Shown: positions 1-64,000 of the stretch, piece after piece | How positions within the stretch are numbered: position 1 is the first letter of the stretch | Layout: each line of letters opens with the position of its first letter | Source: Tsuneonella rigui | Lineage (GTDB): Bacteria > Pseudomonadota > Alphaproteobacteria > Sphingomonadales > Sphingomonadaceae | Length of the DNA: 64,000 bases | Reading direction: 5' to 3' | Assembly (NCBI RefSeq): GCF_003958625.1 | Contig: NZ_RSEL01000005.1 | Coordinates: 186,001-250,000, forward strand | Notes under the pieces: model-generated | The model's database searches: none | Seen by the model: only the letters and a program-made list of their open reading frames with translations | Told to the model about the DNA's origin: nothing | Program-made: the position numbers and the translations under genes

Positions 1-87
1 CGCGACGGGGTGGCGATCACCGGCGAGAGCGCGATCGAGGTTGAGGCGATCGAGGACGCGGAACTGGTCCTCGTCGATACCCGCTGA
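1..87 (+). CDS. C-terminal end of a pirin-like cupin protein (partial)
   Basis: Only the last 28 codons are inside the window, ending at a TGA at 85-87. The visible tail (GVAITGESAIEVEAIEDAEL) resembles the C-terminal cupin strand of pirin/YhaK-type proteins, which often end with an acidic 'AELLLFDL'-like strand. The gene runs into the convergent amidotransferase gene with only three bases between stop codons. The assignment rests on a short tail and is tentative. Confidence 0.45.
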   Translation, partial: RDGVAITGESAIEVEAIEDAELVLVDTR

Positions 88-90
88 CGC

Positions 91-1986
91 CTAAGCGGCG
101 CCCAGCCGCGTCAGCGATTTGTCCAGCATGAGCAGCTGCCACAGCAGCCGCGAGTGATCGCTGCGGCCGGAGATATGCGCTTCCGCGAGCGCGGAAATCC
201 GGCCGCTGTCGAACCATCCCGTACGAGCGAGCGCGGCGCCGCGCCCGATCGCGCGTGCCTCGCTCGCCAAGGGCCCGCGCAGCCACTGCGCGATCGGTGT
301 CACGAAGCCCTGCTTCGGACGGTAGAGCACCTCGTTAGGTAGGTACCGCTCCATCGCGTGCTTGAGCAGCCACTTGCCCTGCCCGCGGCGGATGCGCAGG
401 TTCTCGGGGAGTGTGGCGGCGAACTCGATCAGCCGGTGGTCGAGCAACGGCTCGCGCGCCTCCAGGCTCACCGCCATGCTGGTGCGATCGACCTTGGTGA
501 GAATATCGCCCGGCAACCAGAACATAAGATCGGCATACTGGGCGCGGTCGAGGCCCGAGCGCGCGGGCGCGCCGCGCATCAGCGCGGTAAGAGGTTGCTC
601 GGCACGATAGTCACCCAGCTCTCCCCGAAACGCGTCGCTGTAGAGGCTTGCGCGGATTTCCGGCGCGGTCACGGCGAGTGCGCGAGCGTATCCCTCCTCA
701 CCCGAAGCGGCGAGTGACTGAAAAGTGGTCTTGGCCCTGAGCGCACGCGGTGCCCAGTCGGCCTTGGGCCAGAGTTTTCCGAGTGCGCCGAAGACCGGCG
801 CGCGCAGTCCGTGCGGCATCAACGAGCGGGCGCGTTCTTCGGCGGCATGGAACCCCTGGCGCCGGTAACCGGCGAACGCCTCGTCCGCTCCATCGCCCGA
901 CAACGCCACCGTGACCGTCTCGCGCGCGAGCTGGCACACCCGCCAGGTCGGCAGTGCGGAGGCGTCGGCGAACGGCTCGTCGAACATCGCCGCGAGCCGG
1001 TCGATTTCGCCGAAATCGTGGGCCGAGACGATCCGCTCGCGGTGGTCGGTCGCGAACCGTGCGGCGACCTGTCGAGCGTACGAGGTTTCATCGAGGCCCG
1101 CCTCGTCGAATCCGATCGAGCAGGTGCGCACCGGCTCGCGTGAGGCTTCCGCCATCAGCGCGACGACGCTGGAGCTATCGACGCCGCCCGACAGGAACGC
1201 GCCGAGCGGCACGTCGGCGACCATCCGGCTCGACACCGCCTCGCGGAGGCGAAAAAGCAGCTCGGCTTCGAGATCCTCAGACCTGTCGCGCCGCCGCTCG
1301 GCAAACGAGATGTCCCACCAGCGCACCGGAGCGGCCGGCGGCGCATCATGCTTGAGCAGGCGGTAGTGGCCCGCGGGCAGCTTCTCGACACCCGACAGGA
1401 TCGAGCGGTGATCGGGCACGTAGCCCCACGTCAGGTAATCCTCGACCGCCAGCGGATCGATTTCGCGCCGTAGCAGCGGGTGGGCGAGCAGCGCCTTGAG
1501 CTCGGACGCAAACGCCAGGCTGCCATCGCTCAGCAGCGCGGTGAAGAGCGGCTTCACCCCGAGCCGGTCGCGTGCGAGAAACAACTCGCGCCGATTGAGG
1601 TCGTAGATTGCGAAGGCGAACATGCCGTTGAATCGGCTCAGGCACGCGGGCCCCCACTGCTGCCACGCGGCCAGGATGACCTCGCTGTCGCCTTGCGTGC
1701 GGAAGCGCGCGCCCAGCGTCTCAAGTTCGCGCCGCAACTCCCTGTAATTGTAGATTTCGCCGTTGTAGACGAGCATCGCTCGCTCGTCGAACGAGGGCAT
1801 GGGTTGCGGCGATCCAGCAAGGTCGATGATCGACAGCCGGCGATGGCCGAGCCCCACTCCGGGCGCTGTCCACACGCCTTCCCCGTCCGGCCCCCGATGC
1901 GCGATCGCATCGCACATCCGGCTGACCCGCGCGGGATCGACTGGCTTGGGCGTGCCGCAATGAAAGATCCCCGCAATCCCGCACAT
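91..1986 (-). CDS. Exosortase A-associated asparagine synthase-like amidotransferase
   Basis: 631 aa protein with the two-domain layout of glutamine-hydrolysing asparagine synthases. The N-terminal class II glutaminase domain starts MCGIAGIF, placing the catalytic Cys at residue 2 after Met removal, and this fixes the start at 1986. The synthetase domain carries the ATP-pyrophosphatase P-loop SGGVDSS at residues 266-272. The open frame continues upstream to 2940 but that part has no similarity and overlaps xrtA. It is the last gene of the exopolysaccharide operon, 11 bases after xrtA. Homologues at this place in XrtA loci are called amidotransferase 1; they probably amidate a sugar or sugar-acid of the polymer rather than make free asparagine, which is inference. 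Confidence 0.9.
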   Translation of the reverse strand: MCGIAGIFHCGTPKPVDPARVSRMCDAIAHRGPDGEGVWTAPGVGLGHRRLSIIDLAGSPQPMPSFDERAMLVYNGEIYNYRELRRELETLGARFRTQGDSEVILAAWQQWGPACLSRFNGMFAFAIYDLNRRELFLARDRLGVKPLFTALLSDGSLAFASELKALLAHPLLRREIDPLAVEDYLTWGYVPDHRSILSGVEKLPAGHYRLLKHDAPPAAPVRWWDISFAERRRDRSEDLEAELLFRLREAVSSRMVADVPLGAFLSGGVDSSSVVALMAEASREPVRTCSIGFDEAGLDETSYARQVAARFATDHRERIVSAHDFGEIDRLAAMFDEPFADASALPTWRVCQLARETVTVALSGDGADEAFAGYRRQGFHAAEERARSLMPHGLRAPVFGALGKLWPKADWAPRALRAKTTFQSLAASGEEGYARALAVTAPEIRASLYSDAFRGELGDYRAEQPLTALMRGAPARSGLDRAQYADLMFWLPGDILTKVDRTSMAVSLEAREPLLDHRLIEFAATLPENLRIRRGQGKWLLKHAMERYLPNEVLYRPKQGFVTPIAQWLRGPLASEARAIGRGAALARTGWFDSGRISALAEAHISGRSDHSRLLWQLLMLDKSLTRLGAA

Positions 1987-1997
1987 AGGCGCGCGGC

Positions 1998-2996
1998 CTA
2001 GCCTAGCTGGAACAAGGCGGCAAAGGCGATTGCGGCCCCGACGATCCCGGCCATTGCCCAATCCGGCGCGATGGCGCGCGGCGCGATGCGGCTGGCGATT
2101 GCGTCGGCTTCGCCGGCTGAGAGCCCGGCGTCGGCGGGCTCGCGCTCGAAGTAACGCCAAGCAACCCCCAGCACCGCCGCGATGACGACCGCGAAGAACA
2201 CCCAGCCATAGACGATGTGATCGAAGCCCCCGGCGCGCTCCGCGCCGACGTATTGCGCGACGAAGATAGTGCCCCATGCGCGCACCCCGTTCGCGAGGAT
2301 CGAGGTCACCGCGGCGGCGATCACGAACACAATGCGCCGCTTCCAGTTGGCGAACGACGTCCAAGCGACCAAGGTCCCGAGCGCGATCATCGCGATCAGG
2401 AACTTCACGCCCGAGCATTCCTCCGCGACCACGAAGCGGCCCGCGGGGGTATCGATGAACAGCCCGTGGAGCTCGGCCGGCACCCCGCTGACATGCGTTA
2501 GGGCGATTGCGATGCGGGCGGTCACCTCCTGCAGCGGCACGACGATTTCGTCGCCGAACGGTACCAGGAACAGCGCGTAGAACAGCGGGAATGCCAGCAC
2601 GAGTGCAGCGCGAACGCCGAGCAAAGCCACCACACTTCCCTGGAGCGCAAGCACCGCGCCGGCCTGCGCGATCAGGTTGATCCCGGCGAGCCTGCCGATC
2701 GCGCACAGCCCGAGACCTGCCGCAGTGGCCGCCAAGCCTGGCCACCACGCGACGGGGGCGAGCTTCGCCAGCGTTTCGCGCCGTAGCCATACCAGCCAGG
2801 CCAGGATCGGCGGAATGAGCAGGATATGAGCGTAGGTATCGATGTCCCACCACTGGTGGGCCATTTCCCGCCATTCGGGCCATGTGACCGCGAACAGCGC
2901 CGCGCACGCCAGCACCAGGCGCGTCAGGGACGCCCGCCACGGACTTGCTGCGCCGCCCACATCCCGGCCCCAGAGCGCGGCGGCCTCAGGCGGCAT
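1998..2996 (-). CDS. xrtA: Exosortase A (XrtA), without a C-terminal EpsI domain
   Basis: 332 aa polytopic inner-membrane cysteine transpeptidase-like enzyme expected to cleave PEP-CTERM sorting signals. The catalytic triad of the family is visible: Cys194 in AEECSGVKF, Arg239 in NGVRAW and His260 in GFDHIVYG, each next to membrane segments. The ATG at 2996 lies inside the end of the glycosyltransferase gene (11-base overlap), indicating coupling. After the His there is a further membrane helix, a linker and one last helix (IVGAAIAFAALF), then the protein stops. In many relatives this is where the periplasmic EpsI domain follows, so it seems missing here. No PEP-CTERM substrate is encoded in the window. 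Confidence 0.92.
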   Translation of the reverse strand: MPPEAAALWGRDVGGAASPWRASLTRLVLACAALFAVTWPEWREMAHQWWDIDTYAHILLIPPILAWLVWLRRETLAKLAPVAWWPGLAATAAGLGLCAIGRLAGINLIAQAGAVLALQGSVVALLGVRAALVLAFPLFYALFLVPFGDEIVVPLQEVTARIAIALTHVSGVPAELHGLFIDTPAGRFVVAEECSGVKFLIAMIALGTLVAWTSFANWKRRIVFVIAAAVTSILANGVRAWGTIFVAQYVGAERAGGFDHIVYGWVFFAVVIAAVLGVAWRYFEREPADAGLSAGEADAIASRIAPRAIAPDWAMAGIVGAAIAFAALFQLG

Positions 2997-4215
2997 TGCG
3001 CGACTCCGGCACCCCGAGCCCGACGATATCCTCCAGCGGTGCGAGGGCAGCAGCCCAACACTTGTGATCGACGACAAATCGACGGGCCGACGCGCCCATG
3101 GCCAATGCGGTACTCCCACCTGCCAGAAGCGCGCACGCGTGCTCGATCAAGCCGGTGTCGTTCTCCGCGATGGCGTAGTCCCGTCCATCGACCGCATCGA
3201 TGCCGGTCGCGGCTTCGGGCGTCAACAACACCGGACGCGCCATCGCCATGGCTTCGAGCACCTTGTTCTGCACGCCTCGCGCGATGGCGAGCGGCGCAAC
3301 GACCAGGTCGGCGGCGGCGAGGAAAGGCCGCACATCAGGCACCTCGCCCCACACCCTCGTGCCGTTGACGCCATCGAACGCGCGCACCTCTGCCGTGGGC
3401 GCGCGCCCGACGATGTGAAGCTGCGCTGCGGGATGCTGCTCACGGATCGCCGGCATCAGAGCGGTCGCCGTGCGCTGAGCGGCCGCGATGTTGGGGGGAT
3501 AATCCATCTGCCCCGTGAAGACGATGTGCGGACCGCACTCGTCTTGCAGCGCGGGGTGCGGAGCAACCGCTTGCGGATCGAAGAGCGCCGTGTCGATCCC
3601 GTTGCCGACCGCCACGATGTTGGCCCGACTAGCGCCGATGCGGCTGCGGAACAGCGCCGCCTCTGCCTCGGTTATCAGCAGTGTCGCATCCGCGCGTTCG
3701 GCAAGGCGCGCCTCCTCCGCGGCCAGCAGCCGCCCTTCCCGCGCATCGATCCATCCGCGCGGGCCCCGACGCTCAGTCGCGTAAGCCTCGAACTTGGCCG
3801 AATCGACGTCGCACAAGTCGACAACAAGACGCCCGCGCCAGGAAGCGGGAACATATTGCCACATCTGCCCGGAGAACACGAAGATCGTCTCGATCGGCCG
3901 GGTCGCGAGGGTGCGCGCGATCCACGCGCGCAAATCCGGACTGTCGAAGGCGGTCATGCTGACCGCCTTACCGCTTACTAATGCGCGCAAACCCGCCCTC
4001 CCCAGGCTTGCCGGACGACGCGCGAGGCAATGGCTGGCTGCAACCTTCGCCAGGAGCGGCTCTGCTGCGAAATCCCCGTCCGTCTCACCGAGTGTGGCGA
4101 CATGGACCGGCCCGAGCGCGGCAAGCGCCTTCAGCAGGTGATGCGAGCGGATCTTGTCGCCGCGATCCGGCGGAAACGGGATCCGGTGCGCGATGAACAG
4201 CGTCTCGCCCATCAT
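2986..4215 (-). CDS. Exosortase A-associated group 1 glycosyltransferase
   Basis: 409 aa GT-B glycosyltransferase (GT4-like) of the type found in PEP-CTERM/XrtA loci. The N-terminal domain opens with an IAHRIPFPPDRGDKIR motif near residue 10 that is characteristic of this subgroup. The C-terminal Rossmann domain holds FTGQMDYPPN and a typical acidic nucleotide-sugar loop (ARGVQNKVLEAMAM). Two consecutive ATG codons at 4215 and 4212 are possible starts; 4215 gives an ATGA overlap with the upstream FemAB-like gene. It should add a sugar to the lipid-linked or polymeric exopolysaccharide in the cytoplasm. The donor sugar cannot be read from sequence. Confidence 0.88.
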   Translation of the reverse strand: MMGETLFIAHRIPFPPDRGDKIRSHHLLKALAALGPVHVATLGETDGDFAAEPLLAKVAASHCLARRPASLGRAGLRALVSGKAVSMTAFDSPDLRAWIARTLATRPIETIFVFSGQMWQYVPASWRGRLVVDLCDVDSAKFEAYATERRGPRGWIDAREGRLLAAEEARLAERADATLLITEAEAALFRSRIGASRANIVAVGNGIDTALFDPQAVAPHPALQDECGPHIVFTGQMDYPPNIAAAQRTATALMPAIREQHPAAQLHIVGRAPTAEVRAFDGVNGTRVWGEVPDVRPFLAAADLVVAPLAIARGVQNKVLEAMAMARPVLLTPEAATGIDAVDGRDYAIAENDTGLIEHACALLAGGSTALAMGASARRFVVDHKCWAAALAPLEDIVGLGVPESRNAA

Positions 4216-5276
4216 GCCAATCCGCGCGCGATCGGGGGTCCGAGGCGGTTGGCGACAGTGAGCGGCAGCCGCTTCCACAGCGCGATCTTCGCCGAGTACG
4301 CCTCGCTGGTCGGGTCGACGTTGCGCGGCGCGTGGCCTGGCGCATGCCATGCGGCGTAGGTCAGCGGCTCGGGCGCGAAGCCCCAGTTCTTCTTGTACGC
4401 ATACGGACCGCTACCGACCTTCGAGCGTCCGAAATCGAACGTGTGGCAACCCCGCCGGCGGGCGTGACACATGAGCTCGTAATACAGCCGCTCGTTCGCC
4501 TTCGTGGCGCGCGCGGCGAAGGTGCCCCCACCCCAGTAAGGCATCGCGACACCGCGATGGTAGAGCGTCAGGACGCTGGCGATCGGCACGCCGTCGAGGT
4601 GCAGCGTCACGATGTCCGCGTCATCGGAAAACGCATCGAGCACGGCATCGAACAGCGCGCGCGGGAACACCGGTGTGCCGAGGTTGCGCACGCTTTCGGC
4701 GTAAACCGCATAGTGCGCCACACGGTCGGCCTCGCCGGTGCCGTGACTGACTACGAACGGCAGCTCGAGGCCTTTGCGCAGATCCGCTCGCTGCTTGCGC
4801 GGAACGGACAGTAACTGCGCTTCGTCAGTGTCGGCCAATGGCGCGGCGAAGTTGGCGTGCTTGCCGCTGACGACATGCCAATCCTCCGGCGTATCGCCGC
4901 CACGGAGCTCGACAGACGTGCAGGACCGGCGCTCGGCCAACTCGGCTGCCGCCTCGCCAAGCCGGGCAGCAGTTGTTGCGCTATCGGTCAGGATGCCCCC
5001 GCCCACCGCAAACCCGCTGGAAACCAGCGCAGCCGGAAACAGCGGCGAGCGCACCTCGGTCAGCGGCAGCCAGCCCGTCAGCGCGCCGCGCTTTTCGGCG
5101 ATCAGGCCAAGCGCGCGCTGGCCGGTGCCCCGCTCTACCGCGCGCAGCCAGGCGGGGCGATGGAACGGGGCCGCGTCCCGCTCGGCCACGAAGCTCTCGA
5201 TGCGGGCAACCTCGTTACGGTCGCTGAGATCGACCAGAGATACCCTGTCGAGCGCCGGAGAGAACGGCGCGTTCAT
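4212..5276 (-). CDS. FemAB-like GNAT protein of the PEP-CTERM/XrtA locus
   Basis: 354 aa cytoplasmic protein of the FemAB-related, PEP-CTERM-associated family (GNAT fold). It has the double-GNAT layout, with a charged MRR-like core (LSVPRKQRADLRKG) and the C-terminal signature YELMCHARRRGCHTFDFGRSK followed by the family's GPYAYKKNWGF. The ATG at 5276 forms an ATGA overlap with the deacetylase gene upstream; the open frame extends to 5336 but that extension overlaps the deacetylase. FemAB proteins transfer amino acids from aminoacyl-tRNA in peptidoglycan assembly; here the acceptor is probably an aminosugar of the exopolymer, which is inference from location. Confidence 0.85.
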   Translation of the reverse strand: MNAPFSPALDRVSLVDLSDRNEVARIESFVAERDAAPFHRPAWLRAVERGTGQRALGLIAEKRGALTGWLPLTEVRSPLFPAALVSSGFAVGGGILTDSATTAARLGEAAAELAERRSCTSVELRGGDTPEDWHVVSGKHANFAAPLADTDEAQLLSVPRKQRADLRKGLELPFVVSHGTGEADRVAHYAVYAESVRNLGTPVFPRALFDAVLDAFSDDADIVTLHLDGVPIASVLTLYHRGVAMPYWGGGTFAARATKANERLYYELMCHARRRGCHTFDFGRSKVGSGPYAYKKNWGFAPEPLTYAAWHAPGHAPRNVDPTSEAYSAKIALWKRLPLTVANRLGPPIARGLA

Positions 5277-6160
5277 GCAGCCAGGCTGGTCGCAAGCTCG
5301 GCCTCGCGGTGGGCGAGCAGGTCCATCCGGCCCCAAGCGAACTCATGCACCAGCTCGGTCAGCTTGCCGGCCATCTTGTCGAGGTTGGTGTAGTGCCGCA
5401 GCTTCGAGCGCATCGAGGCGTTGGGCACCCGCGGCTGCTCCGGGTCGACCTCCCACGGGTGGAAATAGAACACCGCGGGCCGCCGCTCGGTGCGGTTGAC
5501 CTGGCGGATCGCCCAGCGGCTGAAGCCGTAGGGCAGCACGCGGAAGAAGCCGCCCCCGCCCGCCGCTACGCGCCGTCCGCCGAGGATCGCGGTGGTCACC
5601 GGGATCTCGACCAGGTCGTGCCAGGCGAGCGGCGTAAAAGCGAAGCGCGGCGCCTCGCGCCAGCCATAATGATCGTGCGCCACCGGCGCGACCGAGGAGC
5701 TGTAGGCATAGCCCTGCTCGGCGAGCTCCATGTAGGCCCACGGGGTGCGCTGATCGATCGAGAAGCTCGGCGCGCGGTAGCCGGTGACGGGAGCTCCGCT
5801 CGCGTCTTCCAGCACCTTGCGCGCGCGGGCGATGTCCTCGGCGAAGGTCCTGCGGTCGAGCGTGAACACGCGCGCGTGATCCCACCCGTGGCTGGCGACT
5901 TCGTGACCCGCTTCGGCAATGCGGCGGATCAGCGCGGCGTTGCGGCGCGCCACCCAGCCCAGGGTGAAGAAGGTCGCCTTCACGTCGGCCTCGGCAAACA
6001 TGTCGAGGATGCGCAGGACGTTGTCGCTCACGCGCAGCGGCAAGCTGTCCCAGCTATCGCGCGCGATCACGTTCTCGAACGCGCCGACCTGAAACCAGTC
6101 CTCGACGTCGACCGAGAGGCCGTTGACGATCCTGTGCTGTGGGACGGTGAGCACCGTCAT
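5273..6160 (-). CDS. Polysaccharide deacetylase of the XrtA locus
   Basis: 295 aa NodB-fold carbohydrate esterase 4 protein. The metal-binding and catalytic signatures are present: DVEDW at residues 18-22 and SHGWDH at 90-95, the latter giving the two zinc-ligand histidines. A PEP-CTERM-locus-type C-terminal domain follows (VFYFHPWEVDPEQPR), including the family's conserved HPWE. No signal peptide is visible, so it should act in the cytoplasm or on the inner membrane face on N-acetylated sugars of the exopolysaccharide precursor. It lies 16 bases after the ATPase gene and overlaps the FemAB-like gene by four bases. Confidence 0.9.
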   Translation of the reverse strand: MTVLTVPQHRIVNGLSVDVEDWFQVGAFENVIARDSWDSLPLRVSDNVLRILDMFAEADVKATFFTLGWVARRNAALIRRIAEAGHEVASHGWDHARVFTLDRRTFAEDIARARKVLEDASGAPVTGYRAPSFSIDQRTPWAYMELAEQGYAYSSSVAPVAHDHYGWREAPRFAFTPLAWHDLVEIPVTTAILGGRRVAAGGGGFFRVLPYGFSRWAIRQVNRTERRPAVFYFHPWEVDPEQPRVPNASMRSKLRHYTNLDKMAGKLTELVHEFAWGRMDLLAHREAELATSLAA

Positions 6161-6176
6161 GGTCGCTCGCCTTTCG

Positions 6177-7283
6177 TCAGGCCGCTGCGCGCGGCTTATC
6201 GCTCTCGAACCATTCGATCAGCATGGTCAGCACGTGGCGGACCGCGTCCTCCTGCTCAGCGAGGCGGTGTTCGATCGCCTTGAGTCGCTCGGTCCATTCA
6301 TCAGACATCGCTGCCGGCTTCGCCTCGGCGAGTTCGGCCACGGCTCGCTGCAATTCGAATATCTGCACATCGCGGTCCGCGAGCAGGTCCTCGACCCCCG
6401 CGGGCGGTGACGCCGGAACCGGCGCGGGCTCGACTTTCGCCAGCGGCTGCGGCGCGGCGGCGGGAAACGCGCTGTCGCCCTCCATCTCCTTGCGCACCGA
6501 CGCGAGCATCGCGGAATCTATCCGCGTGCGCTGCTCGACCGCGCCCAGCAGCAGGAGCCGGCTCATGATCTGGTTCACCCGGCGCGGAATGCCGGTGGTG
6601 GCGTCGAACAGTTCGGCGAAGACGCGCTGGTCGAAAGCCGGATTGCCGTCCCAGCCGACGCACTGCAGGCGGTGGGTGATGTAAGGTTCGATCTCACTCG
6701 CGCCCATCGCCTCGAGGTGGTGAGCCGCGATCACGCGCTGGCGGAGCTGCTCGAGCTCAATATGCTCGGCCAGCATCTGCTTGAACTCGGGCTGGCCCAG
6801 CAGCAGCGTCTGCAGCAGCGGATGCGCGCCGAGCTGGAAGTTCGACAGCATGCGCAGCTCTTCGAGCGCCTCCACGCTGAGGTTCTGCGATTCGTCGACC
6901 ACCAGCAGGCAGCGCCGCCCGGCGCGTGCCTCTTCGTGAAGAAAGCCCTCGATCGCGCCCAGCGCCGAGGCCTTGTCGTGCCCTTCGATGTCCAGCCCGA
7001 ACGCCTGCGCCGCCACGTGCACCAGTTCCGCACCGTCGAGGTTGCTGGTCACGATCTGGCCGACCGTCAGCTGCGCGGGATCGATCTTGCGCATCAGGTG
7101 CGCGACGAGGGTCGACTTGCCCGCGCCCACCTCGCCGGTGATGACGATGAAGCCCTCACCCTGCGCCAGTCCGTAGCCGAGGTAGCTCAGCGCCTTGCGG
7201 TGCGTCGCGCTCTCGAAATAGAATTGCGGATCGGGCGTGAGCTGGAAGGGCCGCCCGGCCAGGCCGTAGAAATCATCGAACAT
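6177..7283 (-). CDS. XrtA-associated ExeA-like ATPase
   Basis: 368 aa AAA ATPase of the ExeA/GspA type that accompanies exosortase A. It has Walker A GEVGAGKST at residues 50-58 and Walker B LLVVDESQNL around 126-135, with the usual N-terminal FYGLAGRPFQLTPDP start found in this family. The last 100 residues are Pro/Ala-rich and then coiled-coil-like with a Glu-rich tail. It probably acts as a membrane-linked assembly or regulatory factor for the polysaccharide machinery; the exact role in XrtA loci is not established. Confidence 0.88.
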   Translation of the reverse strand: MFDDFYGLAGRPFQLTPDPQFYFESATHRKALSYLGYGLAQGEGFIVITGEVGAGKSTLVAHLMRKIDPAQLTVGQIVTSNLDGAELVHVAAQAFGLDIEGHDKASALGAIEGFLHEEARAGRRCLLVVDESQNLSVEALEELRMLSNFQLGAHPLLQTLLLGQPEFKQMLAEHIELEQLRQRVIAAHHLEAMGASEIEPYITHRLQCVGWDGNPAFDQRVFAELFDATTGIPRRVNQIMSRLLLLGAVEQRTRIDSAMLASVRKEMEGDSAFPAAAPQPLAKVEPAPVPASPPAGVEDLLADRDVQIFELQRAVAELAEAKPAAMSDEWTERLKAIEHRLAEQEDAVRHVLTMLIEWFESDKPRAAA

Positions 7284-7306
7284 CGTCAGTGGTCTTTCCT
7301 TGGCCC

Positions 7307-8938
7307 TCAGTGGAAGTCGTAGCGCAGGCCGAGCAGCGCCGATGCGGTGGTGAGGTTCTGGCCCGCGACCGATCCGTCGAGATGGTCGATCCCGACCGCG
7401 GCGTTGGCCGACAGCCCGTCGATCAGGTAGCGGCGATAGGCAGCCGATGCCCCGAGCACGGTCGCATCGCCCGCCCCCGCAACGCCGCTCGTCAGCCAGT
7501 TGGCGTAAGCGTTGACGTTGAAGTTCGAACGCGCGTCAATCTGGCCGGACAGGTAGGCGGCGAGCCAATAGCTCTCGTCCACCACGCCGTTCGCGGCAGC
7601 GAGCACCGTTCCGGGAGCCGCGATGAACTTGCGGCGGTCGTAGCCCGCGCCGATGCCGGCGCTCATGCGGCCGATCTGGCGAGCGTAGCTTGCATTGATC
7701 CCGCGGCCACGGAACACCGCCGAGCGGATCGAGCCGAGCACGCCAACGAGGCAGTTGTTGCCCTGCAGGCTGGCGACGCAACCGGTGACATCGCCGGTGA
7801 TTGCGTTGCGGTTGGCGACGAAGTCGGTCGGCAGCGCGGCGAGCGCGTTGGTGAGCTGCCCGCCGAACCCGGTGATCCCGTCGTACACCGACAGGTTGAC
7901 CGAACTGCGGCTGCTCGGCGCCCAGGCGAAGCTGCCGTAGTAGGTCGTCGAATCGTAGCGCTTGCCAATGTGCGCCTCGGCCGAAGTGCGCGTGCTCGGG
8001 CGCCACATCACGCCGACATCCCAGATCAGTCCGTCGGTATCGTAGGCGAGTTGGCGCGGCGCGCTCTTGTCGGTGACGAAGCGGCCATCGGCGCCGATGA
8101 CCGGAACCCCGCCCGCGGTGCGCACGGCATCGCGGCTGGAGATCTCGACATCCTCATAACCGACCCCGCCAACTGCGGCGAGACCCGGCGTGAGCGGTAC
8201 GCTGACGTCGGCGCGAACGTGCATGTCCCTTACCCGCTGGTCGAGGTTGGACACGTCTTCCTGATAGAAACCGCCGCCGACGCCGACACCAACCGGCAGG
8301 ACCTCGCCGGCACGCGTTCCGACGTGCACGTTGGCGCTCTGCGCCAGGCTATCGTCGAACACATCGACTGCCGGCCCGCCGGGTGTGGCGGCGATGGCGT
8401 CGGGCGCTTCGGCGCGGGTGTAGCCGACGCGGTAGTTGGCATTGATTTCGGCGTCCCCGGTCCGCGTGTGCAGATTGGGCCCGGCATAGGCGGAATAGAG
8501 CCGGCTCTCGTTGGCCCCGCCCCGTCCGGTGCCGACCGTCGCGCCGCCATTGGCATCGACGCGGGTGCGCGTGGCGAGTGCTCCGGCCTCAACCGACAGT
8601 GCATGTGGCACCACGCTCGCATAGCCGCGCGCGACGCCTGAAACGGTGGTGCTGTCCGCGACCCCGTTGTCGTAGCCGAAGGTCCGTTCGACCCGGACCG
8701 AGGCTGCAACGCCGTTGTTGCGACCTTGCACGCTCACATCGGCGCCGGCGGCAACCTGGGTGTAGGTCACGCTGTCGCTGTTGGGCGAAAGCTCGGCGCT
8801 CAGCACCTGATTGGCCTCGATGTACGGCGCGACGCGCACTTGGCGCGTCTGCTGGCCTTCGGGCTCCTTCGCGGCGGCGGGCGCGGCGATCGCCATCGCG
8901 GCGACCCCCATCGCCAGACGGTATGTCCACTTGGTCAT
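7307..8938 (-). CDS. PEP-CTERM locus outer-membrane beta-barrel protein
   Basis: 543 aa exported protein. The start MTKWTYRLAMGVAAMAIA at 8938 begins a clear signal peptide that ends near AAPAAAKEPEG; the open frame reaches further up to 9163 only in a shadow of the kinase gene. The mature part is a run of alternating polar/hydrophobic strands rich in Gly, Asn, Ser and Tyr, ending in a C-terminal aromatic strand LGLRYDFH as in outer-membrane barrels. It matches the XrtA-locus family annotated as PEP-CTERM system-associated outer-membrane protein. It is a candidate porin or secretion channel for the polymer, lying four bases after the kinase gene. Confidence 0.85.
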   Translation of the reverse strand: MTKWTYRLAMGVAAMAIAAPAAAKEPEGQQTRQVRVAPYIEANQVLSAELSPNSDSVTYTQVAAGADVSVQGRNNGVAASVRVERTFGYDNGVADSTTVSGVARGYASVVPHALSVEAGALATRTRVDANGGATVGTGRGGANESRLYSAYAGPNLHTRTGDAEINANYRVGYTRAEAPDAIAATPGGPAVDVFDDSLAQSANVHVGTRAGEVLPVGVGVGGGFYQEDVSNLDQRVRDMHVRADVSVPLTPGLAAVGGVGYEDVEISSRDAVRTAGGVPVIGADGRFVTDKSAPRQLAYDTDGLIWDVGVMWRPSTRTSAEAHIGKRYDSTTYYGSFAWAPSSRSSVNLSVYDGITGFGGQLTNALAALPTDFVANRNAITGDVTGCVASLQGNNCLVGVLGSIRSAVFRGRGINASYARQIGRMSAGIGAGYDRRKFIAAPGTVLAAANGVVDESYWLAAYLSGQIDARSNFNVNAYANWLTSGVAGAGDATVLGASAAYRRYLIDGLSANAAVGIDHLDGSVAGQNLTTASALLGLRYDFH

Positions 8939-8942
8939 GGGC

Positions 8943-9944
8943 TTACCCCTCGTACCCATAGTAGGTCCCGAAGCGCCGCCCGCTCGGGCTGAAGTGCGTC
9001 GCGTTGAGCAGCAGCTTGATGTCGGGACAGGCGCCGAGCAGCTGCACGGCATCTTCAAGAGCATTGCGCCCGGTCTTGTCGGCGCGCGCGACCAGCACGG
9101 CTTGGCCCACGTGGCGCGCCAGATCGGCGGCCGGCGACGCGGCGAGCGCGGGCGGGCTGTCAAATACGACCATTCGCTTGGGCGCGCCGCGCGTCAGGCG
9201 GTCGAGCACTTCGGTGGTGCGTGCGCTGGCGAGCCACTCGCTGTCGGCGTTGGTGGCGTTGCCCGCGGGCAGCACGAACAGGCCGGGAATGTCGGTCGCC
9301 ATGACCAGGTCCTCGACCTTGAGCGAGGGATCGGCGAGCGCGTCCATCAGACCGGGCGCCTTGGGCAGGCCGAGCGTCGAGAGGATCGATGGCTTGGCGA
9401 AATCGGCATCGACCAGCACCACCTCGCCGTCGCGCTCCCCCGCCATCGCGATCGCGAGGTTGGTGGCACAGAAGGTCTTTCCGTCGCCCGGAAGCGGCGA
9501 ACAGATGAGTACGCGGCGCGCGGCGGCGTCGCCGGCCGCCTCGGCCGAGGCGATCACCTGCCGCTTGATGATGCGAAATTCCTCGAGCAGCGCGGTCGCG
9601 CCGGCTTCGGGGACGATCATCCCGCGTTCGCGCAGGCGGTCGCGATCGATCTCATGACGCGCGCCTGCGAATTGGACCGCGTGTTCCACAGGAGCGACTA
9701 AGGGCGGCTCGGCAACCGTAGCCTCGGGCATTGCGCTAGGTCGGGCTTCCTGCGCGGGAGTGGGTGCGACAACCGGTTCCGGTGCCGGACGCACGCGCTT
9801 CGCCGCCGGCGGGACCAGGTGGGTCGGCACCGGGGCCGCGCGGAAGGAGTCCAGTCCGAAGGTGCCGCTGGCGCGCTCGAACAGCGACCGCTCCTCGGCG
9901 CCCTCGCCCTCGCCCGGAAGCGGGATCTTGCTGTGCTCGGTCAT
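8943..9944 (-). CDS. XrtA-associated tyrosine autokinase (BY-kinase)
   Basis: 333 aa bacterial tyrosine kinase of the CpsD/Wzc-C type. A Pro/Ala-rich N-terminal linker of about 110 residues leads to the kinase domain with Walker A SPLPGDGKT (149-157) and Walker A' VVLVDADFAKPS (175-187). The C-terminus has a short tyrosine cluster GTYYGYEG, the presumed autophosphorylation tail. Its membrane activator is the separate chain-length protein encoded immediately upstream, with a four-base ATGA overlap, so the Wzc function is split over two genes. It probably controls polymer length and export by phosphorylation cycling. Confidence 0.9.
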   Translation of the reverse strand: MTEHSKIPLPGEGEGAEERSLFERASGTFGLDSFRAAPVPTHLVPPAAKRVRPAPEPVVAPTPAQEARPSAMPEATVAEPPLVAPVEHAVQFAGARHEIDRDRLRERGMIVPEAGATALLEEFRIIKRQVIASAEAAGDAAARRVLICSPLPGDGKTFCATNLAIAMAGERDGEVVLVDADFAKPSILSTLGLPKAPGLMDALADPSLKVEDLVMATDIPGLFVLPAGNATNADSEWLASARTTEVLDRLTRGAPKRMVVFDSPPALAASPAADLARHVGQAVLVARADKTGRNALEDAVQLLGACPDIKLLLNATHFSPSGRRFGTYYGYEG

Positions 9945-11443
9945 GCCACCATCCCCCGCTGGACGAACTCGATGGTGAGCAGCACCACGAACAGGCCGGC
10001 GAGCGACGCGCTGCCGGCGTAGAACATCTTCATCCGCTTCTTGCGCAGCGCCTTGGCCGTGTCGGTCAGGCTCTCCGAGATCGCGCCGAGCACCGGCAGG
10101 TCGAGCGCACGCTCGAGACCTGATGCGGTGGCGAAGGTCGAGCGCAACTGGGTGATACCGAAGGCGGCGCCGACGCCTGCGCCGAGGCCGAGGATGAGCA
10201 CGCCGAACAGCAGCAGCGGGCGATTGGGCGAAGCGGGATTGCGCGGGGTCGACGGGGGATCGACCACATCGAATTTGAAGCTCGACCGTTCGCTCTCGAC
10301 CTGCCCGCGCAGGCGCATCTCCTCGCGGTTCTGGAGGAGCTCGTCATACTTCTTCTTGAGCACTTCATAGTCGCGGCTGATGCGGTTGGCCTCGGCGGAA
10401 ACCGCAGGTTCGGTCGCCTGGTCGGCCATCGCGCCGCTGACGTCTGACTGCAGCGCGGCCTTGCGCGCCATCAGCGCCTGCACGTTGGCCTCACGCTCGG
10501 CCTTGATCGAGACTAGGGAGGTGTAGGCCGGGTTCGGCATGCCGCCCGCGGCGCCGCCGCCCGAGCGCTGCAACAGCGCGATTTGCCGCTTGAGCGCAGC
10601 GACATCAGGGTGCGCGTCGGTCAGCCCGCGCGCCTGCATGCCCGCGAGCTGCGCCTGCGCCTGGCCGAGCGCGGTTCCATCGCCGCCCCCGCTCGACAGC
10701 GTGCGCGGAGTACCGGCGAGCTGGCCGTTGATCGCGGCGAGCGCGCTTTGCGCAGCCGCCAGGTCGGCGTCGACCCCGCGGACTTCCTGCCGGGTCGCCG
10801 ACAGCCGGCCCGCGATAGCAGTGCTGCCGCCGACGAGATCAGGGTGCGCAGCCTCGAAGGCGGAGAGTTTCTGCTCGGCCGCTTCGAGTTCGGTTTTGCG
10901 TTGCTCGAGCTGCTGGTCGAGGAACACCACCGTTTCGGCCACTTCGCCGCGGTTGCCGGCGATGTTCTCCTCGCGGAAGATATCGATCAGCTTCTGGACC
11001 ACGTCTTGCGCCAGTTTGGCGTTCTCGGCGTCCGACAGGCTCGACTTGCCGACCAGCGCGGTGATCGTGAACAGGTTGTCTTCCTGGCTTTCGACCTTCA
11101 CGCTTTCGGCGAGGCCGGCGACCGTGCGCTCCATCTGGCGCTGGCTGGCGATGCCCTTGCCAAGCTCGGTGCTGCGGACGACCTTTTCCAGGTTCACCGC
11201 CCCCGCCAGCGTCTTGCGAACACGCTCGATCTCGCCCTTGCCGCCGTTGGCGATCTTGAGTTGGTCGGACAGCACATCGTCGAGCTGGACGAATATGCGC
11301 GCCTTCGATTCGTACTTGTTGGGGATCATCGCCACGGCCATCCAGCCGAGCAGGCACACGCCCCAGGCAACGCCCAGTACCAGCCACCGCCGGTGCCACG
11401 CCGATACCGCCGCCGCGCGCAGTTCCTCGAAGACCTCGTTCAT
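9941..11443 (-). CDS. Polysaccharide chain-length determinant (Wzz/PCP type)
   Basis: 500 aa inner-membrane co-polymerase of the XrtA system. Membrane helix 1 lies at about residues 19-40 (WLVLGVAWGVCLLGWMAVAM) and helix 2 near 475-492, bracketing a large periplasmic domain with long coiled coils around 170-240 and 340-390. A Pro-rich motif PPSTPRNPASPNRP precedes a first C-terminal helix near 410-430, as in PCP proteins. It pairs with the tyrosine kinase downstream (ATGA overlap) and the export lipoprotein upstream (13-base gap). It sets modal polymer length and links kinase and export pore. Confidence 0.9.
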   Translation of the reverse strand: MNEVFEELRAAAVSAWHRRWLVLGVAWGVCLLGWMAVAMIPNKYESKARIFVQLDDVLSDQLKIANGGKGEIERVRKTLAGAVNLEKVVRSTELGKGIASQRQMERTVAGLAESVKVESQEDNLFTITALVGKSSLSDAENAKLAQDVVQKLIDIFREENIAGNRGEVAETVVFLDQQLEQRKTELEAAEQKLSAFEAAHPDLVGGSTAIAGRLSATRQEVRGVDADLAAAQSALAAINGQLAGTPRTLSSGGGDGTALGQAQAQLAGMQARGLTDAHPDVAALKRQIALLQRSGGGAAGGMPNPAYTSLVSIKAEREANVQALMARKAALQSDVSGAMADQATEPAVSAEANRISRDYEVLKKKYDELLQNREEMRLRGQVESERSSFKFDVVDPPSTPRNPASPNRPLLLFGVLILGLGAGVGAAFGITQLRSTFATASGLERALDLPVLGAISESLTDTAKALRKKRMKMFYAGSASLAGLFVVLLTIEFVQRGMVA

Positions 11444-11456
11444 TGCGTCAGGGCCC

Positions 11457-12104
11457 TCAGAACATGCTTTCGGGGATGATGATCACGTCGCCCGGCTGGA
11501 GCATGACGTTGGCGCGGCTCTCGCCCTTCTTGAGCAGGTCGCCGAGGCGCAGCGCGTATTCGCGCTGGCGGCCGAGCTGCTTGTCGAAGCGGATCAGCTT
11601 GGCCTTGTTGCCCGCGGCGAACTCGCTGAGCCCGCCGACCGCGATCATCGCGTCGAGCACGGTCATGTTGGCGCGGTAGGGAATGCTCGCCGGCTTCTCG
11701 GTGGCGCCGATCACGCGGACCTGCTGGCTGAAGGTGCCCGCGAAGTTGGTCACGATCACGCTGACCAGCGGATCCTCGATATACTGCGACAGCTGGAGGC
11801 GGATGTCCTCCGACAGCATCGCCGGGGTCTTGCCGACCGCGGGCATGTCGTTGACCAGCGGCGTGGTGATCCGGCCGTCGGGACGAACTTGGATTTTCTC
11901 CGCGCTCAGCTCCGGGTTGCGCCAGACATTGACGGTCAGCTCGTCGAGCGGGCCGATCACGTAGTCCTCACCCGGCCCTTCTTGCATTGCCACGAACGAG
12001 GCCGGCGGAAGCTGCCCGCCGCTTCCCGTCGTCGTGCATCCGCTGAGCGCCATCGCTGCAGCGGCAATGCAGCCGAGAATTCGGGCGGGACGGAAAAAGC
12101 GCAT
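11457..12104 (-). CDS. Exopolysaccharide export outer-membrane lipoprotein (Wza/OPX family)
   Basis: 215 aa protein starting MRFFRPARILG with a lipoprotein signal and lipobox LSGC, the lipidated Cys being residue 23. The start at 12104 is preferred over the upstream in-frame codon at 12164 because it directly precedes the signal peptide. The mature part has the Poly_export motif (DYVIGPLDELTVNVWRNPEL) followed by SLBB-like repeats (VRVIGATEKPASIPYRANMT). It forms the outer-membrane export pore. It is the first gene of the ten-gene minus-strand polysaccharide operon, so the promoter should lie in the 172 bases upstream. Confidence 0.92.
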   Translation of the reverse strand: MRFFRPARILGCIAAAAMALSGCTTTGSGGQLPPASFVAMQEGPGEDYVIGPLDELTVNVWRNPELSAEKIQVRPDGRITTPLVNDMPAVGKTPAMLSEDIRLQLSQYIEDPLVSVIVTNFAGTFSQQVRVIGATEKPASIPYRANMTVLDAMIAVGGLSEFAAGNKAKLIRFDKQLGRQREYALRLGDLLKKGESRANVMLQPGDVIIIPESMF

Positions 12105-12245
12105 CGATGCATCCTTGCCTGAAGCGGCCCATGCGGTGCATGTTCCGGGAGCGACCCGGCACACCGCTTGGACGCGTGTATCCGGCCGCTATCTCGCGGA
12201 AATTGGTGAACATACCGTTAGGCTTGAAGCCGCTTAACCAGCCCG

Positions 12246-12260
12246 GTCCCGGCGCGGGAC
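12246..12260 (-). terminator. Short GC-rich hairpin between the decarboxylase and export genes
   Basis: A perfect six-base stem (GTCCCG/CGGGAC) with a three-base loop lies 17 bases after the stop of the PLP decarboxylase gene on the minus strand. There is no following T run, so it may only weaken read-through, or be chance in GC-rich DNA. The surrounding 172-base gap is the only sizeable non-coding space in the cluster and should also hold the promoter of the export operon; I could not pick a convincing -35/-10 pair. Confidence 0.3.
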
Positions 12261-12276
12261 AGCGTTAGCGGAAAGG

Positions 12277-13506
12277 TTAAACCAGCAGCTCGCGCGCCGG
12301 CCCCTGGCCGAGGAACATCGCCGGCGAAGCGCTTGCGCCGTAGGCCCCGGCGCAGAACACCGCGACCAGATCGCCCACCTCCGCGCGCGGCAGGTGCGCC
12401 TTGTCGGCGAGGCGGTCGAGCGGGGTGCACAGACAGCCCACGACGTTCGCCTCTTCCTCCGGCGCGGCATCGAAGCGCGAGGCAATCGCGACCGGGTAGT
12501 TACGCCGCACCACAGTGCCGAAATTGCCTGAGGCGGCGAGCTGATGGTGCAATCCGCCGTCGGTTATGACGTAGATTTCGCCGTGACTTTCCTTTCGATC
12601 GACCACCGAACACAGGTAAACCCCCGCTTCGCCGACCAGATATCGGCCCAATTCGATGCACAATTCGGTGTCCACCAGTGTTTCGGGCAGTGTTTCGAGG
12701 TGTTTGGCCAGCTGTTCACCGACCCTAGTGAGGTCGACCGGCGTGTCCCCCGCAAAGTACGGAATGCCTAGCCCCCCGCCCATGTTTAGCTTGGGCAGCG
12801 GACCGTTACCGATCTCCCGCGCCAAACGGTCAGCGAGGGCGAGCACGTTGCCCTGCGTCTCCGCAATCGCCTCGGCATCGAGCGCCTGGCTGCCGGTGAA
12901 GATGTGCAGCCCCTGCCAGTCGGCGCCGGCGGCAATGATCTCCCGCGCCAGCGCCGGCACCCGCTCGGCATCCAAGCCGAACGGCTTGGCACCGCCGCCC
13001 ATCTTCATGCCCGAGCCGCGCAACTCGAAGTAGGGATTGACCCGGACCGCGAGCCGCGGGGTCTTGCCGAGCCGATCTGCAATCGCCAGCGCGCGGCGGA
13101 CTTCGTTTTCGCTCTCGCAGTTGAGCGTGGCGCCGGCATCAATCGCGCCTTCGATTTCGCTGTCGCGCTTCCCTGGCCCGGCAAAACTGACCAGCGCCGG
13201 ATCGATCCCCGCCGCGATCACCATCGCCAGTTCGCCGCCGGACGCGATATCAAAGCCGTCGACCAGACCCGCCATATGCTCGAGCACCGGTCGCCAGGAA
13301 TTCGCTTTCACCGCGTAGTGGATCGCGAGCCGCTCCGGCATTGCCGCTCGCAGCTCGGCCACCCGGCGATCGAGGTGTTCGCGCGAATAGACGAACAGCG
13401 GAGTGCCGCCCGCCTCGGTGACGAGGTCGCTGACTTTCCGCCCACCGATCGCCAGCTCGCCGTCCAACGCGGTGTAGCCCGCAGGAATGGGACCGAGCGG
13501 CTTCAT
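12277..13506 (-). CDS. Exosortase A-associated PLP-dependent decarboxylase (LysA-like)
   Basis: 409 aa fold-type III PLP enzyme resembling diaminopimelate/ornithine decarboxylases. The PLP lysine is Lys67 in HYAVKANS. Other family marks are the glycine-rich phosphate loop LNMGGGLGIPYF and the C-terminal VFCAGAYGASASP. It belongs to the XrtA-associated decarboxylase subfamily, not to lysA proper, because it sits next to an acyl ligase (ATGA overlap with it) and in the exosortase locus. The substrate is unknown; an amino acid to be activated or carried by the adjacent ligase and acyl carrier protein is likely. Confidence 0.88.
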   Translation of the reverse strand: MKPLGPIPAGYTALDGELAIGGRKVSDLVTEAGGTPLFVYSREHLDRRVAELRAAMPERLAIHYAVKANSWRPVLEHMAGLVDGFDIASGGELAMVIAAGIDPALVSFAGPGKRDSEIEGAIDAGATLNCESENEVRRALAIADRLGKTPRLAVRVNPYFELRGSGMKMGGGAKPFGLDAERVPALAREIIAAGADWQGLHIFTGSQALDAEAIAETQGNVLALADRLAREIGNGPLPKLNMGGGLGIPYFAGDTPVDLTRVGEQLAKHLETLPETLVDTELCIELGRYLVGEAGVYLCSVVDRKESHGEIYVITDGGLHHQLAASGNFGTVVRRNYPVAIASRFDAAPEEEANVVGCLCTPLDRLADKAHLPRAEVGDLVAVFCAGAYGASASPAMFLGQGPARELLV

Positions 13507-15014
13507 GCGGCGAACTCCTGCGCGATGGCGTTGCGGTCGAGCTTGCCGTTAGGATTGCGCGGCATGACGTCGTAGCGGCTGATCAGACGCGGCTGCATGA
13601 AGTTCGGCAGCGCGGCGGACAGCGCCTTCTTGAGCGCATCCTCATCTAGATCAGGCCCGCGCACCGCAAGGCATACTGCCTGGCCCAGCTTGGGGTCGGG
13701 AATGCCCACGGCGACCGCTTCGGCCACCAGTCCCGTGGCCACCGCCGCATCCTCGACTTCCTGCGGACTGATGCGGTTGCCCGCGCTCTTGATCATCGCA
13801 TCGCGCCGGCCAACGAAATAGAGCAGCCCGTCGGCCTCGCGGCGCACCCGGTCGCCCGACCACACCGCGGTGCCGCCGTAGGCCGAAGCAGCCGGCGCCG
13901 GCTTGAACCGCTCGGCGGTCCGCTCGGCGTCCTGCCAATAACCCTGCGCCACCAACGGCCCGGCGTGGACCAGTTCGCCCTCCTCGCCGTCCGCGGCGAT
14001 TTCGCCATTGTCGGCGACCACCAGGATTTCGGCGAACGGGATGCCCTTGCCCATCGACGTTGGATGGCTGTCGACCAGCGAAGGGTCGAGGTAGGTCGAG
14101 CGGAACGCCTCGGTCAGGCCGTACATCGGGAACAGGCGCGCGGCGGGAAAGATGCGCCGCAGGTCGCGTACCAGACCCTCGGTCAGCGCGCCGCCGCTGT
14201 TGGTTAGGCGGCGCATCGAGGCAGTTGCGTCAGCGGGCCAGTCGATCTCGGTAAGTTGAACCCACAGCGGCGGCACCGCGGCCAGCGTCGTGACGCCATG
14301 CTTCGCGCACGCCTTCGCGACGTCGCGCGGCAGCAAGTAATCAAGCGGCGCCACTGCCCCGCCCGCATACCAGGTCGAGAGCAGCTGGTTCTGTCCGTAG
14401 TCGAAGCTCAGCGGCAGAACGGCCAACGTCACGTCATCCGACGCCATGTCGAGGTAGTGCGCCACGCTCACCGCGCCGAGCCACATGTTAGCATGGCTCA
14501 GCATCACCCCCTTGGGTTTGCCGGTCGAGCCGCTGGTGTAGAGGATCGCCGCCAGCTCCTCAGGATCGTGGTTCGACGGCCCAAGCGGCTCGCTGCCGGC
14601 AATTGCGTCCGCCAGCTCCTCCTCCGCCACCGACACGCAGCCCGGCGGCACATCGCCGTCCTCGAGCGTCGACAGCCGCGACCCCGTGCCGATCAGCAGC
14701 ACCGATCCGCTATCGGCGAGAATATGCGCTGCCTGTATCCGCTTGAGCAGCGGGTTGATCGGCACGTGCACCAGCCCCGCCCGCGCACAGGCGAGCGGCA
14801 GGAGACAAGTGGCCTCGCCCTTCGCCGCCCAGCTTGCGATCCGGTCACCCTTGGCGGCCATGGTCAGCAGCCACGCCGCGAGGCGCCCGACACGGTTCCT
14901 TAAATCCTCGAAGGTTAACGTGGCCGCGCGCAGGATCAGCGCCGGTGCCCGTCCCTCGCCCCGTTCGGCGAGGTGATCGAGCGGCCGGGGCCGCGAATCG
15001 GGCGCTGAAGGCAT
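13503..15014 (-). CDS. Exosortase A-associated AMP-dependent acyl-CoA/acyl-ACP ligase
   Basis: 503 aa adenylate-forming enzyme. The AMP-binding P-loop YTSGSTGKPKG is at residues 159-169, the adenylation motif MYGLTEAFRSTY near 305, the hinge region GRRDAMIKSAGNRISP near 425, and the catalytic Lys in NPNGKLDRN near 493. The ATG at 15014 has a GGAG ribosome site a few bases upstream. It is the first gene of the ligase-decarboxylase pair and is divergent from the GNAT gene with about 26 bases between starts. It probably loads an acyl or aminoacyl group on the acyl carrier protein encoded nearby. Confidence 0.88.
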   Translation of the reverse strand: MPSAPDSRPRPLDHLAERGEGRAPALILRAATLTFEDLRNRVGRLAAWLLTMAAKGDRIASWAAKGEATCLLPLACARAGLVHVPINPLLKRIQAAHILADSGSVLLIGTGSRLSTLEDGDVPPGCVSVAEEELADAIAGSEPLGPSNHDPEELAAILYTSGSTGKPKGVMLSHANMWLGAVSVAHYLDMASDDVTLAVLPLSFDYGQNQLLSTWYAGGAVAPLDYLLPRDVAKACAKHGVTTLAAVPPLWVQLTEIDWPADATASMRRLTNSGGALTEGLVRDLRRIFPAARLFPMYGLTEAFRSTYLDPSLVDSHPTSMGKGIPFAEILVVADNGEIAADGEEGELVHAGPLVAQGYWQDAERTAERFKPAPAASAYGGTAVWSGDRVRREADGLLYFVGRRDAMIKSAGNRISPQEVEDAAVATGLVAEAVAVGIPDPKLGQAVCLAVRGPDLDEDALKKALSAALPNFMQPRLISRYDVMPRNPNGKLDRNAIAQEFAA

Positions 15015-15040
15015 GGTTACTCCGAAGGGACACGAACGCG

Positions 15041-16009
15041 TTGGTCGCGGTCAGCTATCACGGCACGGTTAACGTCTTGCAAGACGTGGCGAGCGCGCCG
15101 GGCGGCCCGTTCGATCGCCCGGAGTGGTTCGCGCTGCTTGCCGACGGCGGTAGCGAACCGTTGGTCGTGCTGGCGAGCGACGGAGCAGAAACCGTGGCTT
15201 TGCCGCTGACCGATACCGGGAGCCGGATCGAACCGCTACGCAACTGGTATGCGTTCACCTGGCGCCAACTTGGTGGAACGGGAGCTAGCCTCCTGGCCGC
15301 CGCGGCTCGCGAGCTGCGAGAACGGGGTCACCGCGTGACCCTGTGGCCGGTGCCCGATGAAGACGGCTCGGCAACGCGGCTCGCGCGGGCCTTCGCGGAC
15401 GCCGGCTGGGCGGTCCGCACCGAGCCCTGCGATCACAACCATGTGCTCCCGGTCGAAGGCCGCAGTTTCGCCGAATACTGGGCGGCGCGCCCCGGCCAGA
15501 TGCGCACGACACTGAAACGCAAGGCGAAAAAGGTGTCGGTCGAAATCCACGATCACTTCGATGCGGAGGCATGGTCGGCCTACGAAACGATCTACAACGA
15601 GAGTTGGAAGCCCGAAGAAGGCGACCCGGCCCTGCTGCGAAAATTCGCCGAAGCGGAAGGCGCGGCCGGCCGCATCCGCCTGGGCATCGCCCGTGCCGAC
15701 GGCGAGGCGGTCGCAGCCCAATTCTGGACGGTCGAGAACGGCACCGCCTACATCCACAAGCTCGCGCACCGCGAGAGCGCGAAGCCGTTGTCCGCGGGGA
15801 CCACGCTCAGTGCCGCGTTATTCGAGCGGGTGATCGACGTCGACCGGGTGGACCTCGTCGACTTCGGCACTGGCAACGACGCTTACAAGCGCGACTGGAT
15901 GGAGGTGGACCGCCCGCGCTATCGCATCGATTGTCTCGATCCGAAACAGCCGCGCGCCTGGCCGGCGCTCGCAAAGCGTTTACTTGCGCGTAAACCAAGC
16001 GCCCGCTAG
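15041..16009 (+). CDS. FemAB/BcsL-like GNAT acyltransferase of the XrtA cassette
   Basis: 322 aa if translation starts at the TTG at 15041, preceded by AAGGGA; no ATG exists in a suitable place, and the open frame to 14834 overlaps the ligase gene. The core (RPGQMRTTLKRKAKKV near residue 150, and VDLVDFGTGNDAYKRDWME near the end) fits the Acetyltransf_6 GNAT group related to FemAB and CelD/BcsL. It lies 30 bases upstream of the acyl carrier protein gene. It is a plausible acyltransferase that moves the carrier-bound group to a sugar or lipid; this is inferred from neighbours. Confidence 0.75.
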   Translation: MVAVSYHGTVNVLQDVASAPGGPFDRPEWFALLADGGSEPLVVLASDGAETVALPLTDTGSRIEPLRNWYAFTWRQLGGTGASLLAAAARELRERGHRVTLWPVPDEDGSATRLARAFADAGWAVRTEPCDHNHVLPVEGRSFAEYWAARPGQMRTTLKRKAKKVSVEIHDHFDAEAWSAYETIYNESWKPEEGDPALLRKFAEAEGAAGRIRLGIARADGEAVAAQFWTVENGTAYIHKLAHRESAKPLSAGTTLSAALFERVIDVDRVDLVDFGTGNDAYKRDWMEVDRPRYRIDCLDPKQPRAWPALAKRLLARKPSAR

Positions 16010-16039
16010 GGGCCGCGCGCATTTCGCGTGAGGGACCGT

Positions 16040-16333
16040 ATGACGGTTGATCAGCATCACTTGGGGCCAAGCCGAACCGAGATCGACGCCAAGCTGCGTC
16101 GGATCCTGGTCGACGCCCTTGGTCTCGACGAAGACCGCGTGGCGGGGTTCGATAACGACACCGGCCTGTTCGGTCACTTGCCCGAGCTTGACTCCATGGC
16201 TGTCGCCGGTCTCCTGACCGAGATGGAAGACCAGCTCGACATCATCATCGACGATGAGGATGTCGATGGCGAAATGCTCGAAACCTACGGCGGCCTGCTC
16301 GCCTTCGCCGAGGCCAAAGCCGCTTCGGCGTGA
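16040..16333 (+). CDS. Acyl carrier protein of the XrtA cassette
   Basis: 97 aa stand-alone carrier protein. The phosphopantetheine attachment site is Ser52 in PELDSMAV (usual DSL/DSM type), preceded by acidic helices. The ATG at 16040 is chosen because GAGGGA ends five bases before it; an in-frame GTG at 16028 would add four residues. It overlaps the hydrolase 2 gene by four bases (GTGA). A dedicated carrier protein between a ligase/decarboxylase pair and two hydrolases shows the cassette makes or transfers a thioester-bound small molecule. Confidence 0.88.
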   Translation: MTVDQHHLGPSRTEIDAKLRRILVDALGLDEDRVAGFDNDTGLFGHLPELDSMAVAGLLTEMEDQLDIIIDDEDVDGEMLETYGGLLAFAEAKAASA

Positions 16334-17016
16334 CCCCTTTCGAACTCATCGACTGGCCGTGCCCCGCCACTACCGGCGAGCGGCACGATGAATTGGCGCT
16401 CGTGTTCGACCGCGGGCGTGCGCAGCGCGTGCTCGTGCTGCCGGCGTGGTTCGATGAGGCGAACAAGCTGCGGCGTCAGACCGTCGAGGTCATGCGCCGG
16501 CTCGATTTGTCGGACGTCGATAGCGTACTGCCGGATCTGCCTGGTAACAACGAAAGTGCGGCGCCGCTCGCCGAACAGACGCTCGAGAGCTGGCGAGAGG
16601 CAGCGAGGGCGGCGGCCGAACATTTCCGGGCCACGCATGTGCTGACTATTCGTGCCGGGGTCCTGCTGACACCCGACGGCATCCCCGGGTGGCGCTATGC
16701 CCCGACCAGCGGCGCCAAGGTTCTGCGCTCTCTGCTGCGCGCGCGCACCATTGCGTCGCGCGAAGCGGGCCCTGCCGAGCGGACCGAGGACTTGCAGGCC
16801 CGCGCCCGCCGAGAGGGGATCGAGCTTGCCGGATGGCGCATCGGCGCGGAAATGTTCCGCGAGCTGGAAGAGGCTGAGCCCGCCACTCAGCTGATCGATA
16901 TCGAGCAAGCCAGCGTGGGCGGCTCCGGCCTCTGGCTCCGTGCCGAGCCGGACGAGGATCCCGAGCAAGCCGATGCGCTCGCCGCCATGATCGCTATCCA
17001 GTTGGGCGGCGCGTGA
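16330..17016 (+). CDS. Exosortase A system-associated hydrolase 2
   Basis: 228 aa alpha/beta-hydrolase-like protein starting at a GTG that overlaps the carrier protein stop (GTGA). The N-terminal strand RAQRVLVLPAWFDEANKLRR matches the start of the XrtA-associated hydrolase 2 family. No clear G-x-S-x-G nucleophile elbow is visible: the expected region reads THVLTIRAGVLL. It may therefore be non-catalytic or use an unusual residue. It overlaps hydrolase 1 by four bases. Role unknown; thioester or ester cleavage, or a partner of hydrolase 1, are possible. Confidence 0.75.
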   Translation: MTPFELIDWPCPATTGERHDELALVFDRGRAQRVLVLPAWFDEANKLRRQTVEVMRRLDLSDVDSVLPDLPGNNESAAPLAEQTLESWREAARAAAEHFRATHVLTIRAGVLLTPDGIPGWRYAPTSGAKVLRSLLRARTIASREAGPAERTEDLQARARREGIELAGWRIGAEMFRELEEAEPATQLIDIEQASVGGSGLWLRAEPDEDPEQADALAAMIAIQLGGA

Positions 17017-17786
17017 ACCGTCTTCACCTCACCTTCGAGTGCGCCGACAGCACGCTGGCAGGCACGCTCGACATGGCGTGCGGCGCCAGCGGCCTATTGC
17101 TGGTGAGCGGCGGTAACGAAATTCGTTCGGGCGCTTTTTCAGGGCAAGCGGCGCTGGCGGCGCGGATTGCCGCGGCCGGCTATCCCGTGTTCCGCTTCGA
17201 TCGGCGCGGGATCGGCGACAGCGATGGTGAGAACAAGGGGTTCCGCAAGAGCGCCAAGGACATCGCCAGCGCGCTCGTCGCGTTCAAGGTGATCGCGCCG
17301 CAAATGCAGCGGGTGGTCGCGTTCGGCAATTGTGACGCGGCCAGTGCACTGATGCTGGCTGAGGGCGCGGATTGCGATGCGCTGGTGCTGTCCAATCCCT
17401 GGACCATCGAGGAGGGCCGCGACGAACTGCCGCCCGAGGCGGTGCGGGCGCGCTATGCCGAAAAACTCAAGAACCCGCGCGAGGTGGCGCGATTGCTCAC
17501 TGGCGGGGTCAACCTCCGCAAGCTGGCGAAAGGCCTGATGCAGGCCGGCAAGCGCAAGGCGGCGCCGACTACGCTGGCGGGTGAGATGGCCGCGGGGCTT
17601 ACCGCGTTCGGCGGGCCGGTGCGCATCCTACTCGCGGGCGCGGATCGGACCGCGCAAGTTTTCGCGAGCAACTGGGACGCGTCCGACTCCCGGGTCGCAC
17701 GCTGCGAAGGCGCCGGGCACGCCTGGGCCGAACCGCAGGCGCGCGAGTTCCTTGACCGGCACTTGCTGCAAATGCTGCGCGGCTAG
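17013..17786 (+). CDS. Exosortase A system-associated hydrolase 1
   Basis: 257 aa alpha/beta hydrolase beginning at a GTG in a GTGA overlap with hydrolase 2. The fold signatures are an oxyanion-type strand LLLVSGGNEIRSG, the FRFDRRGIGDSDG turn near residue 62, and a nucleophile elbow FGNCDAASA with Cys107 where Ser is usual. The acid and His (CEGAGHAWAE) follow near the C-terminus. A Cys nucleophile suggests a thioesterase or acyltransferase acting on the carrier-bound product. The gene ends four bases into the convergent RNA methyltransferase gene. Confidence 0.82.
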   Translation: MNRLHLTFECADSTLAGTLDMACGASGLLLVSGGNEIRSGAFSGQAALAARIAAAGYPVFRFDRRGIGDSDGENKGFRKSAKDIASALVAFKVIAPQMQRVVAFGNCDAASALMLAEGADCDALVLSNPWTIEEGRDELPPEAVRARYAEKLKNPREVARLLTGGVNLRKLAKGLMQAGKRKAAPTTLAGEMAAGLTAFGGPVRILLAGADRTAQVFASNWDASDSRVARCEGAGHAWAEPQAREFLDRHLLQMLRG

Positions 17787-18973
17787 CGCACGAACAGGCT
17801 GGCGAGCTCGACGTGAGTCGACCAGCGGAATTGGCCCACCGGACGCAGTTCGGCGAGATGGAACCCCGCATCAACCAGCGTGCGAGCATCCTTCGCCCAG
17901 CTCGCGGGATTGCAGCTGATGTAGACGACCCGCGGGACCGCGCTCTCGGCGATCCGCGCCACCTGCTCGCGCGCCCCGGCCCGCGGCGGATCGAGCACCA
18001 CGCCATCGAAGCGCGAGAGTTCGTCGGCCTGCAACGGGTTGCGGAACAGGTCGCGGTGATGCGCTTCGACCGGCCCTCCCGATCTGCTTGCCGCGAGCCG
18101 GCACGCCAGATGGGCATCGCGCGCCGCCTCGTACGCAGCGACTCGGCCTCCAAGTGCGAACGCAAATGTGCCGAGGCCCGAGAACAAATCGGCCAACATC
18201 GTAGCTGGGCCGAGCCACTCGCGCGCCGCAGCGACCAGCGCCTGCTCGCCGTCCGCGGTCGCTTGCAAGAAGGAGCCGACTGGTAGTGGAACCGGTGTGC
18301 CGCCCAAGGTGATGGTGACCGGCTCGGGCTCGAATACGGCTTCTGAGCCGTAACCCATGTCGACTGTCAGCCGCGCCAAACCGTTGTCGTTGGCGAACGC
18401 CAGCGCGGCCTCGGTCGCCGCCAGTCCGTCCATCGAGAAATTGCGCAGCCCGCAATCGACGCCCTGGTCGGCGAGCGTCAGGTCGATGTCGACGCCCCAC
18501 CGCCCCCGCTGACTCGCGAGCATGCGGCGCAGGGGCTCGACGAGTGCGAACAATTCGGGCCGCAGCACGTGGCATTCGCGCATGTCGACGATCCGGTGCG
18601 AGGCCAGCTCGCGAAAACCGACCACCACGCGGCCGTCCTGGTTCGCGGCGTGCAGCGTGGTCCGGCGGCGCGAACGCGGCGGGGACAGGTGCGGGTCGGC
18701 GAGCACTTCGGGCTCGAGCCTCTGCGAACGCGCCGCAAACACCGCCCGATCGCGCACGAACGCCGCCAACGCCGCTTCGTCGAGATGCTGCAGCTGGCAC
18801 CCGCCGCAGCGGCCGAAGTGACGGCACGGAGGGGTGGCGCGTTGCGGGCCCGGCTGCACGCTGCCATCGGACTGAATGACGTCACCCGGCGCGGCGAACG
18901 CGACGTGACGGCCGCTCGCGGTCACGCCATCGCCCTTCGCGGCGACGCGGATGATTTCCTCAGCTTCGGTCAC
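17783..18973 (-). CDS. RumA/RlmD-type 23S rRNA uracil-5-methyltransferase
   Basis: 396 aa SAM-dependent RNA m5U methyltransferase with an N-terminal TRAM-like region. Four cysteines for a [4Fe-4S] cluster are visible at residues 50, 56, 59 (CRHFGRCGGC) and 134. The SAM-binding loop LADLFSGLGTFAF lies at 260-272, DPPRAG at 328-333, and the catalytic Cys354 in YISCNP. The GTG start at 18973 forms a GTGA overlap with the NAD(P)HX-repair gene upstream; the frame to 19066 is a shadow. Which rRNA uridine is modified cannot be told from sequence. Confidence 0.9.
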   Translation of the reverse strand: MTEAEEIIRVAAKGDGVTASGRHVAFAAPGDVIQSDGSVQPGPQRATPPCRHFGRCGGCQLQHLDEAALAAFVRDRAVFAARSQRLEPEVLADPHLSPPRSRRRTTLHAANQDGRVVVGFRELASHRIVDMRECHVLRPELFALVEPLRRMLASQRGRWGVDIDLTLADQGVDCGLRNFSMDGLAATEAALAFANDNGLARLTVDMGYGSEAVFEPEPVTITLGGTPVPLPVGSFLQATADGEQALVAAAREWLGPATMLADLFSGLGTFAFALGGRVAAYEAARDAHLACRLAASRSGGPVEAHHRDLFRNPLQADELSRFDGVVLDPPRAGAREQVARIAESAVPRVVYISCNPASWAKDARTLVDAGFHLAELRPVGQFRWSTHVELASLFVR

Positions 18974-20358
18974 AGGAAGCGGGCGTACGCTATTGAGATA
19001 GCTTGTGAAAGATCGCCGGCGGTCATCGCCGGGCCCGCCACCCGCGTTGCTTCGGCGTGCAGCCACACCGCCTCGCCTGCGGCGTCGAAGGGATCGCTCC
19101 CCGTAGCCAAACGGCTCGCGGCGAGACCAGCCAAGACATCGCCAGTGCCAGCGGTGGCGAGCCAGCTTGGACCGGGCTCGAAGAAAGCCAACCGGCCGTC
19201 CTGAGCCGCGAGGACGATATCCGGGCCCTTGGCCAGCACCGTCGTGCCCGTCAGCTCGGCAAGCGCTCGTGCCCTGTCGACCTTGCCTGTCCCATCGATC
19301 CCGAACGTCTGGCAGAGGACAGAGAGTTCACCCTCATGCGGAGTCAGCAGCAATCGCTGGCCTGCGACACCCTCCAACAGATCGTCATCGAGCAGGTGCA
19401 GCGCGTCGGCATCAACCACGGTCGGGACGCCGCGTTCGAGGACCTCGGCGAGCCGCTTTCGTGCATGCCCATCGCGGCCAAGGCCCGGGCCGATGAGCAA
19501 CGCCGACCAGCGCCTGTCCTTCAGCGCATCACCAAGCGGCGCATCGTCGACCACCAACGCCGCCGGCGCAGCGGGAGGTGCACTATCGGACAGCAGTTTG
19601 ACGTATCCCGCCCCGCCCCGCATCGCCGCCTCGGCCGCCAGCAAGGCGGCGCCCGGCATTGTGCCGCCGACGACACCAACCAACCCACGCGAATATTTGT
19701 GCGCGTCCCTCGCGGGGACTGGCAGTCTAGGACGCGGAAACACGGTCGCCGCGCCACCCACTGGCTCGATGCCGATGTCGACGCATCGGCGCTCGCCCAT
19801 CAGGCCGAGCGCCGGCATCATAAAATGCGCAGGCTTCCACGCGCCCAGCGCGAGCGTGAGATCGCAGGGGACGACGGGGCCGAGCAGCGCCCCGTCATCG
19901 GTCGCGACACCGCTCGGCAGATCGACGGCGACGACGAAATCATGTCCAGCCGCGAGTGATTGCAACAATGCGGCGTGCTCAGCCGACAGCGGGCGCGACA
20001 AGCCTGAGCCGAACAGGCAATCGACCAGGATACCGCCGTGCGCGGTCGCGCTGATCTCACCCTGCCAAGCCGCGCGCGCTGCACGTGCCGCATCGGTCGC
20101 AGGCTCCATCGGGGCGAAAACGCGAACCGTCAGTCCACGATCGCGGAGCTCCCGCGCAATGACATAGCCGTCCCCGCCATTGTTGCCCGGCCCGCACAGC
20201 ACCGTCACCGGGCGGCCCATCGCGACGCGCCAAATCCAGTCTGCGGCGCCCTTGCCGGCGCGCTGCATTAATTCGTCAACCGAGACTCCGCGCGCGACCA
20301 GCGCCTCCTCTGCCTCGCGCATCTGGACGGCGGTAAGGACCTGATCAGGGCTGCGCAT
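18970..20358 (-). CDS. nnr: Bifunctional NAD(P)H-hydrate epimerase/dehydratase
   Basis: 462 aa fusion protein that repairs hydrated NAD(P)H. The N-terminal YjeF_N epimerase domain contains LCGPGNNGGDGYVIARELRD near residue 55. The C-terminal ribokinase-like dehydratase domain has DADALHLL, LLTPHEGELS and TAGTGDVLAGL near residue 415, the anion hole of this family. It belongs to a minus-strand operon with ilvD, a small lipoprotein and the RNA methyltransferase, overlapping the lipoprotein gene by 14 bases and the methyltransferase by four. Confidence 0.95.
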   Translation of the reverse strand: MRSPDQVLTAVQMREAEEALVARGVSVDELMQRAGKGAADWIWRVAMGRPVTVLCGPGNNGGDGYVIARELRDRGLTVRVFAPMEPATDAARAARAAWQGEISATAHGGILVDCLFGSGLSRPLSAEHAALLQSLAAGHDFVVAVDLPSGVATDDGALLGPVVPCDLTLALGAWKPAHFMMPALGLMGERRCVDIGIEPVGGAATVFPRPRLPVPARDAHKYSRGLVGVVGGTMPGAALLAAEAAMRGGAGYVKLLSDSAPPAAPAALVVDDAPLGDALKDRRWSALLIGPGLGRDGHARKRLAEVLERGVPTVVDADALHLLDDDLLEGVAGQRLLLTPHEGELSVLCQTFGIDGTGKVDRARALAELTGTTVLAKGPDIVLAAQDGRLAFFEPGPSWLATAGTGDVLAGLAASRLATGSDPFDAAGEAVWLHAEATRVAGPAMTAGDLSQAISIAYARFL

Positions 20359-20701
20359 CGAGATCGGCGGGGAAGCGGTAGCGATCAGGCCCGACGGCCA
20401 CTTCCATTATCGGAGGATCGCCGCGGAGGGAGCTTACCGCCTCGTCCGCCCCGTCGATCGCGATCATGCTCTTGCGATCGAGTGCGATGCGGAAGCGGCG
20501 GAATGCACCGTTGGGATGGCGGACGACGAACTCCGGCCCCTCTTCGCCGGCGACCCTCTCGACCAGACAGTCGGGGCCGAACTGGCCGCCCTCACCCTGC
20601 GCGCACTCGATCCGCTGCGCGCCATCGTTGGCTTGCGGCTGCGCCTCGCCCTGCGAGCACGCGACCAGCGCCAACAATGGAACCGCCGGCCAGCGCTGCA
20701 T
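20345..20701 (-). CDS. Small predicted lipoprotein of unknown function
   Basis: 118 aa protein beginning [15 protein letters not shown], a short signal sequence with lipobox LVAC and lipidated Cys15. The mature part is acidic, with two cysteines (IECAQGEG..FGPDCLVER) and the segment VVRHPNGAFRRFRIALD. The ATG at 20701 shares bases with the ilvD stop (TGATG), so translation is coupled. I recognise no family. The frame to 20821 lies inside ilvD and is a shadow. Confidence 0.75.
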   Translation of the reverse strand: MQRWPAVPLLALVACSQGEAQPQANDGAQRIECAQGEGGQFGPDCLVERVAGEEGPEFVVRHPNGAFRRFRIALDRKSMIAIDGADEAVSSLRGDPPIMEVAVGPDRYRFPADLDAQP

Positions 20702-22548
20702 CAGGCGCGCCTTATCCGCGAAAGATCGCGCACCGCGCCGCGCGCCGCGCTGGTAGTCATCGCCGCGTAAGCCTGGAGCGCGGTGGAAACCGCCCGCTGA
20801 CGCGGCTTTTCCGGAAACCATCCGCGCTCGCCCTGCTCATCGGCGCGGCGCGTCAGCTCTTCCTGCGGGACGACCAGCGTGATCGAGCGCTGCGGGATGT
20901 CGATCTCGATCCAGTCACCGTCGCGGACCAGCCCGATCGTGCCGCCCTCGGCCGCCTCGGGGCTGACGTGCCCGATCGACAAACCGCTCGTGCCTCCCGA
21001 AAACCGCCCGTCGGTGATCAACGCGCACGCTGCCCCGAGGCCCTTCGATTTGAGGTAGCTGGTCGGGTAGAGCATCTCCTGCATTCCCGGCCCGCCGCGC
21101 GGCCCTTCGTAGCGGATCACCACCACATCGCCGCTGACGACCTGGTCGGTCAGGATCGCGGCAACCGCGGCATCCTGGCTTTCGTAAACCTTTGCTGGCC
21201 CGCCGAAGCTGAGGATGCTCTCGTCGACCCCCGCGGTCTTCACTATGCACCCGTCCTTGGCGAGATTGCCGTGCAGCACCGCCAATCCGCCGTCCTGGCT
21301 GAACGCGTGCTCCTTCGCGCGGATCACCCCAGCCTGCCGGTCGGTGTCGAGTTCATCCCAACGCCTGGCCTGGCTGAAGGCGGTCTGCGTCGGCACCCCG
21401 CCCGGTGCCGCACGATAGAAGTCCTGCACCGCCGGGCTGTTGGTGAGCCGCACGTCCCAATCGGCGAGCGCATCGCCCATCGTCGGCGAGTGGACCGTGG
21501 GCAGCGCGGTGTGAAGCAGCTGCGCCCGGTCGAGCTCGCCAAGGATCGCCATGATCCCGCCCGCGCGGTGAACATCTTCCATGTGCACGTCGCTCTTGGC
21601 CGGGGCGACCTTGCACAGGCACGGCACCTCGCGGCTGAGCCGGTCGATGTCGGACATCGTGAAGTCCACCCCCGCTTCGTGCGCGGCAGCGAGCAGGTGA
21701 AGCACGGTGTTGGTCGAGCCGCCCATGGCGATATCGAGGCTCATCGCGTTCTCGAAAGCTTCGAAGCTGGCGATCGAGCGCGGCAGCACACTGTCGTCGC
21801 CCTCGCCGTAATAGCGGCGGCACAGCTCGACCGCGAGGCGGCCGGCGCGCTCGAACAGGCCCTGCCGATCGGCGTGGGTAGCGAGAACCGAGCCATTGCC
21901 CGGCAGCGAGAGCCCCAGCGCCTCGGTCAGGCAGTTCATAGAGTTGGCGGTGAACATGCCCGAGCACGATCCGCAGGTCGGACAGGCCGCCTTCTCGATC
22001 GCGTCCACTTCCTCGTCGGTGAACTTCTCGTCGCCGGCGGCGACCATCGCATCGACCAGATCGAGCGCGACTTCCTTGCCCTTCACCACCACCTTGCCCG
22101 CTTCCATCGGGCCGCCGCTGACAAACACCACCGGGATGTTGATCCGCAGCGCCGCCATCAGCATGCCAGGCGTGATCTTGTCGCAGTTGGAGATGCACAC
22201 CATCGCGTCGGCGCAGTGGGCGTTGACCATGTACTCGACGCTGTCGGCAATCAACTCTCTCGACGGGAGCGAGTAAAGCATCCCGTCGTGGCCCATGGCG
22301 ATGCCATCATCGACCGCGATGGTGTTGAATTCCTTGGCGACCCCGCCCGCCGCCTCGATCTGCCGCGCGACCAGTTGGCCGAGATCCTTGAGGTGCACAT
22401 GCCCCGGCACGAACTGGGTGAAGCTGTTGACCACCGCGACGATCGGCTTGCCGAAGTCGCCGTCCTTCATCCCCGTCGCGCGCCACAACCCGCGCGCGCC
22501 GGCCATGTTGCGGCCGTGGGTCGAGGTGCGGGAGCGGAGTTCGGGCAT
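20701..22548 (-). CDS. ilvD: Dihydroxy-acid dehydratase
   Basis: 615 aa Fe-S dehydratase of branched-chain amino acid synthesis, converting 2,3-dihydroxy-acids to 2-keto acids, with normal length for the long (E. coli-like) form. The cluster and metal motifs are visible: [11 protein letters not shown] near residue 120 and [19 protein letters not shown] near 190, with [14 protein letters not shown] near 525. Downstream genes overlap its end, so it heads a four-gene operon with housekeeping repair genes. No attenuator is visible in the 66 bases upstream. Confidence 0.97.
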
Positions 22549-22614
22549 CGGTCGGGTCCTTGGCTGGAGCGCGAAGCCTAGTCCAGCGCACCGCGGCGCC
22601 CCAGCGGCTTTTCC

Positions 22615-23349
22615 TTACGCCGCCTCAAGCATGAGTGCCACCTGTCCCGCGACTTCGGCGAGCAGCGCGGCCCAGCGGGCTTGGCCGGCCTCGGTAGCGA
22701 TCTGGTCCTGCCGCACCTCGATGCCGAGGTAGGGAATGCCGCGCGCCTCGGCATGGCGGTTCATCGTCGCGTTGAGCACTTTGCCCGAATAGGGCTCGTT
22801 GTCGCCGACGGTGAAGCCGCGCTGGCCGAGCAGGGGGATCGCGTGGCGGGCAGCGCGGTCGTCGGTGTTGTAGAGGATGCCGACCTCCCAAGGCCGCGCG
22901 GTGGGCGCGCTCCGGAGCGCCGGGGTGAAGCTGTGCAGCGAGACGAGCACAAGAGGTTCAACCTCGTCGATCCAGTGCGCGAACGCGGCGTGATAGGGGC
23001 GATGGAAGCGGCTCAACCTCCGCTCCACATCCGCGCCGATGTTGCCCGGGATGGTGTGGCCGTCGCTGACCGCGGGGACGACCGCTGGATCGTCCTCGTC
23101 CCGGTTGAGGTCGCAGACCAACCGGCTGACGCAGGCGATTTGGGCCGGAATGCCATGCCGGCGCGCCATCCGTTCGGCGACGCCCTCCACGCCGATATCG
23201 ATCGCGATGTGCTCGTTGAGCAATCCGGGATCGATGCCCAGCACGACGTCGTCCGGCACATGGTTTGAGGCATGATCGGCGATCAGGAGCATGCCGTGCC
23301 GGCGCGGCGCCGGTCCGACATGACGCCACGGCTGCCACTCGGCGATCAT
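22615..23349 (-). CDS. N-formylglutamate amidohydrolase family protein
   Basis: 244 aa predicted zinc amidohydrolase starting MIAEWQPW at 23349; the frame extends to 23742 only as a shadow of ispE. Features of the family are LLIADHASNHVPDD, VCDLNRDEDDP and VSLHSFTPAL, which provide the metal ligands. The start overlaps ispE by four bases (ATGA). Such stand-alone members often do not act in histidine degradation and hutG is not nearby, so the true substrate is open. Confidence 0.85.
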   Translation of the reverse strand: MIAEWQPWRHVGPAPRRHGMLLIADHASNHVPDDVVLGIDPGLLNEHIAIDIGVEGVAERMARRHGIPAQIACVSRLVCDLNRDEDDPAVVPAVSDGHTIPGNIGADVERRLSRFHRPYHAAFAHWIDEVEPLVLVSLHSFTPALRSAPTARPWEVGILYNTDDRAARHAIPLLGQRGFTVGDNEPYSGKVLNATMNRHAEARGIPYLGIEVRQDQIATEAGQARWAALLAEVAGQVALMLEAA

Positions 23350-24164
23350 GGGCGGAGCTTTCCGGTCATTTGCCACCAATCGGGATGATCGCGGGCAATG
23401 CGCTGCGCTGCTACGTCTCGTGCCTCGGGATCGGCATAGAGCGCAAAGCAGGTAGCGCCCGAGCCGGACATGCGGGCGAGGGTCGCAGCGTCGCGCAGGG
23501 TCGAAAGGACATCGGCAATCTGCGGGGCGAGCGCGATGGCGGGCGCTTCGAGATCGTTGCGCCCTCGTTCGGCGATCTGCGATGCGGGACCGACGGGCAG
23601 CGGCCCGCGATCCTCGCCATCCCATCCGGCGAACACCGGCCCGGTTGCGAGAGGCACGCGCGGGTTCACGAGCAGCACAGGAGTGCTTCCCAGATCGTTG
23701 ACGACGCTCGACAAATCCGTGCCCGTGCCGTGCCCGAGACACATCCGGCTCTCGACACAGGCCGGCACATCCGCGCCAAGCGCTACTGCGCGGTCGCGCC
23801 AGTCTTCGGGCAGGCCGTGAAGCTCGTCGACGATCCGGAACACCGCCCCCGCATCGGCCGAACCGCCACCGAGCCCGGCAGCGACCGGCAGGTACTTCTC
23901 GAGCGCCACCGCGAGACGCTGCGACCGCGGCAACTTCGCGAGCGCCCGCCCAGCAATGTTGCCAAACGGATCAGTCAGTTGTGAGGCGAACTCGCCAACC
24001 ACCGTCAACTCATCTTGCTCGGCCGGCCGCGCCGTCAGCACGTCCCCCGCGTCGACGAATGCAAACAGCGTCTCGAGCTCGTGATATCCGTCCTCACGCC
24101 GCCGCCGGACATGCAGCGCGAGGTTGATCTTGGCGTAGGCAATCTCGCGCAAGGCGCGGATCAC
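23346..24164 (-). CDS. ispE: 4-diphosphocytidyl-2-C-methyl-D-erythritol kinase
   Basis: 272 aa GHMP kinase of the non-mevalonate isoprenoid pathway. The N-terminal AYAKINLALHV motif and the GHMP phosphate loop LPVAAGLGGGSADAGA near residue 92 are diagnostic, and the C-terminal SGSGATCFALY matches the family. It overlaps the ETF-quinone oxidoreductase gene upstream and the amidohydrolase gene downstream by four bases each, forming a tight three-gene operon. Confidence 0.95.
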   Translation of the reverse strand: MIRALREIAYAKINLALHVRRRREDGYHELETLFAFVDAGDVLTARPAEQDELTVVGEFASQLTDPFGNIAGRALAKLPRSQRLAVALEKYLPVAAGLGGGSADAGAVFRIVDELHGLPEDWRDRAVALGADVPACVESRMCLGHGTGTDLSSVVNDLGSTPVLLVNPRVPLATGPVFAGWDGEDRGPLPVGPASQIAERGRNDLEAPAIALAPQIADVLSTLRDAATLARMSGSGATCFALYADPEARDVAAQRIARDHPDWWQMTGKLRP

Positions 24165-25810
24165 ATGTTCGGGTAGTTCGGTCCGCCGCCGCCTTCGGGC
24201 GTGACCCAGGTGATGTTCTGGTTGGGGTCCTTGATGTCGCAGGTCTTGCAGTGGACGCAGTTCTGCGAGTTGATCTGGAACCGCGGCTCGCCGGTGCTTT
24301 CATCGACCAGCCATTCGTACACGCCCGCCGGACAATAACGCTGAGAGGGGCCGGCATATACGCCGAGCTCGCTGCGCTTCTGCAGCTCATAGTCGGCGAC
24401 CACGAGGTGGCACGGCTGGTTCTCGGCGTGGTTGGTGTAGCTGTAGGCGACGTTGGTCAGGCGGTCGAAGCTGATCACTCCGTCGGGCTTGGGATACTTG
24501 ATCTGTGGATGAAGGTCCGCACGTTCGGTCATCTCGCTGTCCCAGTGATGCTTGAACGCTGGGATGATCGGCATTTTCAGGTAGCGGAGCCACATGTCGA
24601 TGCCGGCGACGATCGTGCCCATGTCGCCGCCGAACTTGGCGACGGCGGGCTGCGCGTTCTGCACCAGCTTGAGCTCGGTCGCGATCCAGCTGTCGCGCAC
24701 AGCCGCATCGTAATCCATGAGCGCGGTCTTCTCTTCGCCGCGCGCGATCGCGGCGGCGACCGCTTCGGCGGCGAGCATGCCGCTCTTGATCGCGGTGTGG
24801 CTACCCTTGATGCGGGGGACGTTCACGAAGCCCGCCGCGCACCCGATCAGCGCCCCGCCCGGGAACGCAAGCGTCGGCACCGATTGCCACCCGCCCTCGT
24901 TGATCGCGCGCGCGCCATAGGCGACCCGCTTGCCGCCTTCGAGATACTCGCGGATCGCGGGATGCTGCTTCCAGCGCTGGAATTCCTGGTACGGGCTGAC
25001 CCACGGGTTGCGGTAGTCGAGCGCGGTGACGAAGCCGATCGCGATCTGGTTGTTGGCCTGATGGTAGAGGAACCCGCCGCCCCAGCTCTCGCTTTCCGAC
25101 AGCGGCCAGCCCTGGGTGTGGATCACCCGGCCCGGCACGTGCTTGTCGGGATCGATGTCCCAGATTTCCTTGATGCCGAGCCCGTAGACCTGCGGCTGGC
25201 AATCGGCCTCCAGGTCGTACTTCGACTTCATTCGCTTGGTCAGGTGCCCGCGCGCGCCCTCGGCGAAGAGCGTGTACTTGGCGTGGATCTCCATGCCGGG
25301 CTGGAAATCGCCCTTGTGCTCGCCGTCGGCGGCGACGCCCATGTCCTGCGTGATCACGCCCGCGACCGCGCCGTCCTCGCCGATGATCACCTCGGCAGCG
25401 GGGAAGCCGGGGAAAACCATCACGCCGAGCGCCTCGGCCTGCTCGCCGAGCCAGCGGGTCATGTTGCCGAGGCTACCGGTGTAGCAGCCCTCGTTCGACA
25501 TGAACGGCGGCATCATCAGGTGCGGCAGGCTGGTCTTGCCCTTCTTCGACAGGACCCAGTGCCAGTTGTCGGTGACGCGCACCTCGGCCATCGGGCAGCC
25601 CTGTTCGCGCCACTCGGGAAGCAGCTCATCGAGGCCTTTGGGATCGACCACGGCGCCCGACAGGATATGCGCCCCGATCTCGCTCCCTTTTTCGAGAACG
25701 ATGACTTCGAGCTCGGCATTGATCTGCTTCAGCCGGATCGCGGCGGCAAGGCCGGCGGGGCCTCCGCCGACGATCACCACGTCGCACGGCATCGATTCGC
25801 GTTCAATCAT
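24161..25810 (-). CDS. Electron transfer flavoprotein-ubiquinone oxidoreductase
   Basis: 549 aa membrane-bound FAD/[4Fe-4S] protein that passes electrons from ETF, and so from acyl-CoA dehydrogenases, to ubiquinone. The FAD Rossmann motif VVIVGGGPAGLAAAIRL is near residue 12, and the C-terminal 4Fe-4S region has RYCPAGVYEW and NCVHCKTCDIKDP. The start MIERESMPCD at 25810 is chosen over a long upstream shadow frame to 26410. It starts the minus-strand ispE operon and is divergent from the glycosylase-like gene with 74 bases between. Confidence 0.95.
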   Translation of the reverse strand: MIERESMPCDVVIVGGGPAGLAAAIRLKQINAELEVIVLEKGSEIGAHILSGAVVDPKGLDELLPEWREQGCPMAEVRVTDNWHWVLSKKGKTSLPHLMMPPFMSNEGCYTGSLGNMTRWLGEQAEALGVMVFPGFPAAEVIIGEDGAVAGVITQDMGVAADGEHKGDFQPGMEIHAKYTLFAEGARGHLTKRMKSKYDLEADCQPQVYGLGIKEIWDIDPDKHVPGRVIHTQGWPLSESESWGGGFLYHQANNQIAIGFVTALDYRNPWVSPYQEFQRWKQHPAIREYLEGGKRVAYGARAINEGGWQSVPTLAFPGGALIGCAAGFVNVPRIKGSHTAIKSGMLAAEAVAAAIARGEEKTALMDYDAAVRDSWIATELKLVQNAQPAVAKFGGDMGTIVAGIDMWLRYLKMPIIPAFKHHWDSEMTERADLHPQIKYPKPDGVISFDRLTNVAYSYTNHAENQPCHLVVADYELQKRSELGVYAGPSQRYCPAGVYEWLVDESTGEPRFQINSQNCVHCKTCDIKDPNQNITWVTPEGGGGPNYPNM

Positions 25811-25884
25811 GGCTGTTCGGCCCCTGTTCGGTCGGTCAATGAAGCGCTTGATTGCAGGCGCGGGCGAGGTCAAGACCCGATGCC

Positions 25885-26658
25885 GTGCCCAGCCCGTCTC
25901 CTCTCCAAGCCGACCTCGCCGCCGCCCTCGACTGGTGGCGCGAGGCAGGGGTCGATGCGGTGTTCGACGACGAGGCGAAAGGCTGGCTGGCAGAACCTGT
26001 CGCGAAGGCCGATGCGGCGGCGCCGACGTCCTCGAAGCCCGCTCCTCCAGTGCCCGCTCCGCCACCCGAGCTGCCCAAGCTCGGCGGACCGCGCGAGCAA
26101 TGGCCGAGCGATCTGGCGACATTCCGGACCTGGTGGCTGACCGAGCCCTCGCTCGATGAAGGCGGCCTCGCACCGCGCGTCGCCCCGTCGGGAGAAACCG
26201 AGGCCGAGCTGATGGTACTGGTCGCGATGCCCGAGGAAGGCGACCGCGAGACGCTCCTGTCAGGTCCAGGCGGCGCACTGCTGGATGGTTTCCTCTCGGC
26301 AGCCAGATTGTCGCCGGATCAGGTCTATCGCGCCGCCGTGCTGCCCCGGCACACTCCGCTTGCCGACTGGCCGTCGCTGGCCCCGCAGGGACTCGGTGCG
26401 CTGCTCGCACATCACGTGGCGCTGGCGCGCCCCAAACGGCTGCTGGCCCTGGGGCGGAACATCCTGCCGCTTTGCGGGCACGATCCAGCGCAAGGCGCTC
26501 AAAAGTTACGCTCCTTTAACCATGAAGGCGGCAGGGTACCCGCGCTGGCTGAGGCGGGGCTCGAACGGCTGCTGGGCAATTGGCAGCTACGAGCCCGTCT
26601 GTGGCAGCGCTGGCTGGACTGGACGGACGGGCAAACATGGGACGAAAGGCACGGATAG
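25885..26658 (+). CDS. Degenerate uracil-DNA glycosylase-superfamily protein
   Basis: 257 aa with a GTG start at 25885 giving MPSPSPLQADLAAALDWW; a TTG at 25852 is the alternative. The N-terminal WWREAGVD segment is typical of sphingomonad family 4 UDG-like proteins, followed by a Pro-rich linker. The core keeps the fold pattern (LMVLVAMPEEGD, then LLALGRNILPLCGHD) but lacks the GEAPG motif and the four iron-sulfur cysteines of family 4 enzymes; only one Cys is seen. It may be an inactive or altered glycosylase. The lytic transglycosylase gene starts 22 bases inside its end. Confidence 0.65.
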   Translation: MPSPSPLQADLAAALDWWREAGVDAVFDDEAKGWLAEPVAKADAAAPTSSKPAPPVPAPPPELPKLGGPREQWPSDLATFRTWWLTEPSLDEGGLAPRVAPSGETEAELMVLVAMPEEGDRETLLSGPGGALLDGFLSAARLSPDQVYRAAVLPRHTPLADWPSLAPQGLGALLAHHVALARPKRLLALGRNILPLCGHDPAQGAQKLRSFNHEGGRVPALAEAGLERLLGNWQLRARLWQRWLDWTDGQTWDERHG

Positions 26659-28400
26659 CTTGGGCCGCGGCGGGCGCGTTCGCATGCGCGGTATCCACGC
26701 CCGCCCTCGCCAATTCCAGCGCCGCCGAATACTTCCGCGCCCGCGCCGTTTCGAGCAACGTTCCCGAACTGCTGAGCAAGAGCGAGCGCGACTGGTACAA
26801 GTCGCTGTTCGCCGCGATCGACTTCAAGGACTGGACGCGGGTCGATGCGATGTTCGCCGAAAAGCCCGACGGTCCGCTGCATCAGATCGCCCGCGCCGAG
26901 TATTATCTCGATTCCGCCAGCCCCAAGATCGAGCTGCCCGCGATCGAGGCGTGGCTGGCGCACGGCACGAACCTGCCGCAGTCGGCGCAGATCGCGAACC
27001 TGGGCCTCAAGCGCGGGCTGACCGCGATGCCGGACCTGCCCGCCGAACAGCAACTGGTGTCGCAAGGCTATGCCCCGCGCCGGGTGCAGCCGAGCAGCGT
27101 CAACGACGGCACGATGCCGGCAGAGATCAAGGCGGCGATCCTCGAACGGATCAAGGCCGACGATCCGGGCGGCGCGCGCATCCTCCTCGATGGCGTGGAC
27201 GCGGGCCTCTCCAGCGAAGCGCGGGCGGAATGGCGCCAGCGGGTCGCCTGGAGCTATTACATCGAGAACCAGGACGCCGCCGCGCTCGCAATGGCGAACA
27301 CGGTGCGCGATGGCGGCAGCGGTGCGTGGGTCGGCGAAGGCGACTGGGCTGCGGGTCTTGCGGCGTGGCGTCTCAACGATTGCGCCGGTGCGGCTGACGC
27401 ATTCGGGCGCGCGGCGACATCGGCGCAGAACCTCGAGCTGACTGCGGCGGCGTACTATTGGTCCAGCCGGGCGCTTGTCCGCTGCCGCCAGCCGGAGAAG
27501 GCGGCCGAGCAGTTGCGCGGGGCCGCGCGGCTCGACGAGACGCTGTACGGCATGCTTGCCCGCGAGGCGCTCGGGCAGGAATTGCCGGGCGGCCGCAAGA
27601 CCGCGGACTTCGATCTGGCGGATTGGCAGCGGCTGCGCGATGCGCCCAACGTGCGCACCGCGGTCGCGCTGGCGGAGATCGGGCGCGACTCGCTGGCCGA
27701 CGAAGTCCTGCGGCACGAGGCCAAGATCGGCCCGGCGAACGAGTACGATGCGCTAAGCCGGCTCGCCCGCGAGCTGGGCCTGCCCTCGACTCAGTTGTGG
27801 ATGGCCGCCAACGCTCCCCGTGGGGCCAAAGCTGAGGTGGCGCTGCGCTACCCCGCCCCGCATTGGCAGCCCAGCAATGGCTGGCAGGTCGATCCCGCGC
27901 TGGCCTTTGCCCACACGCTGCAGGAATCGCGCTTCCAGACGAACGCGGTCAGCCCGGCGCAGGCGAAGGGCCTGATGCAGATCACACCGATCACCGTGCG
28001 CCAGCACGCGCCGCGGCTGAACATGAATGCGAGCTACGTGAACCTGTCGGATCCCGCGACCAACCTCGCGTTCGGGCAGGAGAACCTCGAGATGCTGCGC
28101 GACAGCTCGGCGACGGGCGGACTGCTGCCGAAGATCATGGCCGCCTACAACGCGGGCCTGTCGCCGGTGACGCGCTGGAACAGCGAAGTCCGCGACCAGG
28201 GCGATCCGCTGCTCTACATGGAGAGCATCCCGTACTGGGAGACGCGCGGCTACGTCGCGATCGTGATGCGCAATTACTGGATGTATGAGCGGCAGGCGGG
28301 CGGTGCCTCGGACAGCCGCAAGGCGCTCGCGCAGGGGATGTGGCCGACGTTCCCAGAGCTCGCCGGCGGCGGTGCGGTGCGCCTGACCGCGGCACGCTGA
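26637..28400 (+). CDS. slt: Soluble lytic murein transglycosylase
   Basis: 587 aa exported enzyme that cleaves peptidoglycan glycan strands to anhydromuramoyl ends. The ATG at 26637 begins a signal peptide ending near ALANSS. A long alpha-helical superhelix of tandem repeats follows, then the C-terminal SLT catalytic domain with the Glu in FAHTLQESRFQTNAVSPA, KGLMQITP and IMAAYNAGLSPV. It overlaps the preceding gene by 22 bases and moaB by one base (TGATG), so the three plus-strand genes are co-transcribed. Confidence 0.93.
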   Translation: MGRKARIAWAAAGAFACAVSTPALANSSAAEYFRARAVSSNVPELLSKSERDWYKSLFAAIDFKDWTRVDAMFAEKPDGPLHQIARAEYYLDSASPKIELPAIEAWLAHGTNLPQSAQIANLGLKRGLTAMPDLPAEQQLVSQGYAPRRVQPSSVNDGTMPAEIKAAILERIKADDPGGARILLDGVDAGLSSEARAEWRQRVAWSYYIENQDAAALAMANTVRDGGSGAWVGEGDWAAGLAAWRLNDCAGAADAFGRAATSAQNLELTAAAYYWSSRALVRCRQPEKAAEQLRGAARLDETLYGMLAREALGQELPGGRKTADFDLADWQRLRDAPNVRTAVALAEIGRDSLADEVLRHEAKIGPANEYDALSRLARELGLPSTQLWMAANAPRGAKAEVALRYPAPHWQPSNGWQVDPALAFAHTLQESRFQTNAVSPAQAKGLMQITPITVRQHAPRLNMNASYVNLSDPATNLAFGQENLEMLRDSSATGGLLPKIMAAYNAGLSPVTRWNSEVRDQGDPLLYMESIPYWETRGYVAIVMRNYWMYERQAGGASDSRKALAQGMWPTFPELAGGGAVRLTAAR

Positions 28401-28927
28401 TGGCCATCGACCCGGCGCGCGAGTTCCGCGCCGTCAACATCGCCGTCCTCACCGTCTCCGACACCCGCACACCCGAGACCGACACCAGCGGCGACATCCT
28501 GGCCGAGCGGGTCAAGGGCGCGGGCCACAAGCTGGTCGCGCGCGCGATCGAGCAGGACGATGCCAGCTTGTTAGCCGACCGGCTCAACACGTGGATCGAC
28601 GATCCTACGATCGACGTGATCGTCACCACCGGCGGCACGGGCCTGACGGGACGCGACGTCACGCCCGAGGCATTCGACCAGGTGAAGGACAAGGACATTC
28701 CCGGGTTCGGCGAGCTGTTCCGCATGATCAGCTATCGGTCGATCGGCACCAGCACGGTGCAGAGCCGTGCGTGCGCGGTGGTGGCGCGCGGTACTTACCT
28801 GTTCGCGCTGCCCGGCTCGAATGGCGCGGTGAAGGACGGCTGGGACGGCATTCTCGTCGAGCAACTCGACAGTCGCAATCGGCCCTGCAACTTCGTCGAC
28901 CTGCTGCCCCGGTTGCGCGAAACCTGA
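28400..28927 (+). CDS. moaB: Molybdenum cofactor biosynthesis protein MoaB
   Basis: 175 aa MoCF-fold protein that adenylylates molybdopterin before metal insertion (the MoaB/MogA step). The motif VIVTTGGTGLTGRDVTPEAF near residue 73 is the family signature, and LFALPGSNGAVKDGWDGIL near the C-terminus completes the substrate site. It overlaps the transglycosylase stop by one base. No other molybdopterin genes are in the window. Confidence 0.93.
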   Translation: MAIDPAREFRAVNIAVLTVSDTRTPETDTSGDILAERVKGAGHKLVARAIEQDDASLLADRLNTWIDDPTIDVIVTTGGTGLTGRDVTPEAFDQVKDKDIPGFGELFRMISYRSIGTSTVQSRACAVVARGTYLFALPGSNGAVKDGWDGILVEQLDSRNRPCNFVDLLPRLRET

Positions 28928-28967
28928 CCCCTTCCGACTCGCGAATGTTCCGTGTATGTTCTCGTGC

Positions 28968-30053
28968 ATGGAACGCCGTCTCGAACCTCCGGTAGCCGGA
29001 CGCGGCGCGCAGGGCGCGGCGGTGCCGACGCGATTCGGTCTCGCCACGCGGGAAGCGGACGGCGACTGGCGCGATTACATGGAACTGTTGGACGGCCCGC
29101 CGGTCAAGCTGCGGACGACGGTCACCGAAGAACATCCCAAGACGATCCTCAGCTTCAACACCTCACCCGACATCGGCTTCGATCGCTCGGTCAACGCCTT
29201 TCGGGGCTGTGAGCACGGCTGCATCTATTGCTTCGCGCGGCCGACGCACGCTTATCATGACCTCTCGCCCGGGCTTGATTTCGAAACCAAACTGTTCGTG
29301 AAGCCCGACGCCCCGCGGCTTCTGCGCGAGACTCTCGCCAAGCCGAAGTACCGTCCTCGGCCGATCGCGATGGGGACCAACACCGATCCGTATCAGACGA
29401 TCGAGCGGACCTGGCGCATCACCCGCCAGGTGCTGGAGGTGTGCCTCGACGCGCGGCACCCGGTGACCATCACCACGAAATCCGACCGGGTGCTCGACGA
29501 TCTCGACCTGCTCGCCGAGATGGCAGAGCAGCGCCTGGTCGCGGTGTGCGTGTCAGTGACCTCGCTCGATCCGGTGCTGTCGGGCAAGCTCGAACCGCGC
29601 GCGGCAGCGCCCGCCAAGCGACTCGCGGCGCTCGGCAAGCTGGTCGATGCCGGGGTGCCGGTGCACTGCTCGGTATCGCCGATCATCCCGGCGATCACCG
29701 ACGGTTTCATGGAGGAGATCGTCAGCCGCGCTGCCGCGCTCGGCGTGCGCTCCGCGGGGTGGATCCCGCTGCGCCTGCCGCACGAGGTCGCGCCGCTCTT
29801 CCGCGAATGGTTGTCGGTCCATTTCCCCGAGCGCGGCGACAAGGTGATGAGCATCGTGCAGTCGATCCGCGGCGGGAAGGACAACGATCCCGACTTCTTC
29901 TCCCGGATGAAGCCGAGCGGGGTGTGGGCCGATCTTCTGCGCGCGCGCTTCGCTCTCGCCTGCAAGCGCGCCGGGATGCGCAAGGACCGCTTCGAGCTTG
30001 ACTGCACCCGGTTCCGTCCGCCGGCGATGGGTGGGCAGCTGCGCCTTCTCTAA
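28968..30053 (+). CDS. PA0069-family radical SAM protein
   Basis: 361 aa radical SAM enzyme with the cluster motif CEHGCIYC (Cys 81, 85, 88), spaced C-x3-C-x2-C, embedded in SVNAFRGCEHGCIYCFARP. The N-terminal ERRLEPPVAGRGAQ start favours the ATG at 28968 over one four codons earlier. The sequence MGTNTDPYQTIERT and the HCSVSPIIPAITD segment fit this DNA-lyase-like (SplB-related) family of unknown function. The gene ends four bases into the convergent GNAT gene. Confidence 0.88.
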   Translation: MERRLEPPVAGRGAQGAAVPTRFGLATREADGDWRDYMELLDGPPVKLRTTVTEEHPKTILSFNTSPDIGFDRSVNAFRGCEHGCIYCFARPTHAYHDLSPGLDFETKLFVKPDAPRLLRETLAKPKYRPRPIAMGTNTDPYQTIERTWRITRQVLEVCLDARHPVTITTKSDRVLDDLDLLAEMAEQRLVAVCVSVTSLDPVLSGKLEPRAAAPAKRLAALGKLVDAGVPVHCSVSPIIPAITDGFMEEIVSRAAALGVRSAGWIPLRLPHEVAPLFREWLSVHFPERGDKVMSIVQSIRGGKDNDPDFFSRMKPSGVWADLLRARFALACKRAGMRKDRFELDCTRFRPPAMGGQLRLL

Positions 30054-30550
30054 ACAGTGAGATCGCGCTGCATGTAGAGCGTGTCGAGCACGCGCCCGAA
30101 CTTGCGCCCGACGTTGCGCATGCGGCCCGCCTCGACGAACCCGGCGCGGGTGTGCAGCGCAACGCTGGCGGGCTCGGCACCGCCGATCACGGCGATCATT
30201 TGTTCGAAGCCGAAGTCCTTCGCCGCATCGATCAGCGCATCGAGCAATACACCGCCGAGGCCGCGTCCGGTTAGGCGGTGGTCGATGTAGATACTGTCCT
30301 CGCAGGTGCCCGCATAGGCTGGCCGGTCGCGGAACTGGCTGGCGTAGGCGTAGCCGGCGACCTGGCCATCGTATTCGACGACCAGGAAAGGCCAGCCGCG
30401 ACCCGTAAGCGCGCCGATCTTGTCGCGCCAGAAGGCGGCGTCCGGCGGCTCGGTGTCGAAGCTCGCCGTACCGGTCAGCACATGATGCGCGTAGATCGCC
30501 GCGATCGCGTCCGCATCGCCGAGGACGACGGGACGGATCACCGGCGCCAT
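30050..30550 (-). CDS. GNAT N-acetyltransferase, phosphinothricin acetyltransferase-like
   Basis: 166 aa GNAT protein with the typical N-terminal IRPVVLGDADAIAAIYAHHV start, acetyl-CoA loop HRLTGRGLGGVLLDAL near residue 92 and a SVALHTRAGFVEAG motif near 130. These are characteristic of the Pat/Bar-like group, whose members acetylate L-amino acid analogues such as phosphinothricin or methionine sulfoximine. It lies one base after the acyl-CoA dehydrogenase gene and is probably the third gene of that operon. Confidence 0.88.
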   Translation of the reverse strand: MAPVIRPVVLGDADAIAAIYAHHVLTGTASFDTEPPDAAFWRDKIGALTGRGWPFLVVEYDGQVAGYAYASQFRDRPAYAGTCEDSIYIDHRLTGRGLGGVLLDALIDAAKDFGFEQMIAVIGGAEPASVALHTRAGFVEAGRMRNVGRKFGRVLDTLYMQRDLTV

Positions 30551-30551
30551 C

Positions 30552-32351
30552 TCAGGCCGCCGTCAGGAAGGCGTCCTCGTCGAGCGCCATCACGGCTTCC
30601 GCGCCCGCCTCGATCTTCCGCCGCAGCGCGCCGGCATCGGGCCCGAAGCGCTCGAAGAAGTAGCGCGCGGTGGTGAGCTTGGCGCGATAGAACGCCTCGT
30701 CCCCGCTGCCCTGCGCCAGTGCGGCGGTGGAGGCCTTGGCCATCCGCAGCCACATCAGGCCAAGGCACACCACGCCCATGATATGCATGTATTGGTGCGC
30801 GCCGGCGCCCAAGTTGTTGGGGTTGGCCATCGCGTTCTGCATGAACCACATGGTCGCGGCTTTCTGCTCGCTGACCGCCTTGCCGAGCGCTTCACCCAAA
30901 GGAGCGAGGTCGCCCTTGGCCGCCGCCACTTCGTCGTCGACCAGCTTGAAGAACGCTTGGATCGCCGCCCCGCCCTTGCTGGCGAGCTTGCGGCCGCACA
31001 GGTCCATCGCCTGCACGCCATTGGTGCCTTCGTAGATTTGCGCGATGCGAGCGTCGCGGACGAACTGCTCCATGCCCCACTCGGCGATGTAGCCGTGCCC
31101 GCCGAAGACCTGCTGCATGTTGACCGCGACGTCGAAGCCCTTGTCGGTGCCGTAGCCCTTGATCACCGGCGTCAGCAGGCCGAGCAGCGCATCGGCATCG
31201 GCGCGCTCCTCCTCGGTCTCCGCATTGTGAGTGAGATCGACCAGCAGCCCGCCCCACAGGTACAGCGCGCGCATCGCTTCGGTGAACGCCTTGGCGTCCA
31301 TCAACATCCGCCGCACGTCGGGGTGGACCATGATGGTGTCGGCCTTCTCGCCCGGCTCGGCGGGCCCGGTAAGCGCGCGACCCTGGCGCCGGTCGCGCGC
31401 ATATGCGACCGCGTTCTGGTAGGCGACCTCGGCTTGGCTCAGCCCCTGGATGCCGACCCCGAGCCGCGCCGCGTTCATCATGATGAACATCGCGGCGAGG
31501 CCCTTCATCTCCTCGCCGAGCAGGTAGCCGGTCGCGCCGTCGTAGTTCATCACGCAGGTCGAGTTGCCGTGGATGCCCATCTTGTGCTCGAGCGAGCCGC
31601 ACTGGACCGCGTTGCGCTCACCCAGCGAGCCGTCCGTGTCCACCAGGAACTTGGGCACGATGAACAGGCTGATGCCCTTGCTGCTGTCGGGCGCCCCCGG
31701 CGTCTTGGCGAGGACGAGGTGAATGATGTTCTCGGCGAGGTCGTGCTCGCCGGCTGAGATGAAGATCTTGGTGCCGGTGATCTTGTAGCTGCCGTCCGCC
31801 TGCGGCTCGGCGCGGGTGCGGATGAGGCCGAGGTCGGTGCCGCACTGCGGCTCGGTCAGGTTCATCGTCCCGAGCCACTGGTTGGCGATCATCTTCGGCG
31901 CGTAGAGCGCCTTCTGCTCTTCGCTGCCGACCACCAGGATCGCGCTGACCGCACCGTTGGTGAGGCCCGGGTACATCCCGAACGAGTGGTTGGCGCTGGA
32001 GACGAACTCTTCCAGCACGAAGCCCAGCACGTGGGGCATGCCCTGCCCGCCGTACTCGGACGGCGCCGCGAGCGTGCTCCAGCCCGCCTCGACATACTGG
32101 TCGAACGCCGCCTTGAACCCCGGGGGCGTGGTCACCGAACCGTCGGCATTGCGCGTGCACCCTTCGCGGTCGCCGACCTGGTTCAATGGCTGCAGCACCT
32201 CGGCCGCGAACTTGCCGCTCTCGTCAATCACCGTGTCGATCAGGTCGGGCGTCGCGCTCTCGAAGCCGGGCAGATTGCCGTAGCTTGCGAGGTCCAGCAC
32301 CTCGTTGAGGATGAACTTCGCGTCGCGCGTGGGAGCGGTGTAAGTCGGCAT
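30552..32351 (-). CDS. Acyl-CoA dehydrogenase with long C-terminal domain
   Basis: 599 aa flavoprotein of the long acyl-CoA dehydrogenase group (DmdC/FadE-like, with the extra C-terminal domain). Typical motifs are MNLTEPQCGTDLG near residue 163, TGTKIFISAGEH near 195, the catalytic region MQQVFGGHGYIAEWGMEQF near 410, and IAQIYEGTNGVQAMD. It is probably involved in fatty acid or thioether-acid oxidation and would feed electrons to the ETF-QO encoded at 24161-25810. It follows a MerR regulator gene by 25 bases. Confidence 0.93.
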   Translation of the reverse strand: MPTYTAPTRDAKFILNEVLDLASYGNLPGFESATPDLIDTVIDESGKFAAEVLQPLNQVGDREGCTRNADGSVTTPPGFKAAFDQYVEAGWSTLAAPSEYGGQGMPHVLGFVLEEFVSSANHSFGMYPGLTNGAVSAILVVGSEEQKALYAPKMIANQWLGTMNLTEPQCGTDLGLIRTRAEPQADGSYKITGTKIFISAGEHDLAENIIHLVLAKTPGAPDSSKGISLFIVPKFLVDTDGSLGERNAVQCGSLEHKMGIHGNSTCVMNYDGATGYLLGEEMKGLAAMFIMMNAARLGVGIQGLSQAEVAYQNAVAYARDRRQGRALTGPAEPGEKADTIMVHPDVRRMLMDAKAFTEAMRALYLWGGLLVDLTHNAETEEERADADALLGLLTPVIKGYGTDKGFDVAVNMQQVFGGHGYIAEWGMEQFVRDARIAQIYEGTNGVQAMDLCGRKLASKGGAAIQAFFKLVDDEVAAAKGDLAPLGEALGKAVSEQKAATMWFMQNAMANPNNLGAGAHQYMHIMGVVCLGLMWLRMAKASTAALAQGSGDEAFYRAKLTTARYFFERFGPDAGALRRKIEAGAEAVMALDEDAFLTAA

Positions 32352-32376
32352 TGTCAGTCCTTGAGTAAGGTCGGGC

Positions 32377-32820
32377 TCAGCCCTGTTCGCCCACTTGCTC
32401 GACGTGTGCGATGAAGGCGGTGAGCTCGGCGATCGCCGAATCGATATCGGCGCGCTGCTCTTTCATCTTCTCGATGTGCTCGCGGCATTTCTCGATCGTG
32501 ACGCGGCGCTGTTCGACCCGCCCGTCGCCGAGATCGTACAGATCGATCATCTCGCGGATTTCGCCGAGACTGAAGCCGACGTTCTTCGCCCGCATGATCC
32601 ACGCGAGCCGTGCGCGGTCACGCTTCGAATAGATGCGCGCGAGACCCACCCGGCGCGGGGCGATGAGTCCCTCATCTTCGTAGAAGCGCAAGGCGCGGGC
32701 GGTGCAGCCGAATTCTTCGGTCAGGTCGGAGATCGAGAACTGCTCGCGCTCAAGCCGGTCGGGGCGTTCGAGGTGAGCGCCCTGATGGGCTGCTTCGGCA
32801 TTGCGCGCGGGTTCGGCCAT
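32377..32820 (-). CDS. MerR-family regulator upstream of the acyl-CoA dehydrogenase
   Basis: 147 aa one-component regulator with an N-terminal winged helix FSISDLTEEFGCTARALRFY near residue 28-47 and a coiled coil (EKCREHIEKMKEQRADIDS). It lacks the C-terminal Cys pair used by metal sensors, and resembles LiuR-type MerR proteins that control branched-chain or fatty acyl-CoA degradation genes. Placement directly before an acyl-CoA dehydrogenase supports that role. A regulator gene at the head of the operon suggests autoregulation; no operator was located with confidence. Confidence 0.85.
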   Translation of the reverse strand: MAEPARNAEAAHQGAHLERPDRLEREQFSISDLTEEFGCTARALRFYEDEGLIAPRRVGLARIYSKRDRARLAWIMRAKNVGFSLGEIREMIDLYDLGDGRVEQRRVTIEKCREHIEKMKEQRADIDSAIAELTAFIAHVEQVGEQG

Positions 32821-32853
32821 GCGCGGGGCAATACCCGCCGCTTTACGTTCGCG

Positions 32854-33237
32854 TCAAGTATTGACGGGGCGGAGAGCGTCGTCTTCGAGCTGCCGGAAAA
32901 AGCAACTGTCCGCGCCCGTGTGGCAGGTCGGACCGGCCGGCCGGCACTCGAGAACGAGCGCATCCTGATCGCAATCGACCAGGATTCTTTCCACCGCCAG
33001 AACGTTGCCCGACGACTCGCCCTTCTTCCACAGTCGTCCGCGTGAGCGGGAGTGGAAGTGCGCGAAGCCGCTCGCGCGGGTCGCGGCGAGCGCTTCGGCG
33101 TCCATGAAGGCGACCATCAGGACGGCCTTGCTCTGCGCGTCGACGATGACCGCGGTCAGCAGCCCGCTGGCATCGAACTTGGGCTCGAATTCATCACTCA
33201 CGGGCACGGGCTCCAGCACAAACCTTTGTTGCAACAT
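32854..33237 (-). CDS. hisI: Phosphoribosyl-AMP cyclohydrolase
   Basis: 127 aa stand-alone HisI, catalysing ring opening in histidine biosynthesis. The signature residues are [19 protein letters not shown] near 60-80, then [11 protein letters not shown] and [13 protein letters not shown], supplying the zinc-binding cysteines. The ATG at 33237 is preferred; a GTG two codons earlier is also in frame. There is no hisE fusion, and no other his gene is in the window. Confidence 0.95.
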
Positions 33238-33510
33238 AATCACAGATGTCGGGCAAAATCAGGTGCCTTCCAACATCCCGCTTTGATGGACGGCGGTTCA
33301 ATGAGACACCGCGCGTGCAGTCCAATGGGGGCCGCGAACCGGAACGCCGGTGCCATCAGAGCGCCAGGTTCAGGGACCGCCGAGTGGAGCATGCGCCTGT
33401 CGCAAGATGGCGCGCGGCCCGCTCGGTAGACGATGAGGGATCGGATCCAGTCGGCCATGGGGGTGGCCGCCTTTAGCCGAGAGGCGGGTCCAGCGTATTT
33501 CGTCACGGTG

Positions 33511-33534
33511 CGCCCGGGGCTCACGCCCCGGGCG
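33511..33534. terminator. Strong hairpin overlapping the comF stop codon
   Basis: A perfect ten-base stem CGCCCGGGGC/GCCCCGGGCG with a four-base loop; the loop contains the comF stop codon read on the minus strand. On the plus strand the stem is followed by TTTCG, a weak T run. It is probably an intrinsic terminator or mRNA 3' stabiliser for comF. It lies at the edge of the largest intergenic space of the window (33238-33520), in which I see no convincing gene. Confidence 0.55.
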
Positions 33535-34303
33535 TTTCGTATTCGGGGACCACGCCGTCCGCCTCTTCCAGCACCCGCGCGAAGCACGCCACGATCACCT
33601 TGCTGGCACCCGCGCGCTTGAGCGTGCGCACGCAGGCATCGCTGGTAGCGCCGCTGGTGAGCACATCGTCGACCAGAATCACCTGGGAACCTTTCAGCAT
33701 GGCAGCGCGTCTCGGCTCGACCGCCAGCGCACCGGATAGTGTTCGCGCGCGGGCCTTGCGCCCCAGACCGCCGAGCTTTGGGGTGCGCTTGCGGCGGACG
33801 AGGCCGTCGACAAGTAAATTCTGCCCGGTCAGCTTGGCGATCTGTTGTGCAAGAAGCGCCGCTTGGTTGTAGCCCCGCGACCACAGACGCCAGCGGTGGA
33901 GTGGAACGGGCACGACCAGCCACTCGCCCTCCAGCGCAGGGAGGCGAGCGGCGATCAGACGGGCCAGCATCGGTGCGAGGGCGATGCGCCGTCCGTGCTT
34001 GAACGCCAGCACCAGCTTGCGCGATCCGTCGCCATAGAGCGTGCCCGCCGCGATCCCGTCATGCTGCGGCGGGTCGGCGAGACAGGGAGCGCAGATCGCG
34101 CCGCTTGCTACCGAGTTGGCCTCGAACGGCCGCTGGCACTGTGCACAGGCAGGCGAGCCGGGGATGCGCAACTCGCCCCAGCATTCACCGCACAGGCCAC
34201 TTTGCGCGCCGATAGCCGCTCCGCACAGAGGGCAGCGCGGCGGATAAACGAGATCGAGCAGCGGAGCGAAGCTCTCCCGCAATACTGCGCCCACTGCGTT
34301 CAT
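33521..34303 (-). CDS. comF: ComF-family phosphoribosyltransferase-like protein
   Basis: 260 aa. The N-terminal zinc-finger-like Cys pairs (YPPRCPLCGA, GLCGECW, CAQCQRP, GAICAPC) and the C-terminal phosphoribosyltransferase fold with VPVPLHRWRLWSRGYNQA and the PRPP loop VILVDDVLTSGATSDA identify the ComF/GntX family. ComF helps DNA uptake in competent bacteria; in other species the role is less clear. It is divergent from a methyltransferase gene with 47 bases between starts. Confidence 0.92.
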   Translation of the reverse strand: MNAVGAVLRESFAPLLDLVYPPRCPLCGAAIGAQSGLCGECWGELRIPGSPACAQCQRPFEANSVASGAICAPCLADPPQHDGIAAGTLYGDGSRKLVLAFKHGRRIALAPMLARLIAARLPALEGEWLVVPVPLHRWRLWSRGYNQAALLAQQIAKLTGQNLLVDGLVRRKRTPKLGGLGRKARARTLSGALAVEPRRAAMLKGSQVILVDDVLTSGATSDACVRTLKRAGASKVIVACFARVLEEADGVVPEYETPGA

Positions 34304-34350
34304 CGCATTGCCCCTTGCAACGGGGCCGGGGATGGTGCGTTGCTTCGCCT

Positions 34351-35102
34351 ATGAGTTCCGCCCTGCCCCCGGAGATTTTCAGCGCCCGCCGCAAATCGGC
34401 GCGAGCCGCGCGGGCCGAGGCGCTGCAGCGGCGCCGCGGCGCGGCGGACTGGCTGGCCGAAGCGCTGGTCGAGGATGCGCTCGAGCGGATCGAATTCATG
34501 CAGCTTCCGCCGGGCCGTGCGCTCATTATTGGCACCGGCGGCGCGGAGTTTGCCCGTATGCTGGAGCGGAAAGATTTTCGCGTCACGCTGGCCGACGCCG
34601 ACTCGCTCGACCTGGAGCAGCCGCTGCCGTTTAGGGGCTTTGCGCTCATCGTCAGCTTGGCGGCGCTGGATACCGTCAACGACCTGCCGGGCGCACTGAT
34701 CCACCAGCGCAACGTCCTGGCTCCGGGCGGGGTCATGCTGGCGAGCATGGTCGGCGCCGGCAGCCTGCCGCGCCTGCGCGCCGCCTTGCTGGCCGCCGAC
34801 GGTGAGCGCCCGGCGGCGCGGCTCCATCCGGCGGTCGATGCGCGCTCGGGTGCCGGACTGCTGCAGCGAGCCGGTTTCATGCGGCAGGTCAGCGATTCCT
34901 GGACGCTGCGGCTGCGCTACGGGGCGATGGACGATCTCGTCGCCGATTTGCGCACGCAGGGCCTGACCAGCGCGCTCGTCGATAGCGCCCCCCCCTTGAC
35001 CCGCGCCGGACTGGAGCGCGCCCGCTCCGCGTTCCTCGCCGAGGCCGATCGGCACGGCCGGGTGGTGGAAACGCTGGAAATCCTGACGCTTACCGCCTGG
35101 CA

Positions 35103-35106
<4 letters not shown>
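34351..35106 (+). CDS. SAM-dependent methyltransferase (BioC-like)
   Basis: 251 aa class I methyltransferase. Glycine-rich motif I is GRALIIGTGGAEFARML near residue 60, with an acidic residue at the end of strand 2 (VTLADADSLDL) and motif IV FALIVSLAALDTVNDLPG near 105. The N-terminal IFSARRKSARAARAEAL segment is common in Sphingomonadales proteins of this type that sit opposite comF, some of them annotated as NDUFAF5/BioC-like. It starts at the ATG at 34351. The substrate is unknown. The end overlaps ppdK by four bases, convergent. Confidence 0.8.
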
Positions 35107-37766
<2,660 letters not shown>

Positions 37767-37787
37767 TCGCGTTGCCCTCTTCGTGTC

Positions 37788-37804
37788 ACACCTATCGGGG
37801 GTGT
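37788..37804 (-). other. Short hairpin in the ppdK leader
   Basis: A five-base stem (ACACC/GGTGT) with a seven-base loop lies about 20 bases upstream of the chosen ppdK start. Read on the plus strand it is followed by four Ts and looks like a weak terminator, but no plus-strand gene ends here. It could be part of the 5' leader of ppdK. A second small stem (ATTGCC/GGCAAT) lies at 37842-37860, between glyS and ppdK. Both may be chance. Confidence 0.25.
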
Positions 37805-37890
37805 TTTTCAAAACTCTCTGGCTGGCCCAACTGCTTGATGTATTGCCTGTTTCCGGCAATTCGCAGTGTCGCGCTTGTCACCTTAGCCCG

Positions 37891-40152
37891 TCACCCCTCG
37901 ATGCGGCTGAAATCGGCCACCCGGTGCACCGCGTCGCGGAAGCGCGCGAGCAGGTCGAGCCGCGCGGCGCGCTTGCCGGCGTCAGGGTCGTTCACGGTCA
38001 CGCTGTCAAAGAACCGGTCGATCGGCGCGCGCAACGTAGCAAGCGCCGCCATCGCCGCGCCGAAGTCCTCCGCCTCGACCGCCTGCGACGCGGTCGGCTC
38101 GGCGGCATCGAGCGCCTCGATCAGTGCCTTTTCGTCAGGCTCGGCGATGTAGGAAAGCGCTTTCTCGTGGCGCTCGGCCATCTTGGCGGCGATTACCGGG
38201 GCAAGGTCGGGATCATCGACCAGCGCCAGCGGGTCTTCTTCGCCGGTGCGGGCGATCTCGCCCTCGTGCCCGCGCCAGTCCTCCTTCTTCAGGATGTTGG
38301 CCGCCCGCTTGTAACCTGCGAGCAGGTTGGCGCCGTCCTCGCTCGCCATGAACGCCTGCAGCGCCTTCACCCGCGCGAGCAATCGGACGAGATCGTCCTC
38401 CCCGCCGAGTGCGAACACCGCGTCGATCAGGTCGTGCCGGACGCCCGCCTCGCGCTGCTGGACCTTGAGCCGGTCGGCAAAGAAATCGATGACTTCGATT
38501 GCCGACTTGTCGAGGCGGTGCGTCGCGGCAGTGTCGCTGTCCTGCCGCGCGCGGTTCGCCAAGGCGCCGCGGACGGCTTGCGTCAAAGGCAGGCGCAGGC
38601 CGTTGCGCGAGATCAGATCCAGCGCGCCGATAGCCGCGCGACGCAGCGCGAAGGGATCCTTCGAGCCGGTCGGCTTCTGGTCGATGCCGAAGAACGCGCA
38701 GATCGTATCGAGCTTGTCCGCCAAGCTCACCGCCACCGTCACCGGCGCGGTCGGAGCCTCGTCGCCATGCCCGACTGGCTTGTAGTGATCGCGGATGGCG
38801 TCGGCGACGGAGTCGGGCAGGCGCTCGGCGCGGGCGTAGTAGCCGCCCATCAGGCCCTGGAGCTCGGGGAATTCACCGACCATCTCGGTGACGAGGTCGG
38901 CCTTGGCGAGGCGCGCGGCCTGTTCGGCTAGATCAGCAAGTTCCGCTCGTGCTGAGCCTGTCGAAGCACCTTCGCTGAGGGCGCCGAATGGCGCGTGGCC
39001 TTCGACAAGCTCAGGCTGAGCGGAATTGTGTTTTACAATCCCTTCCTCGACCAGCCACCGGGCGAGTTTAGCAACCCGCTCGACCTTGTCGGCGACCGTG
39101 CCGAGCTTCACGTGGAAGGTGATCCGCTCCAGCTTCTTCGCTTGCTCGGCGAGCGGGGTCTTGCGGTCCTGCTCCCAGAAGAAGCGCGCATCGGAGAGGC
39201 GTGCGGCGAGGACCTTGCGGTTGCCGTCGACGATCGCCGCGCCGCCGTCGGCCGCCTCGATGTTGGCGGTGCAGACGAACGCGTTGGCGAGCTTGCCGGC
39301 CGCGTCCTCGCACACGAAGTATTTCTGGTTCACCCGAGCGGTGAGCTGGATCACTTCGGGCGGGACGTCGAGGTAGGCTTCTTCGAAGCGACCGAGCAGC
39401 GGCACCGGCCATTCGGTGAGGCCGGCGTTCTCGACCACCAGCCCCTCGTCCTCGATCAACGTTAGCCCTTCGGCGAGCGAGGCGGCGCGGGCCATCTCGC
39501 GCACGATACCTTCGCGCTCGGCGTGATCGACGATCACGTGGCAAGCGCGAAGTTTCTCCTGGTAGTCGTCGGCACCGCCGATGGTGATCGGACCGGAGTG
39601 GTGGAAGCGATGGCCGAGCGTCATGAACCCGCTGGCGATCTCGCCGACCTGGCACTCGACCAGGTTCTCGCCGAGAATGGCGACGATGCCCGACAGCGGC
39701 CGCACCCAGCGCGGGGATTCGGTCGAAAGCGAAGCGGCGCCCCAGCGCATCGACTTGGGCCACGGGAACGCGCGCACGATCGCCGGGATCGCCTCGGCCA
39801 GCACAGCGCGCACCGCGCGGCCGGGCTTCTCGACCACCGCGTACCACACGCCGTCGCGCTCGGTCAGTTGGTCCTTGCTGAGGCCGGTCTTGCGCAGGAA
39901 CCCGTCGAGCGCCTGGTCGGGGGCGCTGGTGCGCGGTCCCTTGGTCTCCTCGCTCACCGCTTGCGTGCTGTCCGGCAGCCCGCGTGCAATCAGCGCGAGG
40001 CGGCGCGGGGTCGACCAGACGGAAACCTCACCCAGCGGCACGCCCGCGGAGTCCATCTGGGCGCGGAACAGCTTTTCGAGGTCGGCGCGCGCGCCCTTCT
40101 GCATCCGCGCGGGAATTTCCTCGCAGCGGAGTTCGAGGAGGAAGTCGCTCAC
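37891..40152 (-). CDS. glyS: Glycyl-tRNA synthetase beta subunit
   Basis: 753 aa beta subunit of the tetrameric bacterial GlyRS, needed for tRNA recognition and, with GlyQ, for glycylation. The N-terminal [16 protein letters not shown] is typical, as are [21 protein letters not shown] and the HD-like region [17 protein letters not shown]; the C-terminal anticodon-binding domain is intact. The start is a GTG at 40152 overlapping glyQ (GTGA). Residues about 377-404 are encoded by an inserted REP-like palindrome ([18 protein letters not shown]) that keeps the frame; this stretch is absent from ordinary GlyS. Confidence 0.96.
38943..39023. repeat. REP-like imperfect palindrome inserted in glyS
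   Basis: An 81-base element of two imperfect inverted arms, GCTGAGCCTGTCGAAG (38951-38966) and CTTCGACAAGCTCAGGC (39000-39016), flanked by CCGCTC/GAGCGG ends. Its length is exactly 27 codons, so the reading frame of glyS is kept. The encoded peptide ([15 protein letters not shown]) is the tell-tale translation of the abundant short palindromes of sphingomonad genomes. No other copy was noticed in the window. The identity as a REP-type element rests on its sequence pattern. Confidence 0.8.
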
Positions 40153-41060
40153 AGCGTCCACCCCGGGAATTTGGCCTGCCACTCGGGCGTCATCTTGGCG
40201 GCGTAGGCCTCGCAGCTCGAGCGGGCGAGATCGCGCACGCGGCCCATGTAGCTGGCGCGTTCCTGCACGCTGATCACGCCGCGGGCCTGCAGGAGGTTGA
40301 ACACATGGCTCGCCTCGATCGCCTGCTCGTAGGCCGCGATCGGCACGTCGGCGGAGAGGGCGTTGCGGCACTCGGCCTCGGCCTTGGCGAACAGATCGAA
40401 TAGCGCTGGCGTGTCGGCAACCTCGAAGTTCCACTTCGACATCTGCCGCTCGTTCTCGAGGAACACCTGCCCGTAGGTGAACCCGCGGCCGTCGAAGTCG
40501 AGGTCGTACACGTTGTCGACGCCCTGGATATACATCGCGAGGCGCTCGAGCCCGTAGGTGAGCTCGCCCGCCACCGGCTTGCAGTCGAAGCCGCCCATTT
40601 GCTGGAAATAGGTGAACTGGGTCACCTCCATCCCGTCGCACCACACTTCCCAGCCCAGACCCCACGCGCCGAGCGTCGGGCTTTCCCAATCGTCCTCGAC
40701 GAAGCGGATATCGTGCTTCAGCGGGTCGATGCCGATCACTTCGAGGCTCTTGAGATAGAGGTCCTGCAGGTCCGGCGGGCTCGGCTTCAGGATTACCTGG
40801 TACTGGTAGTAATGCTGCAGCCGGTTAGGATTCTCCCCATAGCGGCCGTCGGTCGGGCGGCGACAGGGCTGGACGAAGGCAGCGTTCCACGGCTCCGGCC
40901 CCAATGCGCGCAGGGTGGTGGCAGTGTGGAAGGTGCCCGCGCCCATCCGCATGTCATAGGGCTGCAGGATCAGGCAGCCGTTCGCGCTCCAGAAATCGTG
41001 GAGCGTCAGGATCATATCCTGGAAGCTTTTTGAACGGTCCCGCTGCATGAGGCGGGCCAT
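40149..41060 (-). CDS. glyQ: Glycyl-tRNA synthetase alpha subunit
   Basis: 303 aa catalytic alpha subunit of GlyRS. Signature segments are [58 protein letters not shown] and [20 protein letters not shown], all typical of the family. ATG codons at 41060 and 41048 are both possible; the in-frame TTG at 41084 is less likely. glyS follows with a four-base overlap, giving the standard glyQS operon. Confidence 0.96.
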
Positions 41061-41119
41061 GGCGGATGGCCGGAAATGCGTCAATGCATCCGCGCTTTGG
41101 GAAGGTCAGCCTGCCTTTT

Positions 41120-41177
41120 TGTCAGGTCATGTTGACATAGTCAGCGAATCGCGACATATGGTCAGCATAACCTGACA
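41120..41177 (+). promoter_or_regulatory. Candidate promoter/operator with repeats before the membrane protein-XRE operon
   Basis: Outer inverted repeats TGTCAGGT (41120-41127) and ACCTGACA (41170-41177) enclose two related direct repeats GACATAGTCAGC (41134) and GACATATGGTCAGC (41153). TTGACA at 41132-41137 is a good -35 box; a plausible -10 follows near 41157. The operon 41193-41912 includes an XRE regulator, so autoregulation through these repeats is likely. The gap also separates it from the divergent glyQ gene. Confidence 0.45.
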
Positions 41178-41192
41178 CGGAGACACCTTCAC

Positions 41193-41579
41193 ATGACACC
41201 GGAAAAGCGCGCTCACATGATTATGATGGCGGCCTACTGCGGCACCATCGGCACGGCGCTGCTCGCCTTGTCGTTGGCACTCCACCTGCCCGACTTCGTA
41301 CGCGGCGTCGGCCCCGGCCTACTGGTCGGCAGCATCTTCATCCTGCTCTGGCGCAGCTTGCGCGACGAATACTTTGAGGGGCTTTGGGCAGCCGGTGCAT
41401 CATGGTCTTTCATTGCGATGATCGCATGGAGCACGCTGGTGCCGATGTACCTCGGCACCTTCGAAGGCGACCGCGCATCGACCTGGGTCCCCGACCTTTC
41501 CAGCAACTGGACGCTGATCGTCGCGCTCGGCGCGTTCTTCGCCGGCTTTCACGCCAAGCGGCTGCGGTGGGCGGCATGA
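41193..41579 (+). CDS. Small multi-pass membrane protein of an XRE operon
   Basis: 128 aa hydrophobic protein with about four predicted membrane helices: near residues 10-30, 38-55, 67-87 and 105-120. The short cytoplasmic N-terminus reads MTPEKRAHMIMMAAYCG. I recognise no functional family. The stop overlaps the following XRE regulator start (ATGA), so the two proteins are co-translated. Membrane protein plus tiny Cro/C1-type regulator is a recurrent bacterial pair of unclear role. Confidence 0.8.
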   Translation: MTPEKRAHMIMMAAYCGTIGTALLALSLALHLPDFVRGVGPGLLVGSIFILLWRSLRDEYFEGLWAAGASWSFIAMIAWSTLVPMYLGTFEGDRASTWVPDLSSNWTLIVALGAFFAGFHAKRLRWAA

Positions 41580-41773
41580 ACAACAAGCTCAAGGTCCTGC
41601 GCGCAATGCGCAACTGGAGCCAGGCCGAGCTCGCCGAGCGGCTGCTGGTCTCGCGCCAGGCGGTGAACGCGATCGAGACGGGCAAGCACGATCCCTCGTT
41701 GCCGCTCGCGTTCAAGCTGGCGCGCCTGTTCGAGATGCCGATCGAGGAGATCTTCGATGACCAAGCGCCGTGA
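41576..41773 (+). CDS. Small XRE-family (Cro/C1-type) regulator
   Basis: 65 aa DNA-binding protein that is essentially a single HTH_3 domain: LRAMRNWSQAELAERLLVSR and QAVNAIETGKHDPSLPLAFK, then a hydrophobic tail EIFDDQAP. The ATG at 41576 overlaps the membrane protein stop; the longer frame to 41384 is a shadow. Similar short regulators (YozG type) often control their own operon with a membrane protein. It probably binds the repeats at 41120-41177. Confidence 0.9.
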   Translation: MNNKLKVLRAMRNWSQAELAERLLVSRQAVNAIETGKHDPSLPLAFKLARLFEMPIEEIFDDQAP

Positions 41774-41912
41774 TCGTTTGGCGTGGACGGTGGCGCTCAG
41801 CCTGCTCGCTGGTGTCGCGCTTGTCGGCGGATTGATCGTAGAAGCTTGGCGCGACGACGCGCAGCCCGCGCCGTCGCCGAGGACGCAGTTTTTCTTGGTC
41901 GCCCTTGCTTGA
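41757..41912 (+). CDS. Possible 51-residue single-pass membrane protein
   Basis: Begins with ATG at 41757, 17 bases inside the end of the XRE gene, and reads MTKRRDRLAWTVALSLLAG, then a hydrophobic helix to about residue 28 and a short polar C-terminal tail ending VALA. Basic residues before one membrane helix fit an inner-membrane anchor. It is a hypothetical gene supported by operon position and a plausible membrane profile, without similarity I can name. Confidence 0.45.
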   Translation: MTKRRDRLAWTVALSLLAGVALVGGLIVEAWRDDAQPAPSPRTQFFLVALA

Positions 41913-41972
41913 CCCGTCGGCGCGCCCCACACTCTTGGGCAACCCTTACTCTTTTCGAGATCGCCCGTTTTC

Positions 41973-42881
41973 ATGTCCATTTTCCGCAAGCTTGCGCGGG
42001 GCCTCGGCGCCGCAGCCGCCCTCGCCTTCGCCGGTGCGTGCGCCACCACTCCGCCGCAGCCGGTCGCACCCGCAGTCCCCGGCCCGGCGCTGTGGAAAGT
42101 CGCGGACAAGGACACCACGATCTACCTGTTCGGCACCGTCCACGCGCTACCGAAGGATGTGCCGTGGATGCGTGGTGCGATCGGGCCGGCGCTGGCCGCC
42201 TCGGACACTCTGGTGACCGAGGTCGATCTCGCCGAGAAGGACCCGGCGGCGATGCAGCAGTCGCTGCTCAAGACCGCGTTCCTGCCGCAGGACGAGAACC
42301 TGCGCGGACTCCTCTCTGACGACCAGCGCGCCAAGTACGAGGCGGCGCTCAGCAAGCTCGGCATGCCGGTCGAAAGCTTCGACCGGTTCGAGCCGTGGTA
42401 CGCCGCGCTGATGTTCGCGCTGATCCCGCTCGCCAAGGAGGGCATCGTCGGGGAGAACGGGGTCGAGAAGGCGCTCGATACCGCCGCGGGCGGCGCCAAG
42501 AAGCATGCCGCGCTGGAGACGGTCGATTACCAGCTGTCGATCTTCGACACCCTGCCGCGCGACGCGCAGATCGACTACATGATGCAGACGTTGGCGGGGA
42601 ACGAGAACATCAAGGCCGTGCTCGATGCGATGGTGGCCGAGTGGCTCGAGGGCGATGCCGACAGCCTCGCCAGGCTGATGAACGACGACATGGCCGGCGA
42701 CGAGGCGCTGATGGAGAAGCTGCTATGGCAGCGCAACCGCACTTGGGCGAACTGGGTCGAGAAGCGGCTCGACACGCCGGGCACGGTATTCGTCGCGGTC
42801 GGTGCCGGGCACCTCGCGGGCGCGAAGAGCGTGCAGGCCGATCTCGCCGCCAAGGGTATCAAAGTGAGCCGGGTGCAGTGA
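41973..42881 (+). CDS. TraB/GumN family protein, first of a tandem pair
   Basis: 302 aa exported or lipid-anchored protein. The N-terminus is a signal sequence with a Cys near residue 23 (FAGACATTPP), weakly lipobox-like. The family marks are WKVADKDTTIYLFGTVHALP near residue 41, ESFDRFEPWYAALMF in the middle, and the C-terminal VFVAVGAGHLAGAKSV. TraB/GumN proteins have a conserved GTxH and a GxxH motif and may be metal-dependent peptidases. The next gene is a paralogue with a four-base GTGA overlap. Confidence 0.88.
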   Translation: MSIFRKLARGLGAAAALAFAGACATTPPQPVAPAVPGPALWKVADKDTTIYLFGTVHALPKDVPWMRGAIGPALAASDTLVTEVDLAEKDPAAMQQSLLKTAFLPQDENLRGLLSDDQRAKYEAALSKLGMPVESFDRFEPWYAALMFALIPLAKEGIVGENGVEKALDTAAGGAKKHAALETVDYQLSIFDTLPRDAQIDYMMQTLAGNENIKAVLDAMVAEWLEGDADSLARLMNDDMAGDEALMEKLLWQRNRTWANWVEKRLDTPGTVFVAVGAGHLAGAKSVQADLAAKGIKVSRVQ

Positions 42882-43753
42882 TCCGCGTCGCGATCGGGCT
42901 GCTGGCGGCGCTCGCGCTGGCGGCATGCGGCAAGGCCGAGCGCACCGATCTCCCCGCCCCTTCCCCTGCGCTGTGGCAGGTGACGGCGCCCGACGGAAAG
43001 CCCGCTGGCTGGTTGTTCGGCACCATCCACGCGCTGCCCGAAGGCGCAAAGTGGCGCGACTCCGCCATCGAGAAGGCGATCGTCGATGCCGACCTGCTGG
43101 TGGTCGAGGCGAAGGATCTGGATGACAGCGGCAAGCTCTCGGCGATCTTCACCCGCCTGTCGCACAGCGCCGACATGCCGCCGCTGTCCGAGCGGGTTCC
43201 GGCCGCGATGCAGGGCCGCCTGCAGGCACTGCTCAAGAAGGGCGGCTACCGCGAGGCGGACTTCAAGGCGATCGAGACCTGGGCGGCGGCGATCATGCTC
43301 GCGCAGCTCGCCGACGATTCGATCGGCGAGAATGGCGTGGACCGGGCGTTGCTGCACGACTTCAGAGCTCGCCCGATCGAGGAGCTGGAGGGCGTCGAGG
43401 GCCAGTTCGCCATTTTCGACCGCCTGCCCGAGTCCGACCAGCGCGACCTCCTCGGCGCGGTGGTCGAGGAAGACACGATGGACGCCGATGACAGCGCCCG
43501 CCTCGCCAAGCTGTGGCTCAAGGGCGACATGGACGCGATCGCGCGTGAGGGCGACGACGGCATGCTCGCCGATCCCGAATTGAAGCAGGCGCTGTTGGTC
43601 GACCGCAACAAAGCGTGGGCGGACAAGCTGCTCGCGCTCCATGCGCAGGGCAAGCGCCCGCTGGTCGCGGTCGGCGCAGCACACCTCGCCCCGCCGGGCG
43701 GGTTGCCCGAACTCCTCGCAGCCAAGGGCTACAAGGTCGCCCGCGTCCGCTGA
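42878..43753 (+). CDS. TraB/GumN family lipoprotein, second of a tandem pair
   Basis: 291 aa, starting at a GTG that overlaps the previous stop. The signal ends in lipobox LAAC with lipid Cys17. It has the same landmarks as its neighbour: GWLFGTIHALPEGAKW, a central FKAIETWAAAIMLAQL, SIGENGVDRALL, and the C-terminal PLVAVGAAHLAPPGGLPELL. The pair seems to be an old duplication. Function unknown beyond the family. Confidence 0.88.
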   Translation: MIRVAIGLLAALALAACGKAERTDLPAPSPALWQVTAPDGKPAGWLFGTIHALPEGAKWRDSAIEKAIVDADLLVVEAKDLDDSGKLSAIFTRLSHSADMPPLSERVPAAMQGRLQALLKKGGYREADFKAIETWAAAIMLAQLADDSIGENGVDRALLHDFRARPIEELEGVEGQFAIFDRLPESDQRDLLGAVVEEDTMDADDSARLAKLWLKGDMDAIAREGDDGMLADPELKQALLVDRNKAWADKLLALHAQGKRPLVAVGAAHLAPPGGLPELLAAKGYKVARVR

Positions 43754-43859
43754 GCTTGCCTTTCGCGCCCGCCTCGGCTAACGGCCCGCGCTCCGGCGCC
43801 ATGGTCATCCCTGGAGGCGTGGCGAGCCGGGTACTCTACCGCATTCGAAAGGCACTACG

Positions 43860-44504
43860 ATGAGCGACGCTCTGACCCTGCCGGCCGAGGCGCGCGAGCG
43901 GGCTGGCAAGGGAGCCTCCCGTGTACTGCGTCGTGAAGGCCGTGTCCCCGCCGTGATCTACGGCGGCAAGGAAGAACCCACTCCGATCCACGTCGAGGCG
44001 AAGGAACTGGTTCGCCAGCTCGGCACCGGCCACTTCATGAACTCGATCGTGATGGTCGAAGTCGGTGGCAAGTCCGTGCGCACCCTGCCCAAGGACGTTG
44101 CGTTCGACCCCGTTACCGATCGCCCGATCCACGTAGACTTCCTGCGCCTCGCCAAGGACGCGAAGATCCACGTCGCCGTGCCGGTCCTGTTCATCAACGA
44201 AGAAGCCAGCCCCGGCCTCAAGAAGGGCGGCGTTCTCAACGTCGTGCGTCACGAGCTCGAGCTGGTCTGCGATTCGGACAAGATCCCCGACGACATCCAG
44301 ATCGACGTCAGCGGCAAGGACGTCGGCGATTCGATCCACATCAGCGAAGTGACGCTGCCCGCCGGCAGCGAGAGCGCGATCACCGATCGCGACTTCACCA
44401 TCGCCACTCTGGTTGCCCCGTCGGCGCTGAAGAAGGCCGAAGGCCACGAAGCGAACGAAGGCGAAGCTGCTGCCGAAGGCACCGAGGAAGCTGCCGGCGA
44501 GTAA
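43860..44504 (+). CDS. rplY: Ribosomal protein L25/Ctc, long form
   Basis: 214 aa 50S protein that binds 5S rRNA. The N-terminal L25 domain has [17 protein letters not shown], and the C-terminal TL5-type beta domain includes [14 protein letters not shown] and [15 protein letters not shown]. The acidic Ala/Glu-rich tail ([19 protein letters not shown]) is usual for the long form. It stands 106 bases after the GumN pair and probably has its own promoter; an intrinsic terminator follows at 44538. The pth gene downstream is a common neighbour. Confidence 0.95.
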
Positions 44505-44537
44505 TCGCTCCGACTCTTCTCGAACCGAACACGCGAG

Positions 44538-44570
44538 CGCCGGTCCAGCAATGGGCCGGCGTTTCGCGTT
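44538..44570 (+). terminator. Intrinsic terminator after rplY
   Basis: A stem of CGCCGGTCC (44538-44546) and GGGCCGGCG (44553-44561), with one G-T pair and a six-base loop, followed by TTTCGCGTTTTA. It lies 33 bases after the rplY stop and before the next plus-strand gene. Confidence 0.7.
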
Positions 44571-44597
44571 TTATGCGGGCGGGAACGGGAGGCGGCG

Positions 44598-45107
44598 ATG
44601 CAGAGGGTGATGGTGATCGGGTCTCCCGGTGCGGGCAAGTCCACGCTATCGCGCACGCTCGCGGACCTCACCGGCCTGCCGTTGTGCCATCTCGACGCCG
44701 AGTACTGGTTGCCGGGCTGGACCGAGCGCGAACCGGCGGAGTGGCTGGACAAGCTCGGCGGCATCGTTGCGGGCGAGCGGTGGATCATCGACGGCAATTA
44801 TGGCGGCAGCCTCGCGGTGCGGATCGCGCGCGCCGATACCGTGATCCACCTCGATTACTCGACCCCGCGGTGCCTGTGGCGTGCGGCAAAGCGCATCGTC
44901 ACCACGTTCGGAAAAGTGCGTGCGGACAGCGCCGCAGAGTGCCCCGAGCAGTTCGATCCCGCGTTCATCGCCTACATCGCGACCTTCCGCAGCCGGAAGC
45001 GCGCGAAGATCGTGCGCCTGCTCGATCGCTTCGATGGCAAGGTCATCCGTTTCACTCGACCGCGCGACGCCGAGCGCTGGCTTGGCGCGTTGGGCGCGCA
45101 CGGCTAG
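44598..45107 (+). CDS. P-loop NTPase, adenylate kinase/topology-modulation (FlaR)-like
   Basis: 169 aa small kinase-like protein. Walker [11 protein letters not shown] is at residues 7-16, then [14 protein letters not shown] and WIIDGNYGG, the substrate region of this family of topology-modulation/adenylate kinase-related proteins. A lid-like region RTTFGK... is Arg-rich. The substrate is not known. It sits nine bases before pth and probably shares its transcript. Confidence 0.82.
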
Positions 45108-45116
45108 GAGCGCGCG

Positions 45117-45686
45117 ATGCAAATCTGGACAGGTCTCGGCAATCCCGGTCCGCAATACGCGATGCACCGACACAACGTCGGCTTCATGGCGGTCGACGTG
45201 ATCGCGGAGATGCACGGGTTCGGTCCGGTGCAGAAGAAGTTCTCCGGCTGGGTGCAAGAGGGGCGCATCGGCACTGAAAAGGTGCTGCTACTCAAGCCCG
45301 CGACCTTCATGAACGAAAGCGGCCGCGCGGTGGCGGAGGCACTGCGGTTCTACAAGCTCGGGGTCGAGGCGCTGACGGTGCTGCACGACGAGCTCGACCT
45401 CGCCCCGTTCAAGGTCAAGGCGCGAGTCGGCGGCGGCCTCGCCGGGCATAACGGGCTGCGCAGTATCGACCAGCATCTGGGCCCCGACTTTCGCCGGGTG
45501 CGCATCGGTATCGGCCATCCGGGCCACAAGGACCGCGTCACCGGCCACGTACTCGGTAACTACGCCAAGGCGGAGATGGACGATCTCACCGACATGCTGG
45601 CAGCGATCGGCGCCGAGGCGGAGTGGCTCGCGAAGGGCGACGATGCGCGATTCATGAGCGAGGTCGTGCTGCGGCAACAGCAATAG
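45117..45686 (+). CDS. pth: Peptidyl-tRNA hydrolase
   Basis: 189 aa enzyme that frees tRNA from stalled peptidyl-tRNA. The N-terminal GLGNPGPQYAMHRHNVGF includes catalytic His19, and KVKARVGGGLAGHNGLRSI matches the substrate-binding loop with the essential Asn and His. The rplY-pth neighbourhood is widespread in bacteria. The gene ends before a perfect nine-base inverted repeat at 45698-45717. Confidence 0.96.
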   Translation: MQIWTGLGNPGPQYAMHRHNVGFMAVDVIAEMHGFGPVQKKFSGWVQEGRIGTEKVLLLKPATFMNESGRAVAEALRFYKLGVEALTVLHDELDLAPFKVKARVGGGLAGHNGLRSIDQHLGPDFRRVRIGIGHPGHKDRVTGHVLGNYAKAEMDDLTDMLAAIGAEAEWLAKGDDARFMSEVVLRQQQ

Positions 45687-45697
45687 CGCTTGCCTCT

Positions 45698-45717
45698 ATG
45701 TAACCTGTAGGTTACAT
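45698..45717. promoter_or_regulatory. Perfect palindrome ATGTAACCT-GT-AGGTTACAT
   Basis: Two nine-base arms with a two-base centre, positioned 29 bases upstream of the CPBP protease start and 11 bases after pth. There is no T run, and an AT-rich 20-base dyad is unlikely by chance in GC-rich DNA, so a repressor operator (TetR- or MarR-like size) is more likely than a terminator. The binding protein is not identifiable here. Confidence 0.55.
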
Positions 45718-45745
45718 CACTCCCTTGTTCGAGGGGAGCACGTTC

Positions 45746-46273
45746 ATGGACCATATCCAGTCGGCCGCGGTCAAGCTCGGCGTATCGGCTGCGCTCGCGA
45801 CGTTCGCATACATCCGCCTGCGCAAGACCGAGAACCCCGGCGAGCGGTGGGGCTTGCAAGCGCCCTCGCACATGGCCGCCGGCCTGGCGATTGCCGCGAT
45901 CTACCTCGCGTGGATGCTCGGCACCGATCTCGTCACGCACTGGCGCGGACCGTGGGATTTCACCCCGTGGATCGCCGCGCCCCTCGCCGCCTCGATCATG
46001 CGCGTGCTCGCGGTGTGCCTGTTCGGACCCGCCGCGGAGGAACTGGTGTTCCGCGGCTTCCTCTACGGCCTGCTCAAGGACCGCATCGGCATTCGACTGA
46101 CCATCGCGATCACCGCGCTCGGTTGGGCGGTGCTCCACTTCGACTACAGCTGGTGGGTGATCGGCATTATCGTGGTCGACGGCGTGCTGCTCGGCCTCGC
46201 GCGATGGCGGACCGGATCGGTCTACCTGCCGATCGCGATGCACGCGCTCTACAACCTCTACGCGATCTGGTGA
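45746..46273 (+). CDS. CPBP-family intramembrane protease
   Basis: 175 aa polytopic membrane protein. Motif 1 of the CPBP (Abi/CAAX protease) family is AEELVFRGFLYGLLKD near residue 99, and a later VLHFDYSWW and AMHALYNLYAIW provide the conserved histidines of motifs 2 and 3. The ATG at 45746 follows GAGGGGA by eight bases; a TTG 21 bases upstream is in frame but poor. It stands behind the palindrome at 45698, so it may be repressed. It converges with a small lipoprotein gene. Confidence 0.9.
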   Translation: MDHIQSAAVKLGVSAALATFAYIRLRKTENPGERWGLQAPSHMAAGLAIAAIYLAWMLGTDLVTHWRGPWDFTPWIAAPLAASIMRVLAVCLFGPAAEELVFRGFLYGLLKDRIGIRLTIAITALGWAVLHFDYSWWVIGIIVVDGVLLGLARWRTGSVYLPIAMHALYNLYAIW

Positions 46274-46274
46274 G

Positions 46275-46508
46275 CTAGAGGTTTACCGATCCGCCGGGCT
46301 TCAGCGTCCAGCCCAGCGCCTGCATGCAGCCGATGAAGAAATCGCGCCGGCTCTCTTCCTTGGCGACCATCGGCAGCAGTTCGTTGCAGCTGCGCTCGGC
46401 CTGCTTGAACGGCGTGCCCTGCCCGCCCGACCAGTCGGACGAATTGGTCGTCTCGCATCCGGCGAGGGCCAACAGAACGGCAATCGGCGCGACCCGGCGG
46501 AGCTTCAT
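46275..46508 (-). CDS. Small predicted lipoprotein coupled to mgtE
   Basis: 77 aa: MKLRRVAPIAVLLALAGC, with lipobox LAGC and lipid Cys18. The mature part has two further cysteines (ERSCNELLPMV and FFIGCMQALGW) likely to form a disulfide. It starts with an ATGA overlap inside the stop of the magnesium transporter gene upstream, so it is co-translated. No family recognised. Confidence 0.72.
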   Translation of the reverse strand: MKLRRVAPIAVLLALAGCETTNSSDWSGGQGTPFKQAERSCNELLPMVAKEESRRDFFIGCMQALGWTLKPGGSVNL

Positions 46509-47560
46509 TTGGGCAGCATTACCGTCGCCAGGGTGAGGAAGATACCCATGCTCGCGACATCGCTCGCGGTGGTAAGGAAGATGCTGGAAGCGGTCGCCGG
46601 ATCGGCGCCGAGCTTCTTGAGGGTCATCGGAATCAGCGCCCCGGCGATGCCGGCAACGGTGCAGGCGATGATCATGGCCAGGAACACCACCGCCGCGAAG
46701 GTGATAGGGCTCGCCTCCCCCTGCATGGTTGCATAGATGAACATGCCGATGCCCGCGGTGAGGCCGACGAGGCCGCCGTTGAGGAAGCCCAGCATGCCTT
46801 CCTTGCGGATCATGCCCGGCTCTGCTCCCGGCTTCACATCGCCCAGCGTCATCCCGCGCAGCGTCACCGCGAGCGCCTGACACCCGGTGTTGCCGGTCTG
46901 CCCCGCCATGACCGGCAGGAACACCGCAAGGATCACGAGCCGGCTGAGCGTATCTTCGAAGATGCCGACCACCGCCGCCGCGATGAACGCGGTCAGGAGG
47001 TTCACCTGAAGCCATGGATGCCGCAGCTTGAGCGAGCGCCCGAGCGAGGTGCCGAGCCGTTCTTCCTTGTCGACACCGACCATGGCGCCCGACTGGCCGG
47101 AGATTTCGATCGCGCGGTTGGCGAACAGGTCCGAACCGCGAACCAACCCGACGAGCCGCTCTTGCGCATCGACGATGGGATAGACCGGAAAATGCTTGTG
47201 CAGGGCCTGCTTGAGCGCCTCGCTGAGCGGCAGGTCCGACCGCAGTGCGAACGGCGTGCGCAGCATAAGCGATTCAAGGGTCGCGTCCGGCTGAGCGAGG
47301 AGCATCTCGCGCATGACGACGAGGCCTAACAGGCGCTCGCTGCCGTCTACAACATAGAGATAGGTGATGAAGGCCGTCTTGACCTGTTCGCGCAGCGCTT
47401 CGGTCGCTTCCTTCACCGTCACTTGCGGGCCGAACACGCCAACCGGCGGCGTCATCAAGTCGGCGAGGGTCTGCGGCTTGGCGACCGCCTCCGGGGTCTC
47501 AGCCTCCTTGGGCGGATCGATGAACTCCGACGGATCGGCGACGGCGGCGGCAGTGGACAT
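46505..47560 (-). CDS. mgtE: MgtE-type magnesium transporter without the N-terminal domain
   Basis: 351 aa, short for MgtE (about 450). It begins with a low-complexity 40-residue tail and goes straight to the tandem CBS domains (TLADLMTPPVGVFG, then ALHKHFPVYPIVDAQERLVG), then to five membrane helices with the family motif FLPVMAGQTGNTGCQALAVT. The superhelical MgtE_N domain that senses cytosolic Mg2+ is absent. The ATG at 47560 is preceded by a GGGGGG ribosome site. A small lipoprotein gene is coupled to its end. Confidence 0.88.
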   Translation of the reverse strand: MSTAAAVADPSEFIDPPKEAETPEAVAKPQTLADLMTPPVGVFGPQVTVKEATEALREQVKTAFITYLYVVDGSERLLGLVVMREMLLAQPDATLESLMLRTPFALRSDLPLSEALKQALHKHFPVYPIVDAQERLVGLVRGSDLFANRAIEISGQSGAMVGVDKEERLGTSLGRSLKLRHPWLQVNLLTAFIAAAVVGIFEDTLSRLVILAVFLPVMAGQTGNTGCQALAVTLRGMTLGDVKPGAEPGMIRKEGMLGFLNGGLVGLTAGIGMFIYATMQGEASPITFAAVVFLAMIIACTVAGIAGALIPMTLKKLGADPATASSIFLTTASDVASMGIFLTLATVMLPK

Positions 47561-47663
47561 TCGGGACCCCCCCAGAAAATGTTCGACTCGTGCGCACCCG
47601 TTCTGACTTTTCCAAAGGTTAGCCGACCCCGCGCGCCGGACAACCCGATTCACCAATTGCGCG

Positions 47664-50018
47664 TCAGCCGATCGGCATACCGGGCGGCACGGTGGGAAGG
47701 ACTTGGCGGTCGGCCAGCGCCGCAGCGAGCGCCTCCCGGTCGGTCAGCAGTGCGGCAAGACCGCGGCGCCAATTGCCCTCGTCGCTCAGCGCCGCCGACA
47801 TGCCGAGGTACTTCGCCCAATGCGCCAGGCGGCCGTCGATCTGTAGCGCAATGCTGCGCGACAATTCGGGCCGCCGCGCCGCTTTTGCGAGCGAGAGCGC
47901 GGTCATGGTGGCGATCCGCCGGCCGACGGCGCTCTCGATCGCGACCTTGTTGGCATTGTCGAGCAACCGTGTGGCGAGCGCATCGACCGAGGGGATCGCG
48001 GCGTCGGCCTCATGCTGCATCTCGAGCCGGTTGAGCCGCTGCGGATCGAGCAGGTTGTCGAGCACCTGCACTGCGCCGATCTCGGTCGCGCGCAGCGTGT
48101 CGAACACCGGCCCACCCGCGGTCGGCATGATCTCGATCTGCGTGGCGTAGTCGCCGTCGTCGCCCTCGCCGTACGACAGCAGCGGCTGGAGGCGCGCGGG
48201 TACGGTCAGCCCATCGACGGAAAGCGCGTTCATCAAAGCATCGAGGGCCGCGTTCTGCTGCGCGGCCGGGACGGTGGTCACCGGCACGTTGTCGCCGACT
48301 AGAGCACTAGGCGTAGCAACCCCGCCGAGCGACTTCGCGGCAGCCTCGACCTGATAGCGGTGCAGCAGCCAGATCGGCACGAACGCACGGCGCAGGCTCG
48401 CCATGTCCTGCCCGTCGGGCACGGCATTGGCATCGAACCGTGCGAGCGCCGCCTGCCGCGCCGCCATGACGCGGCCCAGCTCTGCGACGGGATCGGCCGC
48501 ATCGTCCCACAGCGCGCCTTCCGGGTTGCCGGTCGAGATCGGGCGCGAATCGTTGTCCGACACGAACCGCAGCCCCTTGGCCTGCGCCTCCTGCGCAATA
48601 TGGCGAGCCGCCTCGTCGGTCGGCGCGTAGAGATAGCGGACGGTGAACTTGTCCCACTCGCCGATGCCGGCGCCGTAGGCATCGCTGAGGTCGATCTTGC
48701 CGCCGGCCAGCCCGATGCGCGGCGCGGGGTAATCCATCACCGAATAGCGCCCCTGCGTGCTCGCCGCGAAATTGTGCTGAAAGCCGAGCGTGTGCCCGAC
48801 CTCGTGGGCGCCGAGTTGGCGGATGCGCGCGAGCGCCGCCGCGACCGGATCGTTCGGATCGCCGCTATCGGTCAGGCCTGCCCCGACCAACGCCTGGAAG
48901 ATCAGCACGTCCTGCCGCGCCCGGAGCGAATCGAGCATGACGCTGCCCTTGAGGATTTCGCCGGTGCGCGGGTCGTAGATGCTCGATCCGTACGCCCAGC
49001 CGCGGGTCGCGCGGTTGACCCAGTTGACCACGTTGTAGCGCATATCGAGCGGGTCCACGCCCGCCGGTAGTTCCTCCACGCGGAAAGCATCGATGTACCC
49101 GGCGTCGTCGAACGCCTGCGCCCACCAGCCAATGCCCTCGATCAGCGCCTGGCGGATTGCTGGCGGCGCGGCGGGATCGACGTAGTAGACGATCGGCTCC
49201 TTGACCCGCGAGCGGGCGGCGGTGGGATCGACCTTCTCCAGGCGGTGCCGCAGTGCCACCTTGCCGAGCATCGAGCGCCCCAGCGGCGCGCCGAAATCGT
49301 ATTGCGGCAAGCTGATGATGTAGTCGTAGGGATCGTGCCGGACCGGCATCGGATCGGCCGGCAGCCGCACCAGCGAATGGCGCACCCACAGCGAAATGTC
49401 CGAGCCCGTCGGCGAGACATTGCGCAGCGACGCCGACGGCTTGTCCGAGGCGAAGCTGAGCAGCGCGGAGAACTCGACGTTGTCGGGGAAGCGGCGGATG
49501 CGCGAGGGATCGGCAACCGAGCGATTGGCGATCAGCGCGTAGCCGTCGCCCAACCCTTGCGCGAAGCCGAAGTGATCCATCGCCAGGAACGGCGCGAAGT
49601 CGAAGGTGAAGCTGCCGTCCTTGTTGGTCGCGGCGACGTCGCCCACCCAAAGCGTCGCGTTGGAAAAGCTGTTCGCGACCGACTGTTGCAGCGCGTCCGG
49701 TCCATTCGGCGCGACGAAAGTGGTGTTTTCCAGCTCCGCGATCACCTTGGCGCCCGCGCGGCGGAAGCGGATGATCCCGTTGCGCAAGGGCGCCCCGCGA
49801 TCGACCCCGGTTGCCGAGGAGCCGATGCCGGTCTCGATCTGCGCGACGTAGAGATAGCGCGCGGCGATCCCGTCTTCGCCGGGCGCCGGCAGGGTGAGGA
49901 CGATCTTGCCGTCTTCCTGGCTGGCGCTCACCGGCACCAGCGAGTCCTCGGCCAGCACCGGCGCGGAGATCGCCGCGGTCGCCAGCAGCGCCGCCAGAAT
50001 CGTCTGCCTGATCATCAT
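47664..50018 (-). CDS. Large exported zinc metalloprotease (metzincin)
   Basis: 784 aa with a signal peptide (MIRQTILAALLATAAISAPVLA). The metzincin zinc site HEVGHTLGFQH is at residues 405-415, with the Met-turn SVMDYP near 428. Long N- and C-terminal domains flank the catalytic core, as in the DUF5117/DUF5118-type zinc-dependent metalloproteases of Gram-negative bacteria. The ATG pair at 50018 has the ribosome site AAAGGGAGGGA. Substrate unknown; a periplasmic or outer-membrane peptidase is likely. Confidence 0.92.
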   Translation of the reverse strand: MMIRQTILAALLATAAISAPVLAEDSLVPVSASQEDGKIVLTLPAPGEDGIAARYLYVAQIETGIGSSATGVDRGAPLRNGIIRFRRAGAKVIAELENTTFVAPNGPDALQQSVANSFSNATLWVGDVAATNKDGSFTFDFAPFLAMDHFGFAQGLGDGYALIANRSVADPSRIRRFPDNVEFSALLSFASDKPSASLRNVSPTGSDISLWVRHSLVRLPADPMPVRHDPYDYIISLPQYDFGAPLGRSMLGKVALRHRLEKVDPTAARSRVKEPIVYYVDPAAPPAIRQALIEGIGWWAQAFDDAGYIDAFRVEELPAGVDPLDMRYNVVNWVNRATRGWAYGSSIYDPRTGEILKGSVMLDSLRARQDVLIFQALVGAGLTDSGDPNDPVAAALARIRQLGAHEVGHTLGFQHNFAASTQGRYSVMDYPAPRIGLAGGKIDLSDAYGAGIGEWDKFTVRYLYAPTDEAARHIAQEAQAKGLRFVSDNDSRPISTGNPEGALWDDAADPVAELGRVMAARQAALARFDANAVPDGQDMASLRRAFVPIWLLHRYQVEAAAKSLGGVATPSALVGDNVPVTTVPAAQQNAALDALMNALSVDGLTVPARLQPLLSYGEGDDGDYATQIEIMPTAGGPVFDTLRATEIGAVQVLDNLLDPQRLNRLEMQHEADAAIPSVDALATRLLDNANKVAIESAVGRRIATMTALSLAKAARRPELSRSIALQIDGRLAHWAKYLGMSAALSDEGNWRRGLAALLTDREALAAALADRQVLPTVPPGMPIG

Positions 50019-50125
50019 TCCCTCCCTTTCCATCTGCTTAGCGCGGAGGGAGGCGCTGTCATCTTCCTTTCGCGCGAGTTGGGGGCTAAGGGCCGCGGCC
50101 TGTCCCCCACCATCCGGAGTTACCG

Positions 50126-51226
50126 ATGGGTTTCCGCTGCGGAATCGTCGGCCTGCCCAACGTCGGCAAGTCGACGCTGTTCAACGCCCTCACCGAAACG
50201 CAGGCCGCGCAGGCCGCGAACTATCCGTTCTGCACGATCGAGCCGAATGTCGGCCAGGTCTCGGTGCCGGACGAGCGTCTCGACAAGCTGGCGTCGATCG
50301 CCGGCAGCGCCAAGGTCATCCCGACCCAGCTCGGCTTCGTCGACATCGCGGGCCTGGTGAAGGGCGCGAGCAGGGGCGAAGGCCTCGGCAACCAGTTCCT
50401 CGGCAACATCCGCGAAGTGGATGCGATCGTGCACGTCCTCCGCTGCTTCGAGGACGACGACATCCAGCACGTCGCCAACAAGGTCGATCCGATCGCCGAT
50501 GCCGAAGTGGTCGAGACCGAGCTGATGCTCGCCGACCTCGAAAGCCTCGAAAAGCGGGTCCCTGCCGCGCAGAAAAAGGCGACCGGGGGCGACAAGGAAG
50601 CCAAGGTCATGGCGAGCGTGCTCGGCCAGGCGCTCGATCTGCTGCGCGAAGGCAAGCCCGCGCGCCTGACCGAGCCCAACGGCGACGACGAAGCGCGGGT
50701 GTTCGAGCAGGCGCAGCTCTTGACCGCCAAGCCGGTGCTCTATGTCTGCAACGTCGCGGAGGACGAAGCGGCCGAAGGCAACGCGCTGTCGGCGCAGGTC
50801 TTCGCCAAGGCCCAGGCGGAGGGTGCGCAGGCGGTAGTGATCTCCGCGGCGATCGAGAGCGAGCTGGTCGCCATGCCGGCCGAGGAACGCGGTGAATATC
50901 TCGAGGCACTCGGCCTCACCGAGAGCGGTCTCAGCCGCGTTATCCGGGCGGGCTACACCCTGCTCGGCCTCAAGACCTTCTTCACTGCCGGCCCCAAGGA
51001 AGCGCGAGCGTGGACCTTCCCCTCGGGTGCCAAGGCGCCCCAAGCGGCGGGCGAAATCCACTCCGACTTCGAACGCGGCTTCATTCGCGCCGAGACGATC
51101 GCCTTTGACGACTACGTGGCGCTGGGCGGCGAAAGCGGCGCGCGCGAAGCCGGCAAGCTGCGCCAGGAGGGCAAGGAGTACCAGGTGCAGGACGGCGACG
51201 TGATGCTGTTCAAGTTCAACGTCTGA
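50126..51226 (+). CDS. ychF: Ribosome-binding ATPase/GTPase YchF
   Basis: 366 aa Obg-family P-loop protein. G1 is GLPNVGKST at residues 9-17, followed by FVDIAGLVKGASRGEGLGN (G3), NVAEDE (the altered G4 that favours ATP) and the C-terminal TGS-like domain GAKAPQAAGEIHSDFERGFI. It is divergent from the metzincin gene with 107 bases between starts. YchF binds ribosomes and responds to stress in other bacteria. Confidence 0.97.
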   Translation: MGFRCGIVGLPNVGKSTLFNALTETQAAQAANYPFCTIEPNVGQVSVPDERLDKLASIAGSAKVIPTQLGFVDIAGLVKGASRGEGLGNQFLGNIREVDAIVHVLRCFEDDDIQHVANKVDPIADAEVVETELMLADLESLEKRVPAAQKKATGGDKEAKVMASVLGQALDLLREGKPARLTEPNGDDEARVFEQAQLLTAKPVLYVCNVAEDEAAEGNALSAQVFAKAQAEGAQAVVISAAIESELVAMPAEERGEYLEALGLTESGLSRVIRAGYTLLGLKTFFTAGPKEARAWTFPSGAKAPQAAGEIHSDFERGFIRAETIAFDDYVALGGESGAREAGKLRQEGKEYQVQDGDVMLFKFNV

Positions 51227-51276
51227 GGCACCAATCGCCGCTCCACCCGTTCCCTCGCGAAACGGGGAGAACGTAG

Positions 51277-52074
51277 ATGGCGGTCGATAAATCGCAGGGC
51301 TTCATCACCTTGGTGCGGCTGGGGTACGCCGCGCGCGGAGTGGTCTACATTCTCCTCGGTTACCTCGCCCTCAGCACACAGGGTGAGGCGCGCGAAGGCG
51401 CCTCATCCGTGTTCGATTATCTGCAGGAAGTTCCCCTCGGCAGCGTCATCCTGTGGCTCGTTGCGCTCGGTCTGTTGGCCTACGCGGGCTTCAAGCTGGT
51501 CTCGGCGATCGGCGACATCCAGCATCGCGGGAGCAAGCCGAAGGGCGTGCTCAAGCGCATCGGTGACGGCGCCAGCGGTGTCGCGCACCTGTTCCTAGCC
51601 TATGCCGCGTATCAATTCGCGACCGGCGCTAAGCACGCGGCTGAAGGGGGACAGAGCCAGCAGATGGCGGGATCGGTGATGGACTGGAGCGTCGGCGGTT
51701 TCGTGCTCGGAGTCGTCGGGCTGGGCTTCCTCGTCGGCGCGTTCATGCAGGCCAAGAGCGCGGTGACCGCCGACTTCATGAAACACATCGATGGCCGGGC
51801 TCCCACCGGTGTCGAGGCTGTCGGCCGCGCCGGCAGCGCTGCGCGAGCGGTGGTGTTCGCGCTGATCGGCTGGTCGCTCGTGCAGTCGGCCTGGCTGTCG
51901 CAATCGGGCAAGGTCAAAGGCCTCGGCGAGGCCATTCTGGCCCTGCGGGACAATGGCGTGATCTACACGCTCGTTGCTGTCGGTCTGCTGTTGTTCGGCG
52001 TCTTCAGCCTGATCATGGCGCGGTACCGGGTGATCCCCGACATTCATCACGGCGATCTCAAGCCCAGGCTCTAG
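51277..52074 (+). CDS. DUF1206 membrane protein
   Basis: 265 aa with six membrane segments arranged as three repeats of a two-helix DUF1206 unit. Repeat starts are recognisable as LVRLGYAARGVVYILLGYLA near residue 12, GASGVAHLFLAYAAYQF near 98 and GSAARAVVFALIGWSLVQS near 190. Function unknown. It follows ychF by 50 bases and ends four bases inside the convergent MerR gene. Confidence 0.9.
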   Translation: MAVDKSQGFITLVRLGYAARGVVYILLGYLALSTQGEAREGASSVFDYLQEVPLGSVILWLVALGLLAYAGFKLVSAIGDIQHRGSKPKGVLKRIGDGASGVAHLFLAYAAYQFATGAKHAAEGGQSQQMAGSVMDWSVGGFVLGVVGLGFLVGAFMQAKSAVTADFMKHIDGRAPTGVEAVGRAGSAARAVVFALIGWSLVQSAWLSQSGKVKGLGEAILALRDNGVIYTLVAVGLLLFGVFSLIMARYRVIPDIHHGDLKPRL

Positions 52075-52457
52075 TCGAACGCAGCGAGGATCGGGCACGG
52101 CCCCGCCCCGCCCTTTGCGCAGTCCTTTGCCAGCTTGGCGAGCGCGGCGCGTGCTTCGGTCAGCTCAGCGATCTTCTCGTCCAGAGCCGCTATCCGTGCC
52201 CTCGCCATGTCGCGCGCGCGCGGGCGGTCGTCGGCGCGGTCGAGATCGATGAGCTCGGCGATCTCAGACAGAGTAAAGCCGGCAGTTTGCGCCTTGCGGA
52301 TGTAGCGCAAGCGGCGGACGTCGTCGGCACCGTAGTGACGCCCGGCCGTAGCACTGCCTTGCGGTGCATCGAGCAGGCCTTTGCGTTGATAGAAGCGGAC
52401 AGTCTCCACCCCGACACCGCCCTTTTTTGCGAGCTCTGAAATTCTGAGCGGATTCAC
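52071..52457 (-). CDS. CueR-like MerR-family metal-responsive regulator
   Basis: 128 aa regulator. The winged helix is LRISELAKKGGVGVETVRFY (residues 4-23), followed by a dimerisation coiled coil. The metal loop KDCAKGGAGPCPILAAFD has Cys113 and Cys121, eight apart as in the copper sensor CueR (Cys112/Cys120); the third Cys of mercury MerR is missing. The GTG at 52457 is the start, next to a divergent MerR-type promoter at 52461. I infer that it senses a soft metal, Cu(I) or Ag(I) rather than Hg(II), and activates the neighbouring exported genes. Confidence 0.82.
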   Translation of the reverse strand: MNPLRISELAKKGGVGVETVRFYQRKGLLDAPQGSATAGRHYGADDVRRLRYIRKAQTAGFTLSEIAELIDLDRADDRPRARDMARARIAALDEKIAELTEARAALAKLAKDCAKGGAGPCPILAAFD

Positions 52458-52460
52458 CTC

Positions 52461-52492
52461 TTGACTCCGTACTATGGTACGGAACCTATATA
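52461..52492 (+). promoter_or_regulatory. MerR-type promoter/operator driving the glutaredoxin operon
   Basis: A -35 box TTGACT (52461-52466) and a -10 box CTATAT/TATATA (52486-52492) are 19-20 bases apart, the overlong spacer typical of MerR-activated promoters. The spacer holds a perfect dyad TCCGTAC-TATG-GTACGGA (52466-52483), very close to the classical mer/cue operator half-sites. The transcription start would fall at about 52499, practically on the ATG at 52500, so the message may be leaderless. Confidence 0.82.
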
Positions 52493-52499
52493 ATGGGCC

Positions 52500-53240
52500 A
52501 TGAGCACGAACAAGACCGCGAGCCTGACCCGCATGGTCATGCCGAACCACACCTGCCCCTACGGCACCAAGTCCAAATGGCTGCTGGAGAAGCACGGCTA
52601 CCGCGTGGAGGACCACTGGCTCACCACCCGCGAGGAAGCGGACGCCTACAAGCGTGAGCATGGAGTGGAAACCACGCCGCAGACTTTCATCGATGGAAAG
52701 CGCATCGGCGGCTACACCGATCTCCGCGCGTTCCTCGGCAAGCCGCTGCCTGCCGCTGGAGCGACCAGTTACACACCGGTGCTGGTGGTCTTTGCCGTTT
52801 CGGCACTACTTGCGCTGGCAGCCAGCTTCCACGCATTCGGCGCAGCGCTGACCGTGCAGGCCGGCGAATGGTTCATCGCCTTCGCCATGGTGATCCTCGC
52901 CATGCTCAAGCTGCAGGATGTCGAGAAGTTCTCCTCGATGTTCCTCGGCTACGACCTGCTGGCGCAGCGGTGGGTGCCCTACGCCTATGCTTACCCGTTC
53001 CTCGAAGCGGGTGCCGGCGTGCTGATGGCCGCGCACGCGCTCGACTGGCTGTCGATCCCCGTCGCGCTGTTCATCGGCACGATTGGCGCGGTCAGCGTGT
53101 TCTACGCGGTTTATGTGCAGAAGCGCGAGATCAAGTGCGCCTGCGTCGGCGGGTCGAGCAACGTGCCGCTCGGCTTCGTCTCACTCACCGAAAACCTCGC
53201 GATGATCGCCATGGCGGTCTGGATGCTAATCAACCTTTGA
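52500..53240 (+). CDS. Glutaredoxin-MauE-like membrane fusion protein
   Basis: 246 aa. An N-terminal glutaredoxin-like domain (residues 1-80) has TCPYGTKSKWLLEKHGY, that is a CPYG site with a single active Cys instead of CPYC, and the TTPQTFIDGKRIGGYTDL glutathione-binding motif. Four or five membrane helices follow in a MauE/DoxX-like domain, with a final KCACVGGSSNVPLG Cys pair. It probably supplies thiols at the membrane, in a step of metal handling or disulfide transfer. First gene of the metal operon, directly under the MerR-type promoter. Confidence 0.82.
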   Translation: MSTNKTASLTRMVMPNHTCPYGTKSKWLLEKHGYRVEDHWLTTREEADAYKREHGVETTPQTFIDGKRIGGYTDLRAFLGKPLPAAGATSYTPVLVVFAVSALLALAASFHAFGAALTVQAGEWFIAFAMVILAMLKLQDVEKFSSMFLGYDLLAQRWVPYAYAYPFLEAGAGVLMAAHALDWLSIPVALFIGTIGAVSVFYAVYVQKREIKCACVGGSSNVPLGFVSLTENLAMIAMAVWMLINL

Positions 53241-53256
53241 ACCGGAAAATTTCCCG

Positions 53257-54675
53257 ATGACCCGCTACCTTCTTGTTGGAACCGCACTGCTTGCCATCGC
53301 CGCGCCCGCCGCGGCGCAGCAGCACGATCATGGCGCAATGCAGATGCCGGCACCGACGCCTGGCCCGGCGCCCGCCGAGGAGAGCTGCACGATCACCCTC
53401 GAAGGCAAGGGCAGCATGGCGTGCAGCGCCTCGGCCAATCCGCCGCCTATGGATCATTCCAAGATGGACCACGGCATCATGGCGCACGGCGCCGTAGAGC
53501 CGATGGACCACTCGGCGATGAATTACGCCACGATGGCTCACGCCATGGGCGGCGAAGGCTCCGGCACAGCGCGTTTGCCGGCCAACGAAGTGATGAATCA
53601 CGGCGCGCTGATCCCGCTGGGCGGCGATGCGAGCCTGATGCTCCACGGTTTCGTCTGGCCGGTCTACACCGATCAAAGCGGGCCGCGCGGCGACGACAAG
53701 TTCTACGTCCAGTCGATGGCGATGGCGACCGTCGGCGGCAGCTTCGACGGCGGTCGATGGATCGCGCGCACAATGCTCAGCGCCGAGCCTGCCATGCGAC
53801 ACGACGGCTACCCCAACCTGTTTGCGACCGGTGAGGTCGCTTACGGAGAGCCGCTGGTCGACCGGCAGCACCCGCATGATCTATTCATGGAATTGGCAGG
53901 CCGGATCGATCTCGATGTGGCGGACGGCACCAGCGTGTTTCTCTACGGTGGTCCGGTCGGCGAACCGGCGCTCGGGCCCAGCGCCTTCATGCACCGCGCC
54001 AGCGCGCGCTATAATCCCGAGGCGCCGATAACCCACCACTGGTTCGATTCCACCCACATCGTGTACGGCGTGGTCACTGGCGGCATCAGCGCGAAGAAGT
54101 GGCAGCTCGAGGCCAGCGCCTTCCGCGGCCGCGAGCCCGATGAATTCCGATGGAATATCGAGACTCCCAAGCTCGATTCGTGGAGCGTGCGCGCCAGCTT
54201 CGCGCCCTCGCCCGCGTGGCTGCTGCAGGCGAGCTATGGCCAGATCGATGAGCCCGAGAAGCTACATCCCGGCGAGGACGAGCACCGCACCACGGTTTCG
54301 GCGCACTACAACAACGGCCGTGGCCTTTCGGCAATGGCAGCGTTCAGCGCCAAGAACCGCGTGCCCGGCGATACGCTCACCGCCTGGCTCGGCGAGGTAA
54401 ACTGGGACCTGACCGAGCACCACACGCTGTTTGGGCGGATCGAGAACGTGAAGAACGACGAGCTATTTCCCGATCACGCCGATCCGCTGCACGACCAGCC
54501 CTTCCGCGTGACCAAGTTCCAGGCGGGATACGCCTACCGCGTGCCGCTCGGCCCCGTGAACCTCGCGCTGGGCGGAACCGTGTCGGCGTTCGCCAAACCC
54601 AAGGCGCTCGATTTCGCTTACGGATCGAACCCGATGGGCTACACGCTGTTCGCGCGATTCAGTTTCGGCGATTGA
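53257..54675 (+). CDS. His/Met-rich outer-membrane beta-barrel protein of the metal module
   Basis: 472 aa exported protein. The signal peptide ends AAPAAAQQ and is followed by a His/Met-rich segment (HDHGAMQMPAP, PPMDHSKMDHGIMAHG, MDHSAMNYATMAHAMGG) of the type that binds copper or silver in CopB/PcoB. From about residue 125 the sequence has alternating beta strands and ends with FARFSFGD, as in outer-membrane barrels; the barrel is not the known CopB one. It lies 16 bases after the glutaredoxin fusion. Confidence 0.8.
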   Translation: MTRYLLVGTALLAIAAPAAAQQHDHGAMQMPAPTPGPAPAEESCTITLEGKGSMACSASANPPPMDHSKMDHGIMAHGAVEPMDHSAMNYATMAHAMGGEGSGTARLPANEVMNHGALIPLGGDASLMLHGFVWPVYTDQSGPRGDDKFYVQSMAMATVGGSFDGGRWIARTMLSAEPAMRHDGYPNLFATGEVAYGEPLVDRQHPHDLFMELAGRIDLDVADGTSVFLYGGPVGEPALGPSAFMHRASARYNPEAPITHHWFDSTHIVYGVVTGGISAKKWQLEASAFRGREPDEFRWNIETPKLDSWSVRASFAPSPAWLLQASYGQIDEPEKLHPGEDEHRTTVSAHYNNGRGLSAMAAFSAKNRVPGDTLTAWLGEVNWDLTEHHTLFGRIENVKNDELFPDHADPLHDQPFRVTKFQAGYAYRVPLGPVNLALGGTVSAFAKPKALDFAYGSNPMGYTLFARFSFGD

Positions 54676-54698
54676 GCCTGACAGGGAGAATGCACACC

Positions 54699-54914
54699 AT
54701 GAGGAAGTATCTGATCGCCGGGCTCGCCCTGCTCACCGTTTCAGGCACCGCTTTCGCCGCCGACGCCGCCGATCCGAAGGAGAAGTGCTGCTGCTGCGAA
54801 AAGATGAAGGAGGACGGCAAGACCTGCTGTCCGGGCGAGGCCGAGGGCGATCACAAGGGCCACGACATGCATGGTATGCATGAGATGCCCACTCCGCCCG
54901 CGCCGCAGAAGTAA
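54699..54914 (+). CDS. Small exported Cys/His/Met-rich protein
   Basis: 71 aa: signal peptide MRKYLIAGLALLTVSGTAFA, then a mature region of about 50 residues with CCCC, CC, and the His/Met-rich GDHKGHDMHGMHEMP tail. The ATG at 54699 follows AGGGAGA by about nine bases; earlier ATG/TTG codons are possible. It looks like a periplasmic metal chelator or chaperone. Together with the preceding barrel and the CueR-like regulator it suggests copper/silver defence; the metal is inferred. Confidence 0.75.
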   Translation: MRKYLIAGLALLTVSGTAFAADAADPKEKCCCCEKMKEDGKTCCPGEAEGDHKGHDMHGMHEMPTPPAPQK

Positions 54915-54923
54915 GCCTTTAGA

Positions 54924-55385
54924 ATGCAGTACTTCGAGGACATCCCGGTCGGTGTGACCGCCAAGTTTGGTAACTATCCCGTCACCCGCGAAGAGGTGAT
55001 GGAGTTCGCCGCCAAGTACGATCCGCAGCCATTCCATCTCGATGACGAGGCGGCGGCCGCGACTCACTTCGGGCGCCTATCCGCCAGTGGCTGGCACACC
55101 TGCGCGATGACCATGTCGATGCTGGTCGAAAACCTGAAGCAGAACCGGCAGGCCGGGCTCGGCTCGCCGGGTATCGACAACCTGCGCTGGTTGAAGCCGG
55201 TCTATCCCGGCGACACACTGCGGGTCGAAAGCACCGTATTGGAGAAGCGTCGCAGCCAGTCGCGGCCCGAGATGGGCATCTTCAAGTCGCAGCTAACGGT
55301 GTTCAACCAGAACGACGAGCCGGTGATGCAGATGGTCTCCAACGGGCTCGTCCAGGTCCGCGATCCGGACGCGCCCGTAGAGTAA
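54924..55385 (+). CDS. MaoC-like hydratase/thioester dehydratase
   Basis: 153 aa hot-dog fold protein. Residues FAAKYDPQPFHLDDEAA near 28-44 contain the Asp/His hydratase motif (D-x-Q-x-x-H), and FGRLSASGWHTCAM follows, as in MaoC/PhaJ (R)-specific enoyl-CoA hydratases. It begins nine bases after the Cys-rich gene, so it may share the transcript, though its function seems unrelated. It converges with the M28 peptidase gene. Confidence 0.88.
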   Translation: MQYFEDIPVGVTAKFGNYPVTREEVMEFAAKYDPQPFHLDDEAAAATHFGRLSASGWHTCAMTMSMLVENLKQNRQAGLGSPGIDNLRWLKPVYPGDTLRVESTVLEKRRSQSRPEMGIFKSQLTVFNQNDEPVMQMVSNGLVQVRDPDAPVE

Positions 55386-55388
55386 CCC

Positions 55389-56993
55389 TCACTTTTCGTC
55401 TGGGTATTTCCAGACGAACGGCTCGGTCGTCGTCGGGCGGGTCGGCAGGGCCTGCGTCGGCAGAGTGTCCTTGTCGTTCGCTGCCGCCAGCAGCACGCCC
55501 GCCATCACCGTCGCCGCCTGACGCAGGTCGTCGGGACGCAGGTGATCGAACGTGTCGATGTTGGTGTGGTGGAGGCGCGAGAAATAATCGAGCGGGTCCT
55601 GCACGAACTGATACCCCGGCAGGCCGACGCGCTGCATGTACACGTGGTCGGTTCCGCCGGTCGGTGAAGCGACTAGTGAAGCCGCGCCCATCGCGTCGAA
55701 CGGCGTCAGCCACTTCTTGAGCAGCGAGTCTGCGCCCGCATCGCCTTCGGTGTGAATGCCGCGAATCTTGCCGCTGCCGTTGTCGAGATTGAAATAGGCC
55801 TTGAGCTGGCCGTATCCGGGCTTGGGCGTGATCGGCCACAGGTCGCTCCAGCGCGACAGCTCGGTCGGCTTGATCGCGTCCTCTCCCGCACGGCTGACGA
55901 GGTGCTGGCGGACGTACGCCAATGAGCCGAGCAGGCCCTGCTCCTCGCCCGACCACAGCGCGAAACGGATCGTGCGCTTGGGCCGCACCCCGAGTTGCTT
56001 GAGGATGCGCGCAGCCTCCAGCACGACGACCGTGCCGGCCCCGTTGTCCACCGCGCCATCGGCGGTCCACCAGCTATCGAAGTGCGCTCCGGCCATGACA
56101 TAACCGGCCTTGGGATCGGCGCCGGGGATTTCGCCGATGATGTTGTAGGCAGTCGAACTATCGGTGACGAAGCGCGAGTCGAGCTGGACCGACAGCGTTG
56201 GCGCCGGTCCGGTCGCCGCGAGGCGCGCAAGGCGACGGTAGTCCTCGGCGGCGATCTCGATCCCCGGCAGCGAGGGCAGATCCTGGAAGGTGTAGCCCGA
56301 GCCGTGGACCAATTTCCCGTCGCGGTACGACATCTTGGCCCAGGCGACCGCGCCTTCTTCCTTCAGGAAACGGTCGAGATCGTTGGCGAACCGGCGCCGT
56401 TCGATTCCGCGGTCGATCGCATCGGGATCGTAGTTGGGCAGGCTGAACTTATCGAGCTTGGCAATCTCCGTCGTGTCGAGCCGCTCGAATGGAGGATCGG
56501 TCGGCTCGTCTCCGGTGCCAGGCTTGCTGACCAGGACGATCTTGCCGGCGAGCTTGCCGCGGTAAGCAGCGAAGTGCTCGACCTTGTCCATCGGCGCGAC
56601 CACGACGGGCGCCTCGAGCGTGCCTTGGGTGCCGGGAGTCCATGCGATTGGGACCGCGGTGAGCGTGATCGGGCGCGGGGCGATCATGCGCACGCGGAAG
56701 TCATTCGCTTCCCACCCGGGGCCGAATTCGAACCCTTCCTTGTGGACGTTGGCGAGACCGATCTCGCCCATCTTGTCGACCGCCCAGCCCTCGGCCTTGC
56801 GCATATTGGGCGAGTTGGTGAGCCGCGGCCCGATCCGGTCGAGCAGGTCGTGCGCTGTCAGTTGGACCTGCGAGCGGTTCATGCCCTCATCGATGACGCG
56901 CGCGCTATCCCCTGCGTCCTGCGCGGCCGATGCCGCCGGAATGAGCGCAAGCGCCGCTGCGGCGAGAAGGCTCGCCTTGATCGGTCCAGTCAT
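55389..56993 (-). CDS. Exported M28-family zinc aminopeptidase
   Basis: 534 aa with signal peptide (MTGPIKASLLAAAALALIPAASA). The M28 co-catalytic zinc motifs are visible: AGAHFDSWW near residue 295, DGAVDNGAGTVVVLE near 305 with the bridging Asp, and ALWSGEEQGLLGS with catalytic Glu near 350; a PA-type insertion lies between about 130 and 280. The late GGTDHVYMQRVGLPG provides the last zinc-binding His. Probably a periplasmic or secreted peptidase (PGCP-like carboxypeptidase group). Confidence 0.92.
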   Translation of the reverse strand: MTGPIKASLLAAAALALIPAASAAQDAGDSARVIDEGMNRSQVQLTAHDLLDRIGPRLTNSPNMRKAEGWAVDKMGEIGLANVHKEGFEFGPGWEANDFRVRMIAPRPITLTAVPIAWTPGTQGTLEAPVVVAPMDKVEHFAAYRGKLAGKIVLVSKPGTGDEPTDPPFERLDTTEIAKLDKFSLPNYDPDAIDRGIERRRFANDLDRFLKEEGAVAWAKMSYRDGKLVHGSGYTFQDLPSLPGIEIAAEDYRRLARLAATGPAPTLSVQLDSRFVTDSSTAYNIIGEIPGADPKAGYVMAGAHFDSWWTADGAVDNGAGTVVVLEAARILKQLGVRPKRTIRFALWSGEEQGLLGSLAYVRQHLVSRAGEDAIKPTELSRWSDLWPITPKPGYGQLKAYFNLDNGSGKIRGIHTEGDAGADSLLKKWLTPFDAMGAASLVASPTGGTDHVYMQRVGLPGYQFVQDPLDYFSRLHHTNIDTFDHLRPDDLRQAATVMAGVLLAAANDKDTLPTQALPTRPTTTEPFVWKYPDEK

Positions 56994-57026
56994 GAACGAT
57001 GCTCCCCTGTTGGTTCTTTGTTGCCC

Positions 57027-57527
57027 TCAAGACCCGCACTGGGCCGTGCCGTCGCTCTGGAAGACGATCTGGTCGTGCTCGTTACGCAATTCGAACCGCG
57101 CGGGATAGTTGATCGTTTCGCTGCCCGATTGCGTGCCCTCTTCGCTCGCGAGGTCGAGCACGAAGGAATAGGTCCCGCCGGTGTACTTACCCTTGGCGCC
57201 CAGCGGTAGGTCGCCGCTGCCCGCGTCGGGCGCGAACGGGATTACCTTGCCCTCTATCTTCATGAAGCCGCGCTTCGGTTGCAGCAGGGCGACGGGCGCG
57301 ATGCTGGTTCCGGGAGCGAAGCTGCAGCCGGCGCCGAACATGTCGTACTTCTCGATATCGGGCATGCCGATCCGCTCCGGCGTTACCGGCGTCGGCGGCG
57401 GGACTTGCGCGGCCTCCACGGCGGCGACATCTTGCTCATCCATCCGCGCCTGCTCGGCCGGCGACGGTTCGTCCTTCCCGCACGCCGCCAGCAGCAGCGC
57501 ACACCCGGCGATCATTGCGACCCGCAT
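57027..57527 (-). CDS. Predicted lipoprotein coupled to mutL
   Basis: 166 aa: MRVAMIAGCALLLAAC with lipobox LAAC and lipid Cys16, then an acidic linker and a folded part with two cysteines (FGAGCSFAPG and GTAQCGS), probably disulfide-bonded. The ATG shares a base with the mutL stop (TGATG). Function unknown; similar small lipoproteins follow mutL in related genera. Confidence 0.75.
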   Translation of the reverse strand: MRVAMIAGCALLLAACGKDEPSPAEQARMDEQDVAAVEAAQVPPPTPVTPERIGMPDIEKYDMFGAGCSFAPGTSIAPVALLQPKRGFMKIEGKVIPFAPDAGSGDLPLGAKGKYTGGTYSFVLDLASEEGTQSGSETINYPARFELRNEHDQIVFQSDGTAQCGS

Positions 57528-59311
57528 CAGTGTCTCCCGAACAGTTTCTCGACGTCTTCCATGCGCAGCTTAACCCACGTGGGGCGTCCATGGTTGCATT
57601 GCCCCGAGCGCGGCGTGCGCTCCATCTCGCGCAGGAGGGCGTTCATCTCCGCGACCGATAGCGCCCGGCCAGCGCGGACCGAGCCATGGCAAGCCATCGT
57701 CGCCAAGATCAGGTCGAGCTTCTCGCCGAGCAGCAGGGTATCGCCGTTCTGCGCGATGTCGTCGGCGATGTCGGGTAGCAGCCTATTCGGGTCCGCGGTC
57801 GCGAGCGCATGCGGCAGGCTGCGCACGAGCATCGCCGATGGTCCGAAACGTTCGATTGCCAGTCCCATGGTCGCGAGCTTTTCGGCGGCGGCTTCGAGCC
57901 GGTCGCAGTCGGGTTCGTCGAGTTCGACCACCTCTGGAATGAGCAGCGCTTGCGGCCGAGCGGTAGCCTCCCCCGCCCCCGCCGCCCGCAGGCGTTCGAG
58001 CACCAGACGTTCGTGCGCCGCGTGCTGGTCGACGATGACCAGCCCGTCAGCGGATTCGGCGACGATGTAGGTGTTCGCAACCTGCCCGCGCGCGACACCG
58101 AGCGGGTACTCCTCGGCCTCTTCGGGCAGCGGCGCGGCGGCCTCGGCCCGACCGAGCGGCGCGGTCATGACCTCGCCCTCGGGCGCATGCCACGCGCGTA
58201 CCGACTCCCGCACCGACGGAGCCGGAGCGCTCCAATCGCGTCCGTTGAAGATTGATCCGAGCGCGGCGGGCTCCGGCATCCACCGTCCCATCGCAGCCGC
58301 ATCGGGCGCCTGGGCGCTGCGCCGATCGCCGGCGCTCAACGACTGACGCAGGCCAGAGACGATGAACCCGCGCACCGCCGCGGGATCGCGAAATCGGACC
58401 TCGGTTTTGGCGGGATGCACGTTCACATCGACCTCTTCCGGCGGAAGGTCGAGGAACAGCGCCAGCACCGCGTGCCGGTCGCGCGCGAGCATGTCGGCGT
58501 AAGCGCCGCGCACCGCGCCCACGAGCAATCGGTCTTTCACCGGCCGGCCATTCACGAACAGGTATTGATGGTCCGCCACGCCGCGGTTGTAGGTCGGCAG
58601 GCCGGCGATACCCGACAGCCGCAATCCACCACGCTCAAGCGCGATCTCGACTCCGTTGTCCTTGAGTTCGCGCGCGACGATCTGCGCGACCCGGTCGGTC
58701 AGCTCCTGCTCCGGCTGCAAGGCGAGGATACGCCGCCCACCGTGATCGAGCGTGAAGCCCACTTCGGGGCGCGCCATCGCGAGCCGCTTAACGACGTCGA
58801 GACACGCCGCATATTCGCTCCGTGCCGAGCGCAGGAACTTGCGCCGTGCCGGCACCTTGCCGAACAATTGCTCGACCCGCACCCGCGTCCCCGGAGGCAG
58901 CGCGGCGGGACCTTCTTCGACGACGACGCCGTGATCGACGACCCGGCGCCACCCCTGCTCGGCACCAAGCGGCCGGCTCTCGAGCGTGAAGCGCGCAACG
59001 CTCGCAATGCTTGGCAAAGCCTCGCCGCGAAAGCCCAGCGTTGCAACCAGCTCGATGCTCTCGTCGGGCAACTTCGAGGTCGCATGCCGCTCCAGCGCCA
59101 GCGCCATTTCCGCTGGCGACATCCCGCACCCGTCGTCGGTCACCTCGATCCGGTCGAGCCCGCCTTCCTCCAGCACGATGGCGATACGCGTTGCGCCGGC
59201 GTCGACCGCGTTCTCGACCAGTTCCTTGAGCGCCGCCGCCGGCCGCTCAACCACCTCGCCTGCGGCGATGCGGTTGACCAAGGTCTCAGGCAGGCGGCGG
59301 ATTTCGGCCAT
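57527..59311 (-). CDS. mutL: DNA mismatch repair protein MutL, endonuclease type
   Basis: 594 aa. The GHKL ATPase domain has LKELVENAVDAGAT (residues 28-41), DDGCGM and GFRGEALPSIASV. The C-terminal domain carries the metal-dependent nicking motif DQHAAHERLVLE (428-439), plus MACHGSVRAG and CNHGRPTWV, which are present in MutL proteins that cut DNA themselves and absent from E. coli MutL. This fits bacteria without MutH. It is divergent from mreB. Confidence 0.96.
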   Translation of the reverse strand: MAEIRRLPETLVNRIAAGEVVERPAAALKELVENAVDAGATRIAIVLEEGGLDRIEVTDDGCGMSPAEMALALERHATSKLPDESIELVATLGFRGEALPSIASVARFTLESRPLGAEQGWRRVVDHGVVVEEGPAALPPGTRVRVEQLFGKVPARRKFLRSARSEYAACLDVVKRLAMARPEVGFTLDHGGRRILALQPEQELTDRVAQIVARELKDNGVEIALERGGLRLSGIAGLPTYNRGVADHQYLFVNGRPVKDRLLVGAVRGAYADMLARDRHAVLALFLDLPPEEVDVNVHPAKTEVRFRDPAAVRGFIVSGLRQSLSAGDRRSAQAPDAAAMGRWMPEPAALGSIFNGRDWSAPAPSVRESVRAWHAPEGEVMTAPLGRAEAAAPLPEEAEEYPLGVARGQVANTYIVAESADGLVIVDQHAAHERLVLERLRAAGAGEATARPQALLIPEVVELDEPDCDRLEAAAEKLATMGLAIERFGPSAMLVRSLPHALATADPNRLLPDIADDIAQNGDTLLLGEKLDLILATMACHGSVRAGRALSVAEMNALLREMERTPRSGQCNHGRPTWVKLRMEDVEKLFGRH

Positions 59312-59373
59312 CAGCCGGGCCTAGCGACCAACGGGCGCAAATTCGAGCCGGTTTGAGGAGTTTGCCGGGGACT

Positions 59374-60547
<1,174 letters not shown>

Positions 60548-60560
60548 GGGTACGACTAAG

Positions 60561-61451
60561 ATGGCGCCGACCTCGGCACGGCGCTCCGGGCATTCGCGCA
60601 GGGCGCAATATGGACTGTTCACCGGCTACGTCCTCGCCGCGATCGGCGCGGCAGTGGGTGCGATATTGCTCGGCGTATCCCTGTGGCGGCCGAGCTCATT
60701 CAACGGACTGCGGGGCGCTGCGGCGGATACCGTAGCGCCGGTAGGCGAAGCGAGCGCCGCCGGCCGCGCTGGCGGCCAGGGCCTATTCGACAGCATTGCC
60801 GGATACCTTGCGGCCGGCAGCCAGAACGCCAAGCTGAAGCAGGAAGTCGAGCTCGCCCGCATCCGGCTCAAGGAAGCCGAGGCGGTCAAGACCGAGAATG
60901 CGCGCCTGAAGGCGCTGCTCGGCTTCAGCGAGAGCGAGACCAAGCCCGTCACGGTCGCTCGCCTGATCGGCTCGAGCGCCGCGAGCACGCGCCGCTTCGC
61001 GTACCTCAGCGCGGGCAAGAACCAGGGCGTCGGTATCGGCATGCCGGTGCGCAGCCCGCGCGGTATCGTCGGCCGGGTGCTGGAAGTGGGCGCCAACAGT
61101 TCGCGCGTTCTGCTGCTAGCCGATAGCGAGAGCGTGATTCCCGTGCGCCGTTCGAAGGACGAGGTGGTCGCTTTCGCCGAGGGCCGCGGGGATGGCCGCC
61201 TGCGCATCCGGCTGATCAATCTCGGCATAAATCCGCTCAAGAAGGGCGACGTGTTCGTTACCAGCGGCGCGGGCGGGTATTACCATCCGGGTATCGCGGT
61301 CGGCATCCTGCAGGAAGTCACCGGCGACGGCGGCATTGCGGCGGTCATCAGCGATCCGGCGGCCACCGACTATGTCGCGGTCGAACCGATCTGGCAGCCC
61401 GAGGCGATCAAGGCCGCCCAGACCCCGGTCGAAAAGGCGATCGAGGAATGA
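60561..61451 (+). CDS. mreC: Rod-shape protein MreC
   Basis: 296 aa bitopic inner-membrane protein. The membrane helix is near residues 20-38 (GYVLAAIGAAVGAILLGVSL), then a coiled coil with KLKQEVELARIRLKEAEAVK near 95-120, and the beta-rich periplasmic domain with GRVLEVGANSSRVLLLADSE. It is 13 bases after mreB and overlaps mreD by four bases. Confidence 0.96.
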   Translation: MAPTSARRSGHSRRAQYGLFTGYVLAAIGAAVGAILLGVSLWRPSSFNGLRGAAADTVAPVGEASAAGRAGGQGLFDSIAGYLAAGSQNAKLKQEVELARIRLKEAEAVKTENARLKALLGFSESETKPVTVARLIGSSAASTRRFAYLSAGKNQGVGIGMPVRSPRGIVGRVLEVGANSSRVLLLADSESVIPVRRSKDEVVAFAEGRGDGRLRIRLINLGINPLKKGDVFVTSGAGGYYHPGIAVGILQEVTGDGGIAAVISDPAATDYVAVEPIWQPEAIKAAQTPVEKAIEE

Positions 61452-62005
61452 CCGGCCAGCTGTCCTCGCGCGCGCGGCGGGATCGCTACGGCAGCAAGAT
61501 CAACCGGACCCACTCGCCGGTGCTGGCCTACGCGGTGCCGTGGGTCTCGGTGATGCTCGGCTCGCTCATTCCGCAATTGCCGATCGCCAGCGCCGTGCCG
61601 CTGATGCCGCCGCTCGGCTACCTCATGCTGCTGTCTTGGCGGCTGGTGCGCCCGGGGCTGCTACCGGTGTGGGCGGGCTTCCCGCTCGGCCTGTTCGATG
61701 ACCTGTTCAGCGGCCAGCCATTGGGCTGTGCCATGCTGCTGTGGTCAGCGACGATGATCGGGATCGAGCTTGTCGAGACGCGCTTCCCTTGGCGGGGCTT
61801 CTTTCAGGACTGGATCGTCGCGAGCGTGATTGTGACCTGGTATCTCGTGCTGGCGGCGATGTTCTCGGGCGCCTCCGTTTCGGCGGGCGTATTTCTGGTG
61901 CTCATCCCGCAACTGGTGCTTTCGGTCGCCCTCATCCCCCTCCTCTCGCGGTTTGTTGCCGGCCTTGACCGGTTCCGCCTGACCCGGGTGAGGTCGCTGG
62001 GATGA
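61448..62005 (+). CDS. mreD: Rod-shape protein MreD
   Basis: 185 aa polytopic inner-membrane protein with about five helices, beginning after a basic N-terminus. The segment GFPLGLFDDLFSGQPLGCAML near residue 76 is typical of MreD. The gene overlaps mreC (ATGA) and the PBP2 gene (ATGA) by four bases each. Confidence 0.95.
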   Translation: MTGQLSSRARRDRYGSKINRTHSPVLAYAVPWVSVMLGSLIPQLPIASAVPLMPPLGYLMLLSWRLVRPGLLPVWAGFPLGLFDDLFSGQPLGCAMLLWSATMIGIELVETRFPWRGFFQDWIVASVIVTWYLVLAAMFSGASVSAGVFLVLIPQLVLSVALIPLLSRFVAGLDRFRLTRVRSLG

Positions 62006-63906
62006 AATTTCGCCGGCGCCGCCGTATCCGTCAAATCGTCAGTCCTGCCACGCTCTCGCACACGTTCGAGCGACGCTCGTTCGTCATCGGCGCCGTGCAA
62101 GGTGGAATGGGGGTGTTGCTGGCGGGCCGACTTGCCTACCTGTCGATCTTCGAGAACGAGAAGTACCGGACCCAGTCGGAAAGCAATCGGGTAAACCTGT
62201 CGCTGATCCCCCCGCGGCGCGGATGGATCCTCGACCGTCATGGCGCCCCGCTGGCGAGCAACAAGGCTGCCTTCCGGGTCGACGTGATCCCCGAGCGGCT
62301 GCACGACGTCGACGCCACTATCGCCGTGCTGGCGCCGATCGTCGGCCTCGACCAAGCCGAGGTGCAAGACCTCAAGGAACGGATCGATGACGCGAGGGGC
62401 TTTCAACCGGTCGAGGTTGCCAGCCGGCTGACCTATGATCAGTTCGCGGCGCTCAGTGTACGCCTGCCCGAGCTGCCTGGTGTCGTGCCCCAACGCGGGT
62501 TTAGCCGCTATTACCCGACCGGCCCCTCGATCGCCCACCTCATCGGGTACGTCGGCCCTGCCTCGGCCGAGGAATACGAGAAGGATCACAACCCGCTGCT
62601 GATCACTCCGGGCTATAAGGTCGGCAAGGACGGGTTGGAGAAATACTTCGAGCCACGTCTCCGCGGTAAGCCCGGCGCACGGCGGGTCGAGGTGACTGCA
62701 GGCGGCCGGATTGTGCGCGATCTCGGCACGCGGTCCGATGTTCAGGGCCTGCCGATCAAGCTGACGATCGACGGCCCGCTGCAGGATTACGCAGCTCGCC
62801 GCATCGGGCTGGAGTCGGCTTCAGTCGTGGTGATCGATTGTTTGACGGGCGCAATTCTAGCGCTGGTCTCGATGCCTGCGTTCGACCCCAACAGCTTCGT
62901 CGGCGGGATCGGGCGACTGGAGTGGAAGCTGCTCAACGAGGATGACCATATCCCCTTGCTCAACAAGGCGATGCGCGGCCTTTATCCTCCAGGCTCCACC
63001 ATGAAGCCGATGGCGACCCTGGCGCTACAACTTGCCGGGGTGTCTCCAACGGAGCGGGTGCCCTGCCCTGGCGGTTACCGGCTCGGCAGCCGCTTCTTCC
63101 GCTGCGATGCGGTGCACGGCTCAGTCGATATGCCGCAGGCGATCGAGCACAGCTGCAACACCTACTTCTGGAGCATGTCGCACCGGATCGGGTACGACAA
63201 GATTGCGCCGGTTGCGAAGATGCTCGGCCTGGGCATCGAGTTCGATCTGCCCGGTACCAACCAGCGCTACGGCACTGTCCCGGACTCGGCGTGGAAGATG
63301 CGCCGTTACAAGCAGGAATGGACGGCTGCAGACAGCCTCAACGCTTCGATCGGTCAGGGGTATGTTTCGGTCAATCCGCTCCAGCTTGCCGTGATGACCG
63401 CCCGAGTTGCGACCGGGAGAAACTTGCAGCCCTCTCTGATGTTCGGCCACAAGCCCAAGCTCGGCCCCGCGCTCCCCTTCACGCCGGAGCAATTGGCGGT
63501 GACGCACAAGGGCATGTTCGATGTGGTCAACGGCTCCGGCACCGGCGGCGGCAGCCGGATCGACATTGGCGGAATCAAGATGGCCGGCAAGACCGGCACC
63601 GCGCAGGTCCGCAAGCTGATCAGCCGCGGTCACGTTAGCGAGTGGAAGGCGCGCGACCACTCGCTGTTCATCTGCTACGCGCCGACCGACGCACCGCGCT
63701 ACGCAATGTCGGTGGTGGTCGAGCACGGCGGCTTCGGGGCGAGCGCCGCGGCGCCGATCGCCAAGGACGTGATGACCTACCTGTTCGATCCCGCCACGGC
63801 GCTCAAGACCCTGCAGGCGAAGGAAGCCGAGTGGGGCGGCAACGCGATCGAGCGGATGTCGCGCCGCTATGGCAACTACGACATCGCCACCCCGGGGGTC
63901 GTGTGA
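62002..63906 (+). CDS. mrdA: Penicillin-binding protein 2
   Basis: 634 aa elongasome transpeptidase (class B PBP). After the membrane helix near residues 28-46 come the PBP dimer domain (IPPRRGWILDRHGAPLASN) and the transpeptidase domain with SxxK motif S332TMK335, SxN motif S384CN386 and KTG in MAGKTGTAQ. It cross-links lateral cell wall peptidoglycan together with RodA, whose gene overlaps its end by four bases (GTGA). Confidence 0.97.
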   Translation: MKFRRRRRIRQIVSPATLSHTFERRSFVIGAVQGGMGVLLAGRLAYLSIFENEKYRTQSESNRVNLSLIPPRRGWILDRHGAPLASNKAAFRVDVIPERLHDVDATIAVLAPIVGLDQAEVQDLKERIDDARGFQPVEVASRLTYDQFAALSVRLPELPGVVPQRGFSRYYPTGPSIAHLIGYVGPASAEEYEKDHNPLLITPGYKVGKDGLEKYFEPRLRGKPGARRVEVTAGGRIVRDLGTRSDVQGLPIKLTIDGPLQDYAARRIGLESASVVVIDCLTGAILALVSMPAFDPNSFVGGIGRLEWKLLNEDDHIPLLNKAMRGLYPPGSTMKPMATLALQLAGVSPTERVPCPGGYRLGSRFFRCDAVHGSVDMPQAIEHSCNTYFWSMSHRIGYDKIAPVAKMLGLGIEFDLPGTNQRYGTVPDSAWKMRRYKQEWTAADSLNASIGQGYVSVNPLQLAVMTARVATGRNLQPSLMFGHKPKLGPALPFTPEQLAVTHKGMFDVVNGSGTGGGSRIDIGGIKMAGKTGTAQVRKLISRGHVSEWKARDHSLFICYAPTDAPRYAMSVVVEHGGFGASAAAPIAKDVMTYLFDPATALKTLQAKEAEWGGNAIERMSRRYGNYDIATPGVV

Positions 63907-64000
63907 GTTCGATCGTTCCCATCCCGATTGCGCGGCAGCCGTGGCAGATGCTCCTTCCGCTGATCCTGCTGGTCTGTTTCGGCGCCACGGTGCTGTATTC
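63903..64000 (+). CDS. rodA: Rod-shape SEDS protein RodA, N-terminal part (cut by window)
   Basis: Only the first 32 codons are present, starting at the GTG that overlaps the PBP2 stop. The sequence (SSIVPIPIARQPWQMLLPLI and then a first membrane helix ending FGATVLYS) matches the N-terminus of sphingomonad RodA/MrdB peptidoglycan glycosyltransferases. The rest lies beyond the window. Confidence 0.88.
   Translation, partial: MSSIVPIPIARQPWQMLLPLILLVCFGATVLY

Follow-up and report, generated by a model that had tools for sequence, protein, structure and literature searches.

Which metal does a MerR-family regulator answer to when it combines the metal loop of a copper sensor with the tree position and operator of a mercury sensor, and what would the envelope proteins encoded beside it do with that metal? 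The question is raised by a locus of Tsuneonella rigui, in the 64,000-nucleotide stretch of DNA that we analyzed (contig NZ_RSEL01000005.1, positions 186,001 to 250,000; hereafter the window, whose coordinates are used throughout). The metal choice of MerR-type sensors is explained by a residue at one position, Cys for divalent ions or Ser for monovalent ions. The regulator described here has Arg at that position. We consider it probable that its operon is a cell-envelope module against copper (Cu(I)-type) stress.

Operon layout

The locus consists of a divergent regulator and three co-directional genes for exported-side proteins. This is the gene set given in a preliminary description of the sequence (a regulator with Cys113 and Cys121, a CPYG glutaredoxin fusion, a His/Met-rich barrel, and a small protein with CCCC and CC motifs), and its coordinates, domains, and residues were all confirmed. 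The regulator gene (52071-52457, minus strand, GTG start, 128 amino acids) was assigned using Pfam (PF13411/PF09278), alignment, tree, and Cys positions. On the plus strand lie a glutaredoxin-MauE (Grx-MauE) fusion of the SmGrx3 family (52500-53240, 246 amino acids; Pfam, NCBIfam-type profiles, and conserved Cys), a porin-like outer-membrane barrel whose N-terminal part is rich in His and Met (53257-54675, 472 amino acids; structure matches and composition), and a small exported Cys/His/Met-rich protein (54699-54914, 71 amino acids; composition and a signal peptide recognized by inspection). The gaps are 16 nt between Grx-MauE and barrel, 23 nt between barrel and small protein, and 9 nt between small protein and a MaoC-like gene (54924-55385, plus strand; Pfam, conserved flank of the chromosomal slot described below). 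The MaoC-like gene is possibly reached by read-through from the operon but is not thought to be part of its metal function. An Rfam scan of 50000-57000 found nothing.

A regulator of mercury lineage with a copper-type loop

The regulator has exactly two cysteines, which form the metal loop C113-x7-C121-P-I-L with CueR-type spacing (two Cys eight apart). We aligned it with MerR, CueR, and CadR as part of a set of 53 regulators of full length whose genes diverge from Grx-MauE. These came from 58 divergent pairs, of which L088, L092, L097, L105, and L119 were dropped, each having fewer than 115 residues; four of the five sit at the end of a locus, and L119 loses the loop. The cyanobacterial L125 (39% identity), whose regulator is without the C-x7-C loop, falls under the Grx score filter and outside the 53. 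Within the alignment, Arg78 stands at the position of MerR Cys82 and CueR Ser77, gap-free over the 35 residues before Cys113. The motif C-x7-C-P-[IL] is present in 53/53 regulators and Arg78 in 52, the sole exception being a true CueR. Excerpts of two papers give CueR Ser77 as the position of +1 ion selectivity (PMC9909328, PMC11591864).

The regulator had been called CueR-like, which proved true of the loop only. Its profile scores are below the cut-offs for both CueR (TIGR02044; 81.4 bits, cut-off 147.4) and MerR (TIGR02051; 105.5 bits, cut-off 150.85). In a tree of 38 sequences and 129 columns, it clusters with Hg MerR (UFBoot 100, with 53 and 99 for two subgroups inside) and outside the CueR clade (UFBoot 97), and plasmid mercury MerR genes are 50-55% identical to it over about residues 1-68. 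Together with Arg in place of Ser77/Cys82 and a mer-type operator, these results separate it from CueR; a CueR orthologue was ruled out by tree, profile cut-off, and operator type. The window regulator also lacks a CCHH tail, a feature discussed for CueR and Hg(II) in an excerpt of PMC6899792. Because this tail is absent and both regulator and operator are of mercury type, a response to Hg(II) is possible.

The operator and its pairing with the regulator

Between the divergent genes, at 52461-52482 (no strand), the -35 element TTGACT is followed by the palindrome CCGTAC-TATG-GTACGG, which we take to be a mer-type operator from the familiar form of the mer operator. This palindrome was absent from the preliminary description. 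A probable -10 element, TATATA (52487-52492, plus strand, read from the sequence), leaves a 20-bp spacer; MerR-family switches act by DNA distortion of promoters with 19-20 bp spacers. The expected transcription start is at about the ATG of Grx-MauE, so the spacing suggests that its mRNA may be leaderless. The operator is single in the genome, with no other copy within 3 mismatches except its own reverse read.

Across genomes, the operator follows the regulator. Its strict form is present in 44 of the 53 loci with a full-length regulator. Among the 30 best Grx-MauE loci, half (15/30) are without such a regulator, and a looser operator pattern was found in 15/15 loci with it and 0/15 without. 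In 17 hand-picked extra loci, ten of which overlap the 30 best, the operator was found in 8/9 with the regulator and 0/8 without. At L189, the regulator is present and the operator pattern is missing.

Proteins of the exported side

The fusion joins an HTCPYG glutaredoxin (PF00462, E 3.9e-7) to MauE (PF07291, E 1.8e-13), the order of domains, CPYG glutaredoxin then MauE, by which SmGrx3 is recognized. It has one glutaredoxin cysteine and a CxC pair, and these residues (Cys19, Cys213, and Cys215) are invariant in 81 distinct Grx-MauE sequences. A K/R-rich loop precedes the CxC, which by the positive-inside rule would place the pair on the cytosolic side.

The barrel has a signal peptide, recognized by inspection, followed by a stretch with 8 His and 11 Met among 95 residues (21-115) that is modeled with low confidence. 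Residues 116-470 of the predicted model match solved porins (best Foldseek E 3.7e-11; in VIA-align, the 50 matches listed have Z 21.9-23.6 and rmsd 3.1-4.2 over 273-306 aligned residues), and we counted 16 long strands by hand. The list of structural matches consists of porins (OmpF, OprP, and OprO, for example), with PcoB/CopB not among them. Judging from this model, the barrel has a general porin fold and represents an unnamed porin-like family. No sequence relative in the PDB and no match to PF05275 (CopB) was found at E up to 1; weak profile matches fell below their cut-offs (Porin_4, 16.2 bits, cut-off 27; CopI, 14.3 bits, cut-off 200). A CopB homologue was rejected on the lack of a Pfam match.

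Related barrels are found behind several switches. At L109, L111, and L114, a CueR-type regulator is divergent from the barrel operon, with CueR-type operators, and at L041, L046, L100, and L110 the Arg regulator and its operator lie directly upstream of the barrel, with Grx absent. CutF-like leader ORFs precede the barrel in 38/50 related loci without Grx (L036 removed by hand as a false match; four loci with <600 nt upstream outside the count), and at random anchors the same rule gave 31/771 and a stricter rule 10/771. No such leader precedes the window barrel, which has only its short gap to Grx upstream. For leader ORFs, longer plasmid ORFs, and small plasmid proteins, three of each, Pfam gave no match over the cut-off, and DUF2946 was not among the matches listed for these nine. 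In Pontibacter, a copper P-type ATPase lies two genes before the barrel.

The small protein has Cys at 30-33 and 43-44 and no Pfam or NCBIfam match. It has a paralog directly in front of a copA-type gene, within the separate copper island of the same genome. A small protein of this kind was beside the barrel in 0 of 80 genome loci examined; one candidate, at L119, is really a leader-like ORF.

Modularity and copper context

Do these components act together, as the preliminary description proposed? In part, but the operon is modular. Co-occurrence in other genomes, the check that it had suggested, holds for the regulator with its operator beside part of the Grx-MauE genes (half of the 30 best loci), and for Grx-MauE with barrel at the level of linkage (within 3 kb in 13/18 genomes with both), but not genome-wide, since among 199 family genomes 18 have both and 16.7 are expected, about chance by hand count. 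Grx and barrel are often present one without the other. In the chromosomal slot ychF-DUF1206-[variable]-maoC-mutL, either of them may stand alone or both may be present, and this common position in the core, from ychF to mutL, explains their linkage in part.

The observation that no P-type ATPase, CopA/CusA pump, MerT, or MerA is nearby is correct within the window, but a copper island lies on contig C29 of the same genome, with genes for a P-type ATPase, CueR, and CopAB, including a CopB-like gene. A single E1-E2 ATPase and a single CopA-type oxidase of the genome score over the cut-off, both on C29, and RND pumps over the cut-off are on contigs other than that of the window. The C29 regulator falls in the CueR clade, so the window regulator is not the genome's only such sensor.

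Plasmid relatives of Grx-MauE also point to copper. We hand-picked 17 annotated neighborhoods from 299 records (L002 and L003 via the barrel, L198 via the regulator; L115, without annotation, is not counted), so they are not a random sample. Eleven have a gene annotated as copper or CueR, 4 more have heavy-metal ATPase or DUF305/DUF411 genes, and in the remaining 2 no metal gene accompanies the regulator and Grx. In all, the metal is very probably copper, because all three exported-side genes have copper neighbors in other genomes. The earlier idea of a soft-metal envelope defense under a MerR-family switch is supported, with conserved relatives elsewhere.

Proposed function and alternatives

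We infer the DNA binding, metal, chemistry, and direction of any transport in the following model. The divergent MerR-lineage protein would bind one site, the palindrome at 52461-52482. Cytosolic Cu(I), and probably also Ag(I) or Au(I), would be held between Cys113 and Cys121 and turn the operon on, by the family rule through distortion of the promoter. With Arg78 the third thiol would be gone, and the residue could offset the negative charge that two thiolates give to a Cu(I) site. The products would work at the envelope. Grx-MauE would be a membrane protein that handles thiols and disulfides or Cu(I)-thiol complexes. The barrel with its His/Met stretch and the small Cys/His/Met protein would bind or buffer copper in the periplasm and outer membrane, in addition to the ATPase/CueR/CopAB island on C29.

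Could the metal be mercury instead? In a mercury (or mercury/gold) module, two thiols would sense Hg(II) and the exported proteins would sequester it, which would suit the tree position among proteobacterial Hg MerR, the similarity over the first 68 or so residues, the mer-type operator, and a profile score higher for MerR than for CueR. However, the third Hg ligand, Cys82, is replaced by Arg in all but one regulator, and CueR-type regulators with CueR-type operators precede related barrels. Across 190 loci, a scan for mer genes gave matches only at HMA domains of P-type ATPases, none of the 17 plasmid neighborhoods has a mer operon, within the window MerP, MerT, MerC, and MerA fragments had no match at E up to 1e-3, and no MerA is over the cut-off anywhere in the genome. 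With neither mer genes nor Cys82, a mercury system was dropped as improbable.

An envelope thiol-redox module that is merely triggered by copper, in which Grx-MauE carries glutathione reducing power across the membrane and metal binding is secondary, is a more serious contender, though we judge it less likely to be right than wrong. It would account for the fusion of glutaredoxin and MauE with its invariant cysteines, for the several relatives whose core slot has Grx-MauE with neither regulator nor barrel, and for genes near Grx-MauE in three plasmids (CcdA in two, a DsbD-domain gene in the other). The annotated copper genes in most plasmid neighborhoods count against it, and a CxC pair on the cytosolic side would misfit a simple periplasmic reductase. 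Chance assembly in the variable chromosomal slot, with the promoter in common but not the pathway, seems unlikely: the varied contents of the slot and the lack of genome-wide association speak for it, but all parts have copper-type neighbors elsewhere, including on plasmids outside the slot. A copper stress module is our preferred reading.

From this reading we draw a broader proposal, held tentatively and with slightly more doubt than belief: a MerR clade with Hg-MerR ancestry and operator senses Cu(I)-type ions via Arg for Cys82 and a shorter loop, and controls a copper-handling outer-membrane porin family unlike CopB that is placed behind three copper-type switches (this regulator, CueR, and CutF-like leaders). 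If true, Arg would join Cys and Ser as a third answer to ion selectivity at this position, whichever way the residue changed. A conserved Arg group in copper neighborhoods that groups with mercury regulators makes the Cys/Ser rule testable by single-residue swaps. A copper role becomes likely for SmGrx3-type proteins and for the unnamed porin family that many sphingomonads carry. Among the best-ranked titles and abstract openings of the open-access literature, a copper link of Grx-MauE, a sphingomonad copper operon of this kind, and Arg at the MerR selectivity position are not stated.

Comparison with known systems

CopB/PcoB (PF05275) carry a Met/His-rich N-terminal stretch on an outer-membrane barrel in a copper context, all of which the window barrel shares; it differs in lacking PF05275 and in having porins as its listed structural matches. 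SmGrx3 (SMa0280) of Sinorhizobium meliloti is likewise a CPYG glutaredoxin fused to MauE, and a pSymA copy carries a divergent regulator of the window kind with the operator; the excerpted paper describes SmGrx3 for redox and symbiosis and in that part mentions no copper operon (PMC6315971). A likeness to CutF/CruR leader regulation is seen in many related loci without Grx, where small exported ORFs that have CxxC and a C-terminus rich in Pro, like CutF-like proteins, come before the barrel gene (excerpts of PMC9973294, PMC9426467). Bufferins, copper-chelating peptides made by MNIO enzymes according to an excerpt of PMC12452194, share with the small protein the idea of a small exported copper chelator; a bufferin was rejected, with no MNIO/DUF692 enzyme among the window genes scanned.

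Two known switches are close to the regulator. With CueR (TIGR02044; PDB 1q05, 4wlw) it shares a divergent MerR-family arrangement, a C-x7-C loop ending in CPI, and a copper-gene context, but it is below the CueR cut-off, has Arg rather than Ser77 and a mer-type rather than CueR-type operator, and lies outside the CueR clade. From MerR (TIGR02051; PDB 5crl) it differs in Arg for Cys82, a C-x7-C loop against the C-x8-C of MerR, which is one residue longer, the lack of mer genes, and a score below the cut-off, whereas its tree grouping, similar DNA-binding domain, and type of operator palindrome are those of MerR.

The operon and its parts

The four-gene arrangement given in the preliminary description is borne out: a MerR-family regulator gene (52071-52457, minus strand) stands divergent from three plus-strand genes. 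The first of these encodes a glutaredoxin-MauE fusion (Grx-MauE; 52500-53240), the second an outer-membrane barrel (53257-54675), and the third a Cys-rich exported protein of 71 residues (54699-54914). Spacing is 16 nt between Grx-MauE and the barrel and 23 nt between the barrel and the small protein. In relatives, the chromosomal slot of the operon genes is conserved: YchF-DUF1206-(variable)-MaoC-MutL. Elsewhere in the window, a large minus-strand protein (47664-50033) has a zinc-metalloprotease-like motif, HEVGHTLGFQHN, recognized by eye.

The components had been expected to act together. We counted co-occurrence by hand in 199 family genomes (Grx-MauE full length, barrel >200 bits) and found Grx-MauE in 98, the barrel in 34, and both in 18, versus about 16.7 expected by chance; genome-wide, the pair is thus not above chance. 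The two genes are ≤3 kb apart in 13 of those 18 genomes, yet the same slot hosts both. At locus L181 (genome G078), the barrel lies behind a CutF-like leader, a short exported open reading frame (ORF) with CxxC and a Pro-rich C terminus, and Grx-MauE lies apart in the same slot without the regulator. The window's operon is one assembly out of exchangeable parts. At another locus (L143, G188:C3:62442-63995), the barrel gene exists only in pieces with stop codons, adjoined by intact Grx-MauE and a full-length regulator.

Copper surroundings of Grx-MauE and the small protein

Grx-MauE belongs to the SmGrx3 family, whose name comes from work on Sinorhizobium meliloti (PMC6315971). Its Cys19, Cys213, and Cys215 are invariant among 81 distinct sequences. 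In the AlphaFold2 model (mean pLDDT, 80.5), membrane helices come after a glutaredoxin domain, and the region around CxC is one of the least certain; the CxC loop is likely cytosolic, because it carries three K/R. We read 17 annotated plasmid neighborhoods of Grx-MauE. A copper- or CueR-annotated gene occurs in 11 (L117, L118, L119, L121-L125, L128, L129, and L198), heavy-metal ATPase or DUF305/DUF411 genes in 4 (L002, L003, L116, and L127), and neither in 2 (L120 and L126). Both DUF305 and DUF411 are copper-linked. In several relatives (L175-L179 and others of L138-L159), Grx-MauE sits between DUF1206 and MaoC/MutL without regulator, operator, or barrel, and there it may be under another control.

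The small protein has a paralog in the same genome (L170:8558-8797), directly ahead of a CopA-type oxidase gene. This locus is a copper island (contig C29:92000-111500), separate from the window operon, with genes for a P-type ATPase, a CueR-clade regulator, the small Cys-rich protein, the CopA-type oxidase, a CopB-like protein, DUF305, and PepSY. A CDF gene accompanied by a second MerR-type regulator also belongs to the island, and an RND pump lies beyond it (C29:114100). Similar small proteins occur near copper-type genes in L002, L003, L118, L128 (weak), L174, and L180, all loci fetched via Grx, barrel, or regulator searches and so not an independent survey; in L002 the neighbors are only this module and DUF305. 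BLAST matched the small protein in none of 80 barrel genome loci. On Sphingobium plasmids, Grx-MauE and the small protein are separated by a Cys-bearing ORF with a PPP-rich end (L118:6760-7116, L002:7111-7455, and L003:7046-7384).

Three kinds of control element at the barrel

No Pfam or NCBIfam family scored over its cutoff against the barrel, and no sequence relative was found in the PDB. Its model has a mean pLDDT of 75.5, with values under 50 at residues 1-97 and 185-207. We counted 16 long strands in it by hand, and it aligns with solved porins at Z of about 22-24, a likeness of fold that says nothing of function. In the best 80 of at least 246 genome loci, Grx-MauE is upstream of the barrel in 26, with a regulator match in 25 of these. 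Among 50 barrel loci without Grx that had ≥600 nt upstream, a short CxxC ORF with a PP-rich C terminus lies just upstream in 38 (39 by script, one dropped by eye), versus 8/26 loci with Grx (Fisher P = 1.9e-4); applied to random anchors, the same rule gave 31/771. Examples are L012:5569-5886 and L065:5521-5874; across L009-L082, the CxxC is often HxCIGC and the Pro-rich end often PPPR. Judging by these motifs, the ORFs are likely a CutF-like leader family of sphingomonads, and the three scanned did not match DUF2946.

Two of the 12 barrel loci without the leader (L041 and L046) have, in its stead, a regulator with Arg at the selectivity position. In these and in L100 and L110, the Arg-type regulator and operator immediately precede the barrel gene with no Grx between, which supports the view that they would control the barrel as well as Grx. 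In L109, L111, and L114, a CueR-type regulator (C-x7-C and a Ser at the selectivity position, both judged by eye) is divergent from the barrel operon. The L109 site, TTGACCTTGACATGATGTCAGG, resembles the P-type ATPase promoter in the window's own genome; that of L111 and L114 is TTGACCTTCCAG(T/C)TACTGGA. A putative copper role for the barrel is therefore based on three kinds of control element: Arg regulator, leader, and CueR type.

The regulator, its operator, and the choice of metal

Between the divergent genes, TTGACT precedes a perfect palindrome, CCGTAC-TATG-GTACGG. With ≤3 mismatches allowed, its only other match in the genome is its own reverse read. For comparison we used a set of 53 regulators, counting that of the window, all of them full length and divergent from Grx-MauE genes. 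The strict operator is present at 44 of these loci and near variants at 8; L128, annotated CueR, carries a CueR-type site in place of the mer-type operator. Using a looser pattern on the 30 best Grx-MauE loci from the 199 family genomes, we found the operator at all 15 loci with the regulator; the other 15 have neither. Of 17 further hand-picked loci (10 overlapping the 30), the operator occurs in 8/9 with the regulator and 0/8 without.

In the most likely account of the operon, Cys113 and Cys121 of the regulator would bind Cu(I), the regulator would bind and activate the single operator, and the products would buffer copper or handle its redox at the envelope; a role for the regulator's Arg, and whichever way electrons or metal might flow, are likewise inferred. 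For the metal sensed, the chief alternative is Hg(II), because the regulator's lineage is that of mercury MerR and it lacks the CCHH tail, which has been discussed for CueR in relation to Hg(II) (PMC6899792). None of the 17 plasmid neighborhoods has a mer operon, and MerP, MerT, MerC, and MerA fragments searched against 190 loci matched only at HMA domains of P-type ATPases (L121, L122, and L129). Copper remains the favored metal.

The best solved relatives of the regulator are mercury MerRs (5crl, 85 bits; 4ua1, 62 bits), with CueR next (56 bits). The curated MerR and CueR models score 105.5 and 81.4, below their cutoffs of 150.85 and 147.4. We built a tree from 38 sequences (129 columns), in which the regulator and 24 sampled relatives join three proteobacterial Hg MerRs (UFBoot, 100), and CueR is separate (UFBoot, 97). 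As a single clade inside this group, the Arg regulators have a UFBoot of only 53; they may be a strict sister group of the Hg MerRs, and either state may have come first. Another MerR-type gene of the window (PF13411, 60 bits) lies at 32542-32739 on the minus strand.

In MerR sensors, two studies describe the choice of ion charge as set by a residue that reaches in from the other subunit, Ser77 in CueR and Cys82 in MerR (PMC9909328 and PMC11591864). The window regulator has Arg78 at this position in a gap-free alignment, and 52 of the 53 regulators have Arg there; the sole exception, L128, has Asn. All 53 share the loop C-x7-C-P-[IL]. The regulator had been called CueR-like, and alignment, tree, and operator data uphold this in part: its loop has the CueR length, it is of the mer type by both lineage and operator, and its selectivity residue is that of neither.
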